DNA of 64,000 nucleotides from an uncultured Lachnospiraceae bacterium (GTDB lineage Bacteria > Bacillota > Clostridia > Lachnospirales > Lachnospiraceae): contig CACYPS010000002.1 in NCBI GenBank assembly GCA_902776305.1, forward strand, positions 56,570 to 120,569, given 5' to 3'. Positions 1 to 64,000 of the stretch are shown here, piece by piece. Each line of letters begins with the position of its first letter. Position 1 is the first letter of the stretch. The position numbers and the translations under genes were made by a program. Under the pieces are notes generated by a model. It saw only the letters and a list, made by a program, of their open reading frames with translations. It did not search any database and was not told the DNA's origin.

Positions 1-945
1 ACCGAGATCCGCCTCGGCCGCTTCGCCGGGACCGTTCACAACACAGCCCATGACGGCGACCTTTATGTCGAGCGGAATACCCTCGACAAGTCTTTCCACA
101 CTATTCGCGAGACTGATCAGATCGATCTGCGTCCTTCCGCAAGTCGGGCAGGAAACAACTTCAATGCTGCCCCGGCGCAGACCGAGCGTCTGCAGGATCC
201 TCTTACCGACGCGGACCTCCTCGACCGGATCGCCTGTCAGTGACACGCGGATCGTGTCTCCGATTCCCTGCGCCAGAATAACGCCGAGACCCACCGAAGA
301 CTTGATCGTGCCGGAATAAACTGTACCTGCCTCGGTGATGCCGACATGCAGCGGATAATCCGTCTGCTCGGCGATCAGTTCGTGTGCCCGGATGCACATC
401 AGCACATCGGAAGACTTGATGCTGATGACCATCTGGTCATAGCCGAGATCCTCGATAATGCGGACTTTGTCCAGAGCGCTCTCGACAAGGCCTTCCGCCG
501 TCACACGTCCGTACTTCTGAACGATTTCTTTCTCAAGAGATCCCGAATTAACGCCGACACGGATCGGAATCTGACGTTCTCTGGCCATATCGACGACAGC
601 CTTAATGCGCTCCGCTCCTCCGATGTTACCCGGATTGATACGGATCGCATCGGCACCGTTCTCCATAGCTGCAAGTGCCATACGATAGTCAAAGTGGATA
701 TCCGCGACGATCGGAATGTGGATATTCTTTTTGATCTTTGCAAATGCCTCCGCTGCCTCCAAAGTCGGCACCGTCGAGCGGATGATCTCACATCCCGCCT
801 CCTCAAGACGAAGGATCTGCGCGATCGTCGCATCGGCATCCTCCGTGTGTGTATTGGTCATCGACTGCACGGTTATGGGATTGCCTCCGCCTATGAACCT
901 GTTTCCGATGCGGATCTCTCTGGTTTTTTCCCTGTATGTACTCAA
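1..945 (-). CDS. ispG: 4-hydroxy-3-methylbut-2-enyl diphosphate synthase IspG (3' end outside window)
   Basis: This is the penultimate enzyme of the MEP isoprenoid pathway: a cytosolic [4Fe-4S] enzyme that reductively opens MEcPP to HMBPP. The reverse strand reads without a stop from a TTG at 945 to the window edge (315 codons). It contains the N-terminal TIM-barrel motif VQSMTNTHTEDADAT, then KSSDV, and near residue 265 the cluster motif SCPTCGRT followed by GCVVNGPGE, so all three cluster cysteines are present. The start is TTG because AGGAGG (about 951-956) lies six bases before it and no closer ATG fits. The TTG overlaps the folA stop as TTGA, which suggests translational coupling. Only the last part of the C-terminal domain is missing, at the window edge. 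Identity is secure from the motifs. Confidence 0.95.
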   Translation of the reverse strand, partial: MSTYREKTREIRIGNRFIGGGNPITVQSMTNTHTEDADATIAQILRLEEAGCEIIRSTVPTLEAAEAFAKIKKNIHIPIVADIHFDYRMALAAMENGADAIRINPGNIGGAERIKAVVDMARERQIPIRVGVNSGSLEKEIVQKYGRVTAEGLVESALDKVRIIEDLGYDQMVISIKSSDVLMCIRAHELIAEQTDYPLHVGITEAGTVYSGTIKSSVGLGVILAQGIGDTIRVSLTGDPVEEVRVGKRILQTLGLRRGSIEVVSCPTCGRTQIDLISLANSVERLVEGIPLDIKVAVMGCVVNGPGEAAEADLG

Positions 946-1451
946 AATAAGCCTCCTGCCTGTTCTCTCTTCCGGTATGTCACAAAGCGGAAAGTCATCT
1001 CTCCCGCTGTCTTTGTCTCACTCTCCGCGGCTATCTCCCATTCCGGGGCCGCATCAAGATTCGGATACCATGTATCCGCTTCGAATTCGTGATCGATCCG
1101 GGTCACATAACACGTATCGCAGTAAGGAAGAAATGCTTCGTATATGGTACTGCCCCCTATCACGAATATATTGTCCGGAGCCTCATCTTTCACCATAGCG
1201 AGAGCATCATCGACGGACGCAGCTCTCTCCGCTCCCTTCAGGTCACACGCCGTCTGCCTTGTGAGGACGATGTTCCTCCTGCCTTTCAGCGGATTTCCTC
1301 CCGGAAAGGATTCCAGAGTTTTGCGTCCCATTATGACCGTTTTTCCCTTTGTCATGGTACGGAAGAATTTCATATCCTCCGGAATGGAGACCAGGAGGCC
1401 GCCGTCCTTTCCGATTGCCCAGTTCCTGTCCACCGCTACGATTTGGTTCAT
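942..1451 (-). CDS. folA: dihydrofolate reductase
   Basis: NADPH-dependent reduction of dihydrofolate to tetrahydrofolate, which regenerates the cofactor consumed by the thymidylate synthase encoded just upstream. The 169-residue length is normal for the family. Visible motifs are the N-terminal AVDRNWAIGKDG, the substrate-binding PEDMKFFR with the expected acidic residue, GKTVIMGRKTLES, RRNIVLTRQ and FVIGGSTIYE. The tryptophan usually found after IGKDxxLP is replaced in LLVSIPED, a mild divergence. An in-frame upstream extension exists, but the ATG at 1451 is chosen because AAGGAG lies about 7 bases before it and the protein then begins MNQIVAVD like other DHFRs. It follows thyA by 138 bp and overlaps ispG by 4 bp. 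Confidence 0.93.
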   Translation of the reverse strand: MNQIVAVDRNWAIGKDGGLLVSIPEDMKFFRTMTKGKTVIMGRKTLESFPGGNPLKGRRNIVLTRQTACDLKGAERAASVDDALAMVKDEAPDNIFVIGGSTIYEAFLPYCDTCYVTRIDHEFEADTWYPNLDAAPEWEIAAESETKTAGEMTFRFVTYRKREQAGGLF

Positions 1452-1589
1452 AAAGTATGCTCCTTCCATGGTCCGGCTGTAAGAGCAGGCCGGGCATATG
1501 CATCTATTCTCCGCTGAGACCGGCAGCATCTTGCATGCATTCTCCTTCAGAATGCCACTCGCCTGTATTTCCCGCTGCGACAGGCAGCA

Positions 1590-2438
1590 TCAGATCGCGA
1601 TCGGTATGTTTTTGATCTGCTCGCCGTGCCGATAATTCTCAACAATCAGATCATCCGTGGTAAATGCGTAAAAATCCTTTACGTCAGGATTCAGCGTGAC
1701 CTTCGGCGCATCATACGTCGGACGGGATATCAGCTCATCAATGATCGGAACATGTCTGTCATAAATATGTGCATCGGCAATCATATGAACCAGCTCGCCC
1801 GGATACATGTCGCAGCTCTGCGCGAACATCATGAGCAGGATCGCATACTGACATACGTTCCAGTTGTTTGCGGCGAGAACATCCTGCGATCTCTGGCTGA
1901 GGACCGCATTGAGCGTCAGTTTATCTTCGCCCTTTCTCTGAGTGACATTGAATGTCATGGACCACGCGCACGGATAAAGGTTCATCTCATGCAGATCCTG
2001 ATGGTTGTAAATGCTGCTGATGATTCGGCGGCTGAACGGATTATTCTTGAGATCATAAAGAATCCTGTCCGTCTGATCGAACATTCCTTCCTTGTATTGA
2101 CTCTTGACGCCGATCTGATAGCCATATGCTTTGCCGATAGAACCGTTCTCGTCAGCCCACTCATCCCAGATGTGAGGCTTCAAATCATGGATATTGTTGG
2201 ATTTGCGCTGCCAGATCCACAGGATTTCATCCATGCAGCTCTTTAGGGCCGTGCGCCTGAGCGTGATTGCAGGAAATTCTTCTCTTAGGTCATACCTGTT
2301 GCATACGCCGAATTTCTTGATCGTGTAGGCCGGTGTTCCGTCTTCCCAGTGCGGACGCACTTTTTCCCCGCGTGTATCGGTACCGTTATCCAGAATATCT
2401 CTGCACATTTCAATGAAAATGTCATCTGCGCGGCTCAT
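1590..2438 (-). CDS. thyA: thymidylate synthase ThyA
   Basis: Converts dUMP and methylene-THF to dTMP and dihydrofolate. The 282 residues include the N-terminal FPAITLRRTALKS region, EILWIWQRKSN, HIWDEWADENGSIGKAYG, SRRIISSIYNHQDL, the catalytic cysteine near residue 157 in YPCAW, the dUMP-binding RSQDVLAANNWNV, and HIYDRHVPII. YPCAW and LAANNWN differ from the common PPCH and LGxPFN, which points to a divergent ThyA branch. The EILWIWQ..KSN segment is, from memory, like that of Bacillus/phage phi3T-type enzymes. The ATG overlaps the malQ stop (ATGA), so translation is probably coupled. Together with folA it forms a thymidylate cycle unit. Confidence 0.94.
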   Translation of the reverse strand: MSRADDIFIEMCRDILDNGTDTRGEKVRPHWEDGTPAYTIKKFGVCNRYDLREEFPAITLRRTALKSCMDEILWIWQRKSNNIHDLKPHIWDEWADENGSIGKAYGYQIGVKSQYKEGMFDQTDRILYDLKNNPFSRRIISSIYNHQDLHEMNLYPCAWSMTFNVTQRKGEDKLTLNAVLSQRSQDVLAANNWNVCQYAILLMMFAQSCDMYPGELVHMIADAHIYDRHVPIIDELISRPTYDAPKVTLNPDVKDFYAFTTDDLIVENYRHGEQIKNIPIAI

Positions 2439-3973
2439 ACTTTCTTCTCATCCTCACTCTCGGCGTCAGCTGTTTCTTCTTTGGCCGGCTTCGGAATGCG
2501 GCAGTACAACTCTGTCATATCGTGAATGCTTTGAGCAAGCTCTTTTGAAAGGAAATTCGGTGCGATTCTCCACTGCCAGTTGGTCCCGAGTGTGGACGGA
2601 TGATTGATTCTGGCTTCGTTGCCTTTGACCAGATAATCCTGGATCGGAACAATGCAGAGATCTGCGCAGGAAGCCTGAGCACATCTGATGAAATCCCATG
2701 TGAATGTACCGTAATCCGTGTAAATTGAATTGATGTATCTGCGGGCAAAATCACGATCCTGATTATTGAGATCTTCGATCCATCCGCGCGTCGTCTCATT
2801 GTCATGCGTTCCGGTGTAGACTACGCAGTTATGGTCATAATTGTGCGGCAGATAATCGCTCTCCTCTTTGGAGTCGAATGCAAACTGCAGGACCTTCATT
2901 CCCGGATACCCGGTATCCTTAACGAGCTTCCTTACGCTGTCAGTAATATAGCCCAGATCCTCGGCGATGATTTCGACATCTCCGAGCTCTTTCTTGATTG
3001 CCTTGAAGAGCGCGATGCCCGGTCCTTTGACCCATTTTCCGTTCCGGGCTGTCTTTTCACCGTACGGAATCTCATAAAACTCATCAAATGCACGGAAGTG
3101 ATCGACACGAAGAACATCGCAGAACTCAAGATTGTGCTTAATGCGGGCAATCCACCATTCATACTTTGTCTTCTTGATGTATGACCAATTGTAAATCGGG
3201 TTGCCCCAAAGCTGTCCGTCAGCGGAAAATGCATCGGGCGGGCATCCTGCGACCTTAGTCGGTCTGTTTTCCTTGTCGAACAGGTACATCTTCGGGTTGC
3301 CCCATGTATCCGCGCTGTCAAACGCCGTATAGAACGGGATATCGCCGATGATCTTGATGCCGTTCTCATTGGCGTATGCTCTCAGCTTTCTCCACTGTTT
3401 CATGAATTCATACTGCTGGAAAGCATAGAAGCCGACAACATCGGCGTACTTCTCGTGCGCCTCTTTGAGCGCCTCGGGGTCGCGCGTGCGGAGAGAATGA
3501 TCCCAATCGACCCATGCCTTTCCTTCGTTGGCGTTCTTAAGTGCCATAAAGAGTCCGTAGTCGTCAAGCCACTCCTTATTCTCCTCGCGGAAAGTCTTGA
3601 ACTCAGGATCCGGATTCTCTTTGAATCTGTCATAAGCGACTCTGAGCATCTTAAAGCGGTTGTTGTACAGGGCGCCGTAATCTACAGCTTCAACATTGCT
3701 GCCGAAATCATACTGATCAAGTTCATGCTGAGCAAGGAGGCCATCCTTCACAAGATCCTCCGGACTGATAAAGTACGGATTTCCGGCAAATGTGGAAAAA
3801 CTCTGATAGGGGGAATCACCAAACCCGGTCGGTCCGAACGGAAGCACCTGCCAATAGCTCTGACCCGCTTCTTTCAGGAAATCCACAAAGTCATAAGCTT
3901 CCTTCGAAAAACACCCGATACCATAGCGGGACCAGATTGAAGAAATGGGACACAAAATACCACTCTCTCTCAT
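2435..3973 (-). CDS. malQ: 4-alpha-glucanotransferase (amylomaltase, GH77)
   Basis: Transfers alpha-1,4-glucan segments between maltodextrins, in glycogen or maltodextrin turnover. The 512 residues match the short bacterial amylomaltase class. Motifs in order: N-terminal SSIWSRYGIGCFSKEAYDF; LPFGPTGFGDSPYQS; IGDIPFYTAFDSADTWGNP; the nucleophile region LRVDHFRAFDEFYEIP near residue 291; the acid/base region IAEDLG near 336; and TGTHDNETTRGW near 389. The ATG follows AGGAAGG with good spacing. It heads the malQ-thyA-folA-ispG run, a grouping with no metabolic logic beyond co-transcription. A 9-bp inverted repeat upstream (4017-4052) overlaps the probable promoter. Confidence 0.95.
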   Translation of the reverse strand: MRESGILCPISSIWSRYGIGCFSKEAYDFVDFLKEAGQSYWQVLPFGPTGFGDSPYQSFSTFAGNPYFISPEDLVKDGLLAQHELDQYDFGSNVEAVDYGALYNNRFKMLRVAYDRFKENPDPEFKTFREENKEWLDDYGLFMALKNANEGKAWVDWDHSLRTRDPEALKEAHEKYADVVGFYAFQQYEFMKQWRKLRAYANENGIKIIGDIPFYTAFDSADTWGNPKMYLFDKENRPTKVAGCPPDAFSADGQLWGNPIYNWSYIKKTKYEWWIARIKHNLEFCDVLRVDHFRAFDEFYEIPYGEKTARNGKWVKGPGIALFKAIKKELGDVEIIAEDLGYITDSVRKLVKDTGYPGMKVLQFAFDSKEESDYLPHNYDHNCVVYTGTHDNETTRGWIEDLNNQDRDFARRYINSIYTDYGTFTWDFIRCAQASCADLCIVPIQDYLVKGNEARINHPSTLGTNWQWRIAPNFLSKELAQSIHDMTELYCRIPKPAKEETADAESEDEKKV

Positions 3974-4016
3974 GTTCTATACCTTCCTAATAGTAAGATT
4001 TTGTTGATATTTAATA

Positions 4017-4052
4017 AAATGCACAATCTTTCGCACGTCAAACTGTGCATTT
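4017..4052. promoter_or_regulatory. inverted repeat upstream of malQ, candidate operator
   Basis: AAATGCACA and TGTGCATTT form a perfect 9-bp inverted repeat with an 18-bp spacer, ending 44 bp before malQ. On the minus strand a TTGACG that could serve as a -35 lies between the arms, so a bound protein would cover the promoter. Placement suggests a carbon-responsive repressor site, but no regulator is identified. Confidence 0.4.
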
Positions 4053-4159
4053 ACAAAAAACACTAAATCCTATAATACCACATAACTGGTCATTATGCTA
4101 CTTTTTTACCTTCATCCGGGTTCCGGTTTCCACACTACTGACAATTCCGGGATCCGGAT

Positions 4160-4268
4160 CCCGCCCACGGCGTGCGCGGCGCGTAAGCGCATTCCACTGC
4201 GCATGTCTGCGATCCGCCGTGCCTAAGCATGCGTAACAACGCTCCGGTGGAGCATTGTGCAGCTGAGG
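4160..4268 (+). repeat. GC-rich dispersed repeat B, copy 1
   Basis: The stretch with GCGTGCGCGGCGCG, CATTCCACTGCGCATGTC, TCTGCGATCCGCCGTGCC, TAAGCATGCGTAACAA and GGAGCATTGTGCAGCTGAGG recurs at about 23079-23207 and, interrupted, at 60452-60662. It joins directly onto repeat A at 4271, the same arrangement as at 23208. With repeat A and the malQ upstream site it accounts for most of the 470-bp gap between malQ and the GT2 gene. No coding potential is credible here. Confidence 0.75.
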
Positions 4269-4270
4269 CT

Positions 4271-4370
4271 TTTATTCTTCATCGCGAGATTGTACTCACG
4301 ATGAAGCCAGATTTCACTTTGCGCGCGTATCATAGACTCTCGTCACGAGTATAGCGCGATGAAGAATAAA
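4271..4370 (+). repeat. dispersed palindromic repeat A, full copy (about 100 bp)
   Basis: The ends are a perfect 15-bp inverted repeat, TTATTCTTCATCGCG and CGCGATGAAGAATAA. Inside are a sub-hairpin (CTTCATCG / CGATGAAG) and the conserved segments TTGCGCGCGTATCATAGACT and CGTCACGAGTAT. Other copies lie at 17808, 19516, 23208, 50803, 52473 and 56791. Internal reading frames (for example LHREIVLT) are by-products of the repeat, not proteins. Confidence 0.85.
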
Positions 4371-4443
4371 ACACTGCGCCCCTCGGATTATCCGGAGCGG
4401 ATACCCGAACAGCACAGTGCCGTTTTCATTTAGATATCTTCGT

Positions 4444-5415
4444 TCAATTCTTGCACTCAGCGGTAGGCTTCTCACACTGGGATAACAGCTCTCTCTCCTG
4501 CCTCATCGCTTCATAGAGATCCATCTCGAACTGCCTCCTTGTGTTCTGATAAATGGACTGAAGAAGCATCCCCGCAAAGAAGGATATAATCGCCGCCAGA
4601 ACAACGAACCCGCACACGATCAGCGTAGGAAATCTGTCGACGAGTCCTGTCTTCGCGTAGTCAATCATGATCGGTACAAAGAATACGACTGCCAGCAGGA
4701 TGAGGAAGGCACAAATCGCTCCGTAAAATGCCATCGGCCTGTAATTTCCGAACAGTCTTCTGATCGTTCCGAGCACTTTCATCCCATCCGAATAGGTATT
4801 CAATTTAGATTCACTGCCCTCGGGGCGATCTCTGTATTGAATAATGACATTTTCGACCTGCAGATTCTTATCGATCGCATGTATGCTCATCTCCGTTTCG
4901 ATCTCAAATCCCTTGGAAAGCACCGGAAATGTCTTCACGTATCGGTAGCTGAATGCGCGATACCCGGTCATGATGTCCTTTATATTGTTCTTGAAGAGAA
5001 GATTTATGCTGGCCCTGACGATCGTGTTTCCGAAATTGTGGAAAGGACGCTTATTTTCCTCAAAGTAGGTCGAGGAGAGCCGATCGCCGACGACCATATC
5101 CGCATTATGGTTCAGTACTCTGTCCACCATTTCCGGAGCATTTTCCGCAGGATATGTGTCATCACCGTCGACGATCAGGTAGCACTGAGCATCGATCTCG
5201 CCGAACATTCTCCGCAGGACATTTCCCTTTCCCTGCTGATATTCATGCCGGACAACAGCTCCCGCTGCCTGTGCGATCTCCGCAGTCCGGTCCTTCGAGT
5301 TGTTGTCATACACATAAATGACAGCCTCCGGAAGGACATTTCGGAAATCCCGGATAACCTTTTCAATTGTCTGCTCTTCGTTGTAGCATGGAACAAGCAC
5401 TGCTACTTTATCCAT
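4444..5415 (-). CDS. GT2 glycosyltransferase with C-terminal membrane anchor
   Basis: Family 2 glycosyltransferase of the dolichyl/polyprenyl-phosphate sugar synthase type. The N-terminal catalytic domain shows VLVPCYNEEQTIEKVI, VYDNNSKDRTAEIA and the metal-binding VDGDDTYP near residue 92, then GYRAFSYRYVKTFP and EMSIHA. After about residue 230 come two hydrophobic segments (FYGAICAFLILLAVVFFVP and LIVCGFVVLAAIISFFAG) and a charged tail. Such enzymes load a sugar onto undecaprenyl phosphate for GT-C type transferases. The adjacent DUF2142-type protein would be a natural partner, though this is inference. An upstream in-frame TTG exists, but the ATG at 5415 has AGGAG at 9 bp. The acceptor and sugar cannot be deduced. 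Confidence 0.85.
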   Translation of the reverse strand: MDKVAVLVPCYNEEQTIEKVIRDFRNVLPEAVIYVYDNNSKDRTAEIAQAAGAVVRHEYQQGKGNVLRRMFGEIDAQCYLIVDGDDTYPAENAPEMVDRVLNHNADMVVGDRLSSTYFEENKRPFHNFGNTIVRASINLLFKNNIKDIMTGYRAFSYRYVKTFPVLSKGFEIETEMSIHAIDKNLQVENVIIQYRDRPEGSESKLNTYSDGMKVLGTIRRLFGNYRPMAFYGAICAFLILLAVVFFVPIMIDYAKTGLVDRFPTLIVCGFVVLAAIISFFAGMLLQSIYQNTRRQFEMDLYEAMRQERELLSQCEKPTAECKN

Positions 5416-5555
5416 TGTCAAATACTCCTAATACGTCTATAGCTGTCACGCCCCTGTCCTGACAGGTTCCCAAGGGCAACCACGGGAATTCTGCTCCTGC
5501 CTGCGCAGGCGCCATCCAAATCAGTTTACACCAGTTATCGCCTTTCGTAAAGTAC

Positions 5556-7493
5556 TCAATAAAGGCACGCGTATGCCGCTCCCAAAAAGTTGAGCACGAT
5601 CATCACATATGCATAACGGCTCGTGTAAAAGCGTATTTTTCCCTCGGCGGGAAGTTTTGTCAGCGTAATGCATACGAGCGGAAGTATCGGCAGAAGATAT
5701 CTGTTCTGCACCCCGTCGATCCTTGTCTGGCCTACCGGAGTAAAGCCGACATAGAGCGCTCCCATGACCAGAAGGAATACGACCAGTACGATCAGGAAAG
5801 CGGTCGTGTGGAAGATCGCAGATTTCTTTCTGTTCGAGAATTCATATTTATCCTGAGAGAAGAAAGAGCCCGCAATGACCCATATTCCCACCAGATATCC
5901 GATAGCGGCGGGCGTATACCAGGCGAACTCCATCATATCCCTGACGAAATTGTTCAGGAAAAAATCTCCGAAGTTCCTGTATGTCAGATAGGGGTTCGAG
6001 AGGACGAATTTTATTTGCTCCTGTACATTCACATTTCCGTTCCTGTCTTCCGTGAACGGGAACTTCTCCAACAGATCGATCTGATAGCGAAGGCACAGAC
6101 CCGCTATGACAAGAAGGAGCAGGAACATCAGGAATTTGCCGAAACGGATCCTGAATTTACCGTGCGGCACAAAAATCAGAAGAAGTAAAAGAGGAATATA
6201 AATCAGGTATTTGATCGATGCGATGAATACGAACACGACGGCAAGCGCAAGCATATCCCTGATACGAATCTTCTTTAACTCATCAAAAATCCATGAAATC
6301 ATCATGGCGATAAATAACAGACACGCTCCGATCAGGACAGCATCCTGCGTACAGGAACCGGCAAGATACATTCCCGCGGGCATGAGCGCGCAGCCGAACA
6401 AAACCGATTTATAATACGGTGCGGTCCGGATTGCCAGATACCCCATCACAACATAGAAGATAAGATCTGACAATCTTGCGAGAAGGATGACCGCCCAGGC
6501 CTTTAGACTCAACTTCAGTCCGATGAGGATGCCGATCGAAGCGACCGCGTGATCGATCGGTATGACCGAAGACATATACGGATTTTTAGCAAATGCCCGG
6601 CTCTCCGCATACGGCTCATTGAACAGTTCCGGGTTCGCATACCAGTTCGCGAGTGAAAACTCCGTGTTGATCACTTCGTCGAAGTTGGACGATAGTCTGG
6701 CCCCTATATCCTTTTTTATGGTCATCTGGTCATGCCAGTGACCCTCCGCGATCGCAAACGATCTGAAGTAATGAGTAGATTCATCCAGCGGATGGGGGAA
6801 AGTATGGAATAGAGCAAATATCAGTCCGACTGAAATTGCAATGACAAGAAAATTCCTGTGCCACTCATTACCGACAAGAAGAGCGCAGACAAAAGACATG
6901 GCGATGGCAATTCCCCACATGATCAGGTAAAGCTGTCTCACTGTGTCATCACAGAAGAATGTATCCATCATTATACTGCCGCTCGCATTTTTCCCCTCTC
7001 TTACCGCCGGAACGGTCAGGTCGCTCAGATCCGCAAGCTGGACGAACAGACCGCTCCCGCTCGGGCCGGCGTTCTTGATCGTGAGCAGGTAGGTCTTGCC
7101 GGCGGAAGATTTCTGTTCATCAAAACGCAGCCGGTAAGCCTTATTATTCTTAATAATATTCGCGGAATAAACGGTATCCTTATAAATCAGCTTCCCGCTC
7201 GGTAATTCCTTCAAAGTGATGAGAAGCTTGTTGTTGACAGACCTGGTCTGGGTCAACCAGATTTCAAGAGCCTTGAATCCGTCGTGTTCATAACGGATTT
7301 CCTGAGAGACCGTGACGCCTCCCGACAGATCCAGAGACTGCGTCCATGTGTTTCCCAGCGCCCTGACTGCATGCACATCATCTATCAGAGGATTATATAT
7401 ACTGAGAAAGACTGCCCAGAAAACGGCAAGGAGAAGCAGAGCCCTCACCTTTCGCTCTCTGGCCAGTCTTTTTCTGATTCGCGATTTTTCCAT
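5556..7493 (-). CDS. DUF2142-type polytopic membrane protein
   Basis: A 645-residue integral membrane protein. After one N-terminal membrane segment there is an extracytoplasmic beta-rich domain of about 150 residues (roughly 45-180), followed by around ten or more hydrophobic segments. The PHPLDESTHYFRSFAIAEGHW motif region, with acidic, His and Arg residues after a membrane helix, is the signature of DUF2142 proteins, which resemble GT-C glycosyltransferases. It ends near MVLNFLGAAYACLY-like hydrophobic sequence. The ATG has GGGAG six bases upstream. It lies upstream of the GT2 gene in the same direction, and a second homologue lies at 12167-13783. A cell-surface glycan role is likely, but the substrate is unknown. 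Confidence 0.8.
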   Translation of the reverse strand: MEKSRIRKRLARERKVRALLLLAVFWAVFLSIYNPLIDDVHAVRALGNTWTQSLDLSGGVTVSQEIRYEHDGFKALEIWLTQTRSVNNKLLITLKELPSGKLIYKDTVYSANIIKNNKAYRLRFDEQKSSAGKTYLLTIKNAGPSGSGLFVQLADLSDLTVPAVREGKNASGSIMMDTFFCDDTVRQLYLIMWGIAIAMSFVCALLVGNEWHRNFLVIAISVGLIFALFHTFPHPLDESTHYFRSFAIAEGHWHDQMTIKKDIGARLSSNFDEVINTEFSLANWYANPELFNEPYAESRAFAKNPYMSSVIPIDHAVASIGILIGLKLSLKAWAVILLARLSDLIFYVVMGYLAIRTAPYYKSVLFGCALMPAGMYLAGSCTQDAVLIGACLLFIAMMISWIFDELKKIRIRDMLALAVVFVFIASIKYLIYIPLLLLLIFVPHGKFRIRFGKFLMFLLLLVIAGLCLRYQIDLLEKFPFTEDRNGNVNVQEQIKFVLSNPYLTYRNFGDFFLNNFVRDMMEFAWYTPAAIGYLVGIWVIAGSFFSQDKYEFSNRKKSAIFHTTAFLIVLVVFLLVMGALYVGFTPVGQTRIDGVQNRYLLPILPLVCITLTKLPAEGKIRFYTSRYAYVMIVLNFLGAAYACLY

Positions 7494-7567
7494 GATATAC
7501 TCCCTTTCCCATGAATAATAGAATTATATCATAAAGAAACGGGAATGTCCGACTGTTTCGGAGTTTC

Positions 7568-9925
7568 TCACTCCGCCTCTTCCGACTCTGCGGGAATCGG
7601 CATGTTCTTCCTCTCCGGGAGTTTAATCCCGAGAGCCTCGCGAGCTACATCCCGGATCGTTGCCACAGGAACGATCTCAAGTTTCTCCTTCGTCTCCTCC
7701 GGAACATCCTCAAGGTCCGGCATATTCTCCTTCGGAATCAGGACTTTTCTCACGCCTGCTCTGACTGCAGCCATCAGCTTCTCCGGCAGTCCTCCTATCG
7801 CAAGGACCTGGCCTCGCAGAGATATCTCTCCGGTCATTGCCAGATACTGACTTACCTCTTTTCCCGTCACAAGGGACGTCACTGCCGTGAACATGGTAAT
7901 TCCCGCGGACGGACCGTCTTTCGGAACTGCCCCCTCCGGGATATGAATGTGTATATCATAGTGAAGGAAGTCGAAGTTTTTGTCTACAAATGTCGCCTTG
8001 ACCAGGCTCACCGCTGTCTCCGCGGATTCACGCATGACATCACCGATCTGACCGGTCAGACGGATCTGACCGGTGCCCTTCATGGCAACCGTCTCGACGA
8101 ACAGGATCTCACCTCCCGCCTGCGTCCACGCAAGTCCCGTAACTACACCCGGCGGGTTCATTTTCAGTACCTTGTCGTGCATTACTTTTTTCCTGCCGAG
8201 ATATCCCTCGATATCCCGGTCCTTCACGATGACAGGCTTTTTATCCTCCTCGACGATCTGAACGGCAGCTTTCCGGCAAACTGCGAGAAGCTGCTTTTTC
8301 AGGCCGCGGACTCCGGCTTCCATTGTGTATTCTTCTATGATCTTCTTGATCGCCCCGTTGGTAAAGCGGATGTCCTCCTTCTTCAGACCCGTCTCCTCGA
8401 TAGCCTGCGGAACCAGATGCCTCTTGGCGATCTGGAAATGTTCCACCGGTGTATAACCCGGCAGATCTATGATCTCCATTCTGTCGAGCAGCGGTTTCGG
8501 AATCATATCCCAGCTGTTTGCCGTGCAGACGAAAAACACATGGCTGAGATCATACGGAAGATCTACATAGTGGTCCGTGAATGTTGCGTTCTGCTCCGGA
8601 TCAAGTACTTCGAGAAGAGCCGCGGACGGATCCCCGTTGAAGCTCGCCTGCAGCTTATCAACCTCATCCAGTACAACGACAGGATCCATTACGCCGCTTC
8701 TCTTGATGCCCGTCATGATACGACCCGGCATTGCCCCGATATATGTTCTTCTGTGACCTCGTATCTCCGCTTCATCCCGAATTCCGCCGAGAGATATTCT
8801 CACATATTTTCTTCCGAGCGCCTCCGCAATGCTCTTGCCCATCGATGTTTTCCCGGTACCCGGCGCACCCACGAGCAGAAGGATCGATCCGTTCTGTCTG
8901 CCGTTCAAAGAAATAACCGCGAGGTGCTGCAAGATACGGTCCTTAACTTTCTGCAGGCCGTAATGGTCGCGGTCAAGGATCTTTCTCGCCTTTTTAAGGT
9001 CGATTTTTTCGGGTTCTCCCACAGTCCACTTGAGGGACGTGATGAAATCGAGATAGTCATACAGGGAGTTGTACTCCGCTCCGTTGGACGGTTCCTGCTC
9101 AAAACGGCGAAGGACCCTTTTTGCCTCCTTCTCCACGTCCTCGGGCATACCGCAATGCTCTATCTTGTACTTGAAGCTGGACTCATCCTCCTCGCTCTCC
9201 GGATTCATCTCATCGAGTTCTTTCTGGAGGATACCGATCTGTTTCTGGATCGCCGCCTTCTTATAATTATTGTTCTCCTCATCGTCGCGGCTGGCCATAT
9301 CGATCTGCAGATCGATCGTGCTCTTGAACCTCAGCAGCGCATCATGAATCAGAGAACCTCTTTCCTTAAAGGAATTCGTGGCCAGCAGGGCATACTTCTC
9401 CTCCTCGGTCATATCAAAGAACTGACAGAAGGCCGAGGCAAATTCATTCACAGTCTTGATCGACCTGATGAACTCGATCGCATACTCGCCGCCTCTGATG
9501 TTCGAAGCCAGTTCCGTCGTCTTTTTGCGCAGCTCCTCAAGTAAACGCTTCTCCCCCTCCGACGTTATGTCCATAACTTCATCGACGATTTCAACGCAGC
9601 CGTCGATCAGTCCGTCCGTATTCCTGATATCGTACACACGTACTTTTTCGTGTGTCATGAGGTGGATGACGACGCCCATCCTTCCTTCAGAGATCTCGAT
9701 CACATCCGCCATGACGCCGTATTCATGGCATATTTCCGGTGTTACATCCTCCATCGCTTTTTCTTCGGTCAGCGGCATGATGACAATATTCTTACCGCAT
9801 TTCTCGAGTGTCTCTCTTTCGCCGTCTTCGAGAGCACCGACATTCAGTCTGTAGTCAACATCCGGCAGTATAACGGTATCGTAAACAGGGAGCAGCAGTC
9901 GTCTTTCTTCAGCATATGTATCCAA
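7568..9925 (-). CDS. lon: ATP-dependent protease Lon
   Basis: Hexameric AAA+ serine protease that degrades misfolded and regulatory proteins in the cytosol. The 785 residues contain an N-terminal substrate domain, a Walker A motif GAPGTGKTSMGKS near residue 355, Walker B VVLDEVDKL, sensor sequences, and a C-terminal peptidase domain with the catalytic Ser in KDGPSAGITM (about 673) and the Lys in the LRGQVLAIGGLPEKLMAA region (about 715). Start is TTG at 9925, preceded by GGGAGGTG; the next ATG would cut into the domain. A near-perfect CIRCE element and a sigma-A promoter sit directly upstream, implying HrcA control. It is transcribed divergently from a membrane-protein gene. Confidence 0.97.
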   Translation of the reverse strand: MDTYAEERRLLLPVYDTVILPDVDYRLNVGALEDGERETLEKCGKNIVIMPLTEEKAMEDVTPEICHEYGVMADVIEISEGRMGVVIHLMTHEKVRVYDIRNTDGLIDGCVEIVDEVMDITSEGEKRLLEELRKKTTELASNIRGGEYAIEFIRSIKTVNEFASAFCQFFDMTEEEKYALLATNSFKERGSLIHDALLRFKSTIDLQIDMASRDDEENNNYKKAAIQKQIGILQKELDEMNPESEEDESSFKYKIEHCGMPEDVEKEAKRVLRRFEQEPSNGAEYNSLYDYLDFITSLKWTVGEPEKIDLKKARKILDRDHYGLQKVKDRILQHLAVISLNGRQNGSILLLVGAPGTGKTSMGKSIAEALGRKYVRISLGGIRDEAEIRGHRRTYIGAMPGRIMTGIKRSGVMDPVVVLDEVDKLQASFNGDPSAALLEVLDPEQNATFTDHYVDLPYDLSHVFFVCTANSWDMIPKPLLDRMEIIDLPGYTPVEHFQIAKRHLVPQAIEETGLKKEDIRFTNGAIKKIIEEYTMEAGVRGLKKQLLAVCRKAAVQIVEEDKKPVIVKDRDIEGYLGRKKVMHDKVLKMNPPGVVTGLAWTQAGGEILFVETVAMKGTGQIRLTGQIGDVMRESAETAVSLVKATFVDKNFDFLHYDIHIHIPEGAVPKDGPSAGITMFTAVTSLVTGKEVSQYLAMTGEISLRGQVLAIGGLPEKLMAAVRAGVRKVLIPKENMPDLEDVPEETKEKLEIVPVATIRDVAREALGIKLPERKNMPIPAESEEAE

Positions 9926-9946
9926 AAAATCACCTCCCGGGTATTG

Positions 9947-9973
9947 TTAGCAATCATTCATGTTGAGTGCTAA
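9947..9973. promoter_or_regulatory. CIRCE operator (HrcA site) upstream of lon
   Basis: Read on the minus strand this is TTAGCACTC, nine bases, GATTGCTAA: one mismatch to the consensus TTAGCACTC-N9-GAGTGCTAA. It starts directly after the -10 box and ends 21 bp before the lon start, the usual CIRCE position. A perfect CIRCE at groES in this same window supports the presence of HrcA. Confidence 0.9.
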
Positions 9974-9974
9974 T

Positions 9975-10002
9975 ATCTTATCATATTGAACTGATTTGTC
10001 AA
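9975..10002 (-). promoter_or_regulatory. sigma-A promoter of lon
   Basis: Minus strand: TTGACA (9997-10002), 16-bp spacer, TAAGAT (9975-9980). The initiation point would fall at the edge of the CIRCE element. Confidence 0.7.
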
Positions 10003-10024
10003 GTCGATTTCTTAGTGATACAAT
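9996..10024 (+). promoter_or_regulatory. divergent promoter of the 10165 gene
   Basis: TTGTCA (9996-10001), 17 bp, TACAAT (10019-10024). Its -35 hexamer overlaps the lon -35 on the other strand, so the two promoters should compete for RNA polymerase. Confidence 0.55.
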
Positions 10025-10030
10025 GCCTTT

Positions 10031-10160
10031 GGAACCTATCTGAAGTGAAAAGTTTATTTTCACTCTGGAGGGGCAGAAGTGGACTTTAGTCTTTCACCCT
10101 TTGAAACCTCTGCCACGCGCTTTCGTCTCGAACGAGACTTAAATCTGAAAGGACATCTTG
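10031..10160 (+). promoter_or_regulatory. structured 5' leader of the membrane-protein gene
   Basis: About 130 nt between the predicted start point and the GTG contain three successive hairpins: GTGAAAA/TTTTCAC, GGCAGA/TCTGCC enclosing a smaller GTG/CAC stem, and GTCTCG/CGAGAC. No known riboswitch consensus is recognised, and no terminator tract is evident. Confidence 0.35.
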
Positions 10161-10164
10161 TCAC

Positions 10165-11763
10165 GTGAACATAAAAGGACGACACATATTTCTGATATTT
10201 CCATCTGCTATTGAAGGATTTCTCCTCTCACTCGGACGGATCTTATCGTCCGGCAGACATTTTCTCAGCTTCGGAACGCTTGACCTGGCCGTACTGCTCG
10301 CGGGTTTTGCCGGGGCTTATCTTCTGAACTTTCTGGTCCTGCTCTATGTTTCAGCATCTGCCGATCGAGCGGTCGGAGGCCGATTTTCAAAGATCCGATT
10401 CCTTGTCCGGACCGTAATCATATTTGCTTTATGGTTCCCGGTTTTTCTCGCCTATTACCCCGCGATCTGGTCCTACGACATCTGGGCACAGCTTCCCTAT
10501 ACATCCCACAGTCTCTTTGACGGGACACACCCTATTCTCCACACCCTGTTCATTGAACTTTTTATGCACATCGGAAAGCTGTTCGGATCGTATGAGACTG
10601 GGATGGTGATGCTCTCAATCATTCAAATGCTCCTTCTGTCTCTCATCTTCTCGTACTGTGTTGAAAAAACCGCGGTGAGGGGAGCCGGTTTACCTGCACG
10701 TATCCTGCTCACGGCATTTTATGCGCTCACGCCTTTCTGTTCCATTCTCTCGGTCAGCATGACCAAGGACGTACTGTTCACAGGTGTATTCATGCTGATG
10801 GTCGATGCTGCTTTCGACATGATTTGGTTCGACCCGGACCTTTTGTTCACACGAGGCTTCATGATCCGCTTCACATGCATCTGCATACTCCTCGCCCTTC
10901 TCCGCAGCAACGGCATATATATTCTGGCCGGATGGGCGGTACTCGGTACGATATTTGCAGGGAAAAAGCGTCGGCTTCGATTCCTGCTCCTGTGCCTGCT
11001 CTCGGTCATTATCGCTTTCGGAGCAGACAAGGCGCTTCGCAGGCTCGTCCATGCGACCGATATCCACAGAAAAGAAGCCCTGTCCGTGCCGATCCAGTGC
11101 ATGGTAGGAACTGCTCTCAGGCATCCGGAATACATACCGCCTTACGGCACAGGAGGAATGCTTTTCGACATTTTCCCGAGAGATCTCTACCCCGAGAATC
11201 TGAACGACGCTTTCAAACCCTCTCTGGCGGACCCCGCCAAGCACTACTGGGGGCTTTACCCCTCGGACCGGATCGACATGGGGAACGTGGTTCGCACATG
11301 GCTCCGTGTCGGCGCTGAGTACCCGTCTGACTATATTGATATATGGGGAACGCTCACGCTCGGAGCCTGGTATCCGTTCGACACTTCGCATGCGGCCATC
11401 TACAGAGAAAACGAGTACCTGCTGACCGACTTCAAGGAAAATGCCGAGCTGGGCATAACGGCATGTGAGAGCAGGCTGCCGGCCGTCAAAAATGTGCTTG
11501 AGCAAGTCTCGGCATATCACATTCAGCAGAAGTTCCCTGCCTTGAACATCTTCTTCGCACCCGCGATCTACGTATGGATCCTCGTCGCTTTCTTCGTATC
11601 TTTCATAGCACTCCTTCGGGGCAGCGACCTCTTTCCGCTCTTCCCGGCGGCGCTGCTCTTTGCGACGATCCTGCTCGGTCCCTGCGTGCTTGTGCGCTAT
11701 ATGTTCCCGTTCATGACGCTGGCGCCGTACTGTCTGGCGGCCTACAGCGGCCGCCGGGGCTGA
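10165..11763 (+). CDS. DUF6020-type polytopic membrane protein
   Basis: A 532-residue integral membrane protein with around ten hydrophobic helices. After the second to third helices it carries YYPAIWSYDIWAQLP, then THPILHTLFIELF, and later TPFCSILSVSMTKDVLF. This pattern I associate with DUF6020 membrane proteins, distantly GT-C-like. A large extracytoplasmic stretch (about residues 300-430) follows. The GTG start has AAAGGA about 11 bases upstream; no better start is near. It lies in a neighbourhood of GT2 and DUF2142 genes and may act in the same surface-polymer process, which is inference. The function is not established. A strong bidirectional terminator follows at 11862. Confidence 0.75.
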   Translation: MNIKGRHIFLIFPSAIEGFLLSLGRILSSGRHFLSFGTLDLAVLLAGFAGAYLLNFLVLLYVSASADRAVGGRFSKIRFLVRTVIIFALWFPVFLAYYPAIWSYDIWAQLPYTSHSLFDGTHPILHTLFIELFMHIGKLFGSYETGMVMLSIIQMLLLSLIFSYCVEKTAVRGAGLPARILLTAFYALTPFCSILSVSMTKDVLFTGVFMLMVDAAFDMIWFDPDLLFTRGFMIRFTCICILLALLRSNGIYILAGWAVLGTIFAGKKRRLRFLLLCLLSVIIAFGADKALRRLVHATDIHRKEALSVPIQCMVGTALRHPEYIPPYGTGGMLFDIFPRDLYPENLNDAFKPSLADPAKHYWGLYPSDRIDMGNVVRTWLRVGAEYPSDYIDIWGTLTLGAWYPFDTSHAAIYRENEYLLTDFKENAELGITACESRLPAVKNVLEQVSAYHIQQKFPALNIFFAPAIYVWILVAFFVSFIALLRGSDLFPLFPAALLFATILLGPCVLVRYMFPFMTLAPYCLAAYSGRRG

Positions 11764-11787
11764 GTAAGGAAAAGCGCTGACTTCCCA

Positions 11788-11854
11788 CTTGTCAAACATG
11801 GTCAAATGCGGGCAGACTTGACAAACATTGTCAAATACGGACAGTCTTGACAAA
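11788..11854. repeat. 29-bp direct repeat, about 2.3 copies
   Basis: Units start at 11788, 11817 and 11846 (CTTGACAAACATTGTCAAA type). Each contains a TTGACAAA...TTGTCAAA inverted half. They lie between the gene end and its terminator. Confidence 0.7.
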
Positions 11855-11861
11855 AAAGAGC

Positions 11862-11909
11862 AATAGAAACGCCGGACAGGACCCTCTGGTCCTGTCCGGC
11901 GTTTCTATT
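11862..11909. terminator. strong bidirectional terminator
   Basis: AATAGAAACGCCGGACAGGA and its reverse complement form a stem of about 21 bp with a loop of only a few bases, flanked by A-rich and T-rich sequence on opposite sides. It separates the convergent genes ending at 11763 and 12167. Confidence 0.9.
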
Positions 11910-11916
11910 TCCACTC

Positions 11917-12147
11917 TTTAGATAATTGCTGATACTTCCAACTCCATACCTGACGCACAGTCGACATCATTAAAAATGCAATCGGAGGGCGTCGTCGAGC
12001 GGCCGGTACTTGAATTTTTCAAGTCAAAGACGCAGAAAAATTCTTAGTACCGCTGCCAGCGAGACCGAGCGAAAGCGTCCCGACGATGCATTTTTTTATG
12101 ATGAGACTGTCCATGCTCAAGGTTGAAGTATAAGATAATTATCTAAA
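11917..12147. repeat. 231-bp imperfect palindrome (long hairpin)
   Basis: The arms pair from TTTAGATAATT/AATTATCTAAA inwards through TACTTC/GAAGTA, GACATCATTAAAAATGCA/TGCATTTTTTTATGATGAGAC, TCGTCGGGACG-like segments and GGTACT/AGTACC, to a centre around GAATTTTTC/GAAAAATTC. Almost the whole 403-bp gap between the two membrane-protein genes is therefore the direct repeat, a terminator and this palindrome. No protein is encoded. Confidence 0.8.
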
Positions 12148-12166
12148 ACTTCCCGCATAAGCCGCA

Positions 12167-13783
12167 TCACATAAGCTGCACAAGATTCGTCACCACCATC
12201 GTAAGCACCGCAAATATCGTCATGTACCCGACAAATCCTTCATAATCCCGCATAGTACCTCTGATCGGCAGATGCACCAGCGTCGTATAGAGCAGCACGA
12301 GGAGCGGGAGCATATATCTGCTCTGTACCCCGATGATCTCCGTCCCGCCCACATCCGTGGATATCACATAAAGTGACAGGATAAGCAGCAGCACTTCCGC
12401 CACATAAATCACGCCGCAAAAAATCACGAGTTTCGTATGCTTCCTGTTTCCGATCGGTCTCTTATCTGTCAGGAATACGGTGAATATCGAAATGACCGCA
12501 CAAAGTCGCGCGAGTCCTTCAACGCCCGCACCCATCTGCATTGTTTTCACGCTGCCCGTCATATAATAGATATGCTGATCAAGATAGTTCAGCACTAACC
12601 TGAGCGTTGCGATTGGATGCTTAAGAACGTAGGAAATCTGCCCTGCAGTATCTGTGGATGTCGCAAGCCTTGTATCGTTGTACGTGAAGGCAGACAGCAG
12701 TCTCGCCTGCACCACGCCCAGAACGACAAGGACCGCAATACATCCGAGCAGCGTACCGATTCTCTTTTTCATACTCATACTGCCACTCGGAATCAGGAAG
12801 AACAGCAGCAGGATCGGGGTGTAGGTAAATGTCTTCATCGATGCGATGAACGCTGTCGTGATGATCAGGAGCGCAATATCACCGCCGCCGATGATCGTCC
12901 TTTTCCGGATTGCACTGTCCTTTTTACCGAGGCGCTCCATGGCATAGGAAATATCCTCGGCAAAATAATATTTCAGACAGATTGAAACGAAAAGCAGAAT
13001 GTTGCTTATCAGTACGCCGTCTGTAGAATACGTGCACGCGAGATATATCGCACCCGGATTCAGAGCCGCAAGAAAGAAAACATTTTTGTAGAACGGAACT
13101 TTTCGGTATGCGATAAAGCTCACTGTCAGATAAACCAGGAAATTTGTGAAGCGTCCCAGGTAAATCATCAAAAACAGCGGAAGATTCAGGATTCTTGCAA
13201 CAAGCAGACCGAGCGCAGCAGGAAAATACCCGATAGGGAGATAATAACCGGCATAGCCATTTTCATAAAATGCGTTGCTGCTTCCGCCGATTCTTTCACT
13301 CCACTCTGCCATGTTCAGATAAAGCGCCCTGAGACTCATGCTGTTGGCCGGCTTATTCATAATGTAATACAATTTCTCCGGTACGTAATCACCGACAAGT
13401 CCGCTGCCGGTCTTTACCTGGCCGAGATGTCCCGAACTGATGGACCAGGCCCGAAAGAAATGCGTCACCTCATCGATCGGCATTGCAAACGGCACCAATA
13501 CTATTGTCACCAGTCCGGTAAGGATGCCGATCACCAGAAAATCTTTGATTCCGCATCCGTTCACGATTGCACAGGCTGCGAAACTGATCAGAATGATCAC
13601 AGCCCATACAATCATCAGGAACGCGAACAGACCGGGAGCTTTCGCCCCGGTCTGAAGTCTGTCTGAGAGTTTGATGATTCCGCTCGACGCATCCAATATA
13701 TGATTTTCAAAGAGAACGATCACCCAGAAAAAGGTGAGCAGGAGAAATACCCATCTCTTTTCAATATATGTCTTTGCTTTCAC
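12167..13783 (-). CDS. DUF2142-type polytopic membrane protein, shorter paralogue
   Basis: A 538-residue polytopic membrane protein related to the one at 5556-7493. It carries the motif PIDEVTHFFRAWSISSGHLG after the third hydrophobic segment and the same closing arrangement of helices. It lacks the long extracytoplasmic N-terminal domain of its paralogue. Start is GTG at 13783 with GGAGGG upstream, only 18 bp after the thrS stop, so it is probably transcribed from the thrS T-box promoter. That would tie expression of a surface-glycan type protein to threonyl-tRNA charging. Substrate and partner are unknown; family placement rests on the acidic/His/Arg loop motif. Confidence 0.78.
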   Translation of the reverse strand: MKAKTYIEKRWVFLLLTFFWVIVLFENHILDASSGIIKLSDRLQTGAKAPGLFAFLMIVWAVIILISFAACAIVNGCGIKDFLVIGILTGLVTIVLVPFAMPIDEVTHFFRAWSISSGHLGQVKTGSGLVGDYVPEKLYYIMNKPANSMSLRALYLNMAEWSERIGGSSNAFYENGYAGYYLPIGYFPAALGLLVARILNLPLFLMIYLGRFTNFLVYLTVSFIAYRKVPFYKNVFFLAALNPGAIYLACTYSTDGVLISNILLFVSICLKYYFAEDISYAMERLGKKDSAIRKRTIIGGGDIALLIITTAFIASMKTFTYTPILLLFFLIPSGSMSMKKRIGTLLGCIAVLVVLGVVQARLLSAFTYNDTRLATSTDTAGQISYVLKHPIATLRLVLNYLDQHIYYMTGSVKTMQMGAGVEGLARLCAVISIFTVFLTDKRPIGNRKHTKLVIFCGVIYVAEVLLLILSLYVISTDVGGTEIIGVQSRYMLPLLVLLYTTLVHLPIRGTMRDYEGFVGYMTIFAVLTMVVTNLVQLM

Positions 13784-13801
13784 GGGTCACCCTCCATGAA
13801 A

Positions 13802-15592
13802 TTACTCGGCAATCAACTCCTGAGAATGCTCCTCATTCATTGTTTTGCACATCTCAAAGAACCTGTCTAAAGCAACGCCGTGAAGCTGCTTCTTCACGCC
13901 GCGAACATTGATGGAAACTGTCCGCTCTTCTGCTTCCTTATCGCCGACAACGATAATATACGGCGTCTTCTTGACACGGAATTCCTTGATCTTTTCGTTC
14001 ATATTCTTTTCTTCGTAATCTGCCTCGACACGGATGCCCATATCCATGAGCTTGTCTTCGATCTGCTTTGCATACTCGTTATGCTCTTCGCGGATCGGAA
14101 CAATACCCACCTGTGTCGGTGCAAGCCAGAACGGGAAAGCGCCCTTATAGTTCTCGATCAGGATACCCATGAAGCGCTCGAGAGAACCGAAGATGGCACG
14201 ATGCAGTACGACCGGTTCTTTCTGAAGACCGTCACTGTCGCGATATGTAAGTCCGAAGTTATGCGGCAGCTGGAAGTCAAGCTGTACAGTACCGCACTGC
14301 CACTCGCGTCCGAGAGCGTCCTTAATCTGGAAGTCGATCTTCGGGCCATAGAAAGCACCGTCGCCTTCATTGACCTCGTAGTTGCCTTCGCCGTACTTGT
14401 TGTCCAGAATTCTCTTCAGAGCAGCTTCCGCACGGTTCCAGACTTCGATGTCGCCCATAAAGTCATCCGGACGTGTGGAGAGCTCACAGCGATATGTGAT
14501 GCCGAATGTATTGTAGATCTGGTCTGCGATATTCATGATATCCGCGATCTCAGACTCGATCTGTGATTCCATTACAAATGTATGGCAGTCATCCTGTCTG
14601 AACGCCTGCACGCGGAAAAGACCGTTCAACTGACCGCTCTTCTCTTTACGATGTACAACATCGAGTTCGTTATAGCGGATCGGCAGTTCCTTGTAAGAAT
14701 GGACTTTTCTCTTATATGTCAGCATAGCATTCGGGCAGTTCATCGGCTTGGCAGCATAAACGTCCACAGCGCCTTCTTCGATCGTGTAGTCATTCTCACC
14801 CTTCTTTGCCGGGATGACGAACATATTATTCTGATAATGAGCCCAGTGACCGGAGATCAGCCAGAGCTTTCTGTTATTGATGACCGGAGCGGAAATCTCA
14901 TAATATCCGTGACGGGCGTGAACGCCTCTCCAGAAGGCAATCAGAGCCTGATATACTTTCCAGCCGTCCGGCAGCCAGTACGGCATACCCGGTGCAGTCT
15001 CATTGAACATAAAGAGGTCGAGCTGCGGACCGAGTTTCTTGTGATCGCGCTCCATAGCTTCCTTAACAAGATTGAGATGCGCTTTGAGCTGTGCTTTGTC
15101 CGGGAATGCATAGACATAAATTCTCTGCAGGGAATCACGGTTCGAGTCGCCTCTCCAGTATGCGCCGGATGCCGATTTGACCTTGAACGCTGCCGGCATG
15201 AGTTCCTGAGAGTTGGAGACATGCGGTCCGCGGCACAGGTCGACAAAATCTTCACCTGTGTAGTAAATCGTCAGAGCTTCATCCTCCGGAAGATCCTGGA
15301 TCAGCTCTGTCTTGAATTTCTGATCTTTGAAAAGCTCGAGAGCTTCTGCACGGCTGATTTCTTTTCTTGTCCAATCCTCGCGGCGCTTAATGATCTCATG
15401 CATCTTGTCCTCGATCATCTTGTAGTCGTCCTCTGTGATCGAACGCGGAAGGATGAAGTCATAGTACATACCGTCAACGATCTGCGGACCGATTGCATAC
15501 TGAACATTTTCCTTGCCGAAGATTTCGATTACAGCCTTTGCCAGGATGTGGGCAAGCGAGTGTCTGTAAACTTCGAGAATTTCCTGTGTCAT
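13802..15592 (-). CDS. thrS: threonyl-tRNA synthetase lacking the TGS domain
   Basis: Charges tRNA-Thr with threonine. The 596 residues begin directly in the editing domain (RHSLAHILAKAV, with the HxxxH metal/editing residues). They continue with the SAD region (DLCRGPHVSNSQEL, then FKVKSASGAYWRG) and the class II catalytic core (motif 1 region ARHGYYEISAPVI, motif 2 LNGLFRVQAFRQDDCHTF, motif 3 AIFGSLERFMGIL). The C-terminal anticodon-binding domain follows (PTQVGIVPI onward). The canonical roughly 60-residue N-terminal TGS domain is absent, and the upstream DNA is T-box leader, so this is a real form and not a mis-called start. GGAGG precedes the ATG. Expression is controlled by the T-box at 15680-16006. 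Confidence 0.95.
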   Translation of the reverse strand: MTQEILEVYRHSLAHILAKAVIEIFGKENVQYAIGPQIVDGMYYDFILPRSITEDDYKMIEDKMHEIIKRREDWTRKEISRAEALELFKDQKFKTELIQDLPEDEALTIYYTGEDFVDLCRGPHVSNSQELMPAAFKVKSASGAYWRGDSNRDSLQRIYVYAFPDKAQLKAHLNLVKEAMERDHKKLGPQLDLFMFNETAPGMPYWLPDGWKVYQALIAFWRGVHARHGYYEISAPVINNRKLWLISGHWAHYQNNMFVIPAKKGENDYTIEEGAVDVYAAKPMNCPNAMLTYKRKVHSYKELPIRYNELDVVHRKEKSGQLNGLFRVQAFRQDDCHTFVMESQIESEIADIMNIADQIYNTFGITYRCELSTRPDDFMGDIEVWNRAEAALKRILDNKYGEGNYEVNEGDGAFYGPKIDFQIKDALGREWQCGTVQLDFQLPHNFGLTYRDSDGLQKEPVVLHRAIFGSLERFMGILIENYKGAFPFWLAPTQVGIVPIREEHNEYAKQIEDKLMDMGIRVEADYEEKNMNEKIKEFRVKKTPYIIVVGDKEAEERTVSINVRGVKKQLHGVALDRFFEMCKTMNEEHSQELIAE

Positions 15593-15679
15593 TTCTTATC
15601 TCCTCCTTGCTTCTCGTCATGTGCCTTCGCACATTTATCAGTATCTGCTGCCGGTGGGACAGCACCATTTCCGTAACAA

Positions 15680-16006
15680 TAAGAAACCCCTCGCCTTCCT
15701 GTCACGGAAAACGAGGGACGTATTATACGCGGTTCCACCCTGTTTGCAGTCAGGAATCCTTTCGGAAATCCTTATCCAGACTGCCACTTCATTTACGATT
15801 ATCACGGAATCACCGGGCCTGATTGGGGCCTCTCCGAGTTGGTCTTCGGAAAGAAACTGCACGGGGACGGTCATGACCGTCTGCTGCAGTTTCATAGTTT
15901 CGTGACCGGAACACTTCCAGCACCCGATCGGGGTGTTCCTCTCTGGGATCGTCCACTTCCTACTCTTCTCATCAACGATTTATATGAGCCGGCGAGCGAC
16001 TGTTTA
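15680..16006 (-). promoter_or_regulatory. T-box leader of thrS
   Basis: On the minus strand the leader shows a stem I region with AGTAGGAAGTGG and AGAGAGG, a candidate specifier loop GAA-ACT-A (ACT at 15897-15899, a Thr codon), and the T-box sequence GGGTGGAACCGCG (15728-15740). An intrinsic terminator (CCCTCG...CGAGGGG followed by TTTCTTATT, about 15680-15718) comes next. Uncharged tRNA-Thr would stabilise the antiterminator and permit thrS transcription. The specifier assignment is my reading of the stem and is less certain than the T-box itself. With the palindrome at 16077 this fills the gap upstream of thrS. Confidence 0.92.
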
Positions 16007-16012
16007 AATGAG

Positions 16013-16041
16013 ATTTTATAACAGATCAGACTAAATGTAAA
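16013..16041 (-). promoter_or_regulatory. promoter of the thrS T-box operon
   Basis: Minus strand TTTACA (16036-16041), 17-bp spacer, TAAAAT (16013-16018), directly upstream of the leader. Confidence 0.65.
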
Positions 16042-16076
16042 GTGCTAAAACACTCCGCATGCAGTTTCTGAGTATT

Positions 16077-16358
16077 GCACGAGTTACTGTTCAGCTGTCT
16101 ACTACGGCACCGGTATACGGATCTATCTGCTACGGCACCGGTATACGTATTCATCGGTAAACTCTTGTCCTGCCTTGCGAAACGAAAAACCATATCTGCA
16201 CTCTGTGTTCCCGCGTGTCGCTTGCAGCATACACTTAGTCACACAAAGTGCAATGGTTTTTGTTTCTCGTCAGGACTGCGAATGTTTACCGATCGAATAG
16301 TATACCGTTGCCTTATATGTGCTTGTGTCGGAAGACAGCTGAATAGTAACTTGCACGA
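16077..16358. repeat. 282-bp imperfect palindrome, family C copy 1
   Basis: The outer arms, TGCACGAGTTACTGTTCAGC and the complement of GCTGAATAGTAACTTGCA, continue inwards through GTATAC/GTATAC, CGGTAAAC/GTTTACCG, GTCCTG/CAGGAC, AAAAACCAT/ATGGTTTTT and TGCACTCTGTGT/ACACAAAGTGCA. The apical loop contains CCCGCGTGTCGCTTG. The left arm holds a 17-bp direct duplication ending CACCGGTATAC. The core recurs at 28222-28459 with paired base changes. Confidence 0.85.
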
Positions 16359-16376
16359 TTAAAATTCAAAAACGAT

Positions 16377-16443
16377 TCGGCGTTTCTGCCTCGAAGTGTG
16401 CGGTGCATAAGCGCTTTCCACAGTGAACGTCTGCAATCAGTCG
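16377..16443. repeat. diverged repeat B fragment
   Basis: TCGGCGTTTCTGCCTCGAAG, GTGTGCGGTGCATAAGCGC, TTTCCACAGTGAACGTCTGC follow the same order as repeat B at 23079 but with many substitutions. Treated as a degraded copy. Confidence 0.4.
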
Positions 16444-16449
16444 GAGGTT

Positions 16450-17472
16450 TTATCTGCCGAGCTGCCAGAATGCCACCGCACTTGCAGCCGCCACATTGAG
16501 AGAATCCACCCCGTGCGACATGGGGATTTTCACTGTGTAGTCGCAGGCGTCTATCGTCTCCTGCGTAAGACCGTCACCCTCCGCACCGAGGATCACCGCG
16601 AGCTTTTCCTCCGCGCAGACATTAGGATCGTCGATACTGACCGAGCGGTCTGTGAGCGCCATAGCCACAGTCTTAAATCCCAGTCCCTGAAGCAGCGCAA
16701 CATAAGAAGCCTGCTCCAGGGCTTCTGCCTGCTCTGAGCTGCTGTCCGGCATAGCACTGCGAGAAGCCTGCCCTCGATCTTCTGCCGGTTCAAAGCCGCT
16801 GCCATTCATCTCTGATGACTGCTCAGCACTATAAGCCGATTGTTCCGACGCCTCACCGGAAAGCATAGAAGCGCGCTCCTCCTGCCACCTCTCAAGGCGG
16901 GTCTTCTTATGGCGGGACGCTTCCGTATTCTCCACATACGTCCAGGGGATCTGGAAGACTGTCCCCATACTCACCCGGCTCGCCCTCCGATAGAGAGGAT
17001 CGCTGCAGGCATAATTCAAGAGAACGGCCTCCATGCCGAGAGCGGCGGCCGAGCGAAAAATCGCTCCCACGTTTGTCGGGTTGGTCACATTTTCAAGCAC
17101 TGCTATGCGGCGCTTCCCCAGGCAAATCGATTCCACTGTCGGGAGCTCGGGCCGTTTAAAGCATGTCAGGATACCGCGCGTCATGGGAATATTGGTCAGT
17201 TTCCGGATCGCATCCGAAGCGCCGATAAAGACCGGTATGTCGCCGAGGCGTTCAAGGACTTCGGCTGCTTCGCCCTCCGCCTGCGACCTTTCTACGAGGG
17301 CAGCCACCGGAACACAGCCTGCACCGAGCGCCCGTTCTGTTACCTTCGGACTCTCAGCGATGAAGAGGCCTCCGTTCGGCTCATAATAGTGCCGAAGCTG
17401 GTTCTCGTTCAGGCGTGCAAAGACATCGAGCCGCGGATCGTCAAAATCTGTGAGTTCAGAATATACTGGCAT
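16450..17472 (-). CDS. TrmH/SpoU-family RNA 2'-O-methyltransferase with low-complexity insert
   Basis: SPOUT-fold methyltransferase using SAM on rRNA or tRNA ribose. The N-terminal substrate-binding region (about 1-110) is followed by SpoU motif 1 (ENVTNPTNVGAIFRSA), motif 2 (ILGAEGDGLT) and motif 3 (IPMSHGVDSLNVAAASAVAF). Between motifs 1 and 2, roughly residues 195-265, there is a Ser/Glu/Ala-rich insert (SEQSAYSAEQSSEMN and similar) not expected in the fold's core. It may be a disordered loop. The ATG has GGAG seven bases upstream. The gene stands alone between a palindromic region and tRNA-Gly. The exact RNA target cannot be read from sequence. Confidence 0.85.
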   Translation of the reverse strand: MPVYSELTDFDDPRLDVFARLNENQLRHYYEPNGGLFIAESPKVTERALGAGCVPVAALVERSQAEGEAAEVLERLGDIPVFIGASDAIRKLTNIPMTRGILTCFKRPELPTVESICLGKRRIAVLENVTNPTNVGAIFRSAAALGMEAVLLNYACSDPLYRRASRVSMGTVFQIPWTYVENTEASRHKKTRLERWQEERASMLSGEASEQSAYSAEQSSEMNGSGFEPAEDRGQASRSAMPDSSSEQAEALEQASYVALLQGLGFKTVAMALTDRSVSIDDPNVCAEEKLAVILGAEGDGLTQETIDACDYTVKIPMSHGVDSLNVAAASAVAFWQLGR

Positions 17473-17667
17473 ACATTTTCTCCGGAGTATTTGAGCTTCT
17501 ATGTTCGAGGTTACCGTGACATTGCGGATGACATGAAAAAAGACATATCTTCTGTTTAGATATGTCCGTGGCTTCTTTGATTATTCTTATTCATAGAAGG
17601 ATCAAAGAGCCGCATCCCCGCACAGCTTTAAACATAGTGATCTTCATCTTCTATGAAATAAAAAAAG

Positions 17668-17739
17668 AGCGCGAGACGGGGATCGAACCCGCGACCCCCA
17701 CCTTGGCAAGGTGGTGCTCCACCGCTGAGCCACTCGCGC
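17668..17739 (-). tRNA. tRNA-Gly (anticodon GCC), copy 1
   Basis: Minus strand folds as a cloverleaf: acceptor GCGCGAG/CTCGCGC, D stem GCTC/GAGC, anticodon stem CCACC/GGTGG around TTGCCAA, T arm GCGGGTTCGATCCCCGT, discriminator T. CCA is not encoded. A T-rich tract follows. Its 71-nt body is identical to copy 2 at 19369. Confidence 0.97.
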
Positions 17740-17807
17740 ATTGTGTCGTTTGACGACAAAGAGAATAATACACTATTCATCTGCGTCTGTCAACACAATT
17801 TTTTATT

Positions 17808-17849
17808 TTTATTCTTCATCGTGAGTACAATCTCGCGATGAAGAATAAA
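17808..17849 (-). repeat. repeat A, short form, placed as nhaC terminator
   Basis: TTTATTCTTCATCGCGAGAT, TGTACTCACGATGAAGAATA and a T-rich flank read on the minus strand: the left sub-hairpin of repeat A closed directly by its right end. It begins 4 bp after the nhaC stop and could serve as its terminator. Confidence 0.75.
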
Positions 17850-17853
17850 TCCA

Positions 17854-19152
17854 TCACTTATCTGTAATGATCGAGAATGCCACAAAGACAGCCAGCAGGT
17901 ACGGATAGAACAGGAACGGCATGATCTGGACAGAGGATATACCGGCCAGACTTGCAGCAATCAGGAGCTGCGCGCCGTAAGGGATAATACCCTGTGCGAT
18001 ACAGGAGCATGTGTCGAGAAGCGATGCTACCTTGACCGGCTCGATCTCGTATTCCTCGGAAATATTTTTGGCAATCGGAGCCGCGATTACGATCGCGACC
18101 GTGTTGTTGGCCGTCGCCACATCCATGAGCATCGTCAGCATGCCGATCCCGAACATTCCGCCGCGCCTTCCGTCAAAGTGATTCCGGATGAAGTCCAGAA
18201 TTGCCTCGAACCCGCCGTTCTCTTTCATGAGTGCGCCTATAGAGGCTACAAGAATCGTGACAATAATGGTCTCGAACATACCGCTTGTACCGCTTCCCAT
18301 AGCGGAAAAAGCTGTGGCAAATGTCAGAGAACCGGTAATCGCTCCGGCAACCATAAACAACAGGATACCGACGCCGAGGACTACAAACACATTGATGCCT
18401 ATGATGGCAAGCACAAGAACGATAAAATACGGCAAAGCCTGAATGATATTGTAATCATAAGCTCCGATTCCGGCTGATGTTCCGCGAAGGGACATCACCA
18501 CCAGAAGAATAAGCGTGATGACAGCTGCCGGCAGGGCGATTCGCAGGTTCGTGAAGAACTTATACTTCATCGCTACGCCCTGCGTCTTTGTGGCTGCAAT
18601 CGTCGTGTCTGAGATAAAGGACAGGTTATCTCCGAACATGGCTCCGCCTACCACGGTACCGATGCAGAGCGGGAGGAAGAGACCTGCATTTGCAGAAACC
18701 TGCGCTGCAATCGGGACAAGCACGGAAATTGTTCCGACGGAAGTTCCCATCGCCATCGAAATCAGACAGGCGATGACAAAAAGACCGGGGACAGCCAGTC
18801 TGTCCGGAATAATCGTGAGGAGCAGGTTCGCTGTGCTGGCTGCACCGCCGGCCTGACTGGCGATACCGCTGAATGCGCCCGCCATCAGGAAGATGAAAAT
18901 CATGATGGTGATGTTGTCATCACCGATTCCCTTTGCACAGAGATGCATTTTCTGATCGAAGGTGAGATGCCTTGTCTGAATAAGCGCAACGATAAGCGCA
19001 ATCAGGAAAGCGACCACTACGGACATGATATAGAATCCCATCTGACCTTCTTCATGAGCGATGTATTCGAAATAGATGCCGCTGCCGAGATAGAGTACCA
19101 GAAAGACAAGGATCGGGATGAGTGCTAAGCCGCCAAGACGTTTGTTCTTCAT
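17854..19152 (-). CDS. NhaC-family Na+/H+ antiporter
   Basis: A 432-residue polytopic transporter predicted to exchange Na+ for H+ at the cytoplasmic membrane. About eleven hydrophobic segments are visible. Family-type sequences include MAMGTSVGTISVLVPIA, GTVVGGAMFGDNLSFISDT and DVATANNTVAIVIAAPIA, with the conserved Asp/Asn in membrane segments, and LLDTCSCIAQGIIPYGAQ near the C-terminus. It might instead carry an organic acid, as some NhaC-like proteins do. It is monocistronic and lies between two identical tRNA-Gly genes. A short palindrome, CATTTTGCACAAAATG, sits 72 bp upstream. Confidence 0.85.
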   Translation of the reverse strand: MKNKRLGGLALIPILVFLVLYLGSGIYFEYIAHEEGQMGFYIMSVVVAFLIALIVALIQTRHLTFDQKMHLCAKGIGDDNITIMIFIFLMAGAFSGIASQAGGAASTANLLLTIIPDRLAVPGLFVIACLISMAMGTSVGTISVLVPIAAQVSANAGLFLPLCIGTVVGGAMFGDNLSFISDTTIAATKTQGVAMKYKFFTNLRIALPAAVITLILLVVMSLRGTSAGIGAYDYNIIQALPYFIVLVLAIIGINVFVVLGVGILLFMVAGAITGSLTFATAFSAMGSGTSGMFETIIVTILVASIGALMKENGGFEAILDFIRNHFDGRRGGMFGIGMLTMLMDVATANNTVAIVIAAPIAKNISEEYEIEPVKVASLLDTCSCIAQGIIPYGAQLLIAASLAGISSVQIMPFLFYPYLLAVFVAFSIITDK

Positions 19153-19223
19153 TGTTTTTCCCCTTTAAAGCATTAATATTGCCATTATACCACCACAAAA
19201 AAGGACATCATCATGAAATTGAA

Positions 19224-19239
19224 CATTTTGCACAAAATG
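19224..19239. promoter_or_regulatory. 16-bp palindrome upstream of nhaC
   Basis: CATTTTGCACAAAATG has perfect 7-bp arms around a 2-bp centre, 72 bp before the nhaC start. Candidate operator; no regulator identified. Confidence 0.3.
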
Positions 19240-19258
19240 CTTTTTTTATGCAAATTTA

Positions 19259-19300
19259 AGAACGCCGCGGCGTTCTTGACGCGACGTGCGCCGAGCACGA
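19259..19300 (+). repeat. repeat B, 5' fragment
   Basis: AGAACGCCGCGGCGTTCTTG followed by GCGACGTGCGC matches the first about 40 bp of the copy at 23079. The remainder is missing. Confidence 0.6.
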
Positions 19301-19325
19301 TCGCGCAGCGGATTCTTTCATTGAC

Positions 19326-19360
19326 ATAAAAAAACCGAATCACCCTCAGGTAATTCGGCT
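19326..19360 (-). terminator. terminator after tRNA-Gly copy 2
   Basis: Minus strand GCCGAATTACC, short loop, GGTGATTCGG and seven T residues, 10 bp after the tRNA. Confidence 0.85.
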
Positions 19361-19368
19361 TTTCATAG

Positions 19369-19440
19369 AGCGCGAGACGGGGATCGAACCCGCGACCCCC
19401 ACCTTGGCAAGGTGGTGCTCCACCGCTGAGCCACTCGCGC
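19369..19440 (-). tRNA. tRNA-Gly (anticodon GCC), copy 2
   Basis: Same cloverleaf as copy 1, with no base differences across the 71-nt body; flanking sequences differ. Anticodon loop TTGCCAA. CCA is not encoded. Confidence 0.97.
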
Positions 19441-19515
19441 AGTTTTCGTTGCATCAGCAACAAAAGCATATTACACCCAAAAAAAGGATCTGTCAACAAT
19501 TTTTTTCTCTTTGTT

Positions 19516-19550
19516 ACTCAAGTCACAAGTAATACGCGATGAAGAATAAA
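19516..19550 (+). repeat. repeat A, right-end fragment
   Basis: ACTCAAGTCACAAGTAATAC, GCGATGAAGAATAAA corresponds to the right third of repeat A (compare 4340-4370). The left part is absent. Confidence 0.6.
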
Positions 19551-19585
19551 AATTGAAGTTTAAAGTTGATAATAGTCTTTTATTC

Positions 19586-20353
19586 TTACTCCACCTTTAT
19601 GATAGCTGACAGCACATACTGACTCATCTTGAAATTCTTCTGGCTGATATTCTCCAGCCTGATAAGGTCGACATCGAGCCACAGCTCATCCGCCGCAATC
19701 AGAACATGCGCAAAAAGGCACCCGAAATCGAACTCATCCCATTTTCCGGGATGCGTAAAATCTTTCTTTTTGGAGAAAAAATGTATTCTGCTCCCCGTAG
19801 CCACGAAGCGCCACGGCTGGGCATTATAGGCTGACGGAGCCAGTCTGGCAACCTCCAGAATGCTCTGGGTCCAGTGCTTCGGCTCCTCGCGAATGCTGCA
19901 GAGCTCCTGCATGGAAAGACGTTTCGCCTCCGCTGCGCGCCTTGTCAGAGGGCCGTTCACCTTTCCGAAAGCGATCACTATGACAAATTCCATGTCGCCT
20001 CTCGTGCGCGCATCCTTCTTATAGCTGACGCTTCCCAGAAAACAGCTGCCGAGACCCAGTGTAAGCATATAAAGGCTAAGCTGCTCGCAGATGCACCCGG
20101 CGTTCATCATGTAACGATCTTTCTTCTCGGAGTACATAGTCAGATAATACGGCGCTTTTACCCCAAAGAATCCTTTCGGCGCATGTTTGCCGTCTGTATT
20201 ATCCGTAATGCCGATTTCCGTTTTAATGCCCGGAAAAAGTGAAGGTGCCTCCTCATAAAATGCACCGATTTCGGCAAGAGTCTCCGGTTCGATTTCTTCC
20301 ATCAAAAAATTTCTATGTGATTTTCTAAGAGAAATTGCTTCATATAAATTCAT
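19586..20353 (-). CDS. nitroreductase-family FMN protein
   Basis: A 255-residue flavoprotein of the nitroreductase superfamily, in the class often labelled putative TM nitroreductase. The N-terminus SLRKSHRNFL matches the phosphate-binding S-R-R type motif. The middle holds NAGCICEQLSLYMLTLGLGS, and the second half RLAPSAYNAQPWRFV is a repeat of the FMN-contact motif. The natural substrate is unknown; members reduce nitroaromatics, quinones or other small molecules with NAD(P)H. The Shine-Dalgarno sequence is weak. The 5' leader contains two overlapping stems at 20396-20439 with a T-tract that may form an attenuator. Confidence 0.8.
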   Translation of the reverse strand: MNLYEAISLRKSHRNFLMEEIEPETLAEIGAFYEEAPSLFPGIKTEIGITDNTDGKHAPKGFFGVKAPYYLTMYSEKKDRYMMNAGCICEQLSLYMLTLGLGSCFLGSVSYKKDARTRGDMEFVIVIAFGKVNGPLTRRAAEAKRLSMQELCSIREEPKHWTQSILEVARLAPSAYNAQPWRFVATGSRIHFFSKKKDFTHPGKWDEFDFGCLFAHVLIAADELWLDVDLIRLENISQKNFKMSQYVLSAIIKVE

Positions 20354-20395
20354 AACATGAGTTTAACTCTTTTTTAATACTTTTGCAACAAAAAG

Positions 20396-20439
20396 GAGCG
20401 ATGTGCCTGAGAATATACATTTCGCTCTTTCGCCAGGCA
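20396..20439 (-). promoter_or_regulatory. candidate pseudoknot/attenuator in nitroreductase leader
   Basis: Minus strand order: TGCCTG, GCGAAA, GAGCGA, AATGTATATTCT, CAGGCA, CA, TCGCTC, then CTTTTTG. TGCCTG/CAGGCA and GAGCGA/TCGCTC interleave as an H-type pseudoknot. The second stem plus the T-tract also resembles a terminator. TTGCCT-17-TATATT in the same bases could be a promoter instead. Confidence 0.3.
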
Positions 20440-20494
20440 AAGTCATTCTACAGTCCTTAATACTTTTGAAATATTTGTCAGGTTCAGTTCATTA

Positions 20495-20522
20495 TTGACA
20501 TCCAAAACTTCAGGCTTATAAT
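20495..20522 (+). promoter_or_regulatory. promoter of ilvE
   Basis: TTGACA (20495-20500), 16 bp, TATAAT (20517-20522): perfect hexamers, giving a leader of roughly 80 nt. Confidence 0.85.
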
Positions 20523-20608
20523 AACTATTAAAAATAATGTAAAACATTATAGGAAACTTTTTCATTTGCATGAAAATGCACAATCTTTAATGTTTGGAGG
20601 AGCATGTT

Positions 20609-21631
20609 ATGGAAAAAAAGAACATCGACTGGGGCAGCCTTGGTTTCGGTTACATTCCAACCGACAAGAGATATGTTTCCAATTATAAGAACGGCGCCTG
20701 GGATGAAGGCGCGCTGATCGACGATCCGTACGTAAAGATCACAGAGTGCGCAGGCGTTCTGCAGTATTCACAGTCCGTATTCGAAGGTCTGAAGGCCTAC
20801 ACAACGGAAGACGGCAGCATCGTATGCTTCCGCCCGGACCTGAACGCATCCCGTATGGCAGACTCCGCAAGACGTCTCGAGATGCCGCCTTTCCCGGAAG
20901 ACAGATTCGTTGAGGCCGTAAAGCAGGTCGTTGCAGCCAACGAAGCATGGGTACCGCCCTACGGCTCAGGCGCAACACTTTACATCCGCCCGTTCATGTT
21001 CGGTTCTGACGCCGTCATCGGTGTTAAGCCGGCTACCGAGTATCAGTTCCGTATCCTTGTAACTCCGGTCGGTCCGTATTTCAAGGGCGGCGCAAAGCCG
21101 ATTTCCATCAAGATTGCCGACTATGACCGTGCTGCACCACGCGGAACCGGCCATATCAAGGCTGGTCTTAACTATGCAATGAGCCTTCACGCAATCGTTG
21201 AGGCACACAAGCAGGGCTTCGCCGAGAATCTGTATCCGGATTCAGCAACACGCACAAAGGTCGAAGAGACCGGCGGTGCAAACATCATCTTCATCAAGGG
21301 CAACAAGTTCATCACGGTAGGTTCCCCGACGATCCTTCCGTCCATCACAAGACGTTCCCTTGAATATGTCGCTGAGAAGTATCTCGGCCTTGAAGTCGAG
21401 GAGCGCGACGTTCCGCTGACAGAGCTGCCTGAATTCGATGAGGCCGGTCTCTGCGGTACAGCTGCTGTTATCTCCCCGGTCGGCAAGATCACGAACGGCG
21501 ATCAGGAAATCTGCTTCCCGAGCGGTATGGAGAAGATGGGTCCGACGATCCAGAAGCTGTATGACACTCTGACAGGCATCCAGATGGGCCGCATCGAGGC
21601 TCCGGAAGGATGGATCTGCAAAATCAAATAA
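20609..21631 (+). CDS. ilvE: branched-chain amino acid aminotransferase
   Basis: PLP enzyme of fold type IV that performs the last transamination in Val, Leu and Ile synthesis and the first step of their breakdown. The 340 residues show LQYSQSVFEGLKAY, the PLP-lysine region GTGHIKAGLNYAMS, the glutamate contact VEETGGANIIFI, ILPSITRRSLEYVA and CGTAAVISPVG, typical of the larger BCAT class (about 340-360 aa). A TTG 15 bp upstream is in frame, but the ATG at 20609 is chosen because GGAGG (20596-20600) is 8 bp before it. It is monocistronic with a near-consensus promoter and a long hairpin terminator. The family is often a CodY target, but no convincing CodY box is seen here. Confidence 0.95.
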   Translation: MEKKNIDWGSLGFGYIPTDKRYVSNYKNGAWDEGALIDDPYVKITECAGVLQYSQSVFEGLKAYTTEDGSIVCFRPDLNASRMADSARRLEMPPFPEDRFVEAVKQVVAANEAWVPPYGSGATLYIRPFMFGSDAVIGVKPATEYQFRILVTPVGPYFKGGAKPISIKIADYDRAAPRGTGHIKAGLNYAMSLHAIVEAHKQGFAENLYPDSATRTKVEETGGANIIFIKGNKFITVGSPTILPSITRRSLEYVAEKYLGLEVEERDVPLTELPEFDEAGLCGTAAVISPVGKITNGDQEICFPSGMEKMGPTIQKLYDTLTGIQMGRIEAPEGWICKIK

Positions 21632-21668
21632 ATCCGGCTCTGAAACAGCTCACATAATTTAAGCATAA

Positions 21669-21758
21669 AGGGGCTGTCGCATTAGGTGAGTGATATCATA
21701 GCAGACATTATCTGAAAATGTCTGCTATATAATCTCATCACCTGATGCGACAGCCCCT
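21669..21758. terminator. long nested-hairpin terminator (bidirectional)
   Basis: AGGGGCTGTCGCATTAGGTG pairs with CACCTGATGCGACAGCCCCT. An inner stem AGCAGACAT/ATGTCTGCT lies inside. It separates ilvE from the convergent small gene at 21785. The architecture matches 38491-38591. Confidence 0.85.
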
Positions 21759-21784
21759 CTGTCATTCTGAGAAATCAACCTTAC

Positions 21785-22045
21785 TCATTCATTCGGAAAC
21801 TGATCCTCAGCCATCGATCTTCCGACCTCTCTGGCCTCAGACATTGCTGCCATATCCGCTGCGGTCAACCGCATATTATAGTGGTAGACCTTCCCCGCCG
21901 GATCCGTTACTTTGATATCGACAATTGTTCCTTCACCGAATGCAGCAGGATATACGCTGCTCATGAACGGGACCAGTTTCGGGTGGTCCTGTCTCAGCTG
22001 GTCCCATAATCCCTTAAGTCGAAATAATCCCATTGGATTGATCAT
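21785..22045 (-). CDS. small protein of unknown function, 86 aa
   Basis: Not assigned to a family. The protein has an N-terminal amphipathic part (GLFRLKGLWDQLRQDHPKLV), a predicted beta segment (GTIVDIKVTDPAGKVYHYNM) and an acidic C-terminal helix (LTAADMAAMSEAREVGRSM). There is no signal peptide and no cysteine. AAGGAG lies 8 bp before the ATG. It is only 12 bp downstream of the aldolase-like gene, so the two are almost certainly co-transcribed and may work together. The motif order recalls small hypothetical proteins of Clostridia, from memory only. Confidence 0.7.
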   Translation of the reverse strand: MINPMGLFRLKGLWDQLRQDHPKLVPFMSSVYPAAFGEGTIVDIKVTDPAGKVYHYNMRLTAADMAAMSEAREVGRSMAEDQFPNE

Positions 22046-22057
22046 AACAATTGCTCC

Positions 22058-22891
22058 TTACTTATTCTGAAACAGACGGATCTTCTCAGCGGCCTGTACC
22101 CTCACAGAGTAGAGCTCATACGGAATAATCTCCGACATCTGTGTATAACCGCTGTTGATGGCCTGCATAATGCCCTGACCGCATGCGATATTGAGATCCG
22201 TGAAAATATTGATTTTACTGATTCCGTTCGTGATAGCCTTCCGGAATGCTCTGTCTGACAGACCGGATCCTCCGTGGAGGACAAGCGGTATCTGTGCAGC
22301 CTCCGAAATCGCCGAAATCCTGGCGAAGTCTACTTTCGGTGTCTCCGTATAAGGTCCCTGTGCTGTCCCTACCGCAATCGCCAGCGCATCGACCCCTGTT
22401 CTCGCCACATAATCCCCGGCCTGGGCAGGTGATGTATGGTAATCAATTTTTTCCAGTTCTTTCAGTTTCGCCGCATCGGGCACATGACCGAGTTCACCTT
22501 CCACCGAAGCGCCGAAAGCGTGTGCGATCCGCGCAATCTCACTTACCTGCGCGACATTTTCTTCAAATGAGAGCTCGGAACAGTCAAAGTCTATCGATGT
22601 AAATCCCAGCTTCAAAGCTTTCATGCAGGCATCAAAGGAGTGCGCTCTGTCAAAGTGGACCGCTACCGGCACTTTTGCTCTCTCAGCCATCGGTATGGCG
22701 TAGGAAGCAAATACCTCAAGCGGGCACAGCTCAAGCTGCCTCTCCTCAATCCCGATGATGACAGGTGCATTCAGTTCCTCTGCGGCCTGAATCACGCTGC
22801 GCGCCATCACTGCGGTAAATGTATTAAAATGCCCTACCGCGTACTTTCCCTCTCGTGCAGGAGCCAGAATCTCTTTCAGATCAACAAGCAT
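22058..22891 (-). CDS. class II aldolase homologue with altered zinc site
   Basis: A 277-residue TIM barrel of the fructose/tagatose-bisphosphate aldolase (FbaA/GatY/KbaY) family. Aligned by eye to KbaY, it keeps the catalytic Asp (D81 in AVHFDRAHS), Glu in VEGELGH, the glycine-rich phosphate loop LVLHGGSGLSD (H206) and the Asn in KINIFTDL. The canonical HLDH has become HFDR (R82), and GTAHG has become GTAQG (Q178). Two of the three zinc-binding histidines are therefore missing. It may bind another metal, use no metal, or have a different reaction, so calling it a working aldolase would be unsafe. It is followed 12 bp later by an 86-aa gene. Confidence 0.8.
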   Translation of the reverse strand: MLVDLKEILAPAREGKYAVGHFNTFTAVMARSVIQAAEELNAPVIIGIEERQLELCPLEVFASYAIPMAERAKVPVAVHFDRAHSFDACMKALKLGFTSIDFDCSELSFEENVAQVSEIARIAHAFGASVEGELGHVPDAAKLKELEKIDYHTSPAQAGDYVARTGVDALAIAVGTAQGPYTETPKVDFARISAISEAAQIPLVLHGGSGLSDRAFRKAITNGISKINIFTDLNIACGQGIMQAINSGYTQMSEIIPYELYSVRVQAAEKIRLFQNK

Positions 22892-23078
22892 CTATTCACC
22901 GTCCTTCCCTATCTATCCTCTGAAATACTGGTTCATCTATGTAAGAGCCATTCCCGGGCAGCTTCCGCCGCCGGAGTACAATGGTCCTGTTACCGTACTT
23001 CTGACAGAAATTATAATAAAACATTATATCATATTCATCGCATGATTTTGCTGAAAAGTCTGTAAACTGAAACGAAAT

Positions 23079-23207
23079 TCAAGAACGCCCCGGCGTTCTT
23101 GCCGCGACGTGCGCGGTGCCAAGGCACCTTCCACTGCGCACGTCTGCGATCCGCCGTGCCTAAGCATGCGTAACAATGCTCCAGTGGAGCATTGTGTAGC
23201 TGAGGCT
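23079..23207 (+). repeat. GC-rich dispersed repeat B, most complete copy
   Basis: Begins with the hairpin AAGAACGCCCCGGCGTTCTT, then CGCGACGTGCGCGGTGCC, AAGGCACCTTCCACTGCGC, ACGTCTGCGATCCGCCGTGC, CTAAGCATGCGTAACAATGC and the palindrome GCTCCAGTGGAGC, ending TTGTGTAGCTGAGGC. It abuts repeat A at 23208, as at 4160-4271. The 450-bp gap between the aldolase-like gene and purH holds that gene's promoter region, repeats B and A, and a terminator. Confidence 0.8.
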
Positions 23208-23250
23208 TATATTCTTCATCGTGAGATTGTACTCACGATAAAGAATAAAA
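23208..23250 (+). repeat. repeat A, short form
   Basis: TTATATTCTTCATCGTGAGA, TTGTACTCACGATAAAGAAT, AAAA: left sub-hairpin joined to the right terminal sequence, as at 17808. Confidence 0.7.
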
Positions 23251-23312
23251 GCTGTCGCTTCAGGCAGGGTCGCCGCAATATATTGCGGCCTCAAGCCATA
23301 AAGCGACAGCTT
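23249..23312. terminator. nested-hairpin terminator after purH
   Basis: AAGCTGTCGCTT/AAGCGACAGCTT outside and GCCGCAATATATTGCGGC inside. It lies downstream of the minus-strand purH. Confidence 0.75.
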
Positions 23313-23341
23313 CGCATTACATCGAAGATCTGATCTGATTT

Positions 23342-24520
23342 TTAGTGATGGAACAGGCGGATTCCCGTGAAGGCCATAGCCATACCATACTTATCGCAGC
23401 ACTCAATAACTGCATCGTCACGGACAGATCCGCCCGGCTCTGCAATATACTTGACACCGCTCTTCTTAGCGCGCTCGATATTGTCGGAGAACGGGAAGAA
23501 TGCATCGGAACCGAGTGCGATATTCTCAGCCTGGTCAAGCCATGCTCTCTTCTCTTCAGCCGTGAATACTTCCGGTTTCTCCTTGAAGATCTTCTGCCAT
23601 GCGCCGTCTGCAAGGACGTCCATGTACTCATCGCCGATATAGACGTCGATCGCATTGTCACGATCTGCACGGCGGATATTGTCAACGAACGGAAGATTCA
23701 GGACCTTCGGGCACTGGCGGAGCAGCCAGTTGTCAGCCTTATTTCCTGCAAGTCTTACGCAGTGTACGCGGGACTGCTGTCCGGCGCCGACGCCGATCGC
23801 CTGACCGTCATATGCATAACATACGGAATTGGACTGTGTGTATTTGAGAGTGATCAGGGAAATCACCAGATCACGCTTTGCGGAATCCGGGATGTCCTTG
23901 TTCTGTGTAACGACATTTGCAAGAATATCATTGTTGATCGCAAGCTCGTTGCGACCCTGCTCAAATGTGATGCCGAACACTTCCTTGTGCTCAAGCGGCT
24001 GCGGAACATATTCCGGATCGATCTTGATCACGTTATAATTTCCGTTCTTTTTCGCTTTAAGAATCTCAAGCGCCTCATCCGTGTAACCCGGTGCGATGAC
24101 ACCGTCGGAGACTTCCCTCTTGATAATCTTTGCTGTGGAAGCATCGCAGACATCGGACAGAGAAATAAAATCGCCGAAAGAGCTCATACGGTCAGCGCCG
24201 CGTGCACGCGCATATGCACATGCGAGCGGAGAAAGCTCCTCCATATCATCCACAAAATAAATCTTTTTCAGCACATCTGTGAGCGGAAGGCCGACTGCTG
24301 CTCCTGCCGGAGATACATGCTTGAATGAAGTTGCTGCCGGAAGACCTGTTGCGGCTTTCAGATCACGGACAAGCTGCCATCCGTTCAGAGCATCCATAAA
24401 GTTGATATAACCCGGACGTCCGTTCAATACTTCGATCGGAAGATCACTTCCATCTGAAACAAAAATGCGGGACGGTTTCTGATTCGGATTGCAGCCGTAT
24501 TTGAGTGCTAAATCTTTCAT
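23342..24520 (-). CDS. purH: stand-alone AICAR transformylase (PurH C-terminal domain)
   Basis: Formylates AICAR to FAICAR with 10-formyl-THF, the penultimate step of IMP synthesis. The 392 residues correspond only to the transformylase domain of bifunctional PurH; the IMP cyclohydrolase (MGS-like) domain is absent. Visible: the active-site pair in SFKHVSPAGAAVG, YARARGADRMSSFGDFISLSD, DGVIAPGYTDEALEIL, TLKYTQSNSVCYAYDGQ, GAGQQSRVHC, and DAFFPFSDNIERAKKSGVKY near the end. The missing activity is supplied by the gene immediately upstream (PurO type). AAAGGA lies about 13 bp before the ATG, a rather long spacing. The gene name refers to the family of the domain. Confidence 0.93.
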   Translation of the reverse strand: MKDLALKYGCNPNQKPSRIFVSDGSDLPIEVLNGRPGYINFMDALNGWQLVRDLKAATGLPAATSFKHVSPAGAAVGLPLTDVLKKIYFVDDMEELSPLACAYARARGADRMSSFGDFISLSDVCDASTAKIIKREVSDGVIAPGYTDEALEILKAKKNGNYNVIKIDPEYVPQPLEHKEVFGITFEQGRNELAINNDILANVVTQNKDIPDSAKRDLVISLITLKYTQSNSVCYAYDGQAIGVGAGQQSRVHCVRLAGNKADNWLLRQCPKVLNLPFVDNIRRADRDNAIDVYIGDEYMDVLADGAWQKIFKEKPEVFTAEEKRAWLDQAENIALGSDAFFPFSDNIERAKKSGVKYIAEPGGSVRDDAVIECCDKYGMAMAFTGIRLFHH

Positions 24521-24558
24521 GTAATCTTTAATTTCCTTTCATTTGTGCTTAACAACAA

Positions 24559-25272
24559 TTATTTGTGTTTATTTACAATTCTGGTCTCATACTTTCCTGT
24601 CTCGACATCAATATATCTGACGAAAAGAGATACCTTATTCTCTTCATTAAGGCTTGTCCAGATCGTATCCGTAAAGCTGTCGATGTCATCCGGAATGGAT
24701 ACCGGAAGCGGTTCTCCCTCAAAGCTCGGAAGCGGGTTTCCGTCATCGATGTATGTGCTGATAAAATGTCCTGTACCTGCTGCCGCCGGTGAATATGTGA
24801 ATGTGAAGCGGTGATCTGTATCCGGATTTCCGTCTGCACTCTTCAGGATGGAAAGTGCATAGTTGAAATCACCGTCCTTGAGATGAATAACGCCCGAAAT
24901 TCTCGGTGTGTAATTCGGTCCGTCCGGCTCATATCTGCGTGAGCGAAGGGACTGTTCAAACGTGAACTGGTGGTCAAGACCTTCGTAGATCGTGTCGGTC
25001 TGGTCACCGTTGGAAACAATTGTCTTTGAACCAAGTACACGCACAGGCGCATAGATGATTAGGCTCGGGTCTTCCATCTTGGACGGGTCAAATGCCTCCG
25101 TGCGGATACCCTCTCCGTCTTCAACAAAAACCCTGTTTCTTGAGTTGACACTTCTTCCCATGATGAAGTAAGCGGCGACTGCATACTTGCCATTTGCAGA
25201 TCTTCCGAGAGCGATTCCTCTGCCTGGATAAGACTTGGACTGAAGGAGTGTTCCAAGATCCTGCTTTTTCAT
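24559..25272 (-). CDS. purO: IMP cyclohydrolase, PurO-like
   Basis: Predicted to close FAICAR to IMP, replacing the missing N-terminal half of PurH. The roughly 237 residues show the family-type start (SKSYPGRGIALGRSANGKYAVAAYFIMGRS), NRVFVEDG, SLIIYAPVRVLG, SNGDQTDTIYEGL, RRYEPDGPNYTPRISGV and AAAGTGHFISTY, as in archaeal PurO and its clostridial relatives. Two ATGs are possible. 25278 overlaps the Xre stop; 25272 is used because AAGGAGG is 8 bp before it. It lies between a small Xre regulator and purH in one minus-strand operon. Confidence 0.9.
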   Translation of the reverse strand: MKKQDLGTLLQSKSYPGRGIALGRSANGKYAVAAYFIMGRSVNSRNRVFVEDGEGIRTEAFDPSKMEDPSLIIYAPVRVLGSKTIVSNGDQTDTIYEGLDHQFTFEQSLRSRRYEPDGPNYTPRISGVIHLKDGDFNYALSILKSADGNPDTDHRFTFTYSPAAAGTGHFISTYIDDGNPLPSFEGEPLPVSIPDDIDSFTDTIWTSLNEENKVSLFVRYIDVETGKYETRIVNKHK

Positions 25273-25274
25273 TT

Positions 25275-25484
25275 TCATTTCCTCCTTGGTGGTACTTCAA
25301 GATACTCAATCGGTATTTTATATAGTTCTGAGAGAGCGATCAGGTCATGTACCTTTATCTCCGTCACGCCGTTTTCCCAGTTGACTATCGTCTGTTTGTT
25401 GCGGCCCAATGTGTTCGCAACATCCTCCTGCGTCATTTCAGCATTTACACGTGCTGCTTTCAGTTTAATCTTTGGTAGCGTCAT
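25275..25484 (-). CDS. small Xre-family transcriptional regulator
   Basis: A 69-residue protein that is essentially one helix-turn-helix domain: LKAARVNAEMTQEDVANTLG, then RNKQTIVNWENGVTEIK and a C-terminal helix ending YKIPIEYLEVPPRRK. It has no sensor domain. The ATG at 25484 is preceded by GAGGG. Its stop overlaps the first possible purO start, and it leads the xre-purO-purH operon. A 19-bp palindrome fills the spacer of the operon promoter, so autorepression and control of IMP synthesis are plausible. How purine status would reach a regulator with no ligand domain is unclear. Confidence 0.85.
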   Translation of the reverse strand: MTLPKIKLKAARVNAEMTQEDVANTLGRNKQTIVNWENGVTEIKVHDLIALSELYKIPIEYLEVPPRRK

Positions 25485-25522
25485 TATCCATCCCTCATAT
25501 GGCATTTTCAACTCTTCTATAA

Positions 25523-25551
25523 AGAATAATCCATTTAAATTGGATTTTCAA
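25523..25551 (-). promoter_or_regulatory. promoter and candidate operator of xre-purO-purH
   Basis: Minus strand TTGAAA (25546-25551), 17 bp, TATTCT (25523-25528). The spacer holds AATCCA-N7-TGGATT (25528-25546), a perfect 6-bp inverted repeat that would block polymerase if bound. Confidence 0.6.
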
Positions 25552-25601
25552 GCAAATTAAGCAGTCTTTCTTTCCCCGTTTTATTCTACCCGGACAGAAT
25601 A

Positions 25602-25633
25602 TTGGATAAACTGTACTAAATTATGTATAGTTT
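25602..25633 (+). promoter_or_regulatory. promoter and candidate operator of the divergent Xre gene
   Basis: TTGGAT (25602-25607), 18 bp, TATAGT (25626-25631). AAACTGTAC-N8-GTATAGTTT (25608-25633) is an inverted repeat with one mismatch covering the spacer and -10. It differs in sequence from the operator at 25528. Confidence 0.6.
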
Positions 25634-25680
25634 AAACATAAATGATAATTTATTATTTAATTGAATGGATAAGTATAATC

Positions 25681-26103
25681 ATGTTATCCCCAATAATGCT
25701 TGAAAGATCACATATTTTGGTGAATAATCTGACTCGATATATGGACGCCAACGGTTTTCAGCAGCGTCAGCTTGCAAATCTGGCAGGAATAAGTCCTACC
25801 ACTTTGAACAACTGGCTGCGCAGCTACTCCTATCCCGAACCCGAAAACCTGCTCAAACTGGCAGTTGCACTGCACTGTGAAGTGCCTGATCTGACAGAAA
25901 CCGAGAGTTATCAGGACGAAAGAAAACGATATCTCACGATAGGACAGGCAGCTTTGCTGAATGCCTACCAGACCGACAGGGAATTCCAGAAAGTATGCGA
26001 TATATCCTTAAGACTGTATCGAGAAAAACGTCTTTCCGCTTACGTTTCCAAATTGCAGGAATACGTAGAATCTTATGACTCTGAGACAAACGAAAAAAAA
26101 TAA
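25681..26103 (+). CDS. Xre-family transcriptional regulator, 140 aa
   Basis: An HTH domain near the N-terminus (VNNLTRYMDANGFQQRQLAN, LAGISPTTLNNWLRSYSYPE) is followed by an uncharacterised helical C-terminal region rich in charged residues (DREFQKVCDISLRLYREKRL). No known ligand domain is seen. Starts at 25642, 25681 and 25696 are all in frame, none with a good Shine-Dalgarno; 25681 is a compromise. It is divergent from xre-purO-purH, with its own palindromic operator over the promoter. Its target beyond itself is unknown, but proximity suggests the pur operon. Confidence 0.7.
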   Translation: MLSPIMLERSHILVNNLTRYMDANGFQQRQLANLAGISPTTLNNWLRSYSYPEPENLLKLAVALHCEVPDLTETESYQDERKRYLTIGQAALLNAYQTDREFQKVCDISLRLYREKRLSAYVSKLQEYVESYDSETNEKK

Positions 26104-26137
26104 GGGTTGCCACACTTTGCGGCAATCCTTATTTTTT
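26095..26137. terminator. bidirectional terminator
   Basis: AAAAAATAAGGGTTGCC and GGCAATCCTTATTTTTT flank a 9-nt loop between convergent genes. Confidence 0.92.
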
Positions 26138-26148
26138 CTTATCCATAT

Positions 26149-27171
26149 TTAGGCAGTTTTGACTGTAATGATGTATCCGTCAACATTATTGCCGGAAACA
26201 GTGTACTCTCCTTCCGGTTCTTCAATTGTCGTCTCCGTCGTAAAGAAGACTTCATATGTCCCGCTGTCACATGTGATCGACAGGGGGTTATCTGCTCGGG
26301 CGTTTGCCCGAAGATAGTCGATGTATTCCTCGAGGCACAGGTTTTGTGTCGCCATATATGTCGCATGCGGAATCCCCACATATCGGAAGTGCCACGCCTC
26401 ATTGCTGATGCCGGTCACTTCCACCTTATCCTCTGCATATCTGCGGATAAAGCCGTAGTGGTAAGAATTCTCGTTCATCCACACGGCGTTCTCGCTCTCG
26501 GAAAAGGTTCCTTCACTCCCGTCCTCGTAAAAAATACTCATGTCCACAGAAAGACCGGTATGATGCTCGCTGTAACCCGGTATCGCGACGTAGCTTCTGG
26601 CGTACTCTTCTCCGTAGAGTTCTGCCATCTCATCCCAGACACTCTGCTGATACTCCATTGATCTATAGGCCGATGCAACACCGGTCATTTTGCTTCCGAC
26701 CGCACTGTCACACGCATCGACAAGCTGATCAAGAAAGGGCATGATCCTGTCGGCAACTTCAAAATCTTCTTTTCCGACCGGATAATTGAAACTTTGCGTA
26801 TCATGAATGTTGACGAGAGAGACAGTGGGTGCATTTGCGTCAAAATCATATGCGTAGGATCCGTTCACAAGCACCAGATCGCCACTATGCATCTGCTCCA
26901 CGGTCAAATTCAGCATCTTTACACTCTCCGCCGGTTCCGATTGTGCCGATGTATCTACGCTCGTCGCAGCACTCGAATCTTGTATTTCTGTCCCGGCGCT
27001 CTGTTTTGCACCTGCATTCTTCCCGTTCTTATTTCGTTCCATCATAAAAAGAATGACAATAAGGATAGCGATAATGATCAGGAAGATCACGGCAACCCTC
27101 TGCTTCTGTTTTCTTTTTTTGGCGAGCCTTCTTCTGGCTTTGGCGCGCCTTTTTTTATCACTTTCTGCCAT
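26149..27171 (-). CDS. membrane-anchored D,D-carboxypeptidase, VanY/M15B family
   Basis: Zinc peptidase that trims the terminal D-Ala from peptidoglycan stem peptides outside the cell. A very basic cytoplasmic N-terminus (KKRRAKARRRLAKKRKQKQR) precedes one membrane helix (about residues 26-44) and a Ser/Thr/Ala-rich linker to about residue 85. The catalytic domain has SAYRSMEYQQSVWDEM, the zinc motif SEHHTGLSVDMS and EAWHFRYVGIPHA, so all M15B metal and catalytic positions are visible. An unassigned tail of about 50 residues ends the protein. The Shine-Dalgarno is weak. Nothing nearby suggests a vancomycin-resistance cluster, so a housekeeping wall-trimming role is more likely. Confidence 0.9.
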   Translation of the reverse strand: MAESDKKRRAKARRRLAKKRKQKQRVAVIFLIIIAILIVILFMMERNKNGKNAGAKQSAGTEIQDSSAATSVDTSAQSEPAESVKMLNLTVEQMHSGDLVLVNGSYAYDFDANAPTVSLVNIHDTQSFNYPVGKEDFEVADRIMPFLDQLVDACDSAVGSKMTGVASAYRSMEYQQSVWDEMAELYGEEYARSYVAIPGYSEHHTGLSVDMSIFYEDGSEGTFSESENAVWMNENSYHYGFIRRYAEDKVEVTGISNEAWHFRYVGIPHATYMATQNLCLEEYIDYLRANARADNPLSITCDSGTYEVFFTTETTIEEPEGEYTVSGNNVDGYIITVKTA

Positions 27172-27192
27172 TACATGTCCGGCACAAGCCGT

Positions 27193-27597
27193 TTATCCCT
27201 CCATGATTTTTACATAAAAGTATCTGGTTCTCGGACCGTCGAACTCGCAGAAGTACAGATCCTGCCAGATTCCGAGGATCAGACGACCGTTCTCGATGAT
27301 GAGCGACTCGGATACACCGACCGCAGCGCTCTTAATGTGTGCGAACGAGTTCCCGTCCTCGTGTAAATACTCGTTGTCGTTCCGCGGAAAGACTTTTTCA
27401 AATGCATACAGCATGTCGTGCTGTACATTTGGATCCGTGTTCTCACTGACCGTGATCGCGGCCGTCGTATGCGGGCACATGATGACAGCGACACCGTCAA
27501 AAATCCCGCTCACCTCGATATCGCCCCGGACGATGTCCGTTATGGCGATCATCTTCTCCTCTGAGTCGATATGAAGCTCGTGTTTAAATACTTTCAT
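27193..27597 (-). CDS. YjbQ family protein (UPF0047)
   Basis: A 134-residue protein of the YjbQ family, some members of which have a weak thiamine phosphate synthase activity; the physiological role is unsettled. The characteristic CPHTTAAITVSENTDPNV, NSFAHIKSAAVGVSESLII and LGIWQDLYFCEFDGPRTR are present, including the clustered His residues (PHTT, HIKS) thought to bind metal. The ATG at 27597 is chosen because AAAGGAG precedes it by 6 bp, removing a spurious 11-residue extension. The downstream VanY-type gene starts 21 bp later. Confidence 0.9.
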   Translation of the reverse strand: MKVFKHELHIDSEEKMIAITDIVRGDIEVSGIFDGVAVIMCPHTTAAITVSENTDPNVQHDMLYAFEKVFPRNDNEYLHEDGNSFAHIKSAAVGVSESLIIENGRLILGIWQDLYFCEFDGPRTRYFYVKIMEG

Positions 27598-27659
27598 AGG
27601 GAACTCCTTTCTTTCGGTCGGTGAAATCACTTAAGGCTCATCCGCTCCTTCGGCAGCCG

Positions 27660-28157
27660 TCAGTCTGTAAAGAATCTTCTCGGAAGCCTGTATTTCAGAT
27701 CCTGAATAAGGCTCTCATCATCGATCTGCATGTAGATAAGGCGTCTTTCCTGGGGCACTACGAATACATAAGGTCTGTTATTCGGATCCAACGCGGAGTA
27801 ATCGGTCACGGTGAAGTCATGCTGGAACGCGTCGAGCTGGTGGGAACCGAGGGGTGCGACACAGTCGACATTTGTGACCGAAAAGGTCTCTTTGTGCTTT
27901 CTCTTTGACTTTGAATAGATCACGTCTATGTCAAATTCGCCGTTGACGTAGGAATACTCGTACTCGACGTTGAATCGCGGGAGAATGAAAAAGTATAAGA
28001 CAACGGCAAGAATAATGCCCGGGTAGATCAGGGGTCCGAAGACGAACAGGCCGCCGAGTATGAGGAGGGCGGCGAGGGCGATCAGAGCATATTTCATGAC
28101 TTGCTCGGAACTTTTGGGGTTGCGTTTGACAAGGTGTTCAGAAAAAATGTCACTCAT
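27660..28157 (-). CDS. small membrane protein, DUF6106-like
   Basis: A 165-residue protein with a short cytoplasmic N-terminus, two closely spaced membrane helices (about residues 22-58, ALIALAALLILGGLFVFG and YPGIILAVVLYFFILP), then a soluble domain rich in Tyr and beta strands (VEYEYSYVNGEFDIDVIY, PYVFVVPQERRLIYMQIDDE). This layout is like clostridial proteins I recall as DUF6106; the function is unknown. The ATG at 28157 has GGAGG at 7 bp. It is followed by yjbQ with about 60 bp between them. Confidence 0.65.
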   Translation of the reverse strand: MSDIFSEHLVKRNPKSSEQVMKYALIALAALLILGGLFVFGPLIYPGIILAVVLYFFILPRFNVEYEYSYVNGEFDIDVIYSKSKRKHKETFSVTNVDCVAPLGSHQLDAFQHDFTVTDYSALDPNNRPYVFVVPQERRLIYMQIDDESLIQDLKYRLPRRFFTD

Positions 28158-28221
28158 GGTGAAGCCTCCAAAACAAAGTATATGTTGTATTTTAGCATAA
28201 GAGGATGGGGGAGTCATCAGT

Positions 28222-28459
28222 CTTTTCAGAATTTGACGGCTTGCTACGCACATGTACGAATATTCATCGGGAAACTCTTGCCCTTTCCTGCGAAACAGAA
28301 AAATACATATGCACTTTGCGTTCCCGCGTGTCGCTTCGCATACACTTGGTCACACAAAGTGCAGTATTTTTCGTTTCTCGGGCGGGCGGCGAATGTTTCC
28401 CGATCGAATATTGTACATGTTGCTTGTATGGCACAAGATAGGGTACTCAAACTGAAAAG
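28222..28459. repeat. 238-bp imperfect palindrome, family C copy 2
   Basis: The outer arms CTTTTCAG...TTTGA and TCAAACTGAAAAG run inwards through TGTAC/GTACA, CGAATATTC/GAATATT, CGGGAAAC/GTTTCCCG, GCCC/GGGC, AAAAATAC/GTATTTTT and TGCACTTTG/CAAAGTGCA. The apical sequence CCCGCGTGTCGCTTCG is shared with 16077-16358. Several pairs differ from that copy on both arms. The 556-bp gap upstream of groEL's end is filled by this, a tandem repeat and a terminator. Confidence 0.85.
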
Positions 28460-28466
28460 AGGGAGA

Positions 28467-28621
28467 GTTTCGCTGCGGCTGGTCGCCGCATAACCGATAC
28501 TGAAAAGCCGCGTCAGCTCACGTTCGCTCCGCTCACGTTTCGCTGCGGCTGGTCGCCGAGGTACCGATACTGAAAAGCCGCGTCAGCTCACGTTCGCTTC
28601 GCTCACGTTTCGCTGCGGCTG
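28467..28621. repeat. 70-bp tandem repeat, 2.2 copies
   Basis: Units start at 28467, 28537 and 28607 with GTTTCGCTGCGGCTGG. The first two differ at a few bases. Each includes ACTGAAAAGCCGCG, whose complement CGCGGCTTTTCAGT lies at 28697-28711, so a long-range stem can enclose the groEL terminator. Confidence 0.8.
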
Positions 28622-28631
28622 AGCGCCCCAT

Positions 28632-28696
28632 CAAAACGTAAAAATAGCGCCGTAGGTGAGAGCAAGCTCTCCCCCGGCGCTTATTTTTACGTTTTG
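28632..28696 (-). terminator. groEL terminator
   Basis: CAAAACGTAAAAATA and GCGCCG pair with CGGCGC and TATTTTTACGTTTTG, with an inner GAGAGC/GCTCTC stem. It lies just after groEL. Confidence 0.85.
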
Positions 28697-28714
28697 GCGC
28701 GGCTTTTCAGTAAA

Positions 28715-30343
<1,629 letters not shown>

Positions 30344-30634
30344 TTAGTCCTCCTCTACAACTGCAAGAATATCGCTCTGACGAACGATTGTGTATTCCTC
30401 ATCACCAAGCTTAACGTCTGTTCCTGCATACTTTGAATAAATAACCATCTGACCTACCTTGACGTTCATCTCGACTTTCTCACCGTCTACGATTCCGCCC
30501 GGTCCTACAGCGATAACTTCTGCCTGCTGCGGTTTTTCCTTAGCCTGTCCGGAAAGAATGATTCCGGATGCTGTCTTCTCTTCAGCTTCCTTCTGCTTCA
30601 GAACAACTCTGTCGCTAAGCGGTACCAACTTCAT
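30344..30634 (-). CDS. groES: co-chaperonin GroES (Hsp10)
   Basis: A 96-residue lid of the GroEL cavity. LVPLSDRVVLKQKEAEEKTA, the mobile loop TASGIILSGQAKEKPQ, and GGIVDGEKVEMNVKVGQMVIY are all typical. AGGAGG lies 7 bp before the ATG. A perfect CIRCE and a strong promoter precede it, so groES-groEL is a class I heat-shock operon. Confidence 0.98.
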   Translation of the reverse strand: MKLVPLSDRVVLKQKEAEEKTASGIILSGQAKEKPQQAEVIAVGPGGIVDGEKVEMNVKVGQMVIYSKYAGTDVKLGDEEYTIVRQSDILAVVEED

Positions 30635-30683
30635 AATAAAGCCTCCTTATGTGAATGTTTCGAATATCTCTGTTTTTGATTTG

Positions 30684-30710
30684 TTAGCACTCATTTATAT
30701 GGAGTGCTAA
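30684..30710. promoter_or_regulatory. perfect CIRCE operator (HrcA) of groES-groEL
   Basis: TTAGCACTC, nine bases (ATTTATATG), GAGTGCTAA: exact match to the consensus, 50 bp upstream of groES. Confidence 0.98.
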
Positions 30711-30722
30711 CATCTGTATGAT

Positions 30723-30751
30723 AATATACTCTCCCTAAACTCTAATGTCAA
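30723..30751 (-). promoter_or_regulatory. promoter of groES-groEL
   Basis: Minus strand TTGACA (30746-30751), 17 bp, TATATT (30723-30728), 12 bp before the CIRCE. Confidence 0.9.
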
Positions 30752-30819
30752 CATTTATTTTTTAAAACTTGGGTGATGAAGACATGCGATAAAATGCGTG
30801 TGGGAAGTTTGCAAAGAAA

Positions 30820-30863
30820 ATAATCTCTGTTTCGCTCAAATCAACTTTCGAAACAGAGATTAT
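30820..30863 (-). terminator. codY terminator
   Basis: ATAATCTCTGTTTCG and CGAAACAGAGATTAT with a short loop, followed on the minus strand by TTTCTTT. Lies 40 bp after codY. Confidence 0.85.
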
Positions 30864-30902
30864 CTAAAAATGCATATTCTTTTAAAATGTACTTTGCCGG
30901 GC

Positions 30903-31688
30903 TTACTTCTTTTCCCTGCGCAGTTTGATCTCTTCCAGCTCTTCAAAGATGTAATCGTTCAGCACTTTAATATACGTTCCCTTCATACCGGAAGAACGCG
31001 ATTCGATGATTCCCGCACTCTCGAACTTGCGCAGCGCATTGACGATGACTGATCTTGTGATTCCCACCCGGTCTGCGATCTTGCTGGCAACAAGGATGCC
31101 TTCCTTGCCGTCAAGTTCATCGAAAATATGAATAATCGCCTCGAGCTCGGAGAAGGATAAAGTGGAAAATGCAGATTTCACGACCTGTTTCTTGCGCGCC
31201 TCAGCGGCATTTTCTTCATCAACGGATCTCATCATCTCGAGACCGACTACTGTTGTGCCGTATTCACTGACAATGATGTCCTCGATATCGAACTGCTCAC
31301 CTGAACGATAGCAGAATACGGTTCCCAATCTCTCGCCCGCAATGTCGATAGGATTGATAATCGCGACATATTTGGAAATGTCGTCCCCTTCAAAACCAAG
31401 TGTGATCAGATTGACGTTCTCTTTTGTCGAGAGGACTCCGAGAAAACGTTCGTTCAAAAGCTTGTCGATGAATTCACCGACATTGTTCGACAGAAGCTCC
31501 GTAAGTTCATCCACGCCGTCGCATTTTCCTACGCCCAGTACCTTCCCTTTCTTGCTGATTACAAGGATATTGGACTTCAGCGTATCGACCATCACCTTAC
31601 AGATGTCATTAAATACAACCTTTGAGCTGCTCGTATTGTGCAGCAGTTTGTTGATTTTCCTTGTTTTATCCAGCAGCTGTACACTCAT
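30903..31688 (-). CDS. codY: GTP-sensing pleiotropic repressor CodY
   Basis: Global regulator that senses GTP and branched-chain amino acids and represses nutrient-scavenging and biosynthetic genes in Firmicutes. The 261 residues start MSVQLLDKTRKINKLL. They contain the N-terminal GAF ligand domain (to about 155), a linker helix (ARKKQVVKSAFSTLSFSELE) and the highly conserved winged helix ASKIADRVGITRSVIVNALR, FESAGIIESRSSGMKGTYIK. The ATG at 31688 is taken over an upstream GTG, with AAAGGAAG in front. It is monocistronic. A weak CodY-like box occurs about 195 bp upstream. Confidence 0.97.
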   Translation of the reverse strand: MSVQLLDKTRKINKLLHNTSSSKVVFNDICKVMVDTLKSNILVISKKGKVLGVGKCDGVDELTELLSNNVGEFIDKLLNERFLGVLSTKENVNLITLGFEGDDISKYVAIINPIDIAGERLGTVFCYRSGEQFDIEDIIVSEYGTTVVGLEMMRSVDEENAAEARKKQVVKSAFSTLSFSELEAIIHIFDELDGKEGILVASKIADRVGITRSVIVNALRKFESAGIIESRSSGMKGTYIKVLNDYIFEELEEIKLRREKK

Positions 31689-31851
31689 CTTGCCGTACTT
31701 CCTTTCCACAGATAAAAGTCAGCCGATCTGCATCGATCAAGCATGAACGGAATCATTCTGAACTTTTCCGTTAATGGTGCTTGAAAAGAGTGCAGACATG
31801 GCAGATATACCACGAGATTTACACTATATTTTATAACTCTGATAATATCAC

Positions 31852-31888
31852 AAAAATACCGTCAAAACAACTGTTCCGACGGTATTTT
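31852..31888 (-). terminator. topA terminator
   Basis: AAAATACCGTC and GACGGTATTTTTGTG pair around a 13-nt loop. The 364-bp gap between codY and topA holds this terminator, the codY promoter region and a weak CodY-like box; no gene is credible there. Confidence 0.75.
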
Positions 31889-31897
31889 CTGATTATT
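31883..31897. promoter_or_regulatory. weak CodY-box-like sequence upstream of codY
   Basis: TATTTTCTGATTATT matches AATTTTCWGAAAATT with three mismatches and overlaps the foot of the topA terminator. It may be chance. Confidence 0.2.
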
Positions 31898-32052
31898 CGT
31901 ACTATTTTATTTTCTATATTCCGTGCGACCGATATATATGTCACATTGCCGAGTTGTCTGCCTTTATAAAGGACCGACCGATAAACTTTCCGCAAAACCA
32001 TCTTATGTACTACAAGTTCAGACAACTGTCCCGGACAGTCATCACGGTCACA

Positions 32053-34113
32053 TCACTCGGCATTCTCGGAATGGCCGCAGTTCTTATCCGCACAGACGTA
32101 CTTATTTCCCTTCTCGGTCATATATCCGCCGCATACCGGACACTTTTTCTCAACAGGTTTGGTCCACGACATAAATCCGCACTCCGGATTATTCTCGCAG
32201 CCGAAATAACGTCTGCCCTTGCGCGTACGCTTCAGTACGACCTCTCCGCCGCACTCCGGACATTTAACTCCGATCGTCTCAAAATACGGTTTGGTATTCC
32301 GACATTCCGGGAAACCGGGACATGCAAGGAACTTTCCGTGCGGTCCGTACTTTATGACCATCATCCTGCCGCAATTCTCGCAGGGAACGTCGCTGACCTC
32401 ATCCTCGATCTTAACTTTCTCCAGCTCTGCTTCTGCCTTATTGACCGCCTCCTGGAGATCCGGATAAAAGTTCTCAACGATTGTCTTCCACTGGACCTTT
32501 CCGTCCGCGACGCCGTCGAGAAGTGTTTCGAGATTGGCCGTGAAGTGTACATCGACGATCTGCGGGAACTCCCTGCACATGATATCATTGACCACCTCGC
32601 CGAGCTCGGTGATATACAGATTCTTCTGTTCCTTCGTGATATATCTTCTTGCCAGTATCGTAGAAATCGTCGGCGCATATGTGCTGGGCCGACCTATGCC
32701 GAGCTCTTCAAGCGTTCTTACCAGCGAAGCTTCCGTGTAATGTGGCGACGGCTGCGTAAAATGCTGTTCCGGCTTCATCTCACGAAGTGTGAGCGGAGTT
32801 TCCTTTGTCAGACTTCCGACTGCCTTGTCACCGCTCGTCTTTTCATCCTCGTCCGTGGTATATACATCCATGAATCCGGCTTTCCTGAGCCTGGATGACG
32901 CAGCCGTGAACGTATACTTTCCGCCGCGGATCCTGACCGATGCAGTCTCATAGACGGCATTGGCCATACGACTCGCCGTAAAACGCTTCCAGATCAGCTG
33001 ATACAATCTGAACTGATCTCTTGTCAGGGATTCCTTCACTTTGACCGGTGTTCTTCTTATATCCGTAGGGCGGATGGCCTCATGGGCGTCCTGAGAATTT
33101 CTGTTGACATTCTCGCTGCCGAAAGACCCTATCGATTCCTGCCCGTAGACCTCGCCTATATACTGTCTTGCCGCTGTATCCGCCTCAACTGCTATACGCG
33201 TGGAATCTGTTCTCAGATAAGTGATCACACCGACCGTGCCTTCACCGGCAATATCCACGCCTTCATAGAGCTGCTGTGCGATCCGCATCGTTTTGGACGT
33301 CGAGAAGTTGAGCGTCTTCGCAGCTTCCTGCTGAAGGGTACTCGTCGTGAACGGAAGCGGCGGCTTTCTGGTCCGCTCGCCTTTTTTTACCTCGGCGATC
33401 TCCCAGTCGACCCCTTCCAGCTCACCGAGAACCGCGTTGACCTCTTCCTCCGAGGCGAGGTTCATCTTTTTATCTGTTCCGTAAAAATGCGCTGTCAGTG
33501 GCTTTTTTGTATCCGGGATACTGAAGTCCGCATCGATCGTCCAATATTCGGACGGAACAAATGCCTCAATCTCCTTTTCCCTGTCAGCTATGATCCTGAG
33601 TGCGACAGACTGGACGCGCCCAGCAGAAAGTCCGCGCTTCACTTTTGCCCAGAGAAGCGGGGAAATCTGATATCCGACCATTCGGTCCAGAACACGCCTT
33701 GCCTGCTGTGCATCCACAAGGTTCATATCGATCTCTCTGGGATTCTTCAGCGACGCCTTTACGGCGTTCTTGGTAATTTCATTAAATGTGATTCGTCGCA
33801 TTTTTTTCTCATCCAGCTTCAGCGCTGTGACAAGATGCCATGAGATCGCCTCTCCTTCACGGTCAGGGTCGGTCGCGAGAAAAACGCGGTCTGCAGCCTT
33901 TGCGGATTTTCTGAGTTTCGCAAGAAGCTCACCCTTTCCACGAATCGTTATGTATTTAGGTTCAAAGTCATGCTCCACATCAATTCCCATCTGGCTTCTG
34001 GGCAGGTCGCGGACATGACCCATGGACGCTGCCACTTCATAATTGGAACCGAGAAATTTTTTTATGGTTTTGACTTTGGCAGGGGACTCTACAATTACAA
34101 GATTCTTTGCCAA
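32053..34113 (-). CDS. topA: DNA topoisomerase I
   Basis: Type IA topoisomerase that relaxes negative supercoils. The 686 residues show the TOPRIM domain (LVIVESPAKVKTIKKFLG, ATDPDREGEAISWH), YQISPLLWAKVKRGLSAGRV, the catalytic tyrosine near 298 in GVITYLRTDSTRIA, SQDAHEAIRPTDI and GIGRPSTYAPTI. Three C-terminal zinc ribbons follow, with paired CxxC motifs beginning PCENCGRMM, KCPECGGE and KCPVCGGY. Start is TTG with AGGAGG six bases upstream. A promoter TTGTCA-17-TATAGT lies about 90 bp upstream. Confidence 0.98.
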   Translation of the reverse strand: MAKNLVIVESPAKVKTIKKFLGSNYEVAASMGHVRDLPRSQMGIDVEHDFEPKYITIRGKGELLAKLRKSAKAADRVFLATDPDREGEAISWHLVTALKLDEKKMRRITFNEITKNAVKASLKNPREIDMNLVDAQQARRVLDRMVGYQISPLLWAKVKRGLSAGRVQSVALRIIADREKEIEAFVPSEYWTIDADFSIPDTKKPLTAHFYGTDKKMNLASEEEVNAVLGELEGVDWEIAEVKKGERTRKPPLPFTTSTLQQEAAKTLNFSTSKTMRIAQQLYEGVDIAGEGTVGVITYLRTDSTRIAVEADTAARQYIGEVYGQESIGSFGSENVNRNSQDAHEAIRPTDIRRTPVKVKESLTRDQFRLYQLIWKRFTASRMANAVYETASVRIRGGKYTFTAASSRLRKAGFMDVYTTDEDEKTSGDKAVGSLTKETPLTLREMKPEQHFTQPSPHYTEASLVRTLEELGIGRPSTYAPTISTILARRYITKEQKNLYITELGEVVNDIMCREFPQIVDVHFTANLETLLDGVADGKVQWKTIVENFYPDLQEAVNKAEAELEKVKIEDEVSDVPCENCGRMMVIKYGPHGKFLACPGFPECRNTKPYFETIGVKCPECGGEVVLKRTRKGRRYFGCENNPECGFMSWTKPVEKKCPVCGGYMTEKGNKYVCADKNCGHSENAE

Positions 34114-34175
34114 ACTTTACCTCCTATCAAAAACAGCTTCATGCTGTCCGGGGGAACATCATGGGATTTGTACAT
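34095..34175 (-). CDS. possible 26-codon leader ORF overlapping the topA start
   Basis: An ATG at 34175 has GAGGAGAG nine bases upstream and opens a 26-codon frame (MYKSHDVPPDSMKLFLIGGK...) that ends inside topA in another frame. Ribosomes on it would cross the topA initiation site. There is no independent support for its translation. Confidence 0.25.
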   Translation of the reverse strand: MYKSHDVPPDSMKLFLIGGKVWQRIL

Positions 34176-34201
34176 CTCACGTGTCTCTCCTCAAGTTCCA
34201 A

Positions 34202-34230
34202 ACTATACAACAAAAAAAATCTACTGACAA
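34202..34230 (-). promoter_or_regulatory. promoter of topA
   Basis: Minus strand TTGTCA (34225-34230), 17-bp T-rich spacer, TATAGT (34202-34207). Confidence 0.7.
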
Positions 34231-34284
34231 GATGGAAAAAAAATAAATTTAGAGAAGACTTTATTGGGCAATTTGAACAAAATC

Positions 34285-35304
34285 CTATCTTTCACGCGTT
34301 CGTACATACCTTGCGCGTCCGACTTCCTCAATATATCCGAGAAGTAGCATCTCACCCATCGCAGCGTTGAGATCAGACACAGTAAGACCTGTTCTCTCAG
34401 CCAGTTCATCCTGTGAATATGTTTCACTGCCGAGAGCGAGCAGTATTTTCCCCTTGAGAGACCCGGAGTCCACCCCCAAAGGAAGCGGGCGCTCATTCAC
34501 TGCGCTTCCTTCCGTCAAACCTGATTTACATGAGCTTTTTTCCTCAGCCGGGCATTTTCCGGATATTTTCCCCTCCGCAGAAAGCTGCCGAAGTTTTGCC
34601 GCGGCAGCCAGGCGAGCGGCCTTTGCTGCATTTGAAAGTGATGCCTGCATGGACAATTCCTCGATGATTGCTTCCACGGACCAGGCAATCCCCGCTCCCT
34701 GTGCAATCAGGTAATTGCAGCCGTCCGAGAGCGCATCGCCCACTCTGCCCGGAACGGCGTAAACACTCCTTCCCTGCTCCAGAGCATAGTCTACTGTTAT
34801 GAGTGATCCGGACTTCTTCCTCGCCTCCACGACGATCACCACATCAGCGAGGGCGGAAATCAGTCTGTTGCGGAGCGGAAAATTATAAGGCAGAGGCTGG
34901 GTGCCGGGAGGGAACTCAGAGAGAATTCCGCCATGCTCCGGGATCTGGTCGTAAAGCAGCTTATTCGATCTCGGATAACACACATCCACGCCGCATCCGA
35001 GAACGGCATACGTTTTTCCTCCTCCCGAGAGAGCTCCTTCCTGCGCCGCCCCGTCAATGCCGAGAGCCATGCCGCTGATGACAGAGACGCCATGCTCCGC
35101 GAGTTTTTTGCCGAAAGTGAACGCTATATTGTGCCCGTAACGGCTGCACATTCTTGCTCCGACGATAGCCACCGCGGGCGCATTTTCATCCGGGAGCACC
35201 CCCATCACATAAAGTTCTTCGGGCATGTTAGAAAGGCCTTCAAATCTGGCCGGATACATGTCTGAGTTTCTACTAATAATATATGTGCTATCACTCATTT
35301 TCAT
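34285..35304 (-). CDS. dprA: DNA-processing protein DprA
   Basis: Loads RecA onto incoming single-stranded DNA during natural transformation. The 339 residues have a Rossmann-like core with IVGARMCSRYG, VISGMALGIDGAAQEGAL, AVLGCGVDVCYPRSN, LPYNFPLRNRLISALAD and KSGSLITVDYALEQGR. A long variable Ala/Lys/Ser linker follows, then a C-terminal winged helix (YSQDELAERTGLTVSDLNAA). The ATG at 35304 overlaps the upstream stop (ATGA). A second ATG at 35298 has better Shine-Dalgarno spacing (GGAG, 9 bp) and may be used instead. It forms a pair with the ComM-type gene. Confidence 0.95.
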   Translation of the reverse strand: MKMSDSTYIISRNSDMYPARFEGLSNMPEELYVMGVLPDENAPAVAIVGARMCSRYGHNIAFTFGKKLAEHGVSVISGMALGIDGAAQEGALSGGGKTYAVLGCGVDVCYPRSNKLLYDQIPEHGGILSEFPPGTQPLPYNFPLRNRLISALADVVIVVEARKKSGSLITVDYALEQGRSVYAVPGRVGDALSDGCNYLIAQGAGIAWSVEAIIEELSMQASLSNAAKAARLAAAAKLRQLSAEGKISGKCPAEEKSSCKSGLTEGSAVNERPLPLGVDSGSLKGKILLALGSETYSQDELAERTGLTVSDLNAAMGEMLLLGYIEEVGRARYVRTRER

Positions 35305-36830
35305 ACTCTCCAGTACTTCCTGTCGATGGTCCGGTAACATATAGCTTCCGATACATGCGGCGTTCGTATGATGTCCTCCCCGGCCAGATCCGCAATCGTT
35401 CGCGCAACGCGGATTATTCTGTGGTAACCTCTTGCTGACAGGTGCATCTGTTCAAATGCCTGCCGCATCAATCTCGAAGCTTCGCTGTCCATCGGGCAGT
35501 ATGTTTCGAGCTTATCCGCAGGTATCTCCGAGTTAAAATGAACAGCCTGCCCCTCAAATCTGTTTTTCTGACGCAAATGCGCTGCGCACACCTCCCCACG
35601 TATCTCCGCAGATGTCCTTCCTTTTTCACGTCTCCCAGTCAGCTCCTCATATGTCACAGCAGGACACTCTACGCATAAATCGATCCGGTCCAGAAGCGGC
35701 CTCGATATTCTGTGTATGTAGGCCGCTATTTCATTCGGTTTGCATGTGCATCGATTCATGTCAGGAAAATGCCCGCATGGGCAGGGATTCATTGCCGCAA
35801 GAAGCAGGAACGCCGCCGGGAATTTAAACGTACCCGCAGCCCTTGCTATGACAATCTCCCTGTCCTCGAGCGGCTGCCTCAGGATTTCCAGCGATCCTTT
35901 TTTAAATTCCGGCATCTCGTCGAGGAAAAGGATTCCTCTGTGTGCGAGCGTCAGCTCACCGGGCCTGGGGATCCGGCCTCCTCCGGCAAGAGCCTGCGCG
36001 GTCATGGTATGGTGGGGGGATCGGAACGGACGTGTTCCTAAGAAGGGCTGTTCCGGATTCAGAAGACCGGCAACAGAATAGATCTGCGAAATCTCAAGAC
36101 TCTCTTCCTGGGTCAGGGGCGGCATAATCGTGGGGATACGTCTCGCAATCATCGTCTTCCCTGCTCCCGGCGGACCGATCATGAGAAGATTGTGAAAGCC
36201 TGCGGCTGCTACTGTGGCAGCTCTCTTTACATTCTCCTGCCCCCGTATATCCGAGAAATCAAGGTCATAGCGGTTGAGTTCCGGAGGCTCGCTGCTTACT
36301 TCCTCTGTTTTCGGCAGCGTGCCGTGCCTGAGGAACTCCAGAACCTCATTTATACATCTGAATCCAATGATGTCGAGATCGGTTACGACCCTGGCTTCAC
36401 TCTCATTTCCCGCCGGTACAAGCATGGTATGAATACCCAGCTTCCTTGCCTGCAGCGCAGACGGCAGGATCCCGCTGACCGGGTTTATATCTCCGTTCAG
36501 ACTGAGTTCCCCTATGGCCATGAGACTATTCAGGGAGTCCGCCGGGATCTTTTGTTCACCGGCAAGGATTCCGAGTGCAATCGGCAGATCAAAACCTGAC
36601 CCGTTTTTCAACACATCTGCCGGTGCGAGATTGACAGTTATCTTTTTCGGAGGAAGCGCAATGCCGATGTTGCGCAGAGACGTGCGCACACGGTCTTCGG
36701 CTTCCCTGACCTGTCCGGTCAGGCTACCGACCATCGTGAATTGCGGGAGACCGTCGCTGACATCAACTTCGACCTGCACCGGAATGACATCTATTCCGAC
36801 GATGGCGGCAGAAAGCACACGATTGAACAT
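35301..36830 (-). CDS. YifB/ComM family AAA+ ATPase
   Basis: Mg-chelatase-like AAA+ protein; ComM is a helicase that promotes branch migration during transformation in other bacteria. The 509 residues include the N-terminal Lon-protease-fold domain (VSDGLPQFTMVGSLTGQVRE, GSGFDLPIALGILAG), Walker A GPPGAGKTMIARRIP, RPFRSPHHTMTAQALAGGG, Walker B GILFLDEMPEF, AAMNPCPCGHFPDM and arginine-finger region SRPLLDRIDLCVE. AAGGAG precedes the ATG. It overlaps dprA by 4 bp, the usual partner in Firmicutes. No other competence gene is visible in the window. Confidence 0.92.
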   Translation of the reverse strand: MFNRVLSAAIVGIDVIPVQVEVDVSDGLPQFTMVGSLTGQVREAEDRVRTSLRNIGIALPPKKITVNLAPADVLKNGSGFDLPIALGILAGEQKIPADSLNSLMAIGELSLNGDINPVSGILPSALQARKLGIHTMLVPAGNESEARVVTDLDIIGFRCINEVLEFLRHGTLPKTEEVSSEPPELNRYDLDFSDIRGQENVKRAATVAAAGFHNLLMIGPPGAGKTMIARRIPTIMPPLTQEESLEISQIYSVAGLLNPEQPFLGTRPFRSPHHTMTAQALAGGGRIPRPGELTLAHRGILFLDEMPEFKKGSLEILRQPLEDREIVIARAAGTFKFPAAFLLLAAMNPCPCGHFPDMNRCTCKPNEIAAYIHRISRPLLDRIDLCVECPAVTYEELTGRREKGRTSAEIRGEVCAAHLRQKNRFEGQAVHFNSEIPADKLETYCPMDSEASRLMRQAFEQMHLSARGYHRIIRVARTIADLAGEDIIRTPHVSEAICYRTIDRKYWRV

Positions 36831-37059
36831 AGTACCTCTCCTTATACATTATGAAATTAATAAGTGGAAAAATTTCGGGCAGAACGCCCCTGAAAGTAGT
36901 CTTATTATATACCGGAAAGGCATCGGTTGGAAAGTCTTTTTCGCTCCGGTTCACAGAGCAACCGGCATTTCCCGGAAAAAAGTGCTGTACTTATAACATT
37001 CCGAGTGGTATTCTGTCACGTGAAGATGTCAACGGTCTTTAAATGAGGAGGTTTTTTAC

Positions 37060-38439
37060 ATGAGCAACACACCAAACCAGGAAGCCGTCACCGATGCTCG
37101 CACTCTGGGCACGCCGAAAATGCTGATCCTCGGACTTCAGCATCTGTTCGCAATGTTCGGTGCGACGGTCCTTGTGCCGATTCTGGTCAACACGTATTTC
37201 CACGGAGAAGGTCTCTCCATTCAGGTCACACTGTTCTTTGCAGGCGTAGGAACACTGTTCTTCCACCTCTGCTCCAAGATGAAAGTTCCGGCATTTCTCG
37301 GTTCATCCTTTGCATTCCTCGGCGGCTTTGCCACCGTTGCTAACCTGAAAAGCGGAATTTTCGCAGATATGACGTACGGCGAAAAGCTCCCGTATGCGTG
37401 TGGCGGTATCGTCGTGGCAGGTCTGCTTTACCTGATCCTTGCCCTGGTCATTAAGTTTGTCGGCGTAAAGCGCGTCATGAAATATCTGCCGCCCGTCGTC
37501 ACCGGCCCGATCATCATCTGCATCGGTCTTTCACTCGCAGGATCCGCAATCGGCAATGCCAGCACCAACTGGTTCCTTGCACTGATTGCACTGTCCGTCA
37601 TCATCGTATTCAACATCTGGGGCAAGGGAATGTTCCGTATCATCCCGATCCTGATGGGCGTTGTTATCTCATACGGAGTCGCCTTCGTCATGTTCATCAC
37701 CGGACTCCACAATCCGGACGGAAGTGCGATTCTCGATTTTACAAATGTTACCGCAGCCTCCTGGGTCGGTGTACCGGATTTCTTTATGTGCAAATTCCAC
37801 ATCACCTCGATCCTGGTCATGGCACCGATCGCAATCGCTACAATGATGGAGCACATCGGCGATATGTCCGCAATTTCCGCGACTGTCGGCCAGAACTTTA
37901 TTGAGGATCCGGGTCTTCACCGCACCTTGGTCGGTGACGGTCTTGCCACAGCATTATCCGCTTTCTTTGGCGGTCCGGCCAACACGACATACGGTGAGAA
38001 CACAGGCGTACTCGAACTCTCCAAGGTCTATGATCCGGCAGTTATCCGCCTGGCAGCCATTTTCGCAATCATCCTGAGCTTCGTACCGAAGTTTGCCGGC
38101 GTCATCACAATGCTTCCGGCTTCCATCATCGGCGGCGTAAGCTTCATCCTTTACGGAATGATTTCCGCAATCGGTATCCGTAATGTTGTCGAGAACCGCG
38201 TTGACCTGACGAACAGCCGCAACCTGATCATCTGTGCTGTCATCCTCGTCTGCGGACTCGGTTTTGCGGACGGACTGACATTCGAAATTGCAGGTACATC
38301 CATCACACTGACAAGCCTTGCAATCGCATCGATCGCCGGCGTCCTGCTGAACGTCATTCTTCCGGGCAACGATTATGAGTACGGAACCAATCCGAAAGGC
38401 GACAAGCATCAGGGCGTTACACTCGATCCGAATAAATAA
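37060..38439 (+). CDS. uracil/xanthine permease, NCS2 family
   Basis: A 459-residue nucleobase:cation symporter with about 14 hydrophobic segments. NCS2 features: LGLQHLFAMFGATVLVPIL at the start, VPAFLGSSFAFLGGF, VVTGPIIICIGLSLAG, APIAIATMMEHIGDMSAIS with the essential Glu-His, and FFGGPANTTYGENTGVLELS with the conserved Asn-Thr-Thr. This resembles UraA more than the purine-specific members, so uracil is the likely substrate, with xanthine possible. AGGAGG lies 8 bp before the ATG. It is monocistronic and followed by a long terminator. Confidence 0.9.
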   Translation: MSNTPNQEAVTDARTLGTPKMLILGLQHLFAMFGATVLVPILVNTYFHGEGLSIQVTLFFAGVGTLFFHLCSKMKVPAFLGSSFAFLGGFATVANLKSGIFADMTYGEKLPYACGGIVVAGLLYLILALVIKFVGVKRVMKYLPPVVTGPIIICIGLSLAGSAIGNASTNWFLALIALSVIIVFNIWGKGMFRIIPILMGVVISYGVAFVMFITGLHNPDGSAILDFTNVTAASWVGVPDFFMCKFHITSILVMAPIAIATMMEHIGDMSAISATVGQNFIEDPGLHRTLVGDGLATALSAFFGGPANTTYGENTGVLELSKVYDPAVIRLAAIFAIILSFVPKFAGVITMLPASIIGGVSFILYGMISAIGIRNVVENRVDLTNSRNLIICAVILVCGLGFADGLTFEIAGTSITLTSLAIASIAGVLLNVILPGNDYEYGTNPKGDKHQGVTLDPNK

Positions 38440-38490
38440 AGCGCAGAAATAATCGCATTTCTTTTTCAAAAAGTTTTTTGAATTCAAAAC

Positions 38491-38591
38491 GGAGCTGCCG
38501 CATTAAAAGCAGTGTTGACACAATATAAAGCAGACATTTTCAAATATCGTCTGCTTTATATTGTGGCTCCACACTTTAATGCGGCAGCTCC
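38491..38591. terminator. long nested-hairpin terminator (bidirectional)
   Basis: GGAGCTGCCGCATTAAA pairs with TTTAATGCGGCAGCTCC; inside, ACAATATAAAGCAGAC pairs with GTCTGCTTTATATTGT. The same design and related outer sequence occur at 21669-21758. Confidence 0.85.
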
Positions 38592-38663
38592 TTATTTTTC
38601 TTCACGCATTACTCGCGACATGCCTATGCACATCGAGGCAGGAACACCGAAGCGTTCTCCGGC

Positions 38664-39887
38664 TCAGTTCGCCCGCCTGAGGATATCCCACGGCTCCGCC
38701 TCCGCCTCAAGGCGGATATGCAGCTCCTGTTTCGGGTGCGGTGCGGAGTCCATCGGCTGCCCCTCACCGTCATGCAGCGCAAGCACCTTTGTAACCACAT
38801 TGCGTCCGTCCGGCTTCATGATCTCTATCGTGTCTCCGACACAGAATTTGTTCTTCTGCTCTGTGACCGCGTCCCCGTTCCCGTCAATTTCTCTCACAAT
38901 TCCAAGGAAAGTGTAATTGTTGACATACGTATTGTTGTCATAGATCTGGTCTTCCTGATCCGGCCTCCCGTAAAAGAAGCCCGTCGTGAACTTGCGATAT
39001 GTGCAATCCGCGATCTGTTCGCGGAACCACGGAAGCTTCTCCTCGTACTCTTTCGGATCCCGCTCATATGCATCCATGGCAAGCCGGTATGTTCTGGCTG
39101 CCGTTGCCACATAGAGCGCTGTCTTCATTCGTCCCTCAATCTTGAAGCTGTCGATTCCGGCCTCGTAAAGATCGGGCAGGTGTTCAATCATGCACAGATC
39201 CTTTGAATTGAAAATGAACGTTCCCCTCTCATTCTCCTCGATTGGCATGTACTCTCCGGGTCTCGTCTCCTCCATCACCGCATATTTCCAGCGGCACGGA
39301 TGTGTACAGAGTCCTCTGTTGGCGTCCCGGCCGGCCAGATAGCTGGACAGAAGACATCTTCCTGAATAGGATATACACATTGCACCGTGGACGAACGACT
39401 CAATCTCGAGTTCATCCGGAATATGTTCACGGATATCTTTGATTTCCCTCAGAGAAAGCTCCCGTGCCGTGACGATCCGCTTTGCCCCGAGCTCATGCCA
39501 GAAGAGGCATGTCTCATAGTTTGTGTTATTGGCCTGCGTACTGATATGAAGCTCCAGATTCGGGGCGTTACGCTTCGCGAGCATGAACATACCGGGGTCC
39601 GCGACAAGGACCGCATCCGGCCCGATTTCTGACAGCTCTCTGAAATATGCGGCCGCACCCTCAAGGTCTGCGTCATGGGCAAATATATTGGCGGTCACGT
39701 AAACTTTTGCTCCATGCTCGTGAGCAAAGGCAATGCCTTCCTCCATCTCCGCACGGGAGAAATTCTTCGCTTTCGCCCTGAGGCCGAACGATTCCCCTCC
39801 GATATATACGGCATCCGCTCCGTAGAGCACTGCCACTTTCAAAACATCCAGACTGCCTCCCGGCAGAAGAAGTTCCGGTTTTCTCAT
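38664..39887 (-). CDS. U32-family tRNA hydroxylation protein (TrhP-like)
   Basis: Peptidase U32 fold, now linked to prephenate-dependent hydroxylation of U34 in tRNAs (TrhP/YrrN-YrrO). The 407 residues show ELLLPGGSLDVLKVAVLYGA, AVYIGGESFGLRAKAKNFS, HISTQANNTNYET, and a cysteine array in GAMCISYSGRCLLSSYLAGR, NRGLCTHPCRWKY expected to hold a [4Fe-4S] cluster, then DSFKIEGRMKTALYVA. It lies downstream of trmR, which methylates the hydroxyuridine product in B. subtilis, so the pair should make mo5U34. A diverged repeat B copy lies at its 3' end. Confidence 0.88.
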   Translation of the reverse strand: MRKPELLLPGGSLDVLKVAVLYGADAVYIGGESFGLRAKAKNFSRAEMEEGIAFAHEHGAKVYVTANIFAHDADLEGAAAYFRELSEIGPDAVLVADPGMFMLAKRNAPNLELHISTQANNTNYETCLFWHELGAKRIVTARELSLREIKDIREHIPDELEIESFVHGAMCISYSGRCLLSSYLAGRDANRGLCTHPCRWKYAVMEETRPGEYMPIEENERGTFIFNSKDLCMIEHLPDLYEAGIDSFKIEGRMKTALYVATAARTYRLAMDAYERDPKEYEEKLPWFREQIADCTYRKFTTGFFYGRPDQEDQIYDNNTYVNNYTFLGIVREIDGNGDAVTEQKNKFCVGDTIEIMKPDGRNVVTKVLALHDGEGQPMDSAPHPKQELHIRLEAEAEPWDILRRAN

Positions 39888-39966
39888 ATGTCACTCCTGT
39901 CATTACAAACTGATATCAGTTTTTTCAAATGATGATAACGTCGCCAAAAGTCGATTACACACTCTC

Positions 39967-40605
39967 TCATGCTTTCTTCACCGTCAGCGCCAGCCCGTCC
40001 CCGATCGGCAATATCGTCGTCACAAGATCCTCCCTGTGCGTCAACTCATACAGGTACTCCCGCATGCGTTTATAAATCGTCCTGTTCCTGCGCTCGACCG
40101 CATAGTGCGACTCAAGAATATCGCCCTCCTGCAGGACATTGTCCGATACGAGCATTCCTCCCGTTCGTAGAACCCTCAGCACATCCGGCAGGAAACGCAG
40201 ATACTGACCTTTCGCGGCATCCATGAAGACAAAGTCGTATGGCCCGTTCAAGGTTGGTAAAACCTCCGCCGCATCTCCGAATATCAGATCGACGCGATCT
40301 GACACCCCGGCCTTTCTGAAATTGTCCCGTGCCGGTTCTATTCGTTTTTCATAATTCTCGATCGTTGTGATATGCGCTTCCGTATTTTCACACATAAGAA
40401 TCGCGGAAAATCCGATGGCAGTTCCTACCTCCAGAATTTCCGCGGGTCTGATCTGTGTAAGCAGAACTCTGAGCACGCTCTGCGTCTCATGTCGGATAAT
40501 CGGAACATACTGCTCACGGGCCTGCTTTTCCAGCCCGTCAAGAAACTCCGAATTTCCGGTATCCAGCGATGCGAGAAAAATCTTCATTCTCTCCGCTTCT
40601 GTCAT
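39967..40605 (-). CDS. trmR: tRNA 5-hydroxyuridine methyltransferase TrmR
   Basis: Class I SAM-dependent O-methyltransferase of the YrrM type, 212 residues. SAM-binding motif EVGTAIGFSAILMCE, ITTIENYEKRIEPARDNF, the catalytic/metal acidic segment DFVFMDAAKGQYL and VSDNVLQEGDILES are visible. In B. subtilis the homologue converts ho5U34 to mo5U34 in tRNA. The next gene downstream is the U32 hydroxylase, which supports this assignment over a generic catechol-type O-methyltransferase. Confidence 0.88.
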   Translation of the reverse strand: MTEAERMKIFLASLDTGNSEFLDGLEKQAREQYVPIIRHETQSVLRVLLTQIRPAEILEVGTAIGFSAILMCENTEAHITTIENYEKRIEPARDNFRKAGVSDRVDLIFGDAAEVLPTLNGPYDFVFMDAAKGQYLRFLPDVLRVLRTGGMLVSDNVLQEGDILESHYAVERRNRTIYKRMREYLYELTHREDLVTTILPIGDGLALTVKKA

Positions 40606-40632
40606 ACTATCCTTCCAAAATTAACGTGTGCT

Positions 40633-41082
40633 TCATCCACCTGCCACCGACGAATCAGTCTCCGTACTCTCATCTTCCTGCTCGGGCTGATTTTCGGTAT
40701 CCACTCTTGCCAGGATTTTCAGCAGCTGTGATGCCGTCTGCCCGGTATTCATGTAATACTTGCCGGGCTGAAGATTTCCATGGTGAGCGGAGAACCTCTC
40801 CTGCAGGAGGAAGATGAAGCGGTTCTCAATCAGGCCGTTATTCTCGAGAATAGTCGCGATCTCCAGCGTTGAGGCATTCTTCGGAATCTCCACCAAAATC
40901 TCCTTCGGCGTCTCCACGTTCATGGGTCTCTCATTAAAAATAGAATACCCGAACTTGTAGGAGGTCCTCGCCAGGAAAATGAAGAATATTATGACAAGCA
41001 CGATCAGAAGAAGCTTGATAATCCCCCGTGCACCCATTACCGTCACAATATATGTGACATCATTCTTTTTATTATTTGCCAT
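40633..41082 (-). CDS. MltG N-terminal-like membrane protein
   Basis: A 149-residue protein: short cytoplasmic N-terminus, one membrane helix (IIKLLLIVLVIIFFIFLA), then a LysM-like segment (VEIPKNASTLEIATILENNG, FLLQERFSAHHGNLQPGKYY) as in the N-terminal part of endolytic transglycosylase MltG. It ends in an acidic tail. The catalytic YceG domain with its glutamate is absent and is not found downstream, so it cannot cleave glycan itself. It may be a wall-binding or regulatory relic. The position between ylbF and trmR mirrors the mltG position of other Firmicutes. The ATG at 41082 follows AAAGAGG. Confidence 0.75.
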   Translation of the reverse strand: MANNKKNDVTYIVTVMGARGIIKLLLIVLVIIFFIFLARTSYKFGYSIFNERPMNVETPKEILVEIPKNASTLEIATILENNGLIENRFIFLLQERFSAHHGNLQPGKYYMNTGQTASQLLKILARVDTENQPEQEDESTETDSSVAGG

Positions 41083-41102
41083 ACGATCCTCTTTCAGTTC
41101 CG

Positions 41103-41441
41103 TCACATATCGGGCGGTTCGATTCCGACTTCACCAACGAGTCGTCGATATATATTTCTGACCTGCAGGATTAATTCGGTTTCAGCTTCAAGATATGCGT
41201 TCACTTCCGGTATCTTGTGCATCTCCTGATACATTTTCTGCAACTCTTCCGTATTCTCCAGAAGCTCTTCACTGTTTGATCCGTCGTAGAGTCGATATAT
41301 ATCTCCTCTTAATTTGTCCAGCTTTTCCGAGAGTCCCGGATATTTTTTCAGAGCCTCTTCGCACTTTCTGTATCTTCTGTACGCTGTTCCGCTCTTGACA
41401 CTCTCTATCAGTTCCTCGGTGCTTTTCTGAATGCTGCTCAT
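41103..41441 (-). CDS. YlbF/YmcA family protein
   Basis: A 112-residue, mostly helical protein. AYRRYRKCEEALKKYPGLSE and LLENTEELQKMYQEMHKIPE, VNAYLEAETELILQVRNIYR match the YlbF family, members of which form the Y-complex that modulates RNase Y and developmental regulators in Bacillus. It lies just downstream of RNase J, a sensible RNA-turnover context. Confidence 0.85.
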   Translation of the reverse strand: MSSIQKSTEELIESVKSGTAYRRYRKCEEALKKYPGLSEKLDKLRGDIYRLYDGSNSEELLENTEELQKMYQEMHKIPEVNAYLEAETELILQVRNIYRRLVGEVGIEPPDM

Positions 41442-41472
41442 GTTAACCGTCCTCCAATCTCAGAGCAGATGG

Positions 41473-43206
41473 TCACGGACAGGCCTCCATTATGATCGGT
41501 AAGATCATCGGTCTTCTCTGCGTCCGTCTCCATACAAATCCGCTGAGATCATCTTTTATTTCCGTTTTTATTTTTGACCAGTCCGTCACTTTTCGATCAA
41601 GGCATCTCCAGACAGCATCCTCGACTGTCCGGGTCGCCTCTTCCAGAAGATCTTCCGATTCTCTGACATAGACAAATCCTCTGGAGACCAGGTCAGGTCC
41701 CGCCAGCAGGCGGTTCGTATATTGCTCGAGGGTAAGTACCACCACAATAATACCATCCTCAGACAGACGCTGTCTGTCTCTGATGACAATATTTCCTACA
41801 TCGCCCACGCCAAGGCCGTCCACCAGAATCGTACCGGTCTGTACCTTGCCGATGATTTTGGCTTTCTCCTCGCTGATTTCGAGGACGTCTCCGGAGTGGA
41901 GAATGAAAATATTATCTTTCGGGATGCCGAGCGACTCGGCTACAGCAGCCTGCGCCCGCAGATGACGCATCTCCCCATGAACGGGGATAGCATACTTTGG
42001 CTGTACCAGCGAGTATATCAGCTTGATGTCTTCCTGGCAGGCATGTCCGGAGACATGTGCATCCTCGAACAGCACGGTTGCTCCGATTTCCGCCAGCTCG
42101 TTGATGACGTTCGATACCGCCTTCTCATTACCCGGTATGGGATGTGATGAAAAGACGATCACATCGCCCGGCATGATTTTGACTTTCTTGTGAAGATTTG
42201 CCGCCATTCGAGACAACGCGGCCATGGATTCACCCTGACTGCCTGTCGTCACAAGTACCGTTTTTTCCGGCGGATAGTGGTGCAGTTCATCCAAAGTGAT
42301 CAGTGTGCCGTCGGGTACGTCGACATACCCTATTCTTATGGCAGTCCCGATGACGTTGACCATCGAACGTCCTTCCAGACAGACCTTCCGACCGTATTTT
42401 GAGGCGGAGTTGATGATCTGCTGAACTCTGTCAATGTTTGATGCAAAGGTAGCGATTATCAGCCTGGACTTTCCGTACTCGGAGAAGATTCTGTCAAATG
42501 TTGCCCCGACTGTCTTCTCTGACATCGTGTGTCCCGGACGTTCGGCGTTTGTGGAATCACACAATAACGCGAGTACACCTTTACGTCCGATCTCCGCAAA
42601 TCGCGGCAAATCTATCGCATCCCCGAATACCGGCGTGTAGTCCACCTTAAAGTCGCCGGTATGTACCACGGTTCCGCCCGGTGTATAGATGGCAAGTGCC
42701 GCTGCATCCTGAATAGAATGATTCGTCTTAATGAATTCGACCTGAATCTCCCCAAAATCGATCGTGTCCCCGAACTGTACGACCTTGCGGGGCACAGTCT
42801 GGAGCATATTATGCTCTTCGAGCTTGTTCTCGATCAGAGCCATGGTCAGCTGCGTCGTGTAAATAGGTACATTAATCTTGCGGAATACATACGGAATTCC
42901 GCCTATGTGGTCCTCATGCCCGTGAGTAATCACAAAACCTTTGACTTTGCTGTAGTTCTCTTCCAGATAGGTCGTGTCAGGAAGAACAAAGTCAATGCCA
43001 AGCATGTCGTCCTCGGGAAAAGCCATCCCGCAGTCGACCACAACGATGCTGTCTCCATACTCGAAAGCCGTGATATTCATGCCGATTCTTTCAAGGCCTC
43101 CGAGAGGTATGATCTTAAGTTTCTCCCCGATGACGCGCTCACGATCAGTCAGTCCTGCTGCGTTCCGGGTATTCACGGTATCTGCTCTGTTGTCCTGATT
43201 ATTCAA
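41473..43206 (-). CDS. rnjA: ribonuclease J
   Basis: Metallo-beta-lactamase/beta-CASP nuclease with 5'-3' exo- and endoribonuclease activity, central to mRNA decay and rRNA maturation. The 577 residues have the zinc motif THGHEDHIGG at about 94-103, KTNHSIQDAAALAI, VVHTGDFKVDYTP, LLCDSTNAERPG, the beta-CASP motifs (ATFASNIDRVQQ, SHPIPGNEKAVSN, DAHVSGHA) and a C-terminal domain. Start is TTG with GGAGG six bases upstream; the first about 25 residues (Asn/Asp/Arg-rich) precede the family core. Confidence 0.96.
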   Translation of the reverse strand: MNNQDNRADTVNTRNAAGLTDRERVIGEKLKIIPLGGLERIGMNITAFEYGDSIVVVDCGMAFPEDDMLGIDFVLPDTTYLEENYSKVKGFVITHGHEDHIGGIPYVFRKINVPIYTTQLTMALIENKLEEHNMLQTVPRKVVQFGDTIDFGEIQVEFIKTNHSIQDAAALAIYTPGGTVVHTGDFKVDYTPVFGDAIDLPRFAEIGRKGVLALLCDSTNAERPGHTMSEKTVGATFDRIFSEYGKSRLIIATFASNIDRVQQIINSASKYGRKVCLEGRSMVNVIGTAIRIGYVDVPDGTLITLDELHHYPPEKTVLVTTGSQGESMAALSRMAANLHKKVKIMPGDVIVFSSHPIPGNEKAVSNVINELAEIGATVLFEDAHVSGHACQEDIKLIYSLVQPKYAIPVHGEMRHLRAQAAVAESLGIPKDNIFILHSGDVLEISEEKAKIIGKVQTGTILVDGLGVGDVGNIVIRDRQRLSEDGIIVVVLTLEQYTNRLLAGPDLVSRGFVYVRESEDLLEEATRTVEDAVWRCLDRKVTDWSKIKTEIKDDLSGFVWRRTQRRPMILPIIMEACP

Positions 43207-43224
43207 GTATTTCCTCCGTTTCGT

Positions 43225-43491
43225 TCAAAGCTGAATCTCCACATCGTCCTCCAGCAATTCCGAAAATACCTTCATCAGAGCTTCGAGCAGCTTTTCGTCC
43301 GCCACCGGGACATATTCCGCCTCCCCGGAGCTCTCGTCGGATATATCTTTCAGTATCATAGCTTCCGCGTCTCCTTCCGGTGCATCCGCTACCAGAAGAT
43401 AATTGGTCCCGTTCACACGCGTCTGCTCAACGACGTAAAATTCATGATCATTGTTACTTTCATCTTTAAATGTAATTGATTCGACTTTCAT
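43225..43491 (-). CDS. DUF1292 protein (YrzB-like)
   Basis: An 88-residue acidic protein. VESITFKDESNNDHEFYVVE, TNYLLVADAPEGDAEAMILK and EYVPVADEKLLEALMKVFSE fit DUF1292, usually encoded next to ireB and ruvX. The function is unknown. It is 18 bp upstream of rnjA. Confidence 0.9.
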   Translation of the reverse strand: MKVESITFKDESNNDHEFYVVEQTRVNGTNYLLVADAPEGDAEAMILKDISDESSGEAEYVPVADEKLLEALMKVFSELLEDDVEIQL

Positions 43492-43810
43492 ACTTCCTCC
43501 GGTCTGACATCAGGAACATCTCGTCGTTCCTGCCGTGCCGCGCAGAGTGCGAAGCACCTTTCACGTTCCTCCGATTTCTGCTATCTGCCTTACATCCGGT
43601 CGAAATCATTCATACTGTATCCTGTTGCAGCGATTTTCCCCTTTCGCTGCCACAGGAACCATTACGAATCACATCTTCCGTCCCGACTGTAAGGCTTGCG
43701 CACTCCCACAATCCTGTCCACATTCACAATTCGCGGGGTCCCTCCTCCACTTCTTGCTTATGCAGAGCGTGCGCCAAGTATCATTCTTCCTGCTCGCTAA
43801 GCGCTCGGTA
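43492..43810. other. 319-bp insertion-like gap inside the ireB-ruvX-DUF1292 run
   Basis: These genes are usually adjacent. The gap holds a diverged repeat B-like stretch (about 43508-43590, beginning with hairpin AGGAACATCTCGTCGTTCCT), a CCTGT...ACAGG hairpin with GCAGCGA/TCGCTGC, and the left arm of a long hairpin ending in ruvX. No gene is seen. Confidence 0.5.
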
Positions 43811-43838
43811 TCAGAATGATACTTTTGGCACTGTATTC
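43777..43838 (-). terminator. long hairpin overlapping the ruvX stop
   Basis: CCAAGTATCATTCT and AGAATGATACTTTTGG pair across about 25 nt; the right arm lies within the last codons of ruvX. It may terminate or stabilise ruvX mRNA. Confidence 0.5.
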
Positions 43839-44254
43839 GTCATATTATTAAGATAATCCTGCAGGATTATTTCCGCCGCGATCATATCCACATAGAGACC
43901 GAAATCGCTGCGCGGAATCCCGCATTCCGCCATGATCTCATCCGCTTCGACTGTCGTAAGCCTCTCGTCCACAAGAAAAACAGGGACATTCAGACGTTCC
44001 TCAAGTTCTTTTTTGAAAGCAAGAGTTTTTTCCGCCCTGTCCCCGACAGAATCATCCATATTTAGAGGATAGCCGAGCACGACCGATTCTATCTCGTACT
44101 CTTTGGCAAGCTCCTCTATTCTCCGGAATGTTCGCCGCATGTGGTTTTCCTTAGGACGTCTGATAATTTCAAGTCTCTGCGCGGTCATTCCCAACATATC
44201 AGAGACAGCCACACCGACTGTCTTTGATCCGTAATCAAGTCCCAGGATCCTCAT
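43811..44254 (-). CDS. ruvX: Holliday junction resolvase-like RuvX/YqgF
   Basis: RNase H-fold nuclease family (YqgF) implicated in rRNA 5' processing and anti-termination. The 147 residues show RILGLDYGSKTVGVAVSD, VVLGYPLNMDDSVGDRA, FLVDERLTTVEADEIM and DMIAAEIILQDYL, with the acidic active-site residues kept. The ATG at 44254 overlaps the ireB stop (TGATG). An upstream ATG at 44275 exists, but the shorter form matches family length. Confidence 0.93.
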   Translation of the reverse strand: MRILGLDYGSKTVGVAVSDMLGMTAQRLEIIRRPKENHMRRTFRRIEELAKEYEIESVVLGYPLNMDDSVGDRAEKTLAFKKELEERLNVPVFLVDERLTTVEADEIMAECGIPRSDFGLYVDMIAAEIILQDYLNNMTNTVPKVSF

Positions 44255-44529
44255 CAGTTCTCGGGATCCTCCCATGAACGGTTCCTGATATAAGCTCTCA
44301 GAAGTTCTTCCACAAGCTCATCGCGTTCGACTTTCATGATCATGCTTCTGGCATTCTTATAACTTGTGATATAAGTAGGATCTCCGGACATGATGTAGCC
44401 CACGATCTGATTGACCGGGTTGTAGCCTTTTTCCGCCATTGCGTTATAAACCACATTCAGTACATCCTTGACGTGAATTTCCGGTCCGGACTTCACTTTC
44501 CAGTATTGCGTGTTTCCCAAATCTGCCAT
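44254..44529 (-). CDS. ireB: IreB family regulatory phosphoprotein (UPF0297)
   Basis: A 91-residue protein phosphorylated by the PASTA kinase IreK in enterococci and linked to cell-wall stress and cephalosporin tolerance. EIHVKDVLNVVYNAMAEKGY, NPVNQIVGYIMSGDPTYITS and NARSMIMKVERDELVEELL are nearly invariant family sequence. The ATG at 44529 follows AGAGAGG by 7 bp. First gene of the ireB-ruvX run. The kinase is not in this window. Confidence 0.95.
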   Translation of the reverse strand: MADLGNTQYWKVKSGPEIHVKDVLNVVYNAMAEKGYNPVNQIVGYIMSGDPTYITSYKNARSMIMKVERDELVEELLRAYIRNRSWEDPEN

Positions 44530-44629
44530 AACGTAACCTCTCTTACATCTCACCCCGCGGAGTAACTCCGCAGTTTACATACTTATGAACATTTTACACT
44601 TAATTCAGATATTAGTAAAGCAAACATTT

Positions 44630-46003
44630 TCAAATGCCGCATACTGCGCTCGAAACCAGCTCTCCCTGTGCCGTGACATTTTTCGGTATGACCTCCAGAA
44701 TCCGGTTCGAAAGGTCCTCATCCGTGTATAAAATGACCGGAATATACTCTCTTGTATATCCCTTCATACACTTTTCTCCGTCATGTACAATTCTCTCCTC
44801 AAAGAGGACGGAGACCGGACAGTTCAGAAAACCGCGCGCGTAAGCTTCCCTCGCCGCCTTATCAATCGCAAGCAGTTCGGCGGATCTTGCCTGCTTCTTC
44901 TTCTCCGGTACCTGGTCCGGCATTTTCGCCGCTGCGGTGCCCTGCCGCACGGAATATTTGAAAATGTGTGTTCTCGAGAAACGGATATCTTTCACAAATT
45001 CCAGTGTCGCGGCAAATTCATCCTCCGTCTCACCGGGAAAACCCGCAATGATATCCGTCGTGATTGCCGGTCTGTCGAAATACTTCCTGATAAGACCGAC
45101 CTTTTCCGCAAAGTCGGCGCTCCGATACTTTCTCTTCATCCTCGCAAGCGTCGCGTCGCATCCGCTCTGCATGGAGAGATGGAAAGACGGGCAGAATTCC
45201 GGGATGGAAGAGATCTTTCGAACAAACTCATCCGTAATGATCCCGGGCTCGAGCGATCCCAGTCTGATCCTGTCAATCCCCGGTATCCGGGACACTTCCT
45301 CGATAAGAACCGTCATATGCTCGTTCGTCTCGGCACAGGATGCATCCGGCGTCTGCCTGTTAGTCCCGGGGTAATCAAAATCAAGTCCGTAGGAACTGAT
45401 ATGAATCCCGGTAAGGACCACCTCCCTGTACCCTCTCTCCGCGAGTTCCCGGACTTCTCTCAGGATCTCCTCAGGCTTGCGGCTTCGCACGCGCCCCCGC
45501 ACATAGGGTATCATGCAGTAGGAACAGAACTGGTTACATCCGTCCTGTATTTTGACAAATGCTCTCGTATGCTCTCCTACAGGCACAAATGCAAGCTCAT
45601 CGTACTCCCTGACCGTATTGATATCCGTAACAGAGATTCCTTTGGACTGTTCGAGATTGCTGAAATAATTTTCAAGAATATCCGCAAGCTTTCCTTTTTC
45701 ATGATTTCCGACAATAATGTCAACTGCGGGATCCTTCTTCAGACGGTCACCCGAATCGTGCACATAGCAGCCTGCCGCAACTACAACCGCATCCGGGTTC
45801 ATCTCTTTCGCCCTGTGAAGCATCTGCCTCGACTTGCGATCCGCGACATTCGTCACAGTACATGTATTGATCACATATACGTCTGCGCCCGGCGCAAACG
45901 GTGCCTCCTCATATCCTGCGGCCAGAAGGCTCTGGCGCATGGCATCAGTCTCATATGAATTTACCTTGCATCCCAGACTGTGGAACGCTGCTTTCTTTCT
46001 CAT
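44630..46003 (-). CDS. mtaB: tRNA t6A37 methylthiotransferase MtaB
   Basis: Radical SAM enzyme that adds a methylthio group to t6A37, giving ms2t6A in ANN-decoding tRNAs. The 457 residues have the N-terminal UPF0004 domain with its cluster cysteines (SLGCKVNSYET, INTCTVTNVADRKSRQ, VVAAGCYVH), the radical SAM motif DGCNQFCSYCMIPYVRGRVR, DIIAGFPGETEDEF and a C-terminal TRAM-like region. The pattern is that of YqeV/MtaB rather than MiaB. GGAG precedes the ATG. Confidence 0.94.
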   Translation of the reverse strand: MRKKAAFHSLGCKVNSYETDAMRQSLLAAGYEEAPFAPGADVYVINTCTVTNVADRKSRQMLHRAKEMNPDAVVVAAGCYVHDSGDRLKKDPAVDIIVGNHEKGKLADILENYFSNLEQSKGISVTDINTVREYDELAFVPVGEHTRAFVKIQDGCNQFCSYCMIPYVRGRVRSRKPEEILREVRELAERGYREVVLTGIHISSYGLDFDYPGTNRQTPDASCAETNEHMTVLIEEVSRIPGIDRIRLGSLEPGIITDEFVRKISSIPEFCPSFHLSMQSGCDATLARMKRKYRSADFAEKVGLIRKYFDRPAITTDIIAGFPGETEDEFAATLEFVKDIRFSRTHIFKYSVRQGTAAAKMPDQVPEKKKQARSAELLAIDKAAREAYARGFLNCPVSVLFEERIVHDGEKCMKGYTREYIPVILYTDEDLSNRILEVIPKNVTAQGELVSSAVCGI

Positions 46004-46067
46004 GTTTATCTCCGTATCTAAGAAAAAATACTTAAAAAAAACGTAATGAATACCGGATGCTTTTCAC

Positions 46068-46096
46068 TTGACTTGTCTGATGATTCACTCTATTAT
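46068..46096 (+). promoter_or_regulatory. promoter of the HPr-like gene
   Basis: TTGACT (46068-46073), 17 bp, TATTAT (46091-46096). Confidence 0.75.
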
Positions 46097-46144
46097 TGAG
46101 TCAACAGTATATTTTTACTGACAATGAAGGAGGAGTCCATATCT

Positions 46145-46378
46145 ATGAAAACAATTAAAGTTTCTCTGAATTCCATCGACCGGGTCAAGAAATTCGTAAA
46201 TGACATCAATCGTTTCGATTCCGACTTTGATCTCGTTTCCGGACGCTATGTTATCGATGCCAAATCCATCATGGGCATCTTCAGTCTCGACCTCTCAAAG
46301 CCGATCGATCTGAATATCCATGCAGAAGGCGATAAACTCGCTACGATCATCAAGTCCCTTGAGCAGTATACAGTCTGA
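46145..46378 (+). CDS. HPr-fold protein without the phosphorylatable histidine
   Basis: A 77-residue HPr-like protein. The region around the regulatory serine is well kept (VIDAKSIMGIFSLDLS, compare VNAKSIMGVMSL in HPr), as is the C-terminal beta/alpha pattern. The segment that should read GLHARPA is replaced by NSIDRVKKF, so there is no His-15 and it cannot pass phosphate in the PTS. It could still be a regulatory target at the serine. ATG 46145 follows AGGAGGAG. Monocistronic, with a good promoter and terminator. Confidence 0.8.
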   Translation: MKTIKVSLNSIDRVKKFVNDINRFDSDFDLVSGRYVIDAKSIMGIFSLDLSKPIDLNIHAEGDKLATIIKSLEQYTV

Positions 46379-46421
46379 CTTCCGCCCTGCGGCAGTTGTA
46401 TCGGAATAGCATTAAACAGAT

Positions 46422-46455
46422 GAGCTGTCACTCTTGTGGCAGCTCTTTCTTTTTG
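46422..46455 (+). terminator. terminator of the HPr-like gene
   Basis: GAGCTGTCAC/GTGGCAGCTC with a 4-nt loop, then TTTCTTTTT. Confidence 0.9.
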
Positions 46456-46527
46456 TTCACGCTAAGCAGTGGCTCGCAAGCGGGCTTGATTTCTTTTTTC
46501 ACGCTAAGCAGTGGCTCGCAAGCGGGC
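46456..46527. repeat. 30-bp direct repeat, two copies 42 bp apart
   Basis: TTCACGCTAAGCAGTGGCTC followed by GCAAGCGGGC occurs without change at 46456-46485 and 46498-46527, in the short space between two gene ends. Confidence 0.85.
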
Positions 46528-46549
46528 CTGAACTCTCGGTCGAAAGCTT

Positions 46550-47797
46550 TTATTCACTTCTCAGCGCATCGATCGGATTCAGATTAGCCGCCTTAATGGA
46601 CGGCAGGATCCCGAACACGATGCCGATCAGCATTGAAAATGCCACACTCAGAATAATCGCAGGCACCGATATCGATACCGGCGTTGCGGTGACACGTGAA
46701 ATGACCTGTGACAGAATAATTCCCACCGCTACGCCGATCACCCCTCCCATGCTGGTCAGGACAGCAGACTCGGTGAGGAACTGGAAAAGAATAGTCCTCT
46801 TTCTGGCACCGATCGCTTTCTTCAGTCCAATCTCCGAAGTTCTCTCCGTGACGGATACAAGCATAATATTCATAACGCCGATACCGCCGACGAGCAGCGC
46901 GATGCTCGCGACCCATATCAGAAGATTGTTGGTGCTCGCGCTGAGCTCCTGCTTGTTTCTTGCTTTCTCCAGAAGGTCCTCGGCGCGATAGGAAATATCT
47001 CCGGACCCGGTGACCGATTGATTCATAATATTCTCGGCGTCTCGTCCCACCGAGCTCATGTCCTCCGTCCGCTTTGCACGAACGGAACAATTCTCCGGCT
47101 CATCATACAGGAACACAATCGGCCAGCTCGCATCCGGCATCAGAGCCATCCCGTATGCTTCCTGTGTATATGTAACATAGTCCTCGTACGATTCGATGAC
47201 CGGCTGGAACTTGTCTGCTTTCCGTATAAGCCCGACTACCGTGAACGGCTCGGTCCTCACCTCCACAATTTTCCCGATCGGATTTTCATCCGGGAACAGA
47301 ATTCCGGCTGCCGTTTCATCCAGCAGCAGGACCTTGTGAAACGCTTTGTAGTCATTTTCGGTAAACGGTCTTCCGCTGTAGACCTCATATCCGCAGGTCG
47401 ACAGATAATGTGTATCAATCCCCATCGCGCGCCCGCTGCTCAGTGATGCATTGACGCTTGTTATTCCGTCTACATAAGATCTCGTGACATAAAATGTGGC
47501 GTCCGCCGCCTGAGGCAGCTTTCTGATTGATTCTTTCTGTTCTTCCGTTACGGGACTGACCCCTGCGGGAAGGCCCGAATCCATATAATATTCACCGTCA
47601 CCCTGCCTTAAGGAAATAGTCACCGCATTGTTGCCGGCGCCGATCAGGTTCTGCATGATCTGTTCATTTGTCCCCTGAATCGTCGACACGATAGCTATGA
47701 TAGACGCGATTCCTATAATGACGCCGAGCATGGTAAGGAACGATCGCAGCTTATGAGAAAATATACCCTGAAAGGCAAGCCGTATATTTTCAATCAT
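46550..47797 (-). CDS. MacB/FtsX-type ABC transporter permease
   Basis: Membrane component of a mechanotransmission-type efflux ABC system. Topology: one N-terminal helix (LRSFLTMLGVIIGIASIIAI), a large extracytoplasmic MacB core domain (about 45-275), then three helices near residues 288, 335 and 380 with MNIMLVSVTERTSEIGLKKA and GARKRTILFQFLTESAV, typical of the family. It ends NLNPIDALRSE, also characteristic. ATG 47797 is used (GGGAGG upstream); 47800 is equally in frame. The operon supplies the ATPase and a fusion adaptor. Confidence 0.93.
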   Translation of the reverse strand: MIENIRLAFQGIFSHKLRSFLTMLGVIIGIASIIAIVSTIQGTNEQIMQNLIGAGNNAVTISLRQGDGEYYMDSGLPAGVSPVTEEQKESIRKLPQAADATFYVTRSYVDGITSVNASLSSGRAMGIDTHYLSTCGYEVYSGRPFTENDYKAFHKVLLLDETAAGILFPDENPIGKIVEVRTEPFTVVGLIRKADKFQPVIESYEDYVTYTQEAYGMALMPDASWPIVFLYDEPENCSVRAKRTEDMSSVGRDAENIMNQSVTGSGDISYRAEDLLEKARNKQELSASTNNLLIWVASIALLVGGIGVMNIMLVSVTERTSEIGLKKAIGARKRTILFQFLTESAVLTSMGGVIGVAVGIILSQVISRVTATPVSISVPAIILSVAFSMLIGIVFGILPSIKAANLNPIDALRSE

Positions 47798-47809
47798 CAT
47801 AACCTCCCA

Positions 47810-50044
47810 TCAGGATGCATAAAACTCATCAATAGTACCCTCTCTTGTATCCAGTCCTTCCGTAAGATTGCGACCGTATGGGAAAGCGACCCAGTCATCG
47901 CCGGTCACGCCCGATAAGATTTCATAGCCTTCAAAGGACAGTTCACCGGTCACAACATAGGTCTTCACAAGTTTGCCGTCGTCCCCGCGCTTCAGGACAT
48001 ATTTTCCGTTATTGTCCTCGCGTATGAACGCTTTATACAGATACAGGGCATCCGACGTCTGATCCGCGGCAGAACCGGTGTTCCTGTCCACAGTTACCTG
48101 CATCCATTCCCCGTCACTCAGAGTCTCGCTCGGCCCGGAAATATAAATCGTCATCGGATAGTATGTTGTCCCGCTACCGTAACCGAACATACCGCTGGTA
48201 TCGGGATAAGGTGAAATGTCGCGTATACGGCCGGTGAAAGACTGACCGCTCGTCCATGACATGATGTTCACAAAATCTCCGACGTGCACCGTGTCATAAA
48301 GGTTTTCCGGCAGGGCGCTTCTCACAAAAAGGCCTTCGGCCGCAGTCACCTGAACAATCGGAGATCCAGAGGCCTGTGCGGCGTCCGGATCTGTGACAGA
48401 CTTTACAACTCCGTTCATCTTAGCCTTGGCCACGCCTTCGTCGACAGCTTTTTTTGCAGCTTCTATCTTCAGATTCGATTCACGAAGATCCAGCTTAAGC
48501 GACTTTATGGTCTGCTGCTCCTGTTTTTTTGCCTCTTTTATCTCGTCGGCGGTCATCTGTGCATCGGAAGTGATGAGGCCCAGGGCAGCCGCGATCTGAC
48601 TGCTGTCCGCCTTACTGTTCTTTGAAGAATCGTTCGAATCCGTTACAGCCATGGCAGTCATCAGATACTGTGTTGTGATATTGACAGTGGCATATTCAAT
48701 GCCTGTGCTGCCTTGAAGGTTCGGCCGGGCGACACCCGGCAGGAAACCGCTGCCGTTTCCGGTCTCCGTACCGGAAGGAGTTTCATCAAGGGATTCATCG
48801 GCAGCCGGGGGCTGTGTCGTACCCGGCTCCGTACCGGACGGATCCGAACTGTCTGAAGATGAATCATCCGGTGTTCCGGTAACAGGTTCCGTAACATCCG
48901 GTATCCCGGTCTCCCCGGGATCCGGCTCCTCTGTCGGAGTCGTGGTGCTTGTATCTTCGGAATCATCAGGTTGCCCTGAATCATCTGACTCCGAAGGATC
49001 TGTCGTCGGAGTAACACTCCCGGTCACATCCTGTGTCGGCGTCGGTGATACGGACTCTGTCGGTGACGGGGATACGGTCCCGGACGGTTTTGCTGTCGGA
49101 CTCGGGGTGGGCGTCACAATATAGTCCTCCACGATCACCCTGGCATTCCAGTCCCTGGGGACTTTTACGAACCGCGAAGCATCCATCTCCCAGGCTTCAA
49201 TGAGCTTCCCTTCCGCAGTATCTCCTTCGCGCACTTCGAGTTGAATATAGATCGATCTGTTTTTCTCCTCAGCGAGCTGTTTCATACGGTGTATGAAAGA
49301 AGCCTCTATGACGGCTCCGTTCCTGCACAGAAAGCGGTATGGGTTGCTCTCCGAACCAAGCTGCAGTTCAGATTCTTCCGACAGTTGTAAAATATATTCC
49401 GCAATCTCCTCTTCCGTCATTCCTTCTATTTCATCCGGATCGAGGTCATCCTTAGTAATGACCAGAATATCGCCCCGATTGTACGCGAGTGAATCCGCAT
49501 TCAGTATGTCATAGCAGACCGCGTCCTTATAGGGCGGCTCTTCCGGCTGGCTCTCACCCTCTTCTTCGTCGATTTCAATGATTTCCCAGCCCCCGTCATC
49601 AATGTATCCCTCCTCAACCTCTTCTTCGGTCTCGGAGACAGGTCTCAGCTTTTCAAGCGTCGCGAGATTTCGCATGGCAACATCCAGCTGCAACTGGATC
49701 TGCTGCAGCGAGAGTTCTTCCTTCTCCAGATTCATCCGTGTTTTGTCCGTATCGTAAGTGAGAAGGGTATCTCCGACAAATACTTCCTGCCCTCTTCTTA
49801 CCAGAATCTCCTTCACGACCAGTTCACCGGAAGAGTATACATTCTGAGCAGCATCCGCAGTCACATACCCTTCCATAGTACTGCCCGCGTCGAAGCTGTA
49901 TCCTGCATAATTCAGTTCGCTGGCCCGATAAACGGTGATTCTCTTGCGCGAAGATCTCTGCACAGCATAAATAACGCTGCCAACAATACCTGCAATGAGG
50001 GCCAGCGTAATAAGTACTGCCAGAATTTTCTTAGCCTGTTTCAT
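47810..50044 (-). CDS. membrane-fusion (HlyD/MacA-type) adaptor with long Pro/Thr/Ser-rich insert
   Basis: A 744-residue exported adaptor: one N-terminal signal-anchor helix (KKILAVLITLALIAGIVGSV), a biotinyl-lipoyl-like half (VKEILVRRGQEVFVGDTLLT), a coiled-coil hairpin, and the second half near residue 570 (AKMNGVVKSVTDPDAAQASG) with beta-barrel and membrane-proximal domains. Within the hairpin region there is an acidic stretch, then about 130 residues of TPTPSPTAKPSGTVSPSP-like low complexity (about 315-450). An insert like this could span the thick cell wall. Start ATG 50044 is preferred over the TTG that overlaps the ATPase stop. Confidence 0.85.
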   Translation of the reverse strand: MKQAKKILAVLITLALIAGIVGSVIYAVQRSSRKRITVYRASELNYAGYSFDAGSTMEGYVTADAAQNVYSSGELVVKEILVRRGQEVFVGDTLLTYDTDKTRMNLEKEELSLQQIQLQLDVAMRNLATLEKLRPVSETEEEVEEGYIDDGGWEIIEIDEEEGESQPEEPPYKDAVCYDILNADSLAYNRGDILVITKDDLDPDEIEGMTEEEIAEYILQLSEESELQLGSESNPYRFLCRNGAVIEASFIHRMKQLAEEKNRSIYIQLEVREGDTAEGKLIEAWEMDASRFVKVPRDWNARVIVEDYIVTPTPSPTAKPSGTVSPSPTESVSPTPTQDVTGSVTPTTDPSESDDSGQPDDSEDTSTTTPTEEPDPGETGIPDVTEPVTGTPDDSSSDSSDPSGTEPGTTQPPAADESLDETPSGTETGNGSGFLPGVARPNLQGSTGIEYATVNITTQYLMTAMAVTDSNDSSKNSKADSSQIAAALGLITSDAQMTADEIKEAKKQEQQTIKSLKLDLRESNLKIEAAKKAVDEGVAKAKMNGVVKSVTDPDAAQASGSPIVQVTAAEGLFVRSALPENLYDTVHVGDFVNIMSWTSGQSFTGRIRDISPYPDTSGMFGYGSGTTYYPMTIYISGPSETLSDGEWMQVTVDRNTGSAADQTSDALYLYKAFIREDNNGKYVLKRGDDGKLVKTYVVTGELSFEGYEILSGVTGDDWVAFPYGRNLTEGLDTREGTIDEFYAS

Positions 50045-50052
50045 ATGTTTTG

Positions 50053-50718
50053 TCAACCTTTAAGTACTCCGTCGCGTATTTCCACGACGCGATCAGCGTG
50101 GGCGGCGATATCCCGGTCATGTGTTATCATGACCACAGTGACGCCGCTCCGGTTAAGTTCCTTGAAAATCTCCATGATCCTCTCTCCCGATGCGGAATCC
50201 AGTGCACCGGTCGGCTCATCTGCCAGAAGAATCTTCGGTTCGTTGATGACTGCCCTGGCGATCGCAACTCTCTGCTTCTGACCGCCGGATAATTCCGTCG
50301 GAAGGTGATCCCAATGTGTCGCAAGATCTACCCGTTCCAGAGCCCGCATAGCTTTCTCCCGCCTGGCCGCTCTCGGAACATGAGCGTATGTCAGAGGGAG
50401 TTCGACATTTTCAAGAGCAGTCTGATGAGGCAGGAGGTGAAATGTCTGAAAGACGAATCCCAATTTGTAAAGACGGATGTCTGACATGCGGTCCTCGCTG
50501 CATTTTCCTATATCTTCCCCGTCGAGAAGGAGTGTGCCCTCCGTCGGAACATCGAGACACCCGATGAGATTCATCAGGGTCGATTTTCCCGACCCCGAAG
50601 GGCCCATTACCGCGAGGTAGTCCCCTTCCTCCACTTCAAGATTTATATCCTTGAGCGCAGGAAATTCGATCCGGCCTGTCTTATAAGTTTTATAAATGTG
50701 CCTGCATTCTATAATCAT
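50053..50718 (-). CDS. MacB/LolD-type ABC transporter ATP-binding protein
   Basis: The 221-residue nucleotide-binding subunit. Walker A GPSGSGKSTLMNLIG, Q-loop VFQTFHLLPHQTALENVELP, signature LSGGQKQRVAIARA, Walker B ILLADEPTGALDS and the H-loop ITHDRDIA are all intact. GAGG lies 5 bp before the ATG. It precedes the adaptor and permease, so the three form one efflux unit. The substrate (peptide, antibiotic or lipid) cannot be inferred. Confidence 0.96.
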   Translation of the reverse strand: MIIECRHIYKTYKTGRIEFPALKDINLEVEEGDYLAVMGPSGSGKSTLMNLIGCLDVPTEGTLLLDGEDIGKCSEDRMSDIRLYKLGFVFQTFHLLPHQTALENVELPLTYAHVPRAARREKAMRALERVDLATHWDHLPTELSGGQKQRVAIARAVINEPKILLADEPTGALDSASGERIMEIFKELNRSGVTVVMITHDRDIAAHADRVVEIRDGVLKG

Positions 50719-50802
50719 ATATGCCTCATTATGCTGCCATCGCCTATAGCGGCGGTGGACGTCTCACACGATATTGACCGGATTTCAGACAGTTCTTCCG
50801 TT

Positions 50803-50890
50803 TCAGAGAGACTGTACTCACGATGAAAGAGAGTGTCACCATGCTCGCGTATCATAGACTAACGTCACGGTATTGTGCGATGAAGAATAA
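50803..50890 (+). repeat. repeat A, copy with diverged left end
   Basis: ACTGTACTCACGATGAAAGA, GAGTGTCACCATGCTCGCGT, ATCATAGACTAACGTCACGG, ...GCGATGAAGAATA follow repeat A; only the first 15 bp are degraded. It sits between the second adaptor gene and the ATPase gene, inside the efflux locus. Confidence 0.8.
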
Positions 50891-50905
50891 GATCAGTGCT
50901 CTCAT

Positions 50906-52342
50906 TCAGGCAGCGTCCGGTGCCATGCCCGCATCCATGACACCTGTCGTCATATTCTCTTCCACAGGACCGCCTTCTGTCGGAACATAATCCTCTCCCT
51001 GACCTGTGTAGTCTTCTGCAGGAGCATAATCCTCTCCCTGACCCGTATAGTCTTCTGCAGGAGCATAATCCTCTCCCTGACCTGTATAGTCTTCTGCTGG
51101 AGTGTTATTCTCATCTCCCGTGTAGGCTCCGTCCGCACCGCCGGTCGTGTATTCAGCCTTTTCCGTCTTCGCACCTTCCGTACAATTCTCATCCGGAAAT
51201 GCGATGAGATCCGTCAGTTCAAGACCCGACAGGATCTGCAGTGTCCCCATCTCGGTGTCGCGCTCGCCTATAATGACATCGCGCTTCGCAAGCTTCCCTT
51301 CCCCGTCATCGACCCATACGAACGGGGCGTTTTCGACACTCTCATCGACATACCACTCATCCAGCCAGATTCCTTCTGCCGTACCGGCGTCTTCCTGACC
51401 GAGATCAGGCTCAAGATAGACGTGCTGTCCCATCATAAGGCCTTCGCTCGTCGGCAGATCTACGTAAAACGGATAATTTGTTCCTGACCCGTTATCCGTA
51501 CCGTACATATCCGCATATTTGTTCGTCTGCTGGTTCTCCCTGTCGATCTTGGAAATCGTTCCTCTCCAGATCTGCGTGTCGTCGACACGGCTTCTCACTA
51601 TGACGGGCATACCCTCCGTGAGCATACCGATATTCTGCTCATTGACTGTGCCTTTTACCCGGAGCTCACCAGTTTTGATGATCTTAATAAAGGAGGTGTC
51701 TCCGGAGTTGTAATCGGTAGCCTGCGTCTCCGAATCCCGTATGGACTGGACTACTCCGGAGATCTGGCTCGTAACCGTGGAATTGGCTATATTCTTTTCA
51801 GTTACCTCTATCTCTTTCTGCTTGGACTGAATATCGTATTCTTTCTGCTTTCTCTCCAGTTCCTGCTGTTTAATCTGGATCGTGTAATTGGCTCTCAGTG
51901 ATTTGTCCGCAGACTTTGATTCCTTCTCGAGCGCCGCGATGGTATCCTTGAGACTTTCAAGCTCGGCATTGAGACGCTCAAGATCGATCTTCTGCTGTTC
52001 CAAAGTGTTTTCAAGGTTATTGACGTCGTAGACGAACAGTGCCTGCCCCTCCGTCACCTCCTGGCCAACCTCGACAAGAACAGCCTGAATCGTATAATCA
52101 GAATTGGCAGTACAGCTCCATGTCTCCTGCGACTCTACAATCCCGCCGTAACGGTTGACAACTCCGTCGGAGATACTCTGCCCGGTCAATGTCGCTACAT
52201 CTGTCACGTACACGACCTGAGCATCCTCCGTATAGGATGTATCATTCAGGTATCGAATCAGAAAAAAGACGCCGATGACCACACAGACAGTCACAGCTAT
52301 GATGATTCCCGCCTTTTTTCCGGAAAAACCGATATTATTCAT
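50906..52342 (-). CDS. HlyD-type membrane-fusion adaptor with 13-residue repeat tail
   Basis: A 478-residue adaptor with an N-terminal signal-anchor helix (KAGIIIAVTVCVVIGVFFLI), a lipoyl half (VLVEVGQEVTEGQALFVYDV), a coiled-coil (about 115-190, KIDLERLNAELESLKDTIAA), the second lipoyl half with VRSRVDDTQIWRGTISKID, and a membrane-proximal part. The last about 65 residues contain three copies of EDYTGQGEDYAPA-like sequence (39-bp DNA repeat at 50986-51102), acidic and probably extracellular. ATG 52342 follows AGGGGG. It precedes the MacB-type genes by about 190 bp containing a repeat A copy, so it is probably a second adaptor of that system. Confidence 0.85.
   Translation of the reverse strand: MNNIGFSGKKAGIIIAVTVCVVIGVFFLIRYLNDTSYTEDAQVVYVTDVATLTGQSISDGVVNRYGGIVESQETWSCTANSDYTIQAVLVEVGQEVTEGQALFVYDVNNLENTLEQQKIDLERLNAELESLKDTIAALEKESKSADKSLRANYTIQIKQQELERKQKEYDIQSKQKEIEVTEKNIANSTVTSQISGVVQSIRDSETQATDYNSGDTSFIKIIKTGELRVKGTVNEQNIGMLTEGMPVIVRSRVDDTQIWRGTISKIDRENQQTNKYADMYGTDNGSGTNYPFYVDLPTSEGLMMGQHVYLEPDLGQEDAGTAEGIWLDEWYVDESVENAPFVWVDDGEGKLAKRDVIIGERDTEMGTLQILSGLELTDLIAFPDENCTEGAKTEKAEYTTGGADGAYTGDENNTPAEDYTGQGEDYAPAEDYTGQGEDYAPAEDYTGQGEDYVPTEGGPVEENMTTGVMDAGMAPDAA
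50986..51102. repeat. 39-bp in-frame tandem repeat, three units
   Basis: Units begin at 50986, 51025 and 51064 with CATAATCCTCTCCCTGAC. The length is a multiple of three, so copy-number change would alter tail length without frameshift. Confidence 0.9.
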
Positions 52343-52472
52343 CAAAATCCCCCTTCGGAAATCCGTGTTCAATTAAGATATCCAATATTTTACCACAATA
52401 TCCGGCAGTATTTAACTGAGTATTATAACAGATAACTGTCACCACATTGTGTCCTGCGTTATTATTTCGGAT

Positions 52473-52573
52473 TTTTATTCTTCATCTTGCAATACTCGTG
52501 ACGTAAGTCTATGATACGCGCGCAAGGTGACACCCGTCTTCATCATGAATACAATCTCGCGATGAAGAATAAA
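52473..52573 (-). repeat. repeat A, full copy on the minus strand
   Basis: Reverse complement begins TTTTATTCTTCATCGCGAGA and ends GCAAGATGAAGAATAAAAAT. Internal CACCTTGCGCGCGTATCATA and GACTTACGTCACGAGTATTG are the best match to the copy at 4271. It makes up most of the 315-bp gap between the divergent genes. Confidence 0.85.
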
Positions 52574-52657
52574 AGCCTACGGCGGATCGCAAAAAAATGC
52601 GCATGCTATTCTAATTTATGTTATAGTTTAAGTAGTATAAAACAGGAGGTGATGCTC

Positions 52658-53089
52658 GTGAAACTCACTTTACAGAAAATATTCTTTTCTATACTGGCAA
52701 TCGCAGTCAGTATAGCAGCTGCAGTTATCGGCATGTACATGGTGTTCCTCGCACAGATGCAATTCGCGTATCGCATGCTGTTCGCCTGTGTATTCATGTT
52801 CAATCCGATCCTCACGGGATTCCTGATCTCCTTCGCGTTCAGGAAAGCTGCCGAAAAAGAGCCGAAGGAACCCAAGGAGCCAAAACAGCCAAAGGAACCC
52901 AAAGAGTCCAAGTGGGGCTGGAAGAAGGATAAAGAAGAGTCTGCTGCCTCTGCCGCAGAGCAGGCTAACACTTCGGTAACAGGTTCCTTTGACAGCACAG
53001 CTTCTTCCGGCTATGATCTGCCCGGCTCTGAAGTATACACCAATTACAGTGATACTACTACGGCTGAGAATATTTCGGACAGCGAATAA
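52658..53089 (+). CDS. small membrane protein with Lys-Glu-Pro repeat
   Basis: A 143-residue protein of unknown family: two membrane helices (IFFSILAIAVSIAAAVIGMY and RMLFACVFMFNPILTGFLIS), a short tract of repeated KEPKEP/KQPKEP units (about residues 67-82), then a Ser/Thr/Ala-rich hydrophilic tail. Start is GTG at 52658, since AGGAGG is 8 bp before it; the ATG 6 bp earlier is only 2 bp from the Shine-Dalgarno. It lies 62 bp upstream of truA in the same direction, with no terminator between, so it is probably co-transcribed. Confidence 0.65.
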   Translation: MKLTLQKIFFSILAIAVSIAAAVIGMYMVFLAQMQFAYRMLFACVFMFNPILTGFLISFAFRKAAEKEPKEPKEPKQPKEPKESKWGWKKDKEESAASAAEQANTSVTGSFDSTASSGYDLPGSEVYTNYSDTTTAENISDSE

Positions 53090-53151
53090 AAACAGACGAT
53101 GAGCGTTCGGGAAGAACGCCCGCAATGGCGCACTTGTGAAGAGGAACACAC

Positions 53152-53904
53152 ATGACGAACTACCGAATGATAGTACAATATGACGGTACCCGCTATAACG
53201 GATGGCAGAAACAGGGGGATACCGACAACACGATCCAGCAGAAGCTCGAGACGATTCTCACGCGCATGATCGACGGTTCACCGGAATCACCGGTGGATGT
53301 CCACGGGGCAGGCCGCACAGACGCAGGCGTGCACGCCAGAGGACAGGTCGCGCAGTTCCGGCTGGAAACCGATAAGACGCCGGACGAGATTCGTGATTAT
53401 TTGAACGAGTATCTTCCGGATGACATCGGTGTCACTTCCGTTGCCGTTGCCGCTCCGCGTTTTCACAGCCGCTTCAATGCTTCGCAGAAAACCTATCTCT
53501 ACAGGATCTGCAAGGATAAGTCTTATCATGTGTTTGACCGGAAATATCTCTATGAGTACAGAGGATCCCTCGACACTGCCGCCATGAAAGTGGCAACGAT
53601 CCAGCTGAGAGGCGAGCACGATTTCCGGAGCTTCTGCGGAAATCCGCGCATGCGGAAATCCACCGTGCGCAAGCTGTACGCCATCCACATCATCGAGACT
53701 CCGGATGAAATTGATCTGGAGTTCATCGGGGAAGGCTTCCTTCAGTATATGGTCCGTATACTGGTCGGTACTCTGATTGAAGTCGGGGAAGGAAAGAGAG
53801 ATCCGTTCTCCATGAAAGAGCTCCTGGAGGCGAAAGACAGAAACCTTGCGGGGCCCACCGCTCCGGCGAGAGGTCTGACACTGATGGAAGTTAAATATAA
53901 TTAA
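53152..53904 (+). CDS. truA: tRNA pseudouridine(38-40) synthase TruA
   Basis: Isomerises U38-U40 in the anticodon stem-loop of many tRNAs. The 250 residues begin YRMIVQYDGTRYNGWQKQGD, carry the catalytic aspartate at about 57 in GRTDAGVHARGQVAQF, then RFNASQKTYLYRI, FIGEGFLQYMVRILVGTL and the usual end. Length and motifs are normal. A terminator hairpin follows, shared with the convergent thiI. Confidence 0.96.
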   Translation: MTNYRMIVQYDGTRYNGWQKQGDTDNTIQQKLETILTRMIDGSPESPVDVHGAGRTDAGVHARGQVAQFRLETDKTPDEIRDYLNEYLPDDIGVTSVAVAAPRFHSRFNASQKTYLYRICKDKSYHVFDRKYLYEYRGSLDTAAMKVATIQLRGEHDFRSFCGNPRMRKSTVRKLYAIHIIETPDEIDLEFIGEGFLQYMVRILVGTLIEVGEGKRDPFSMKELLEAKDRNLAGPTAPARGLTLMEVKYN

Positions 53905-53918
53905 GCTTTAGATTGAAC

Positions 53919-53982
53919 AGGCTGCCGTATGAAGCAGTACCACTACGAAACATTGTGGTGGCGCTCCTTCATACGGCAGCCT
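53919..53982. terminator. bidirectional terminator between truA and thiI
   Basis: AGGCTGCCGTATGAAG and CTTCATACGGCAGCCT, with an inner CCAC/GTGG stem, then T6. Confidence 0.9.
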
Positions 53983-53999
53983 TTTTTCAAAATTAAAAG

Positions 54000-55178
54000 T
54001 TATTTCGCAATGACCAGTTCTGCCGTCTCTATAGCCGTCGCCATCAGATCGTCTATCTTCTCTTTCAGTTTAGTCTCACTTCTCTCAATGATCTTGAGCT
54101 GAGGCTTTGTGACAGGATGCTTGGCTACGAAAATCGTGCAGCAGTCCTCATACGGCAGAATTGACGTATCGTATGCGCCGATTTTGCGGGATATATCAAC
54201 GATATCATTCTTGTCAAATCCTATGAGCGGACGATATACCGGCAGCTCGCAGACGGCATTTGTGCAGAGCAGGCTGTGCATGGTCTGGCTTGCGACCTGA
54301 CCGATACTTTCACCGGTGACGAGACCCATGTCACCGTTTTCAACGGCAAAATGTTCCGCAATACGCATCATATAGCGGCGCATGATGATCGTGAGTTCCT
54401 CGTGCGGACACTGATCGTAAATGTATAGCTGAATATCCGTGAAATTCACAATATGCAGCCGGATCGGACCGGTGTACTGCGCCACGATTTTCGCAAGGTC
54501 GACGACCTTCTGTTTTGCACGGTCAGACGTGTAGGGAGGTGCATGGAAATACACCGCATCGATCGTAACTCCGCGCTTCGCTACCATCCAACCTGCGACC
54601 GGTGAATCGATGCCGCCGGAGAGCAGAAGCATGGCACGTCCCGCAGTACCGACCGGCATGCCGCCGGGACCCGGAATCACCTTCGAATAAATATATATCT
54701 CTTCACGAATCTCGACGTCAAAAACGATCTCCGGATTGTGTACATCGACCCTCATGTCAGGATTTGCCATGAGTATAGCCTCGCCGAGTTCCGCATCGAC
54801 CTCCATGGATGTAAGCGGATATTCCTTATCCACGCGGCGGGCTTTGACCTTAAATGTTGAGGTGCAGTTCGGATGCTCCTCATTCAGGTACTCCACCATA
54901 TGCTCTCTGAGTTGTTCAATACCGCAGCTTTCGTAGATGACGACCGGGCAGATCCCGACAATACCGAACACGTGTGACAGACGGTCGACTGTCTCATCAA
55001 AATTCCAGTCCCCGCTGCAAAATACATAAATTCGGCCGCGCGTCTTTCTCACCTCGAAATCCCCGTCGATCCTCGTGAGGACCGTCCGGATCCGCTTTGC
55101 GAGTGCATCTTCAAAAATGTGTCTGTTGTCGCCTTTAAGGCCGATCTCACCATACTTAATTAAGAAGGAATTGTACAT
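54000..55178 (-). CDS. thiI: tRNA 4-thiouridine synthase ThiI (no rhodanese domain)
   Basis: ATP-dependent sulfurtransferase that makes s4U8 in tRNA and can feed thiamine thiazole synthesis. The 392 residues have an N-terminal ferredoxin-like and THUMP region (KYGEIGLKGDNRHIFEDAL, TFKVKARRVDKEYPL), the PP-loop LLLSGGIDSPVAGWMVAKRG and YTSDRAKQKVVDLA, then GESIGQVASQTMHSL and VYRPLIGFDKNDIVDISRKI. The C-terminal rhodanese domain of E. coli ThiI is absent, as is usual in Firmicutes, where a dedicated cysteine desulfurase donates sulfur. That partner is encoded directly upstream. Confidence 0.95.
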   Translation of the reverse strand: MYNSFLIKYGEIGLKGDNRHIFEDALAKRIRTVLTRIDGDFEVRKTRGRIYVFCSGDWNFDETVDRLSHVFGIVGICPVVIYESCGIEQLREHMVEYLNEEHPNCTSTFKVKARRVDKEYPLTSMEVDAELGEAILMANPDMRVDVHNPEIVFDVEIREEIYIYSKVIPGPGGMPVGTAGRAMLLLSGGIDSPVAGWMVAKRGVTIDAVYFHAPPYTSDRAKQKVVDLAKIVAQYTGPIRLHIVNFTDIQLYIYDQCPHEELTIIMRRYMMRIAEHFAVENGDMGLVTGESIGQVASQTMHSLLCTNAVCELPVYRPLIGFDKNDIVDISRKIGAYDTSILPYEDCCTIFVAKHPVTKPQLKIIERSETKLKEKIDDLMATAIETAELVIAK

Positions 55179-55247
55179 AGTTCTCTCTTTCTGTTTATTC
55201 TTATCTCATGCCTGAAGCAGCCCGATTTCTGCATCATAGGAAGCTCT

Positions 55248-55533
55248 TCGTCTTCCGTACCGCCGCAACACCGGAAAAAATCACCGTCTTCCATACCGCC
55301 GCAGCACCTGAAAAAATCACCGTCTTCCGTACCGCCTTAGCATCGGAAAAATCACCGTCTTCCGTACCGCCGCAACATCGGAAAAATCACCGTCTTCCGC
55401 ACCGCCGCAGCACCTGAAAAAATCACCGTCTTCCATACCGCCGCAACTTCGGGAAAAATCACCGTCTTCCGTACCGCCGCAGCACCTGAAAAAATCACCG
55501 TCTTCTATAGCGCCGAAGCATCGGAACGACCTC
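55248..55533. repeat. 35-36 bp tandem repeat, about eight units, extending into the desulfurase 3' end
   Basis: Units begin CACCGTCTTCC and end with an A-tract (GAAAAAAT). The last unit (from about 55497) is the 3' end of the desulfurase gene, including its stop. Most units keep a 36-bp length, so in the desulfurase frame each repeats a stop plus an LRRYGRR-like peptide. The array fills the gap to thiI. Confidence 0.9.
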
Positions 55534-56652
55534 CGAAAGGGCCTTCAGAGTTTCATCCACTTCATCCTCTGTATTCAGCTCCGAAAAGCTGAATCTTACG
55601 GAGGAAGACATCTCCTCCTTCGCTGCTCCGATCGCAGTCAGCGTCGGTGACCCCGATCTCTTATGCGTTGAGCAGGCGGAACCTGCCGATACATAGATGC
55701 CCCGCTCCTCCAATGTGTGGAGCAGAACCTCGGAACCCACGCCTATGAAGGCTGCATTCACGATGTGAGGAGCACCCTCCTCACCGGGCATTCCGTGCAC
55801 TACTACATTCTCCATATCAGATAAGCTGCAGACCATACGATTCCTAAGCGCCCTCATATGTGCGATTTTCTCATCGAAATCTGTATACGCCTCGCCCGCT
55901 GCGATACCGAGCCCCGCAATACCGGGTACATTTTCAGTGCCTGATCTGAGCGACGCCATCTGTCCTCCGCCGTAAATGAGGGGCAAAACTTTCGTCTTGT
56001 CGCTTTTATACAAGAATCCGGTACCCTTCGGTCCGTGTAACTTATGACCGCTCACAGAGAGCATGTCGATTCCGGCCTCACGCGGGAATATGCGGTACTT
56101 TCCGAAAGCCTGGATCGCATCGACATGATACAGAGCACCCGGCGCTTTCCTCTTCTTGAGCTTTCCGATCTCCTCCACAGGCGTGACAGCACCGATCTCA
56201 TTGTTGACATACATCATGGATATCAGGATGACATTTTCATCCAGCTCTTTCTCGAGCATGCCCAAGTTGATTCTTCCACACTCGTCAACGGGTATCCGGA
56301 CAATCTCGAACCCTTCCTTTTCCAGCATCTTAAGCGGTTCCGAGACGGCGGGATGTTCCATCTGAGACGTTATGATTTTATTTCCCGCACGTCTGTTGGC
56401 CCTGGCTCCGCCGATGAGAGCCCAGTTATTTGCCTCCGTCCCTCCGGATGTGAAATAAATCTCGTTCGGAGCAACCTTCAGTATTTTAGCGATCGTCTCC
56501 GCGGCTCCCTTCACATATTTTTCTGCTTGGACCCCCTTGGCATGCATGGAGGATGGATTGCCGTAGTCCTCCCGCATCACACGGAGTACTGTCTCCGCGG
56601 CCGTCGGTGAAACAATCGTCGTCGAAGCATTGTCAAAATAAATCTCTCTCAT
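55495..56652 (-). CDS. cysteine desulfurase (NifS/IscS class), ThiI partner
   Basis: PLP enzyme that takes sulfur from cysteine as a persulfide. The 385 residues show IYFDNASTTIVSP, NPSSMHAKG, FTSGGTEANNWALIG, the PLP lysine in SVSGHKLHGPKGTGFLY, RSGTENVPGIAGLG, and the catalytic-cysteine loop VSAGSACSTHKRSG, of class I type. Its place directly before thiI suggests it is the dedicated sulfur donor for tRNA thiolation (NifZ-like) rather than the general Fe-S desulfurase. The very C-terminus is Arg-rich (MLRRYRRR) and forms the first unit of a tandem DNA repeat. Confidence 0.93.
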   Translation of the reverse strand: MREIYFDNASTTIVSPTAAETVLRVMREDYGNPSSMHAKGVQAEKYVKGAAETIAKILKVAPNEIYFTSGGTEANNWALIGGARANRRAGNKIITSQMEHPAVSEPLKMLEKEGFEIVRIPVDECGRINLGMLEKELDENVILISMMYVNNEIGAVTPVEEIGKLKKRKAPGALYHVDAIQAFGKYRIFPREAGIDMLSVSGHKLHGPKGTGFLYKSDKTKVLPLIYGGGQMASLRSGTENVPGIAGLGIAAGEAYTDFDEKIAHMRALRNRMVCSLSDMENVVVHGMPGEEGAPHIVNAAFIGVGSEVLLHTLEERGIYVSAGSACSTHKRSGSPTLTAIGAAKEEMSSSVRFSFSELNTEDEVDETLKALSEVVPMLRRYRRR

Positions 56653-56790
56653 AAGGTACGCAATTTCTCTTTCTTTGAGTTCCTACTTATTCTTTTCATT
56701 CTGTCATTTCTGAAATCACAAAGACTATATTACCATATAATTTTAAAAATAAAAGGATTTGTTTCTCTTCGCAGATGCAAATACGACAGC

Positions 56791-56864
56791 TGAGATGAAG
56801 ACGAGTGTCACCTTGCGCACGTATCATAGGCTTACGTCACGAGTATTGAGTGATGAAGAATAAA
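56791..56864 (+). repeat. repeat A, copy lacking the left arm
   Basis: TGAGATGAAGACGAGTGTCA, CCTTGCGCACGTATCATAGG, CTTACGTCACGAGTATTGAG, TGATGAAGAATAAA: right two thirds of repeat A. Confidence 0.8.
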
Positions 56865-56871
56865 GAAAACA

Positions 56872-56896
56872 GGGCTGACACATAATGTGTCAGCCC
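56872..56896 (-). terminator. guaB terminator
   Basis: GGCTGACACAT/ATGTGTCAGCC is a nearly loopless palindrome, followed on the minus strand by a TGTTTTC T-rich stretch. Confidence 0.75.
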
Positions 56897-56978
56897 CTAA
56901 ATCTCAATGTAAGTTTCCGCCTCTACAGGCGTTTTTCAGAATCAAGACTGCGTCAGAGATTAATCAGAGCAGCTTGAA

Positions 56979-58481
56979 TCAATCCCTCGGATTGTTCTTC
57001 AAGATAACATCATGGCTGCCGCCTTCAACGATAGAAGTCGAGGAGACGAGTGTCAGCCTTGCCTTCTGCTGAAGTTCCGGAATAGAGAGCGCTCCGCAGT
57101 TGCACATAGTCGAGCGCACCTTATAAAGGGTCGTTCCGACGCCCTCGGCAAGTGTGCCGGCATACGGTACATAGCTGTCCACGCCTTCCTCAAAGCTGAG
57201 CTTTGTTGCGCCGCCCAGGTCGTATCTCTGCCAGTTGCGTGCACGGTTGGAACCTTCGCCCCAGTACTCCTTCACGTAGTTTCCGCCAACACGGAGCTTG
57301 CTCGTCGGACTCTCATCAAATCTTGCAAAATAACGGCCGAGCATGACGAAGTCAGCACCCATTGCCAGTGCAAGTGTAATATGATAATCGTGAACGATAC
57401 CGCCGTCAGAGCAGATCGGGATGTAAATACCTGTCTCTTCAAAATATTCATCCCTCGCCTTTGCTACCTCGATGACTGCCGTAGCCTGTCCGCGGCCGAT
57501 ACCCTTGGTCTCACGCGTGATGCAGATGGAACCTCCACCGATACCGATCTTTATAAAGTCCGCGCCAGCCTTTGCAAGGAACAGGAAACCGTCTCTGTCG
57601 ACGACATTACCGGCACCGACCTTGACGCTGTTGCCGTAATGTTCACGGATCCAGGAAATCGTTCTGCTCTGCCACTCGCTGAAGCCCTCGGAAGAATCGA
57701 TACAGAGAACGTCCGCTCCTGCTTCAACCAGTGCCGGAACACGCTCTGCGTAGTCTCTTGTATTGATACCCGCTCCGACAATATAGCTCTTATTGGCGTC
57801 GAGAAGCTCATTGACATTTTCCTTATGGCTGTCATAATCCTTGCGGAAAACGATGTACTGAAGCTTCCCTTCTTCATCGATGAGCGGCAAAGTATTGATC
57901 TTGTTATCCCAGATAATATCATTGCAGTCATGGAGAGACGTAGTCGCAGGTGCTGTGACAAGGTGATCGAGAGGTGTCATAAAATCAGTCACCTTGCTGT
58001 CGCGTGACATACGGGACAGCCTGTAGTCTCTGGATGCAACAATACCGAGAAGCTTCCCGTGTGCCGTTCCGTCATCCGTGATTGCAACTGTGGAATGGCC
58101 TGTTTTGGTCTTGAGATCAAGCACGTCGGCAAGCGTAGCTTCCGGCGGAAGATTGGAATCGCTGGTAACAAATCCTTTCTTATATGCCTTTACACGTCTG
58201 ACCATGTCAGCTTCTTCCTGAACGGTCTGTGACCCGTAAATGAAAGAAACGCCGCCCTGCTTTGCGAGAGCAATGGCAAGCTTTTCGCCGGATACAGACT
58301 GCATGATGGCAGAAACCATCGGAATGTTCATTTTGAGCGGACACTCTTCTTCGCCTTTTTTATATTTCACAAGCGGAGTTTCCAGAGAAACAGCTGACGG
58401 GACACATTCTGAAGAAGAATAACCCGGAACAAGCAGATATTCACCAAATGTACGAGACGGTTCTGTGAAGTAAAAAGCCAT
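56979..58481 (-). CDS. guaB: IMP dehydrogenase
   Basis: NAD-dependent oxidation of IMP to XMP, the first committed GTP step. The 500-residue protein has a TIM barrel interrupted by two CBS domains (about 100-220; [18 protein letters not shown] and [20 protein letters not shown]). The catalytic cysteine loop reads [20 protein letters not shown] where most bacterial enzymes have GPGSICTTR, and the flap contains [12 protein letters not shown]. This places it in a divergent IMPDH subgroup; activity is still expected. It links to the purine theme of purO-purH and to GTP sensing by CodY, though it is unlinked in operon terms. Confidence 0.94.
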
Positions 58482-58579
58482 ACATACTCTCCTTTATCAT
58501 ATATTGGGAGTTATTTTAACTCATTTGTTTTGAAATCACAACTGTTAAATATAGTTTTTTGTGCAACCAATTTGCCGGT

Positions 58580-59317
58580 TCATTTTTCGAGATAAAACAT
58601 AAGAACGGACATTGCAGAGATCGCTGCGGTCTCCGTCCGCAGAATACGCCGTCCGAGAGTTATAATATGCGCTCCGGATTCCTTTGCCGCTTCCACTTCC
58701 GCCGGATCGAATCCTCCTTCCGGACCGATAAAAACAGCTACGGACTCGCCCGGACCTATTCCGCTTATGAACTCTCTGGTCTTTGCGATATCTTCCGCGC
58801 ACTCATACGGGAACAGGATATGCTCTGCATTGCGGGCTTCCGACAGAGCCTGAATGTATGTCGCGACCGGTGCGATTTCCGGAATAATTCCCCGTTTCGC
58901 CTGCTTCGCAGCCGCCTCGGCTATGCTCTGCCATCTCTTCACTTTGGCCTCGGCCTTCTTCTCATCCAGTTTCAGAACGCATCGCTTCATCCTGACCGGT
59001 ACAATTCGATACACTCCCAGCTCGACCGCTTTCTGAACGATCAGCTCCATCTTATCAAATTTCGGGAGTCCCATGTAGAGAGTGATCCGGTTCGAGAGCT
59101 CCGCCTCATTCACCTCCGTAAAAAGCACATCCGCGTATATCTCATCCGCGGTGATTTCTCTGATCCGGCAGGTCGCAACATTTCCGTTCTCATCAACGGC
59201 CTCGATATCATCCCCGATTTTCATGCGCAGAACGTTGCGGATGTGATTGACGTCACCGCCTGTAACGCTGAGCACACCGCCCTCGATCTGATCGGAATCT
59301 ATAAAGAATCGAAACAT
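58580..59317 (-). CDS. rsmE: 16S rRNA m3U1498 methyltransferase RsmE
   Basis: SPOUT-family methyltransferase that modifies U1498 near the decoding centre. The 245 residues begin with the PUA-like domain (FRFFIDSDQIEGGVLSVTGG, DVNHIRNVLRMKIGD) and end with the knot motifs FIGPEGGFDPAEVEAAKESG and TLGRRILRTETAAISAMSVL. GAGGTG precedes the ATG. It follows prmA by 16 bp, a standard Firmicutes pair after dnaJ. Confidence 0.95.
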   Translation of the reverse strand: MFRFFIDSDQIEGGVLSVTGGDVNHIRNVLRMKIGDDIEAVDENGNVATCRIREITADEIYADVLFTEVNEAELSNRITLYMGLPKFDKMELIVQKAVELGVYRIVPVRMKRCVLKLDEKKAEAKVKRWQSIAEAAAKQAKRGIIPEIAPVATYIQALSEARNAEHILFPYECAEDIAKTREFISGIGPGESVAVFIGPEGGFDPAEVEAAKESGAHIITLGRRILRTETAAISAMSVLMFYLEK

Positions 59318-59333
59318 GTATTTTCACCTCATT

Positions 59334-60317
59334 TCAGAAACGGGCAACAATGCTCTCCCACTCACCCATGGGCACTTCCTCGACGATCGTGAGCCCGGCC
59401 TCGGCAACTGCATCACGGACCACCTGCGCATGCGTCTGAAGGATACCGGATGTGATATAATACCCGCCTTTCTTCAGATGGTGCGGTACCTGCGGCGTGA
59501 TTCCGGCCAGGATCTCGGCAATGATATTCGCGACAACGATATCATAGTCCGCTCCGGCCTTCTCCTGAACCGCCTGCTCTTCCGTTATATCTCCGATACA
59601 GTATTCAAATGCAGCCGCGTCAATCTCATTCTTCTCCAGATTCTCCGCTATCGCCGGCAGAACATTTTCATCCAGATCCGTTCCGAATACATACTCAGCG
59701 CCGCTCTTTAAGGCGATAATTCCCAGAATGCCGCTGCCGGTTCCGATGTCAAGCATGCGCATTCCCGGTTTCAGGTATTTGCGAATGCCACGGATCGCAA
59801 GCTGTGTGGATTCGTGTTTGCCGGTCCCGAACGCCATACCCGGATCAATGTGAAGAATCATCTCCTCGGAATCTTCCGTCGGCACTTCCTCCCAGGACGG
59901 TATGATGCGTATATCATCGATCGTGAACTGGTGGAAATACTGTTTCCAGTTATTGATCCAGTCTTCCTCGGCGGTCGTTCCTATTTCAATAGAGCCCTCA
60001 CCCACGTCGACGATCTGCCCCAGCTCGAGAAGGCCTTTGATGACTTTCTGAAGAAGTTCATCCTCATCCGCAAAATCTTTCTGCTCTGCCTCTTCGGCAT
60101 TTTCATCCGGGATCTCTACATAAAACGAGACCTTGGCTTTATGATCATTGTATCCGAGATTCGGCACAACATCCCCGAAGTAGCCGCCGTTCTCCTCCGG
60201 CAGCACGGGAACCTTATCTTCTATCTCTATGCCGGTAATTCCCAGCTCGCTGAGCATCGAGCAGACCAGGTCCTCTGCTTCCTCTGTGGTATTAATCGTA
60301 TATTTTGTCCATTCCAT
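59334..60317 (-). CDS. prmA: ribosomal protein L11 methyltransferase PrmA
   Basis: SAM-dependent trimethylation of lysines in L11. The 327 residues have an N-terminal L11-recognition region (WTKYTINTTEEAEDLVCSML onward, with an acidic loop around 100-120), then IDPGMAFGTGKHESTQLAIR, SAM motif MLDIGTGSGILGIIALKSGA, and DYDIVVANIIAEIL. The ATG at 60317 follows GGGAGAG. Its upstream neighbour in the same direction is dnaJ, 525 bp away across repeats and a terminator, so it may have its own promoter. Confidence 0.94.
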   Translation of the reverse strand: MEWTKYTINTTEEAEDLVCSMLSELGITGIEIEDKVPVLPEENGGYFGDVVPNLGYNDHKAKVSFYVEIPDENAEEAEQKDFADEDELLQKVIKGLLELGQIVDVGEGSIEIGTTAEEDWINNWKQYFHQFTIDDIRIIPSWEEVPTEDSEEMILHIDPGMAFGTGKHESTQLAIRGIRKYLKPGMRMLDIGTGSGILGIIALKSGAEYVFGTDLDENVLPAIAENLEKNEIDAAAFEYCIGDITEEQAVQEKAGADYDIVVANIIAEILAGITPQVPHHLKKGGYYITSGILQTHAQVVRDAVAEAGLTIVEEVPMGEWESIVARF

Positions 60318-60451
60318 GGTATCTCTCCCATTCTGTTGCAAAGCATTAACGGCTCAATCCTTTAACAGTCTTCTCATATTGTTAACACCTTTTCGGAGAT
60401 TATGCAATATGAAATCCGGCGTTTCACTCCTTAAGTCTCTCACGAAAGAGT

Positions 60452-60662
60452 CAAGAACGCCTCGACGTTCCTTACGCGACATGCGCGGCGCCAAGGCGCC
60501 TTCCACACAAGTAGTTCGCAATGAAGAAGAACAAAGAATCGCTTTGCGACTCTTTGCGCGCTGGTGCGCGCAAGCGTCAGCTTGCATCTTCATCTGCGCA
60601 CCAGTCGCATCCTCGCGTGCCTATGCATGCGTAACAATGCTCCAGTGGAGCATTGTGTAGCT
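60452..60662 (+). repeat. repeat B copy interrupted by a palindromic insert
   Basis: CAAGAACGCCTCGACGTTCC, GCGACATGCGCGGCGCCAAG, GCGCCTTCCAC start the repeat. About 95 bp of other sequence (60510-60604) follows, with GCGCGCTGGTGCGCGC-type palindromes. The repeat then resumes with CGCGTGCCTATGCATGCGTA, ACAATGCTCCAGTGGAGCAT, TGTGTAGCTGAG. Part of the 525-bp gap between prmA and dnaJ. Confidence 0.75.
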
Positions 60663-60667
60663 GAGCG

Positions 60668-60709
60668 TTTTTATGTCATAGGAAACGAAGTTTCCTATGA
60701 CATAAAAAA
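60668..60709. terminator. bidirectional terminator downstream of dnaJ
   Basis: TTTTTATGTCATAGGAAAC and GTTTCCTATGACATAAAAAA around a GAA loop. Confidence 0.9.
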
Positions 60710-60711
60710 GC

Positions 60712-60798
60712 CGCTGCACTATACAACACACTTTCCGCATATGCAATTGCTTCTTGCAAATGCCTGCATATGCAGCCGTGTATCATCTCAGTGCAGCA
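60712..60798. repeat. 87-bp nested palindrome
   Basis: GCTGCACT/AGTGCAGC outside, ATACAACAC/GTGTAT next, GCATATGCA and GCAATTGC-type stems inside. Adjacent to the dnaJ terminator; it may be part of the same RNA end structure. Confidence 0.6.
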
Positions 60799-60842
60799 GC
60801 CCTGATAATTCTTCCTCAGTTCGAAGGACCGATATTTACTTT

Positions 60843-61922
60843 TCAGCTTTCGCCGCAAGCCTCGGCATACTTCTTCAGCGCTTCCTTCTGCGCTTTGTTC
60901 AGCCTTGTCGGGACCTGCACTACCAGCGTCACATAATGATCCCCGCGCCTGTTGGGATTCTGAAGGGACGGAACACCTTTTCCTTTCAGGCGGATTCTCG
61001 TATCCGTCTGTGTTCCGGCTTTCACATCATACTCGACCTCTCCGTCGATCGTCTTTATGCGGATTTTGCCGCCGAGAGCAGCTTTCGCGAAAGAAATCGG
61101 TGCAGTCGAATACAGTTCTGTATCATTTCTCTGGAAAATCGGATGTCGGGCAACACGTACTTCGACAAGAAGATCTCCTCTTGAGCCGCCATTAACGCCG
61201 GGTTCGCCCTTTTCGCGCACACGCACGGACATGCCGTTATCAATTCCTGCAGGAATCTGGACCTTGATCTTGATTTTCTTCGTCTTATAACCGGTCCCCC
61301 GGCAATCCGGGCATTTTTCTTTGATGATCTTACCTGCACCACGGCACTCCGGGCACACGCCCTCTGTCTGCATCATACCGAAGATTGACTGCTGTGTCTG
61401 TACAACGCGTCCGGTTCCGTGGCACCTTGTACAGGTCTCAGGCGAAGTTCCCGCTTTCGCACCTGTACCATGGCAGGTCTCGCACTCTTCCCTGTAATTA
61501 ATCTCTATCTGCTTCTCGCAGCCAAAGACTGCCTCCTCAAAGCTGATATTGACGGACGTGCGCACATTCGCACCGCGCATCGGATCGTTCGCAGAGCGCG
61601 TTCTCGTTCTGCCTCCGCCACCGAACAGGTCGCCGAACAGATCGCTGAAGATATCCGCTCCGCCGAATCCGTCATAGAATCCGCCGTAGCCACCCTGCTC
61701 GAACGCGGCGAAGCCGAACTGATCATACTGCTTCCTCTTCTGCGGATCGGAAAGAACCGAATATGCTTCCGAAGCCTCCTTGAATTTCTCGGCCGCTTCC
61801 TCGCTCGGATTCACATCCGGATGATATTTCTTAGCCAGTTTTCGATATGCTTTCTTGAGTTCGGCGTCATCGGCGTCCTTACCGACGCCAAGCACCTCAT
61901 AGTAATCTCTCTTATCTGCCAT
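60843..61922 (-). CDS. dnaJ: chaperone DnaJ (Hsp40)
   Basis: Co-chaperone that delivers substrates and stimulates DnaK ATPase. The 359 residues have the J domain ([20 protein letters not shown], with HPD in [12 protein letters not shown]), a Gly/Phe-rich linker (about 75-105), four CxxCxGxG-type zinc motifs ([32 protein letters not shown]) and the C-terminal substrate domains. It is slightly shorter than the typical about 375. It lies downstream of dnaK, with a terminator hairpin between them that probably attenuates dnaJ. Confidence 0.98.
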
Positions 61923-61968
61923 AAATCCCCTCTGATGAATCTGTCATACGCTTACAGCGCAGTAAAAG

Positions 61969-61999
61969 AAAGGCTCCCACTCCTAAGCGGGAGCCTTTT
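61969..61999 (-). terminator. terminator/attenuator between dnaK and dnaJ
   Basis: AAAGGCTCCC/GGGAGCCTTT around an 10-nt loop, 20 bp after dnaK. Confidence 0.85.
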
Positions 62000-62018
62000 C
62001 ATTCAGCCTACTATGAAA

Positions 62019-63896
<1,878 letters not shown>

Positions 63897-64000
63897 TTAT
63901 GTATAGACTCTCGGAATCTCTAGGCCGCATAAATACTGGCTTCCAGAGATTCCATTTTTTAAATTCCCCCACATTTTCCTGCTGAATTTTAAAAAAACAG

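Follow-up and report, generated by a model that had tools for sequence, protein, structure and literature searches.

Two long palindromes in a Lachnospiraceae genome as probable copies of a MITE-like repeat family with covarying arms

What keeps the two arms of a very long palindrome complementary when its copies differ from each other along both arms? Compensatory base pairs usually count as strong proof that a functional RNA is present. The question is raised by a stretch of 64,000 nucleotides from an uncultured Lachnospiraceae bacterium (contig CACYPS010000002.1 of assembly GCA_902776305.1; the whole stretch is referred to here as the window), in which a first-pass annotation of the sequence alone had noticed two such palindromes. 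We consider it probable, at roughly 0.8, that both are copies of one non-autonomous, MITE-like family with terminal inverted repeats (TIRs) and a self-folding body, which has been moved in trans and whose arms are matched at the level of the DNA. The family would then be a candidate counter-example to the usual reading of compensatory pairs, in which strong covariation occurs together with the footprints of transposition and with no preference for G.U pairs or for one strand.

The two palindromes of the window

Both hairpins lie where they had been reported, the first at 16083-16350 and the second at 28222-28459, and when folded with RNA parameters both are far more stable than chance would allow: the segment 16060-16375 folds at -135.7 kcal/mol (z -11.4, with none of 100 dinucleotide shuffles as low) and the segment 28200-28480 at -113.6 kcal/mol (z -7.0, none of 200). 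Copy 1, a plus-strand element of the long type for which homologues were found, spans 268 bp and forms 103 pairs in one continuous hairpin of -122.7 kcal/mol. The first-pass annotation had drawn this palindrome at 16077-16358; the palindrome itself is real, but its bounds were set too wide, the excess being most of two 8-bp direct repeats of TTGCACGA. These repeats, at 16075-16082 and 16351-16358, are identical, abut the inverted ends and have the form of a target-site duplication; the same 8-mer occurs three times on the plus strand of the window, the third time at 47074. The left TIR (GTTACTGTTCAGCTGTC; 17 bp, 16083-16099, plus strand) is answered at 16334-16350 by a right TIR on the minus strand, which reads GACAGCTGAATAGTAAC on the plus strand and has one mismatch to the complement of the left end. 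The 5' arm contains a partial tandem duplication (16102-16147, plus strand) in which CTACGGCACCGGTATACG occurs twice, and an alignment inspected by eye indicates about four units of this repeat in the orthologue of copy 1 in the relative G022. A conserved core, defined by the alignment of 22 cores, occupies 16146-16299 on the plus strand, with internal loops CTCTTG/TGCGAAT and TGCGAAA/TTTCTCG and with the apex TTCCCGCGTGTCGC...GCATACACTTAGTCAC.

Copy 2 (28222-28459, plus strand) is likewise of the long type, with 94 pairs and a fold of -101.1 kcal/mol. It is 79% identical to copy 1 across positions 52-243 of the copy 1 query and has the core in common (28259-28410, plus strand, placed by the core alignment and by model matches), but its outer arms differ (CTTTTCAG/CTGAAAAG), and no target-site duplication was identified at its flanks. 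The differences in the stem that had been described as changing both arms together can all be found in the sequence, namely CGGTAAAC/GTTTACCG against CGGGAAAC/GTTTCCCG, GTCC/GGAC against GCCC/GGGC, and AAAAACCAT/ATGGTTTTT against AAAAATAC/GTATTTTT.

The neighbours of copy 1 are a gene for a SpoU-family methyltransferase (16450-17472, minus strand) and thrS with its T-box leader, and those of copy 2 are groEL (28715-30337, minus strand) and a gene of the DUF6106 family. Two ORFs that cross the palindromes match no Pfam family. The T-box leader upstream of thrS (15711-15984, minus strand) scored 63.3 bits (E 2.9e-13; the Rfam gathering score is 93), and elsewhere in the window a Clostridiales-1 RNA at 43684-43839 (minus strand) scored 48.2 bits, just over its gathering score of 48. 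The segment adjoining copy 1 at 16364-16447 is another dispersed repeat, which among the matches listed has 7 places in G018, G033 and G035.

Occurrence and architecture of the family

A DNA-level search of the window's own genome returned 35 matches, which in our reading represent 19 distinct places, among them two where the element is the truncated first member of a tandem pair and two that are without the apex; the other matches are partial arms and reverse-strand self matches. The "second copy" of the first-pass annotation therefore exists, but as a number it was an undercount. The exact apical pattern was found in 11 stretches of GTDB genomes, ten of them in the Lachnospiraceae MAG RGIG2452 from goat ileum and one in the MAG UBA3638, and in none of the viral contigs, and copy 1 as a query gave no match in the phage and plasmid collections (blastn, distant settings, E<=1e-5).

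The covariance-model search of relatives that had been proposed in the first-pass annotation was run with a model built from 22 long-type cores and a second one made for a shorter type of element. Strict filters were applied, with 72 candidates scored per genome in the 42 genomes of the genus and 7-8 per genome in 397 genomes of the family. The long-type model matched 9 of the 42, the window's own genome included, and none of the 396 others sampled from the family; the own genome was also the sole match of the short-type model among the 397. As far as we have searched, the repeat is found only in one uncultured bacterial genus.

The long type is present in the window's genome and in G022, G005, G011, G033 and G035. 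Genomes G003, G018 and G025 carry mainly the shorter type, of ~200 bp, and G025 has one long-type copy as well. In the short type the outer stem is retained, as is the inner loop TGCGA/TCTCGG, and a simple palindrome takes the place of the apical part; G025 has at least 150 matches of this type, all 150 of the scored candidates having matched, one of them only partly. The TIRs read about GTTACTATTCAGCTGCC in the long type and GTAACAGTTCAGACAGGCTG in the short type, and the end motifs written as paired sequences are GTWACWRTTCAG / CTGAAYWGTWAC. Partial duplications of an arm are recurrent, and both nested and tandem copies are present. The elements are short, have no coding capacity and occur in many copies, as do MITEs.

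Footprints of transposition

A non-autonomous palindromic mobile element had been among the first candidates for these loci, and it is supported by inverted ends, by an 8-bp target-site duplication and by copy numbers that range from tens of copies to at least 150 matches in one genome. In the window's genome 19 of the 22 end-motif matches (up to two mismatches) lie, by our reading, at these elements, and a reversed-pattern control gave 5 matches; in G025 there are 238 end matches against 0 for the same kind of control, so that TIRs of the sort expected of a MITE are evident. Among the 111 copies that had both ends recognisable and enough flank, some of which are mutual orthologues, the flanking 8-mers agree at six or more positions in 21, where 0.59 would be expected from mismatched copy pairs; these 21 include at least two pairs of orthologues, which leaves at most 19 independent sites. 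The per-base match between the flanks peaks at a width of 8 (0.390, as compared with 0.328 at 7, 0.280 at 9 and 0.251 in the control), and the duplication is thus of fixed length, as in MITEs. A recognisable duplication has been kept in only those 21 of the 111 copies, and three are perfect at 8/8, that of copy 1 being one of them; the nine long-type copies score 8, 7, 2, 3, 1, 5, 7, 2 and 3 out of 8. Footprints of this kind would be left by a cut-and-paste transposase of the DDE type that moved the copies in trans and cut its targets with an 8-bp stagger, an enzyme that might now be absent from these genomes or unrecognised in them.

The check for empty sites in relatives produced no clean pre-insertion site; the projection of flanks gave ambiguous cases only, with uninformative alignments. 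At the locus of copy 2, the element of G022 (L161) is a truncated remnant, cut off in the alignment directly behind the GCGAA internal loop; in G001 another palindrome occupies the place, and G025 and G018 have a short intergenic stretch only.

Two core-less mini palindromes in G025 (L262 and L267) consist of inverted ends only and are flanked by 8-bp duplications, matching at 8/8 positions for the one of 64 bp and at 7/8 for the one of 65 bp; three other small copies (63, 67 and 91 bp) have no duplication. Since such mini elements carry duplications but no core, the core may be dispensable for transposition, which would leave its conservation unexplained. The inverted ends would thus define the transposable unit, and the core might be carried along as a passenger or serve as an accessory; the alternative is that the minis had cores when they inserted and lost them later. 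We also considered a separate family of core-less palindromes and rejected it, as 84 of 100 CAGTTCAGAC-type ends at loci fetched from G025, G018 and G003, a count biased by the choice of these loci for carrying elements, have a recognised core no more than 260 bp away; the other 16 belong mostly to truncated, tandem or mini copies.

Candidates for the mobilizing enzyme

Matches to IS66 are present in 4 of the 9 genomes that carry the repeat and in 6 of the 33 that do not, with none in G025, G018, G022, G005 or G011, and neither these ends (up to three mismatches in 17) nor the core occurs in the fetched flanks of the 12 IS66 genes inspected. The idea of an IS66-derived MITE was rejected for lack of clean co-occurrence and of matching ends at those 12 loci. 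Y1 transposase (Y1_Tnp) matches are more widespread, occurring in 8 of the 9 positive genomes (in some only as fragments) and in 14 of the 33 negative ones. They are absent from G011, which has one copy of the repeat, and with the same tolerance for mismatches the fetched flanks of all 14 Y1 genes inspected lack both the ends and the core, so that Y1_Tnp as the mover was set aside as well. Single-strand transposition of the Y1 kind is not known to produce an 8-bp target duplication.

These observations bear on a proposal in which the repeats would be REPIN- or REP-like sequences that a RAYT (Y1) transposase mobilises in the form of single-stranded hairpins. There is a resemblance, and the distribution of Y1 matches among the positive genomes might be taken in its favor: REPINs, as described in PMC3116915, are high-copy extragenic palindromes with conserved segments and a variable, hairpin-forming spacer in which compensatory changes are common. 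A REPIN is, however, a doublet of short REPs, whereas the present elements are 200-280 bp long with the ends of a TIR element, with 8-bp duplications and with no linked RAYT seen. Together with the Y1 genes in genomes that have no repeats, the lack of them in G011 and the flanks of the 14 inspected genes, the 8-bp duplications make the REPIN proposal highly improbable.

By eye, no transposase is apparent in the ORFs of six stretches between close copies (L240-L245). In the window's genome, which is 97% complete, the end motifs occur almost only at the elements and no autonomous element was seen, and among the ~100 of 238 ends listed for G025 there is no plus/minus pair of ends 1-3 kb apart that is without a core or a nearer partner, in assemblies that are incomplete. 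Orphan MITEs often have no autonomous element of matching ends. The family would add a repeat that can be recognised in Lachnospiraceae genomes, and it might provide a lead to a new transposase.

Covariation in the cores and apices

The 22 long-type cores align with 55 predicted pairs, 23 of which have changes on both sides, and 97.7% of their cells are paired as compared with 88.8% in shuffles. None of 500 shuffles reached the observed values for cells paired, pairs, cells or score, and the covariation suspected from two copies is in this way borne out on four measures; on a further one, the count of further pair types, the result is not significant (81 of the 500 shuffles were as high). As a control, the partners were slid by 1-3 columns, after which at most 6 compensatory pairs were left. 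In the same alignment the internal loops and the motifs of the apex show little or no variation.

The apices of the short type are far more variable in sequence. Located by motif in 95 copies, they comprise 80 distinct sequences, and nearly all of these are perfectly Watson-Crick paired: 654 of the 664 free-stem pairs in the 80 apices are Watson-Crick pairs, the remainder being 4 G.T, 5 A.C and 1 other. The corresponding 98.5% is an upper estimate, because the register was the one that paired best and mismatches on the loop side were trimmed, a choice that favors neither G.T nor A.C; four positions at the base were excluded from the wobble statistic. At that base a C.T mismatch has been kept in 77 of the 80 distinct apices.

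Pairing as RNA or as DNA

Covariation above chance and near-invariant internal loops are what might be expected if the palindromes were structured non-coding or cis-regulatory RNAs, present in many dispersed copies and under selection for their fold, and a location downstream of stop codons means that they are probably transcribed. Compensation at the level of RNA should, however, leave G.U pairs in excess of A.C, and there is no such excess to be seen. In the apices the counts are 4 and 5, and in 23 scored pairs of 102 short-type cores (that is, 23 of 24 predicted pairs and 102 of 103 cores, one core with a long insert having been left out) there are 17 G.T/T.G as against 33 A.C/C.A. Both sets of counts are small, which leaves room for a weak G.U effect, and in the cores single columns predominate (12 of the 17 G.T and 16 of the 33 A.C).

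The placement of the elements points in the same direction. It was scored for 98 of the 103 copies (five with short flanks were left out) against mechanically predicted ORFs, those of fewer than 300 aa that extend into an element for over 100 bp having been dropped beforehand. By this count 94 of the 98 copies overlap no accepted ORF, and the 93 with neighbours on both sides lie between co-directional (68), convergent (15) or divergent (10) ORFs. In the 68 co-directional gaps the median distance of the element is 26.5 bp from the upstream stop as compared with 134 bp to the next start, the stop is the nearer of the two in 50, and the orientation is divided equally, 34 sense and 34 antisense. 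Such a division, in combination with the lack of a G.U excess, makes an RNA read from one strand unlikely, neither strand-specific placement nor tolerance of G.U being found. Rfam gave no match to the element at the gathering threshold across the whole window, and nothing credible at E<=1 for the region of copy 1 and one short-type copy. With TIRs and target-site duplications added to this, the structured RNA that had been put forward in the first-pass annotation appears very unlikely, and the pairing looks to be maintained at the level of DNA rather than as RNA.

The tendency of the elements to follow closely behind stop codons, and the position of copy 2 next to what appears by eye to be the terminator palindrome of groEL, might suggest instead that they are immobile, either transcription terminators acting in both directions or insulators at gene ends, and have grown long. 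Several traits speak for a mobile element, namely the common ends, the 8-bp duplications, the occurrence of nested and of tandem copies, and the lack of any match among the other genomes sampled from the family, and we attach very little probability to immobile terminators.

How the arms remain matched

If the family is a mobile one that is matched as DNA, its arms might be held in register by template switching from one side of the hairpin to the other, by conversion between copies, or by both, together with selection for the formation of a hairpin or cruciform, and the mismatched loops might be kept by selection for a protein that reads the structure. Selection on structure, or recombination and gene conversion, had been offered as the choice at the outset; the covariation is real, and as a pair of options this was right.

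Twenty-three orthologous copy pairs in G025, G018 and G003, some of which have a member in common, were compared. Differences amount to 4.5% at paired positions, 8.8% at unpaired ones and 8.6% in the flanks. Base pairs changed on both sides number 31 and those changed on one side 50, while by our arithmetic only ~2.4 two-sided changes would be expected if the sides were independent; 28 of the two-arm changes are ungapped, and by our count all but one of these, 27, give a Watson-Crick pair again. These changes are clustered: 12 of the 23 pairs have none, two loci have five two-arm and zero one-sided changes, and two more have four or five two-arm changes with three one-sided. At the locus common to L109, L089 and L097, three species carry AGCAATGC/GCATTGCT, AACAATGC/GCATTGTT and AAAAATGC/GCATTTTT, and the pairing is perfect in all three. 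For 7 of 22 pairs, one member or both have a closer relative among the copies at other loci than in the orthologue, which could reflect conversion between copies. Changes in blocks on both arms, as seen at some of the orthologous loci, are consistent with conversion or template switching, and the conserved mismatched loops suggest selection.

Mutation bias alone, through template switching at quasi-palindromes and with no selection on structure, would also yield changes in blocks on both arms. There is precedent for it in PMC8794818, where template switching is a route to multi-base two-arm changes that restore pairing and by which stems are created and maintained; the setting there is RNA genes, while here it is a mobile DNA palindrome that keeps certain mismatches. 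Under unrestrained correction those mismatches, the C.T pair of the apices and the loops TGCGA/TCTCGG, should vanish, and template switching alone would not explain their persistence, which renders an account by mutation bias only unlikely. It is possible, although we hold this only tentatively, that the mobile DNA family is selected to fold as DNA, that a putative protein reads the mismatched loops of the hairpin or cruciform, and that the tip diversifies by templated mutation of both arms; the last of these would account for 80 different and nearly always perfectly matched tips in 95 copies.

The arms are not kept matched everywhere. Between the window's genome and near relatives, 11 shared copies (ten compared with G022 or MAG RGIG2452, which are perhaps one genome, and one with UBA3638) have 72 one-arm and 4 two-arm changes, the one-arm count being inflated by the folding of 315-nt stretches that include outer regions; the excess indicates that arms drift apart in place. 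The family should thus be a good test system for how palindrome arms are matched, whether by template switching, by inter-copy conversion or by selection on DNA folding.

Relation to known repeats

Mobile units without genes that form long stem-loops are familiar from the Correia/NEMIS, ERIC/IRU and YPAL/RU-2 repeats, most of which, as described in PMC2229807, have TIRs and target duplications; the targets of YPAL span or adjoin a dyad symmetry. In the same account, those units are shorter than 200 bp and most have a terminal TA, whereas the present elements have no terminal TA and are set apart from Correia/NEMIS, ERIC and YPAL by the 8-bp duplication, the lack of a recognised mover, the conserved internal loops and the hypervariable, near-perfect palindromic apex. 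We found no published description of the repeat family in a literature search whose coverage left out much of the subscription literature, and the papers that it returned deal with other elements. The class, that of palindromic MITE-like repeats, is known; the present family is an unusual form of it and not a new RNA; what is unusual is the strength of the covariation without the signs of an RNA, around mismatches that are conserved.

Nested and neighbouring palindromes

Several other repeats were noticed in and around the copies. Four short-type copies (L260, L261, L264 and L232) have an extra palindromic module of ~90-120 bp (CAAGGTGCCTGATTCGTGC... or its complement), apparently branched, nested at their apex. 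The palindrome found in G001 at the 3' end of groEL (L162) reads GGGGACGGTCCTTTTGGGTC, and one that resembles it, GGGACGGTTCTTTTCAC, lies next to some short-type copies (L097, L088 and L200), either at a single side or at both, so that palindromes are nested in palindromes there. In the window itself, the region 28460-28720 beside copy 2 contains, by eye, a ~75-bp tandem repeat (GTTTCGCTGCGGCTGGTCGCCG...) and after it, downstream of groEL, a large terminator palindrome of nested form, and part of this region is absent from G022.
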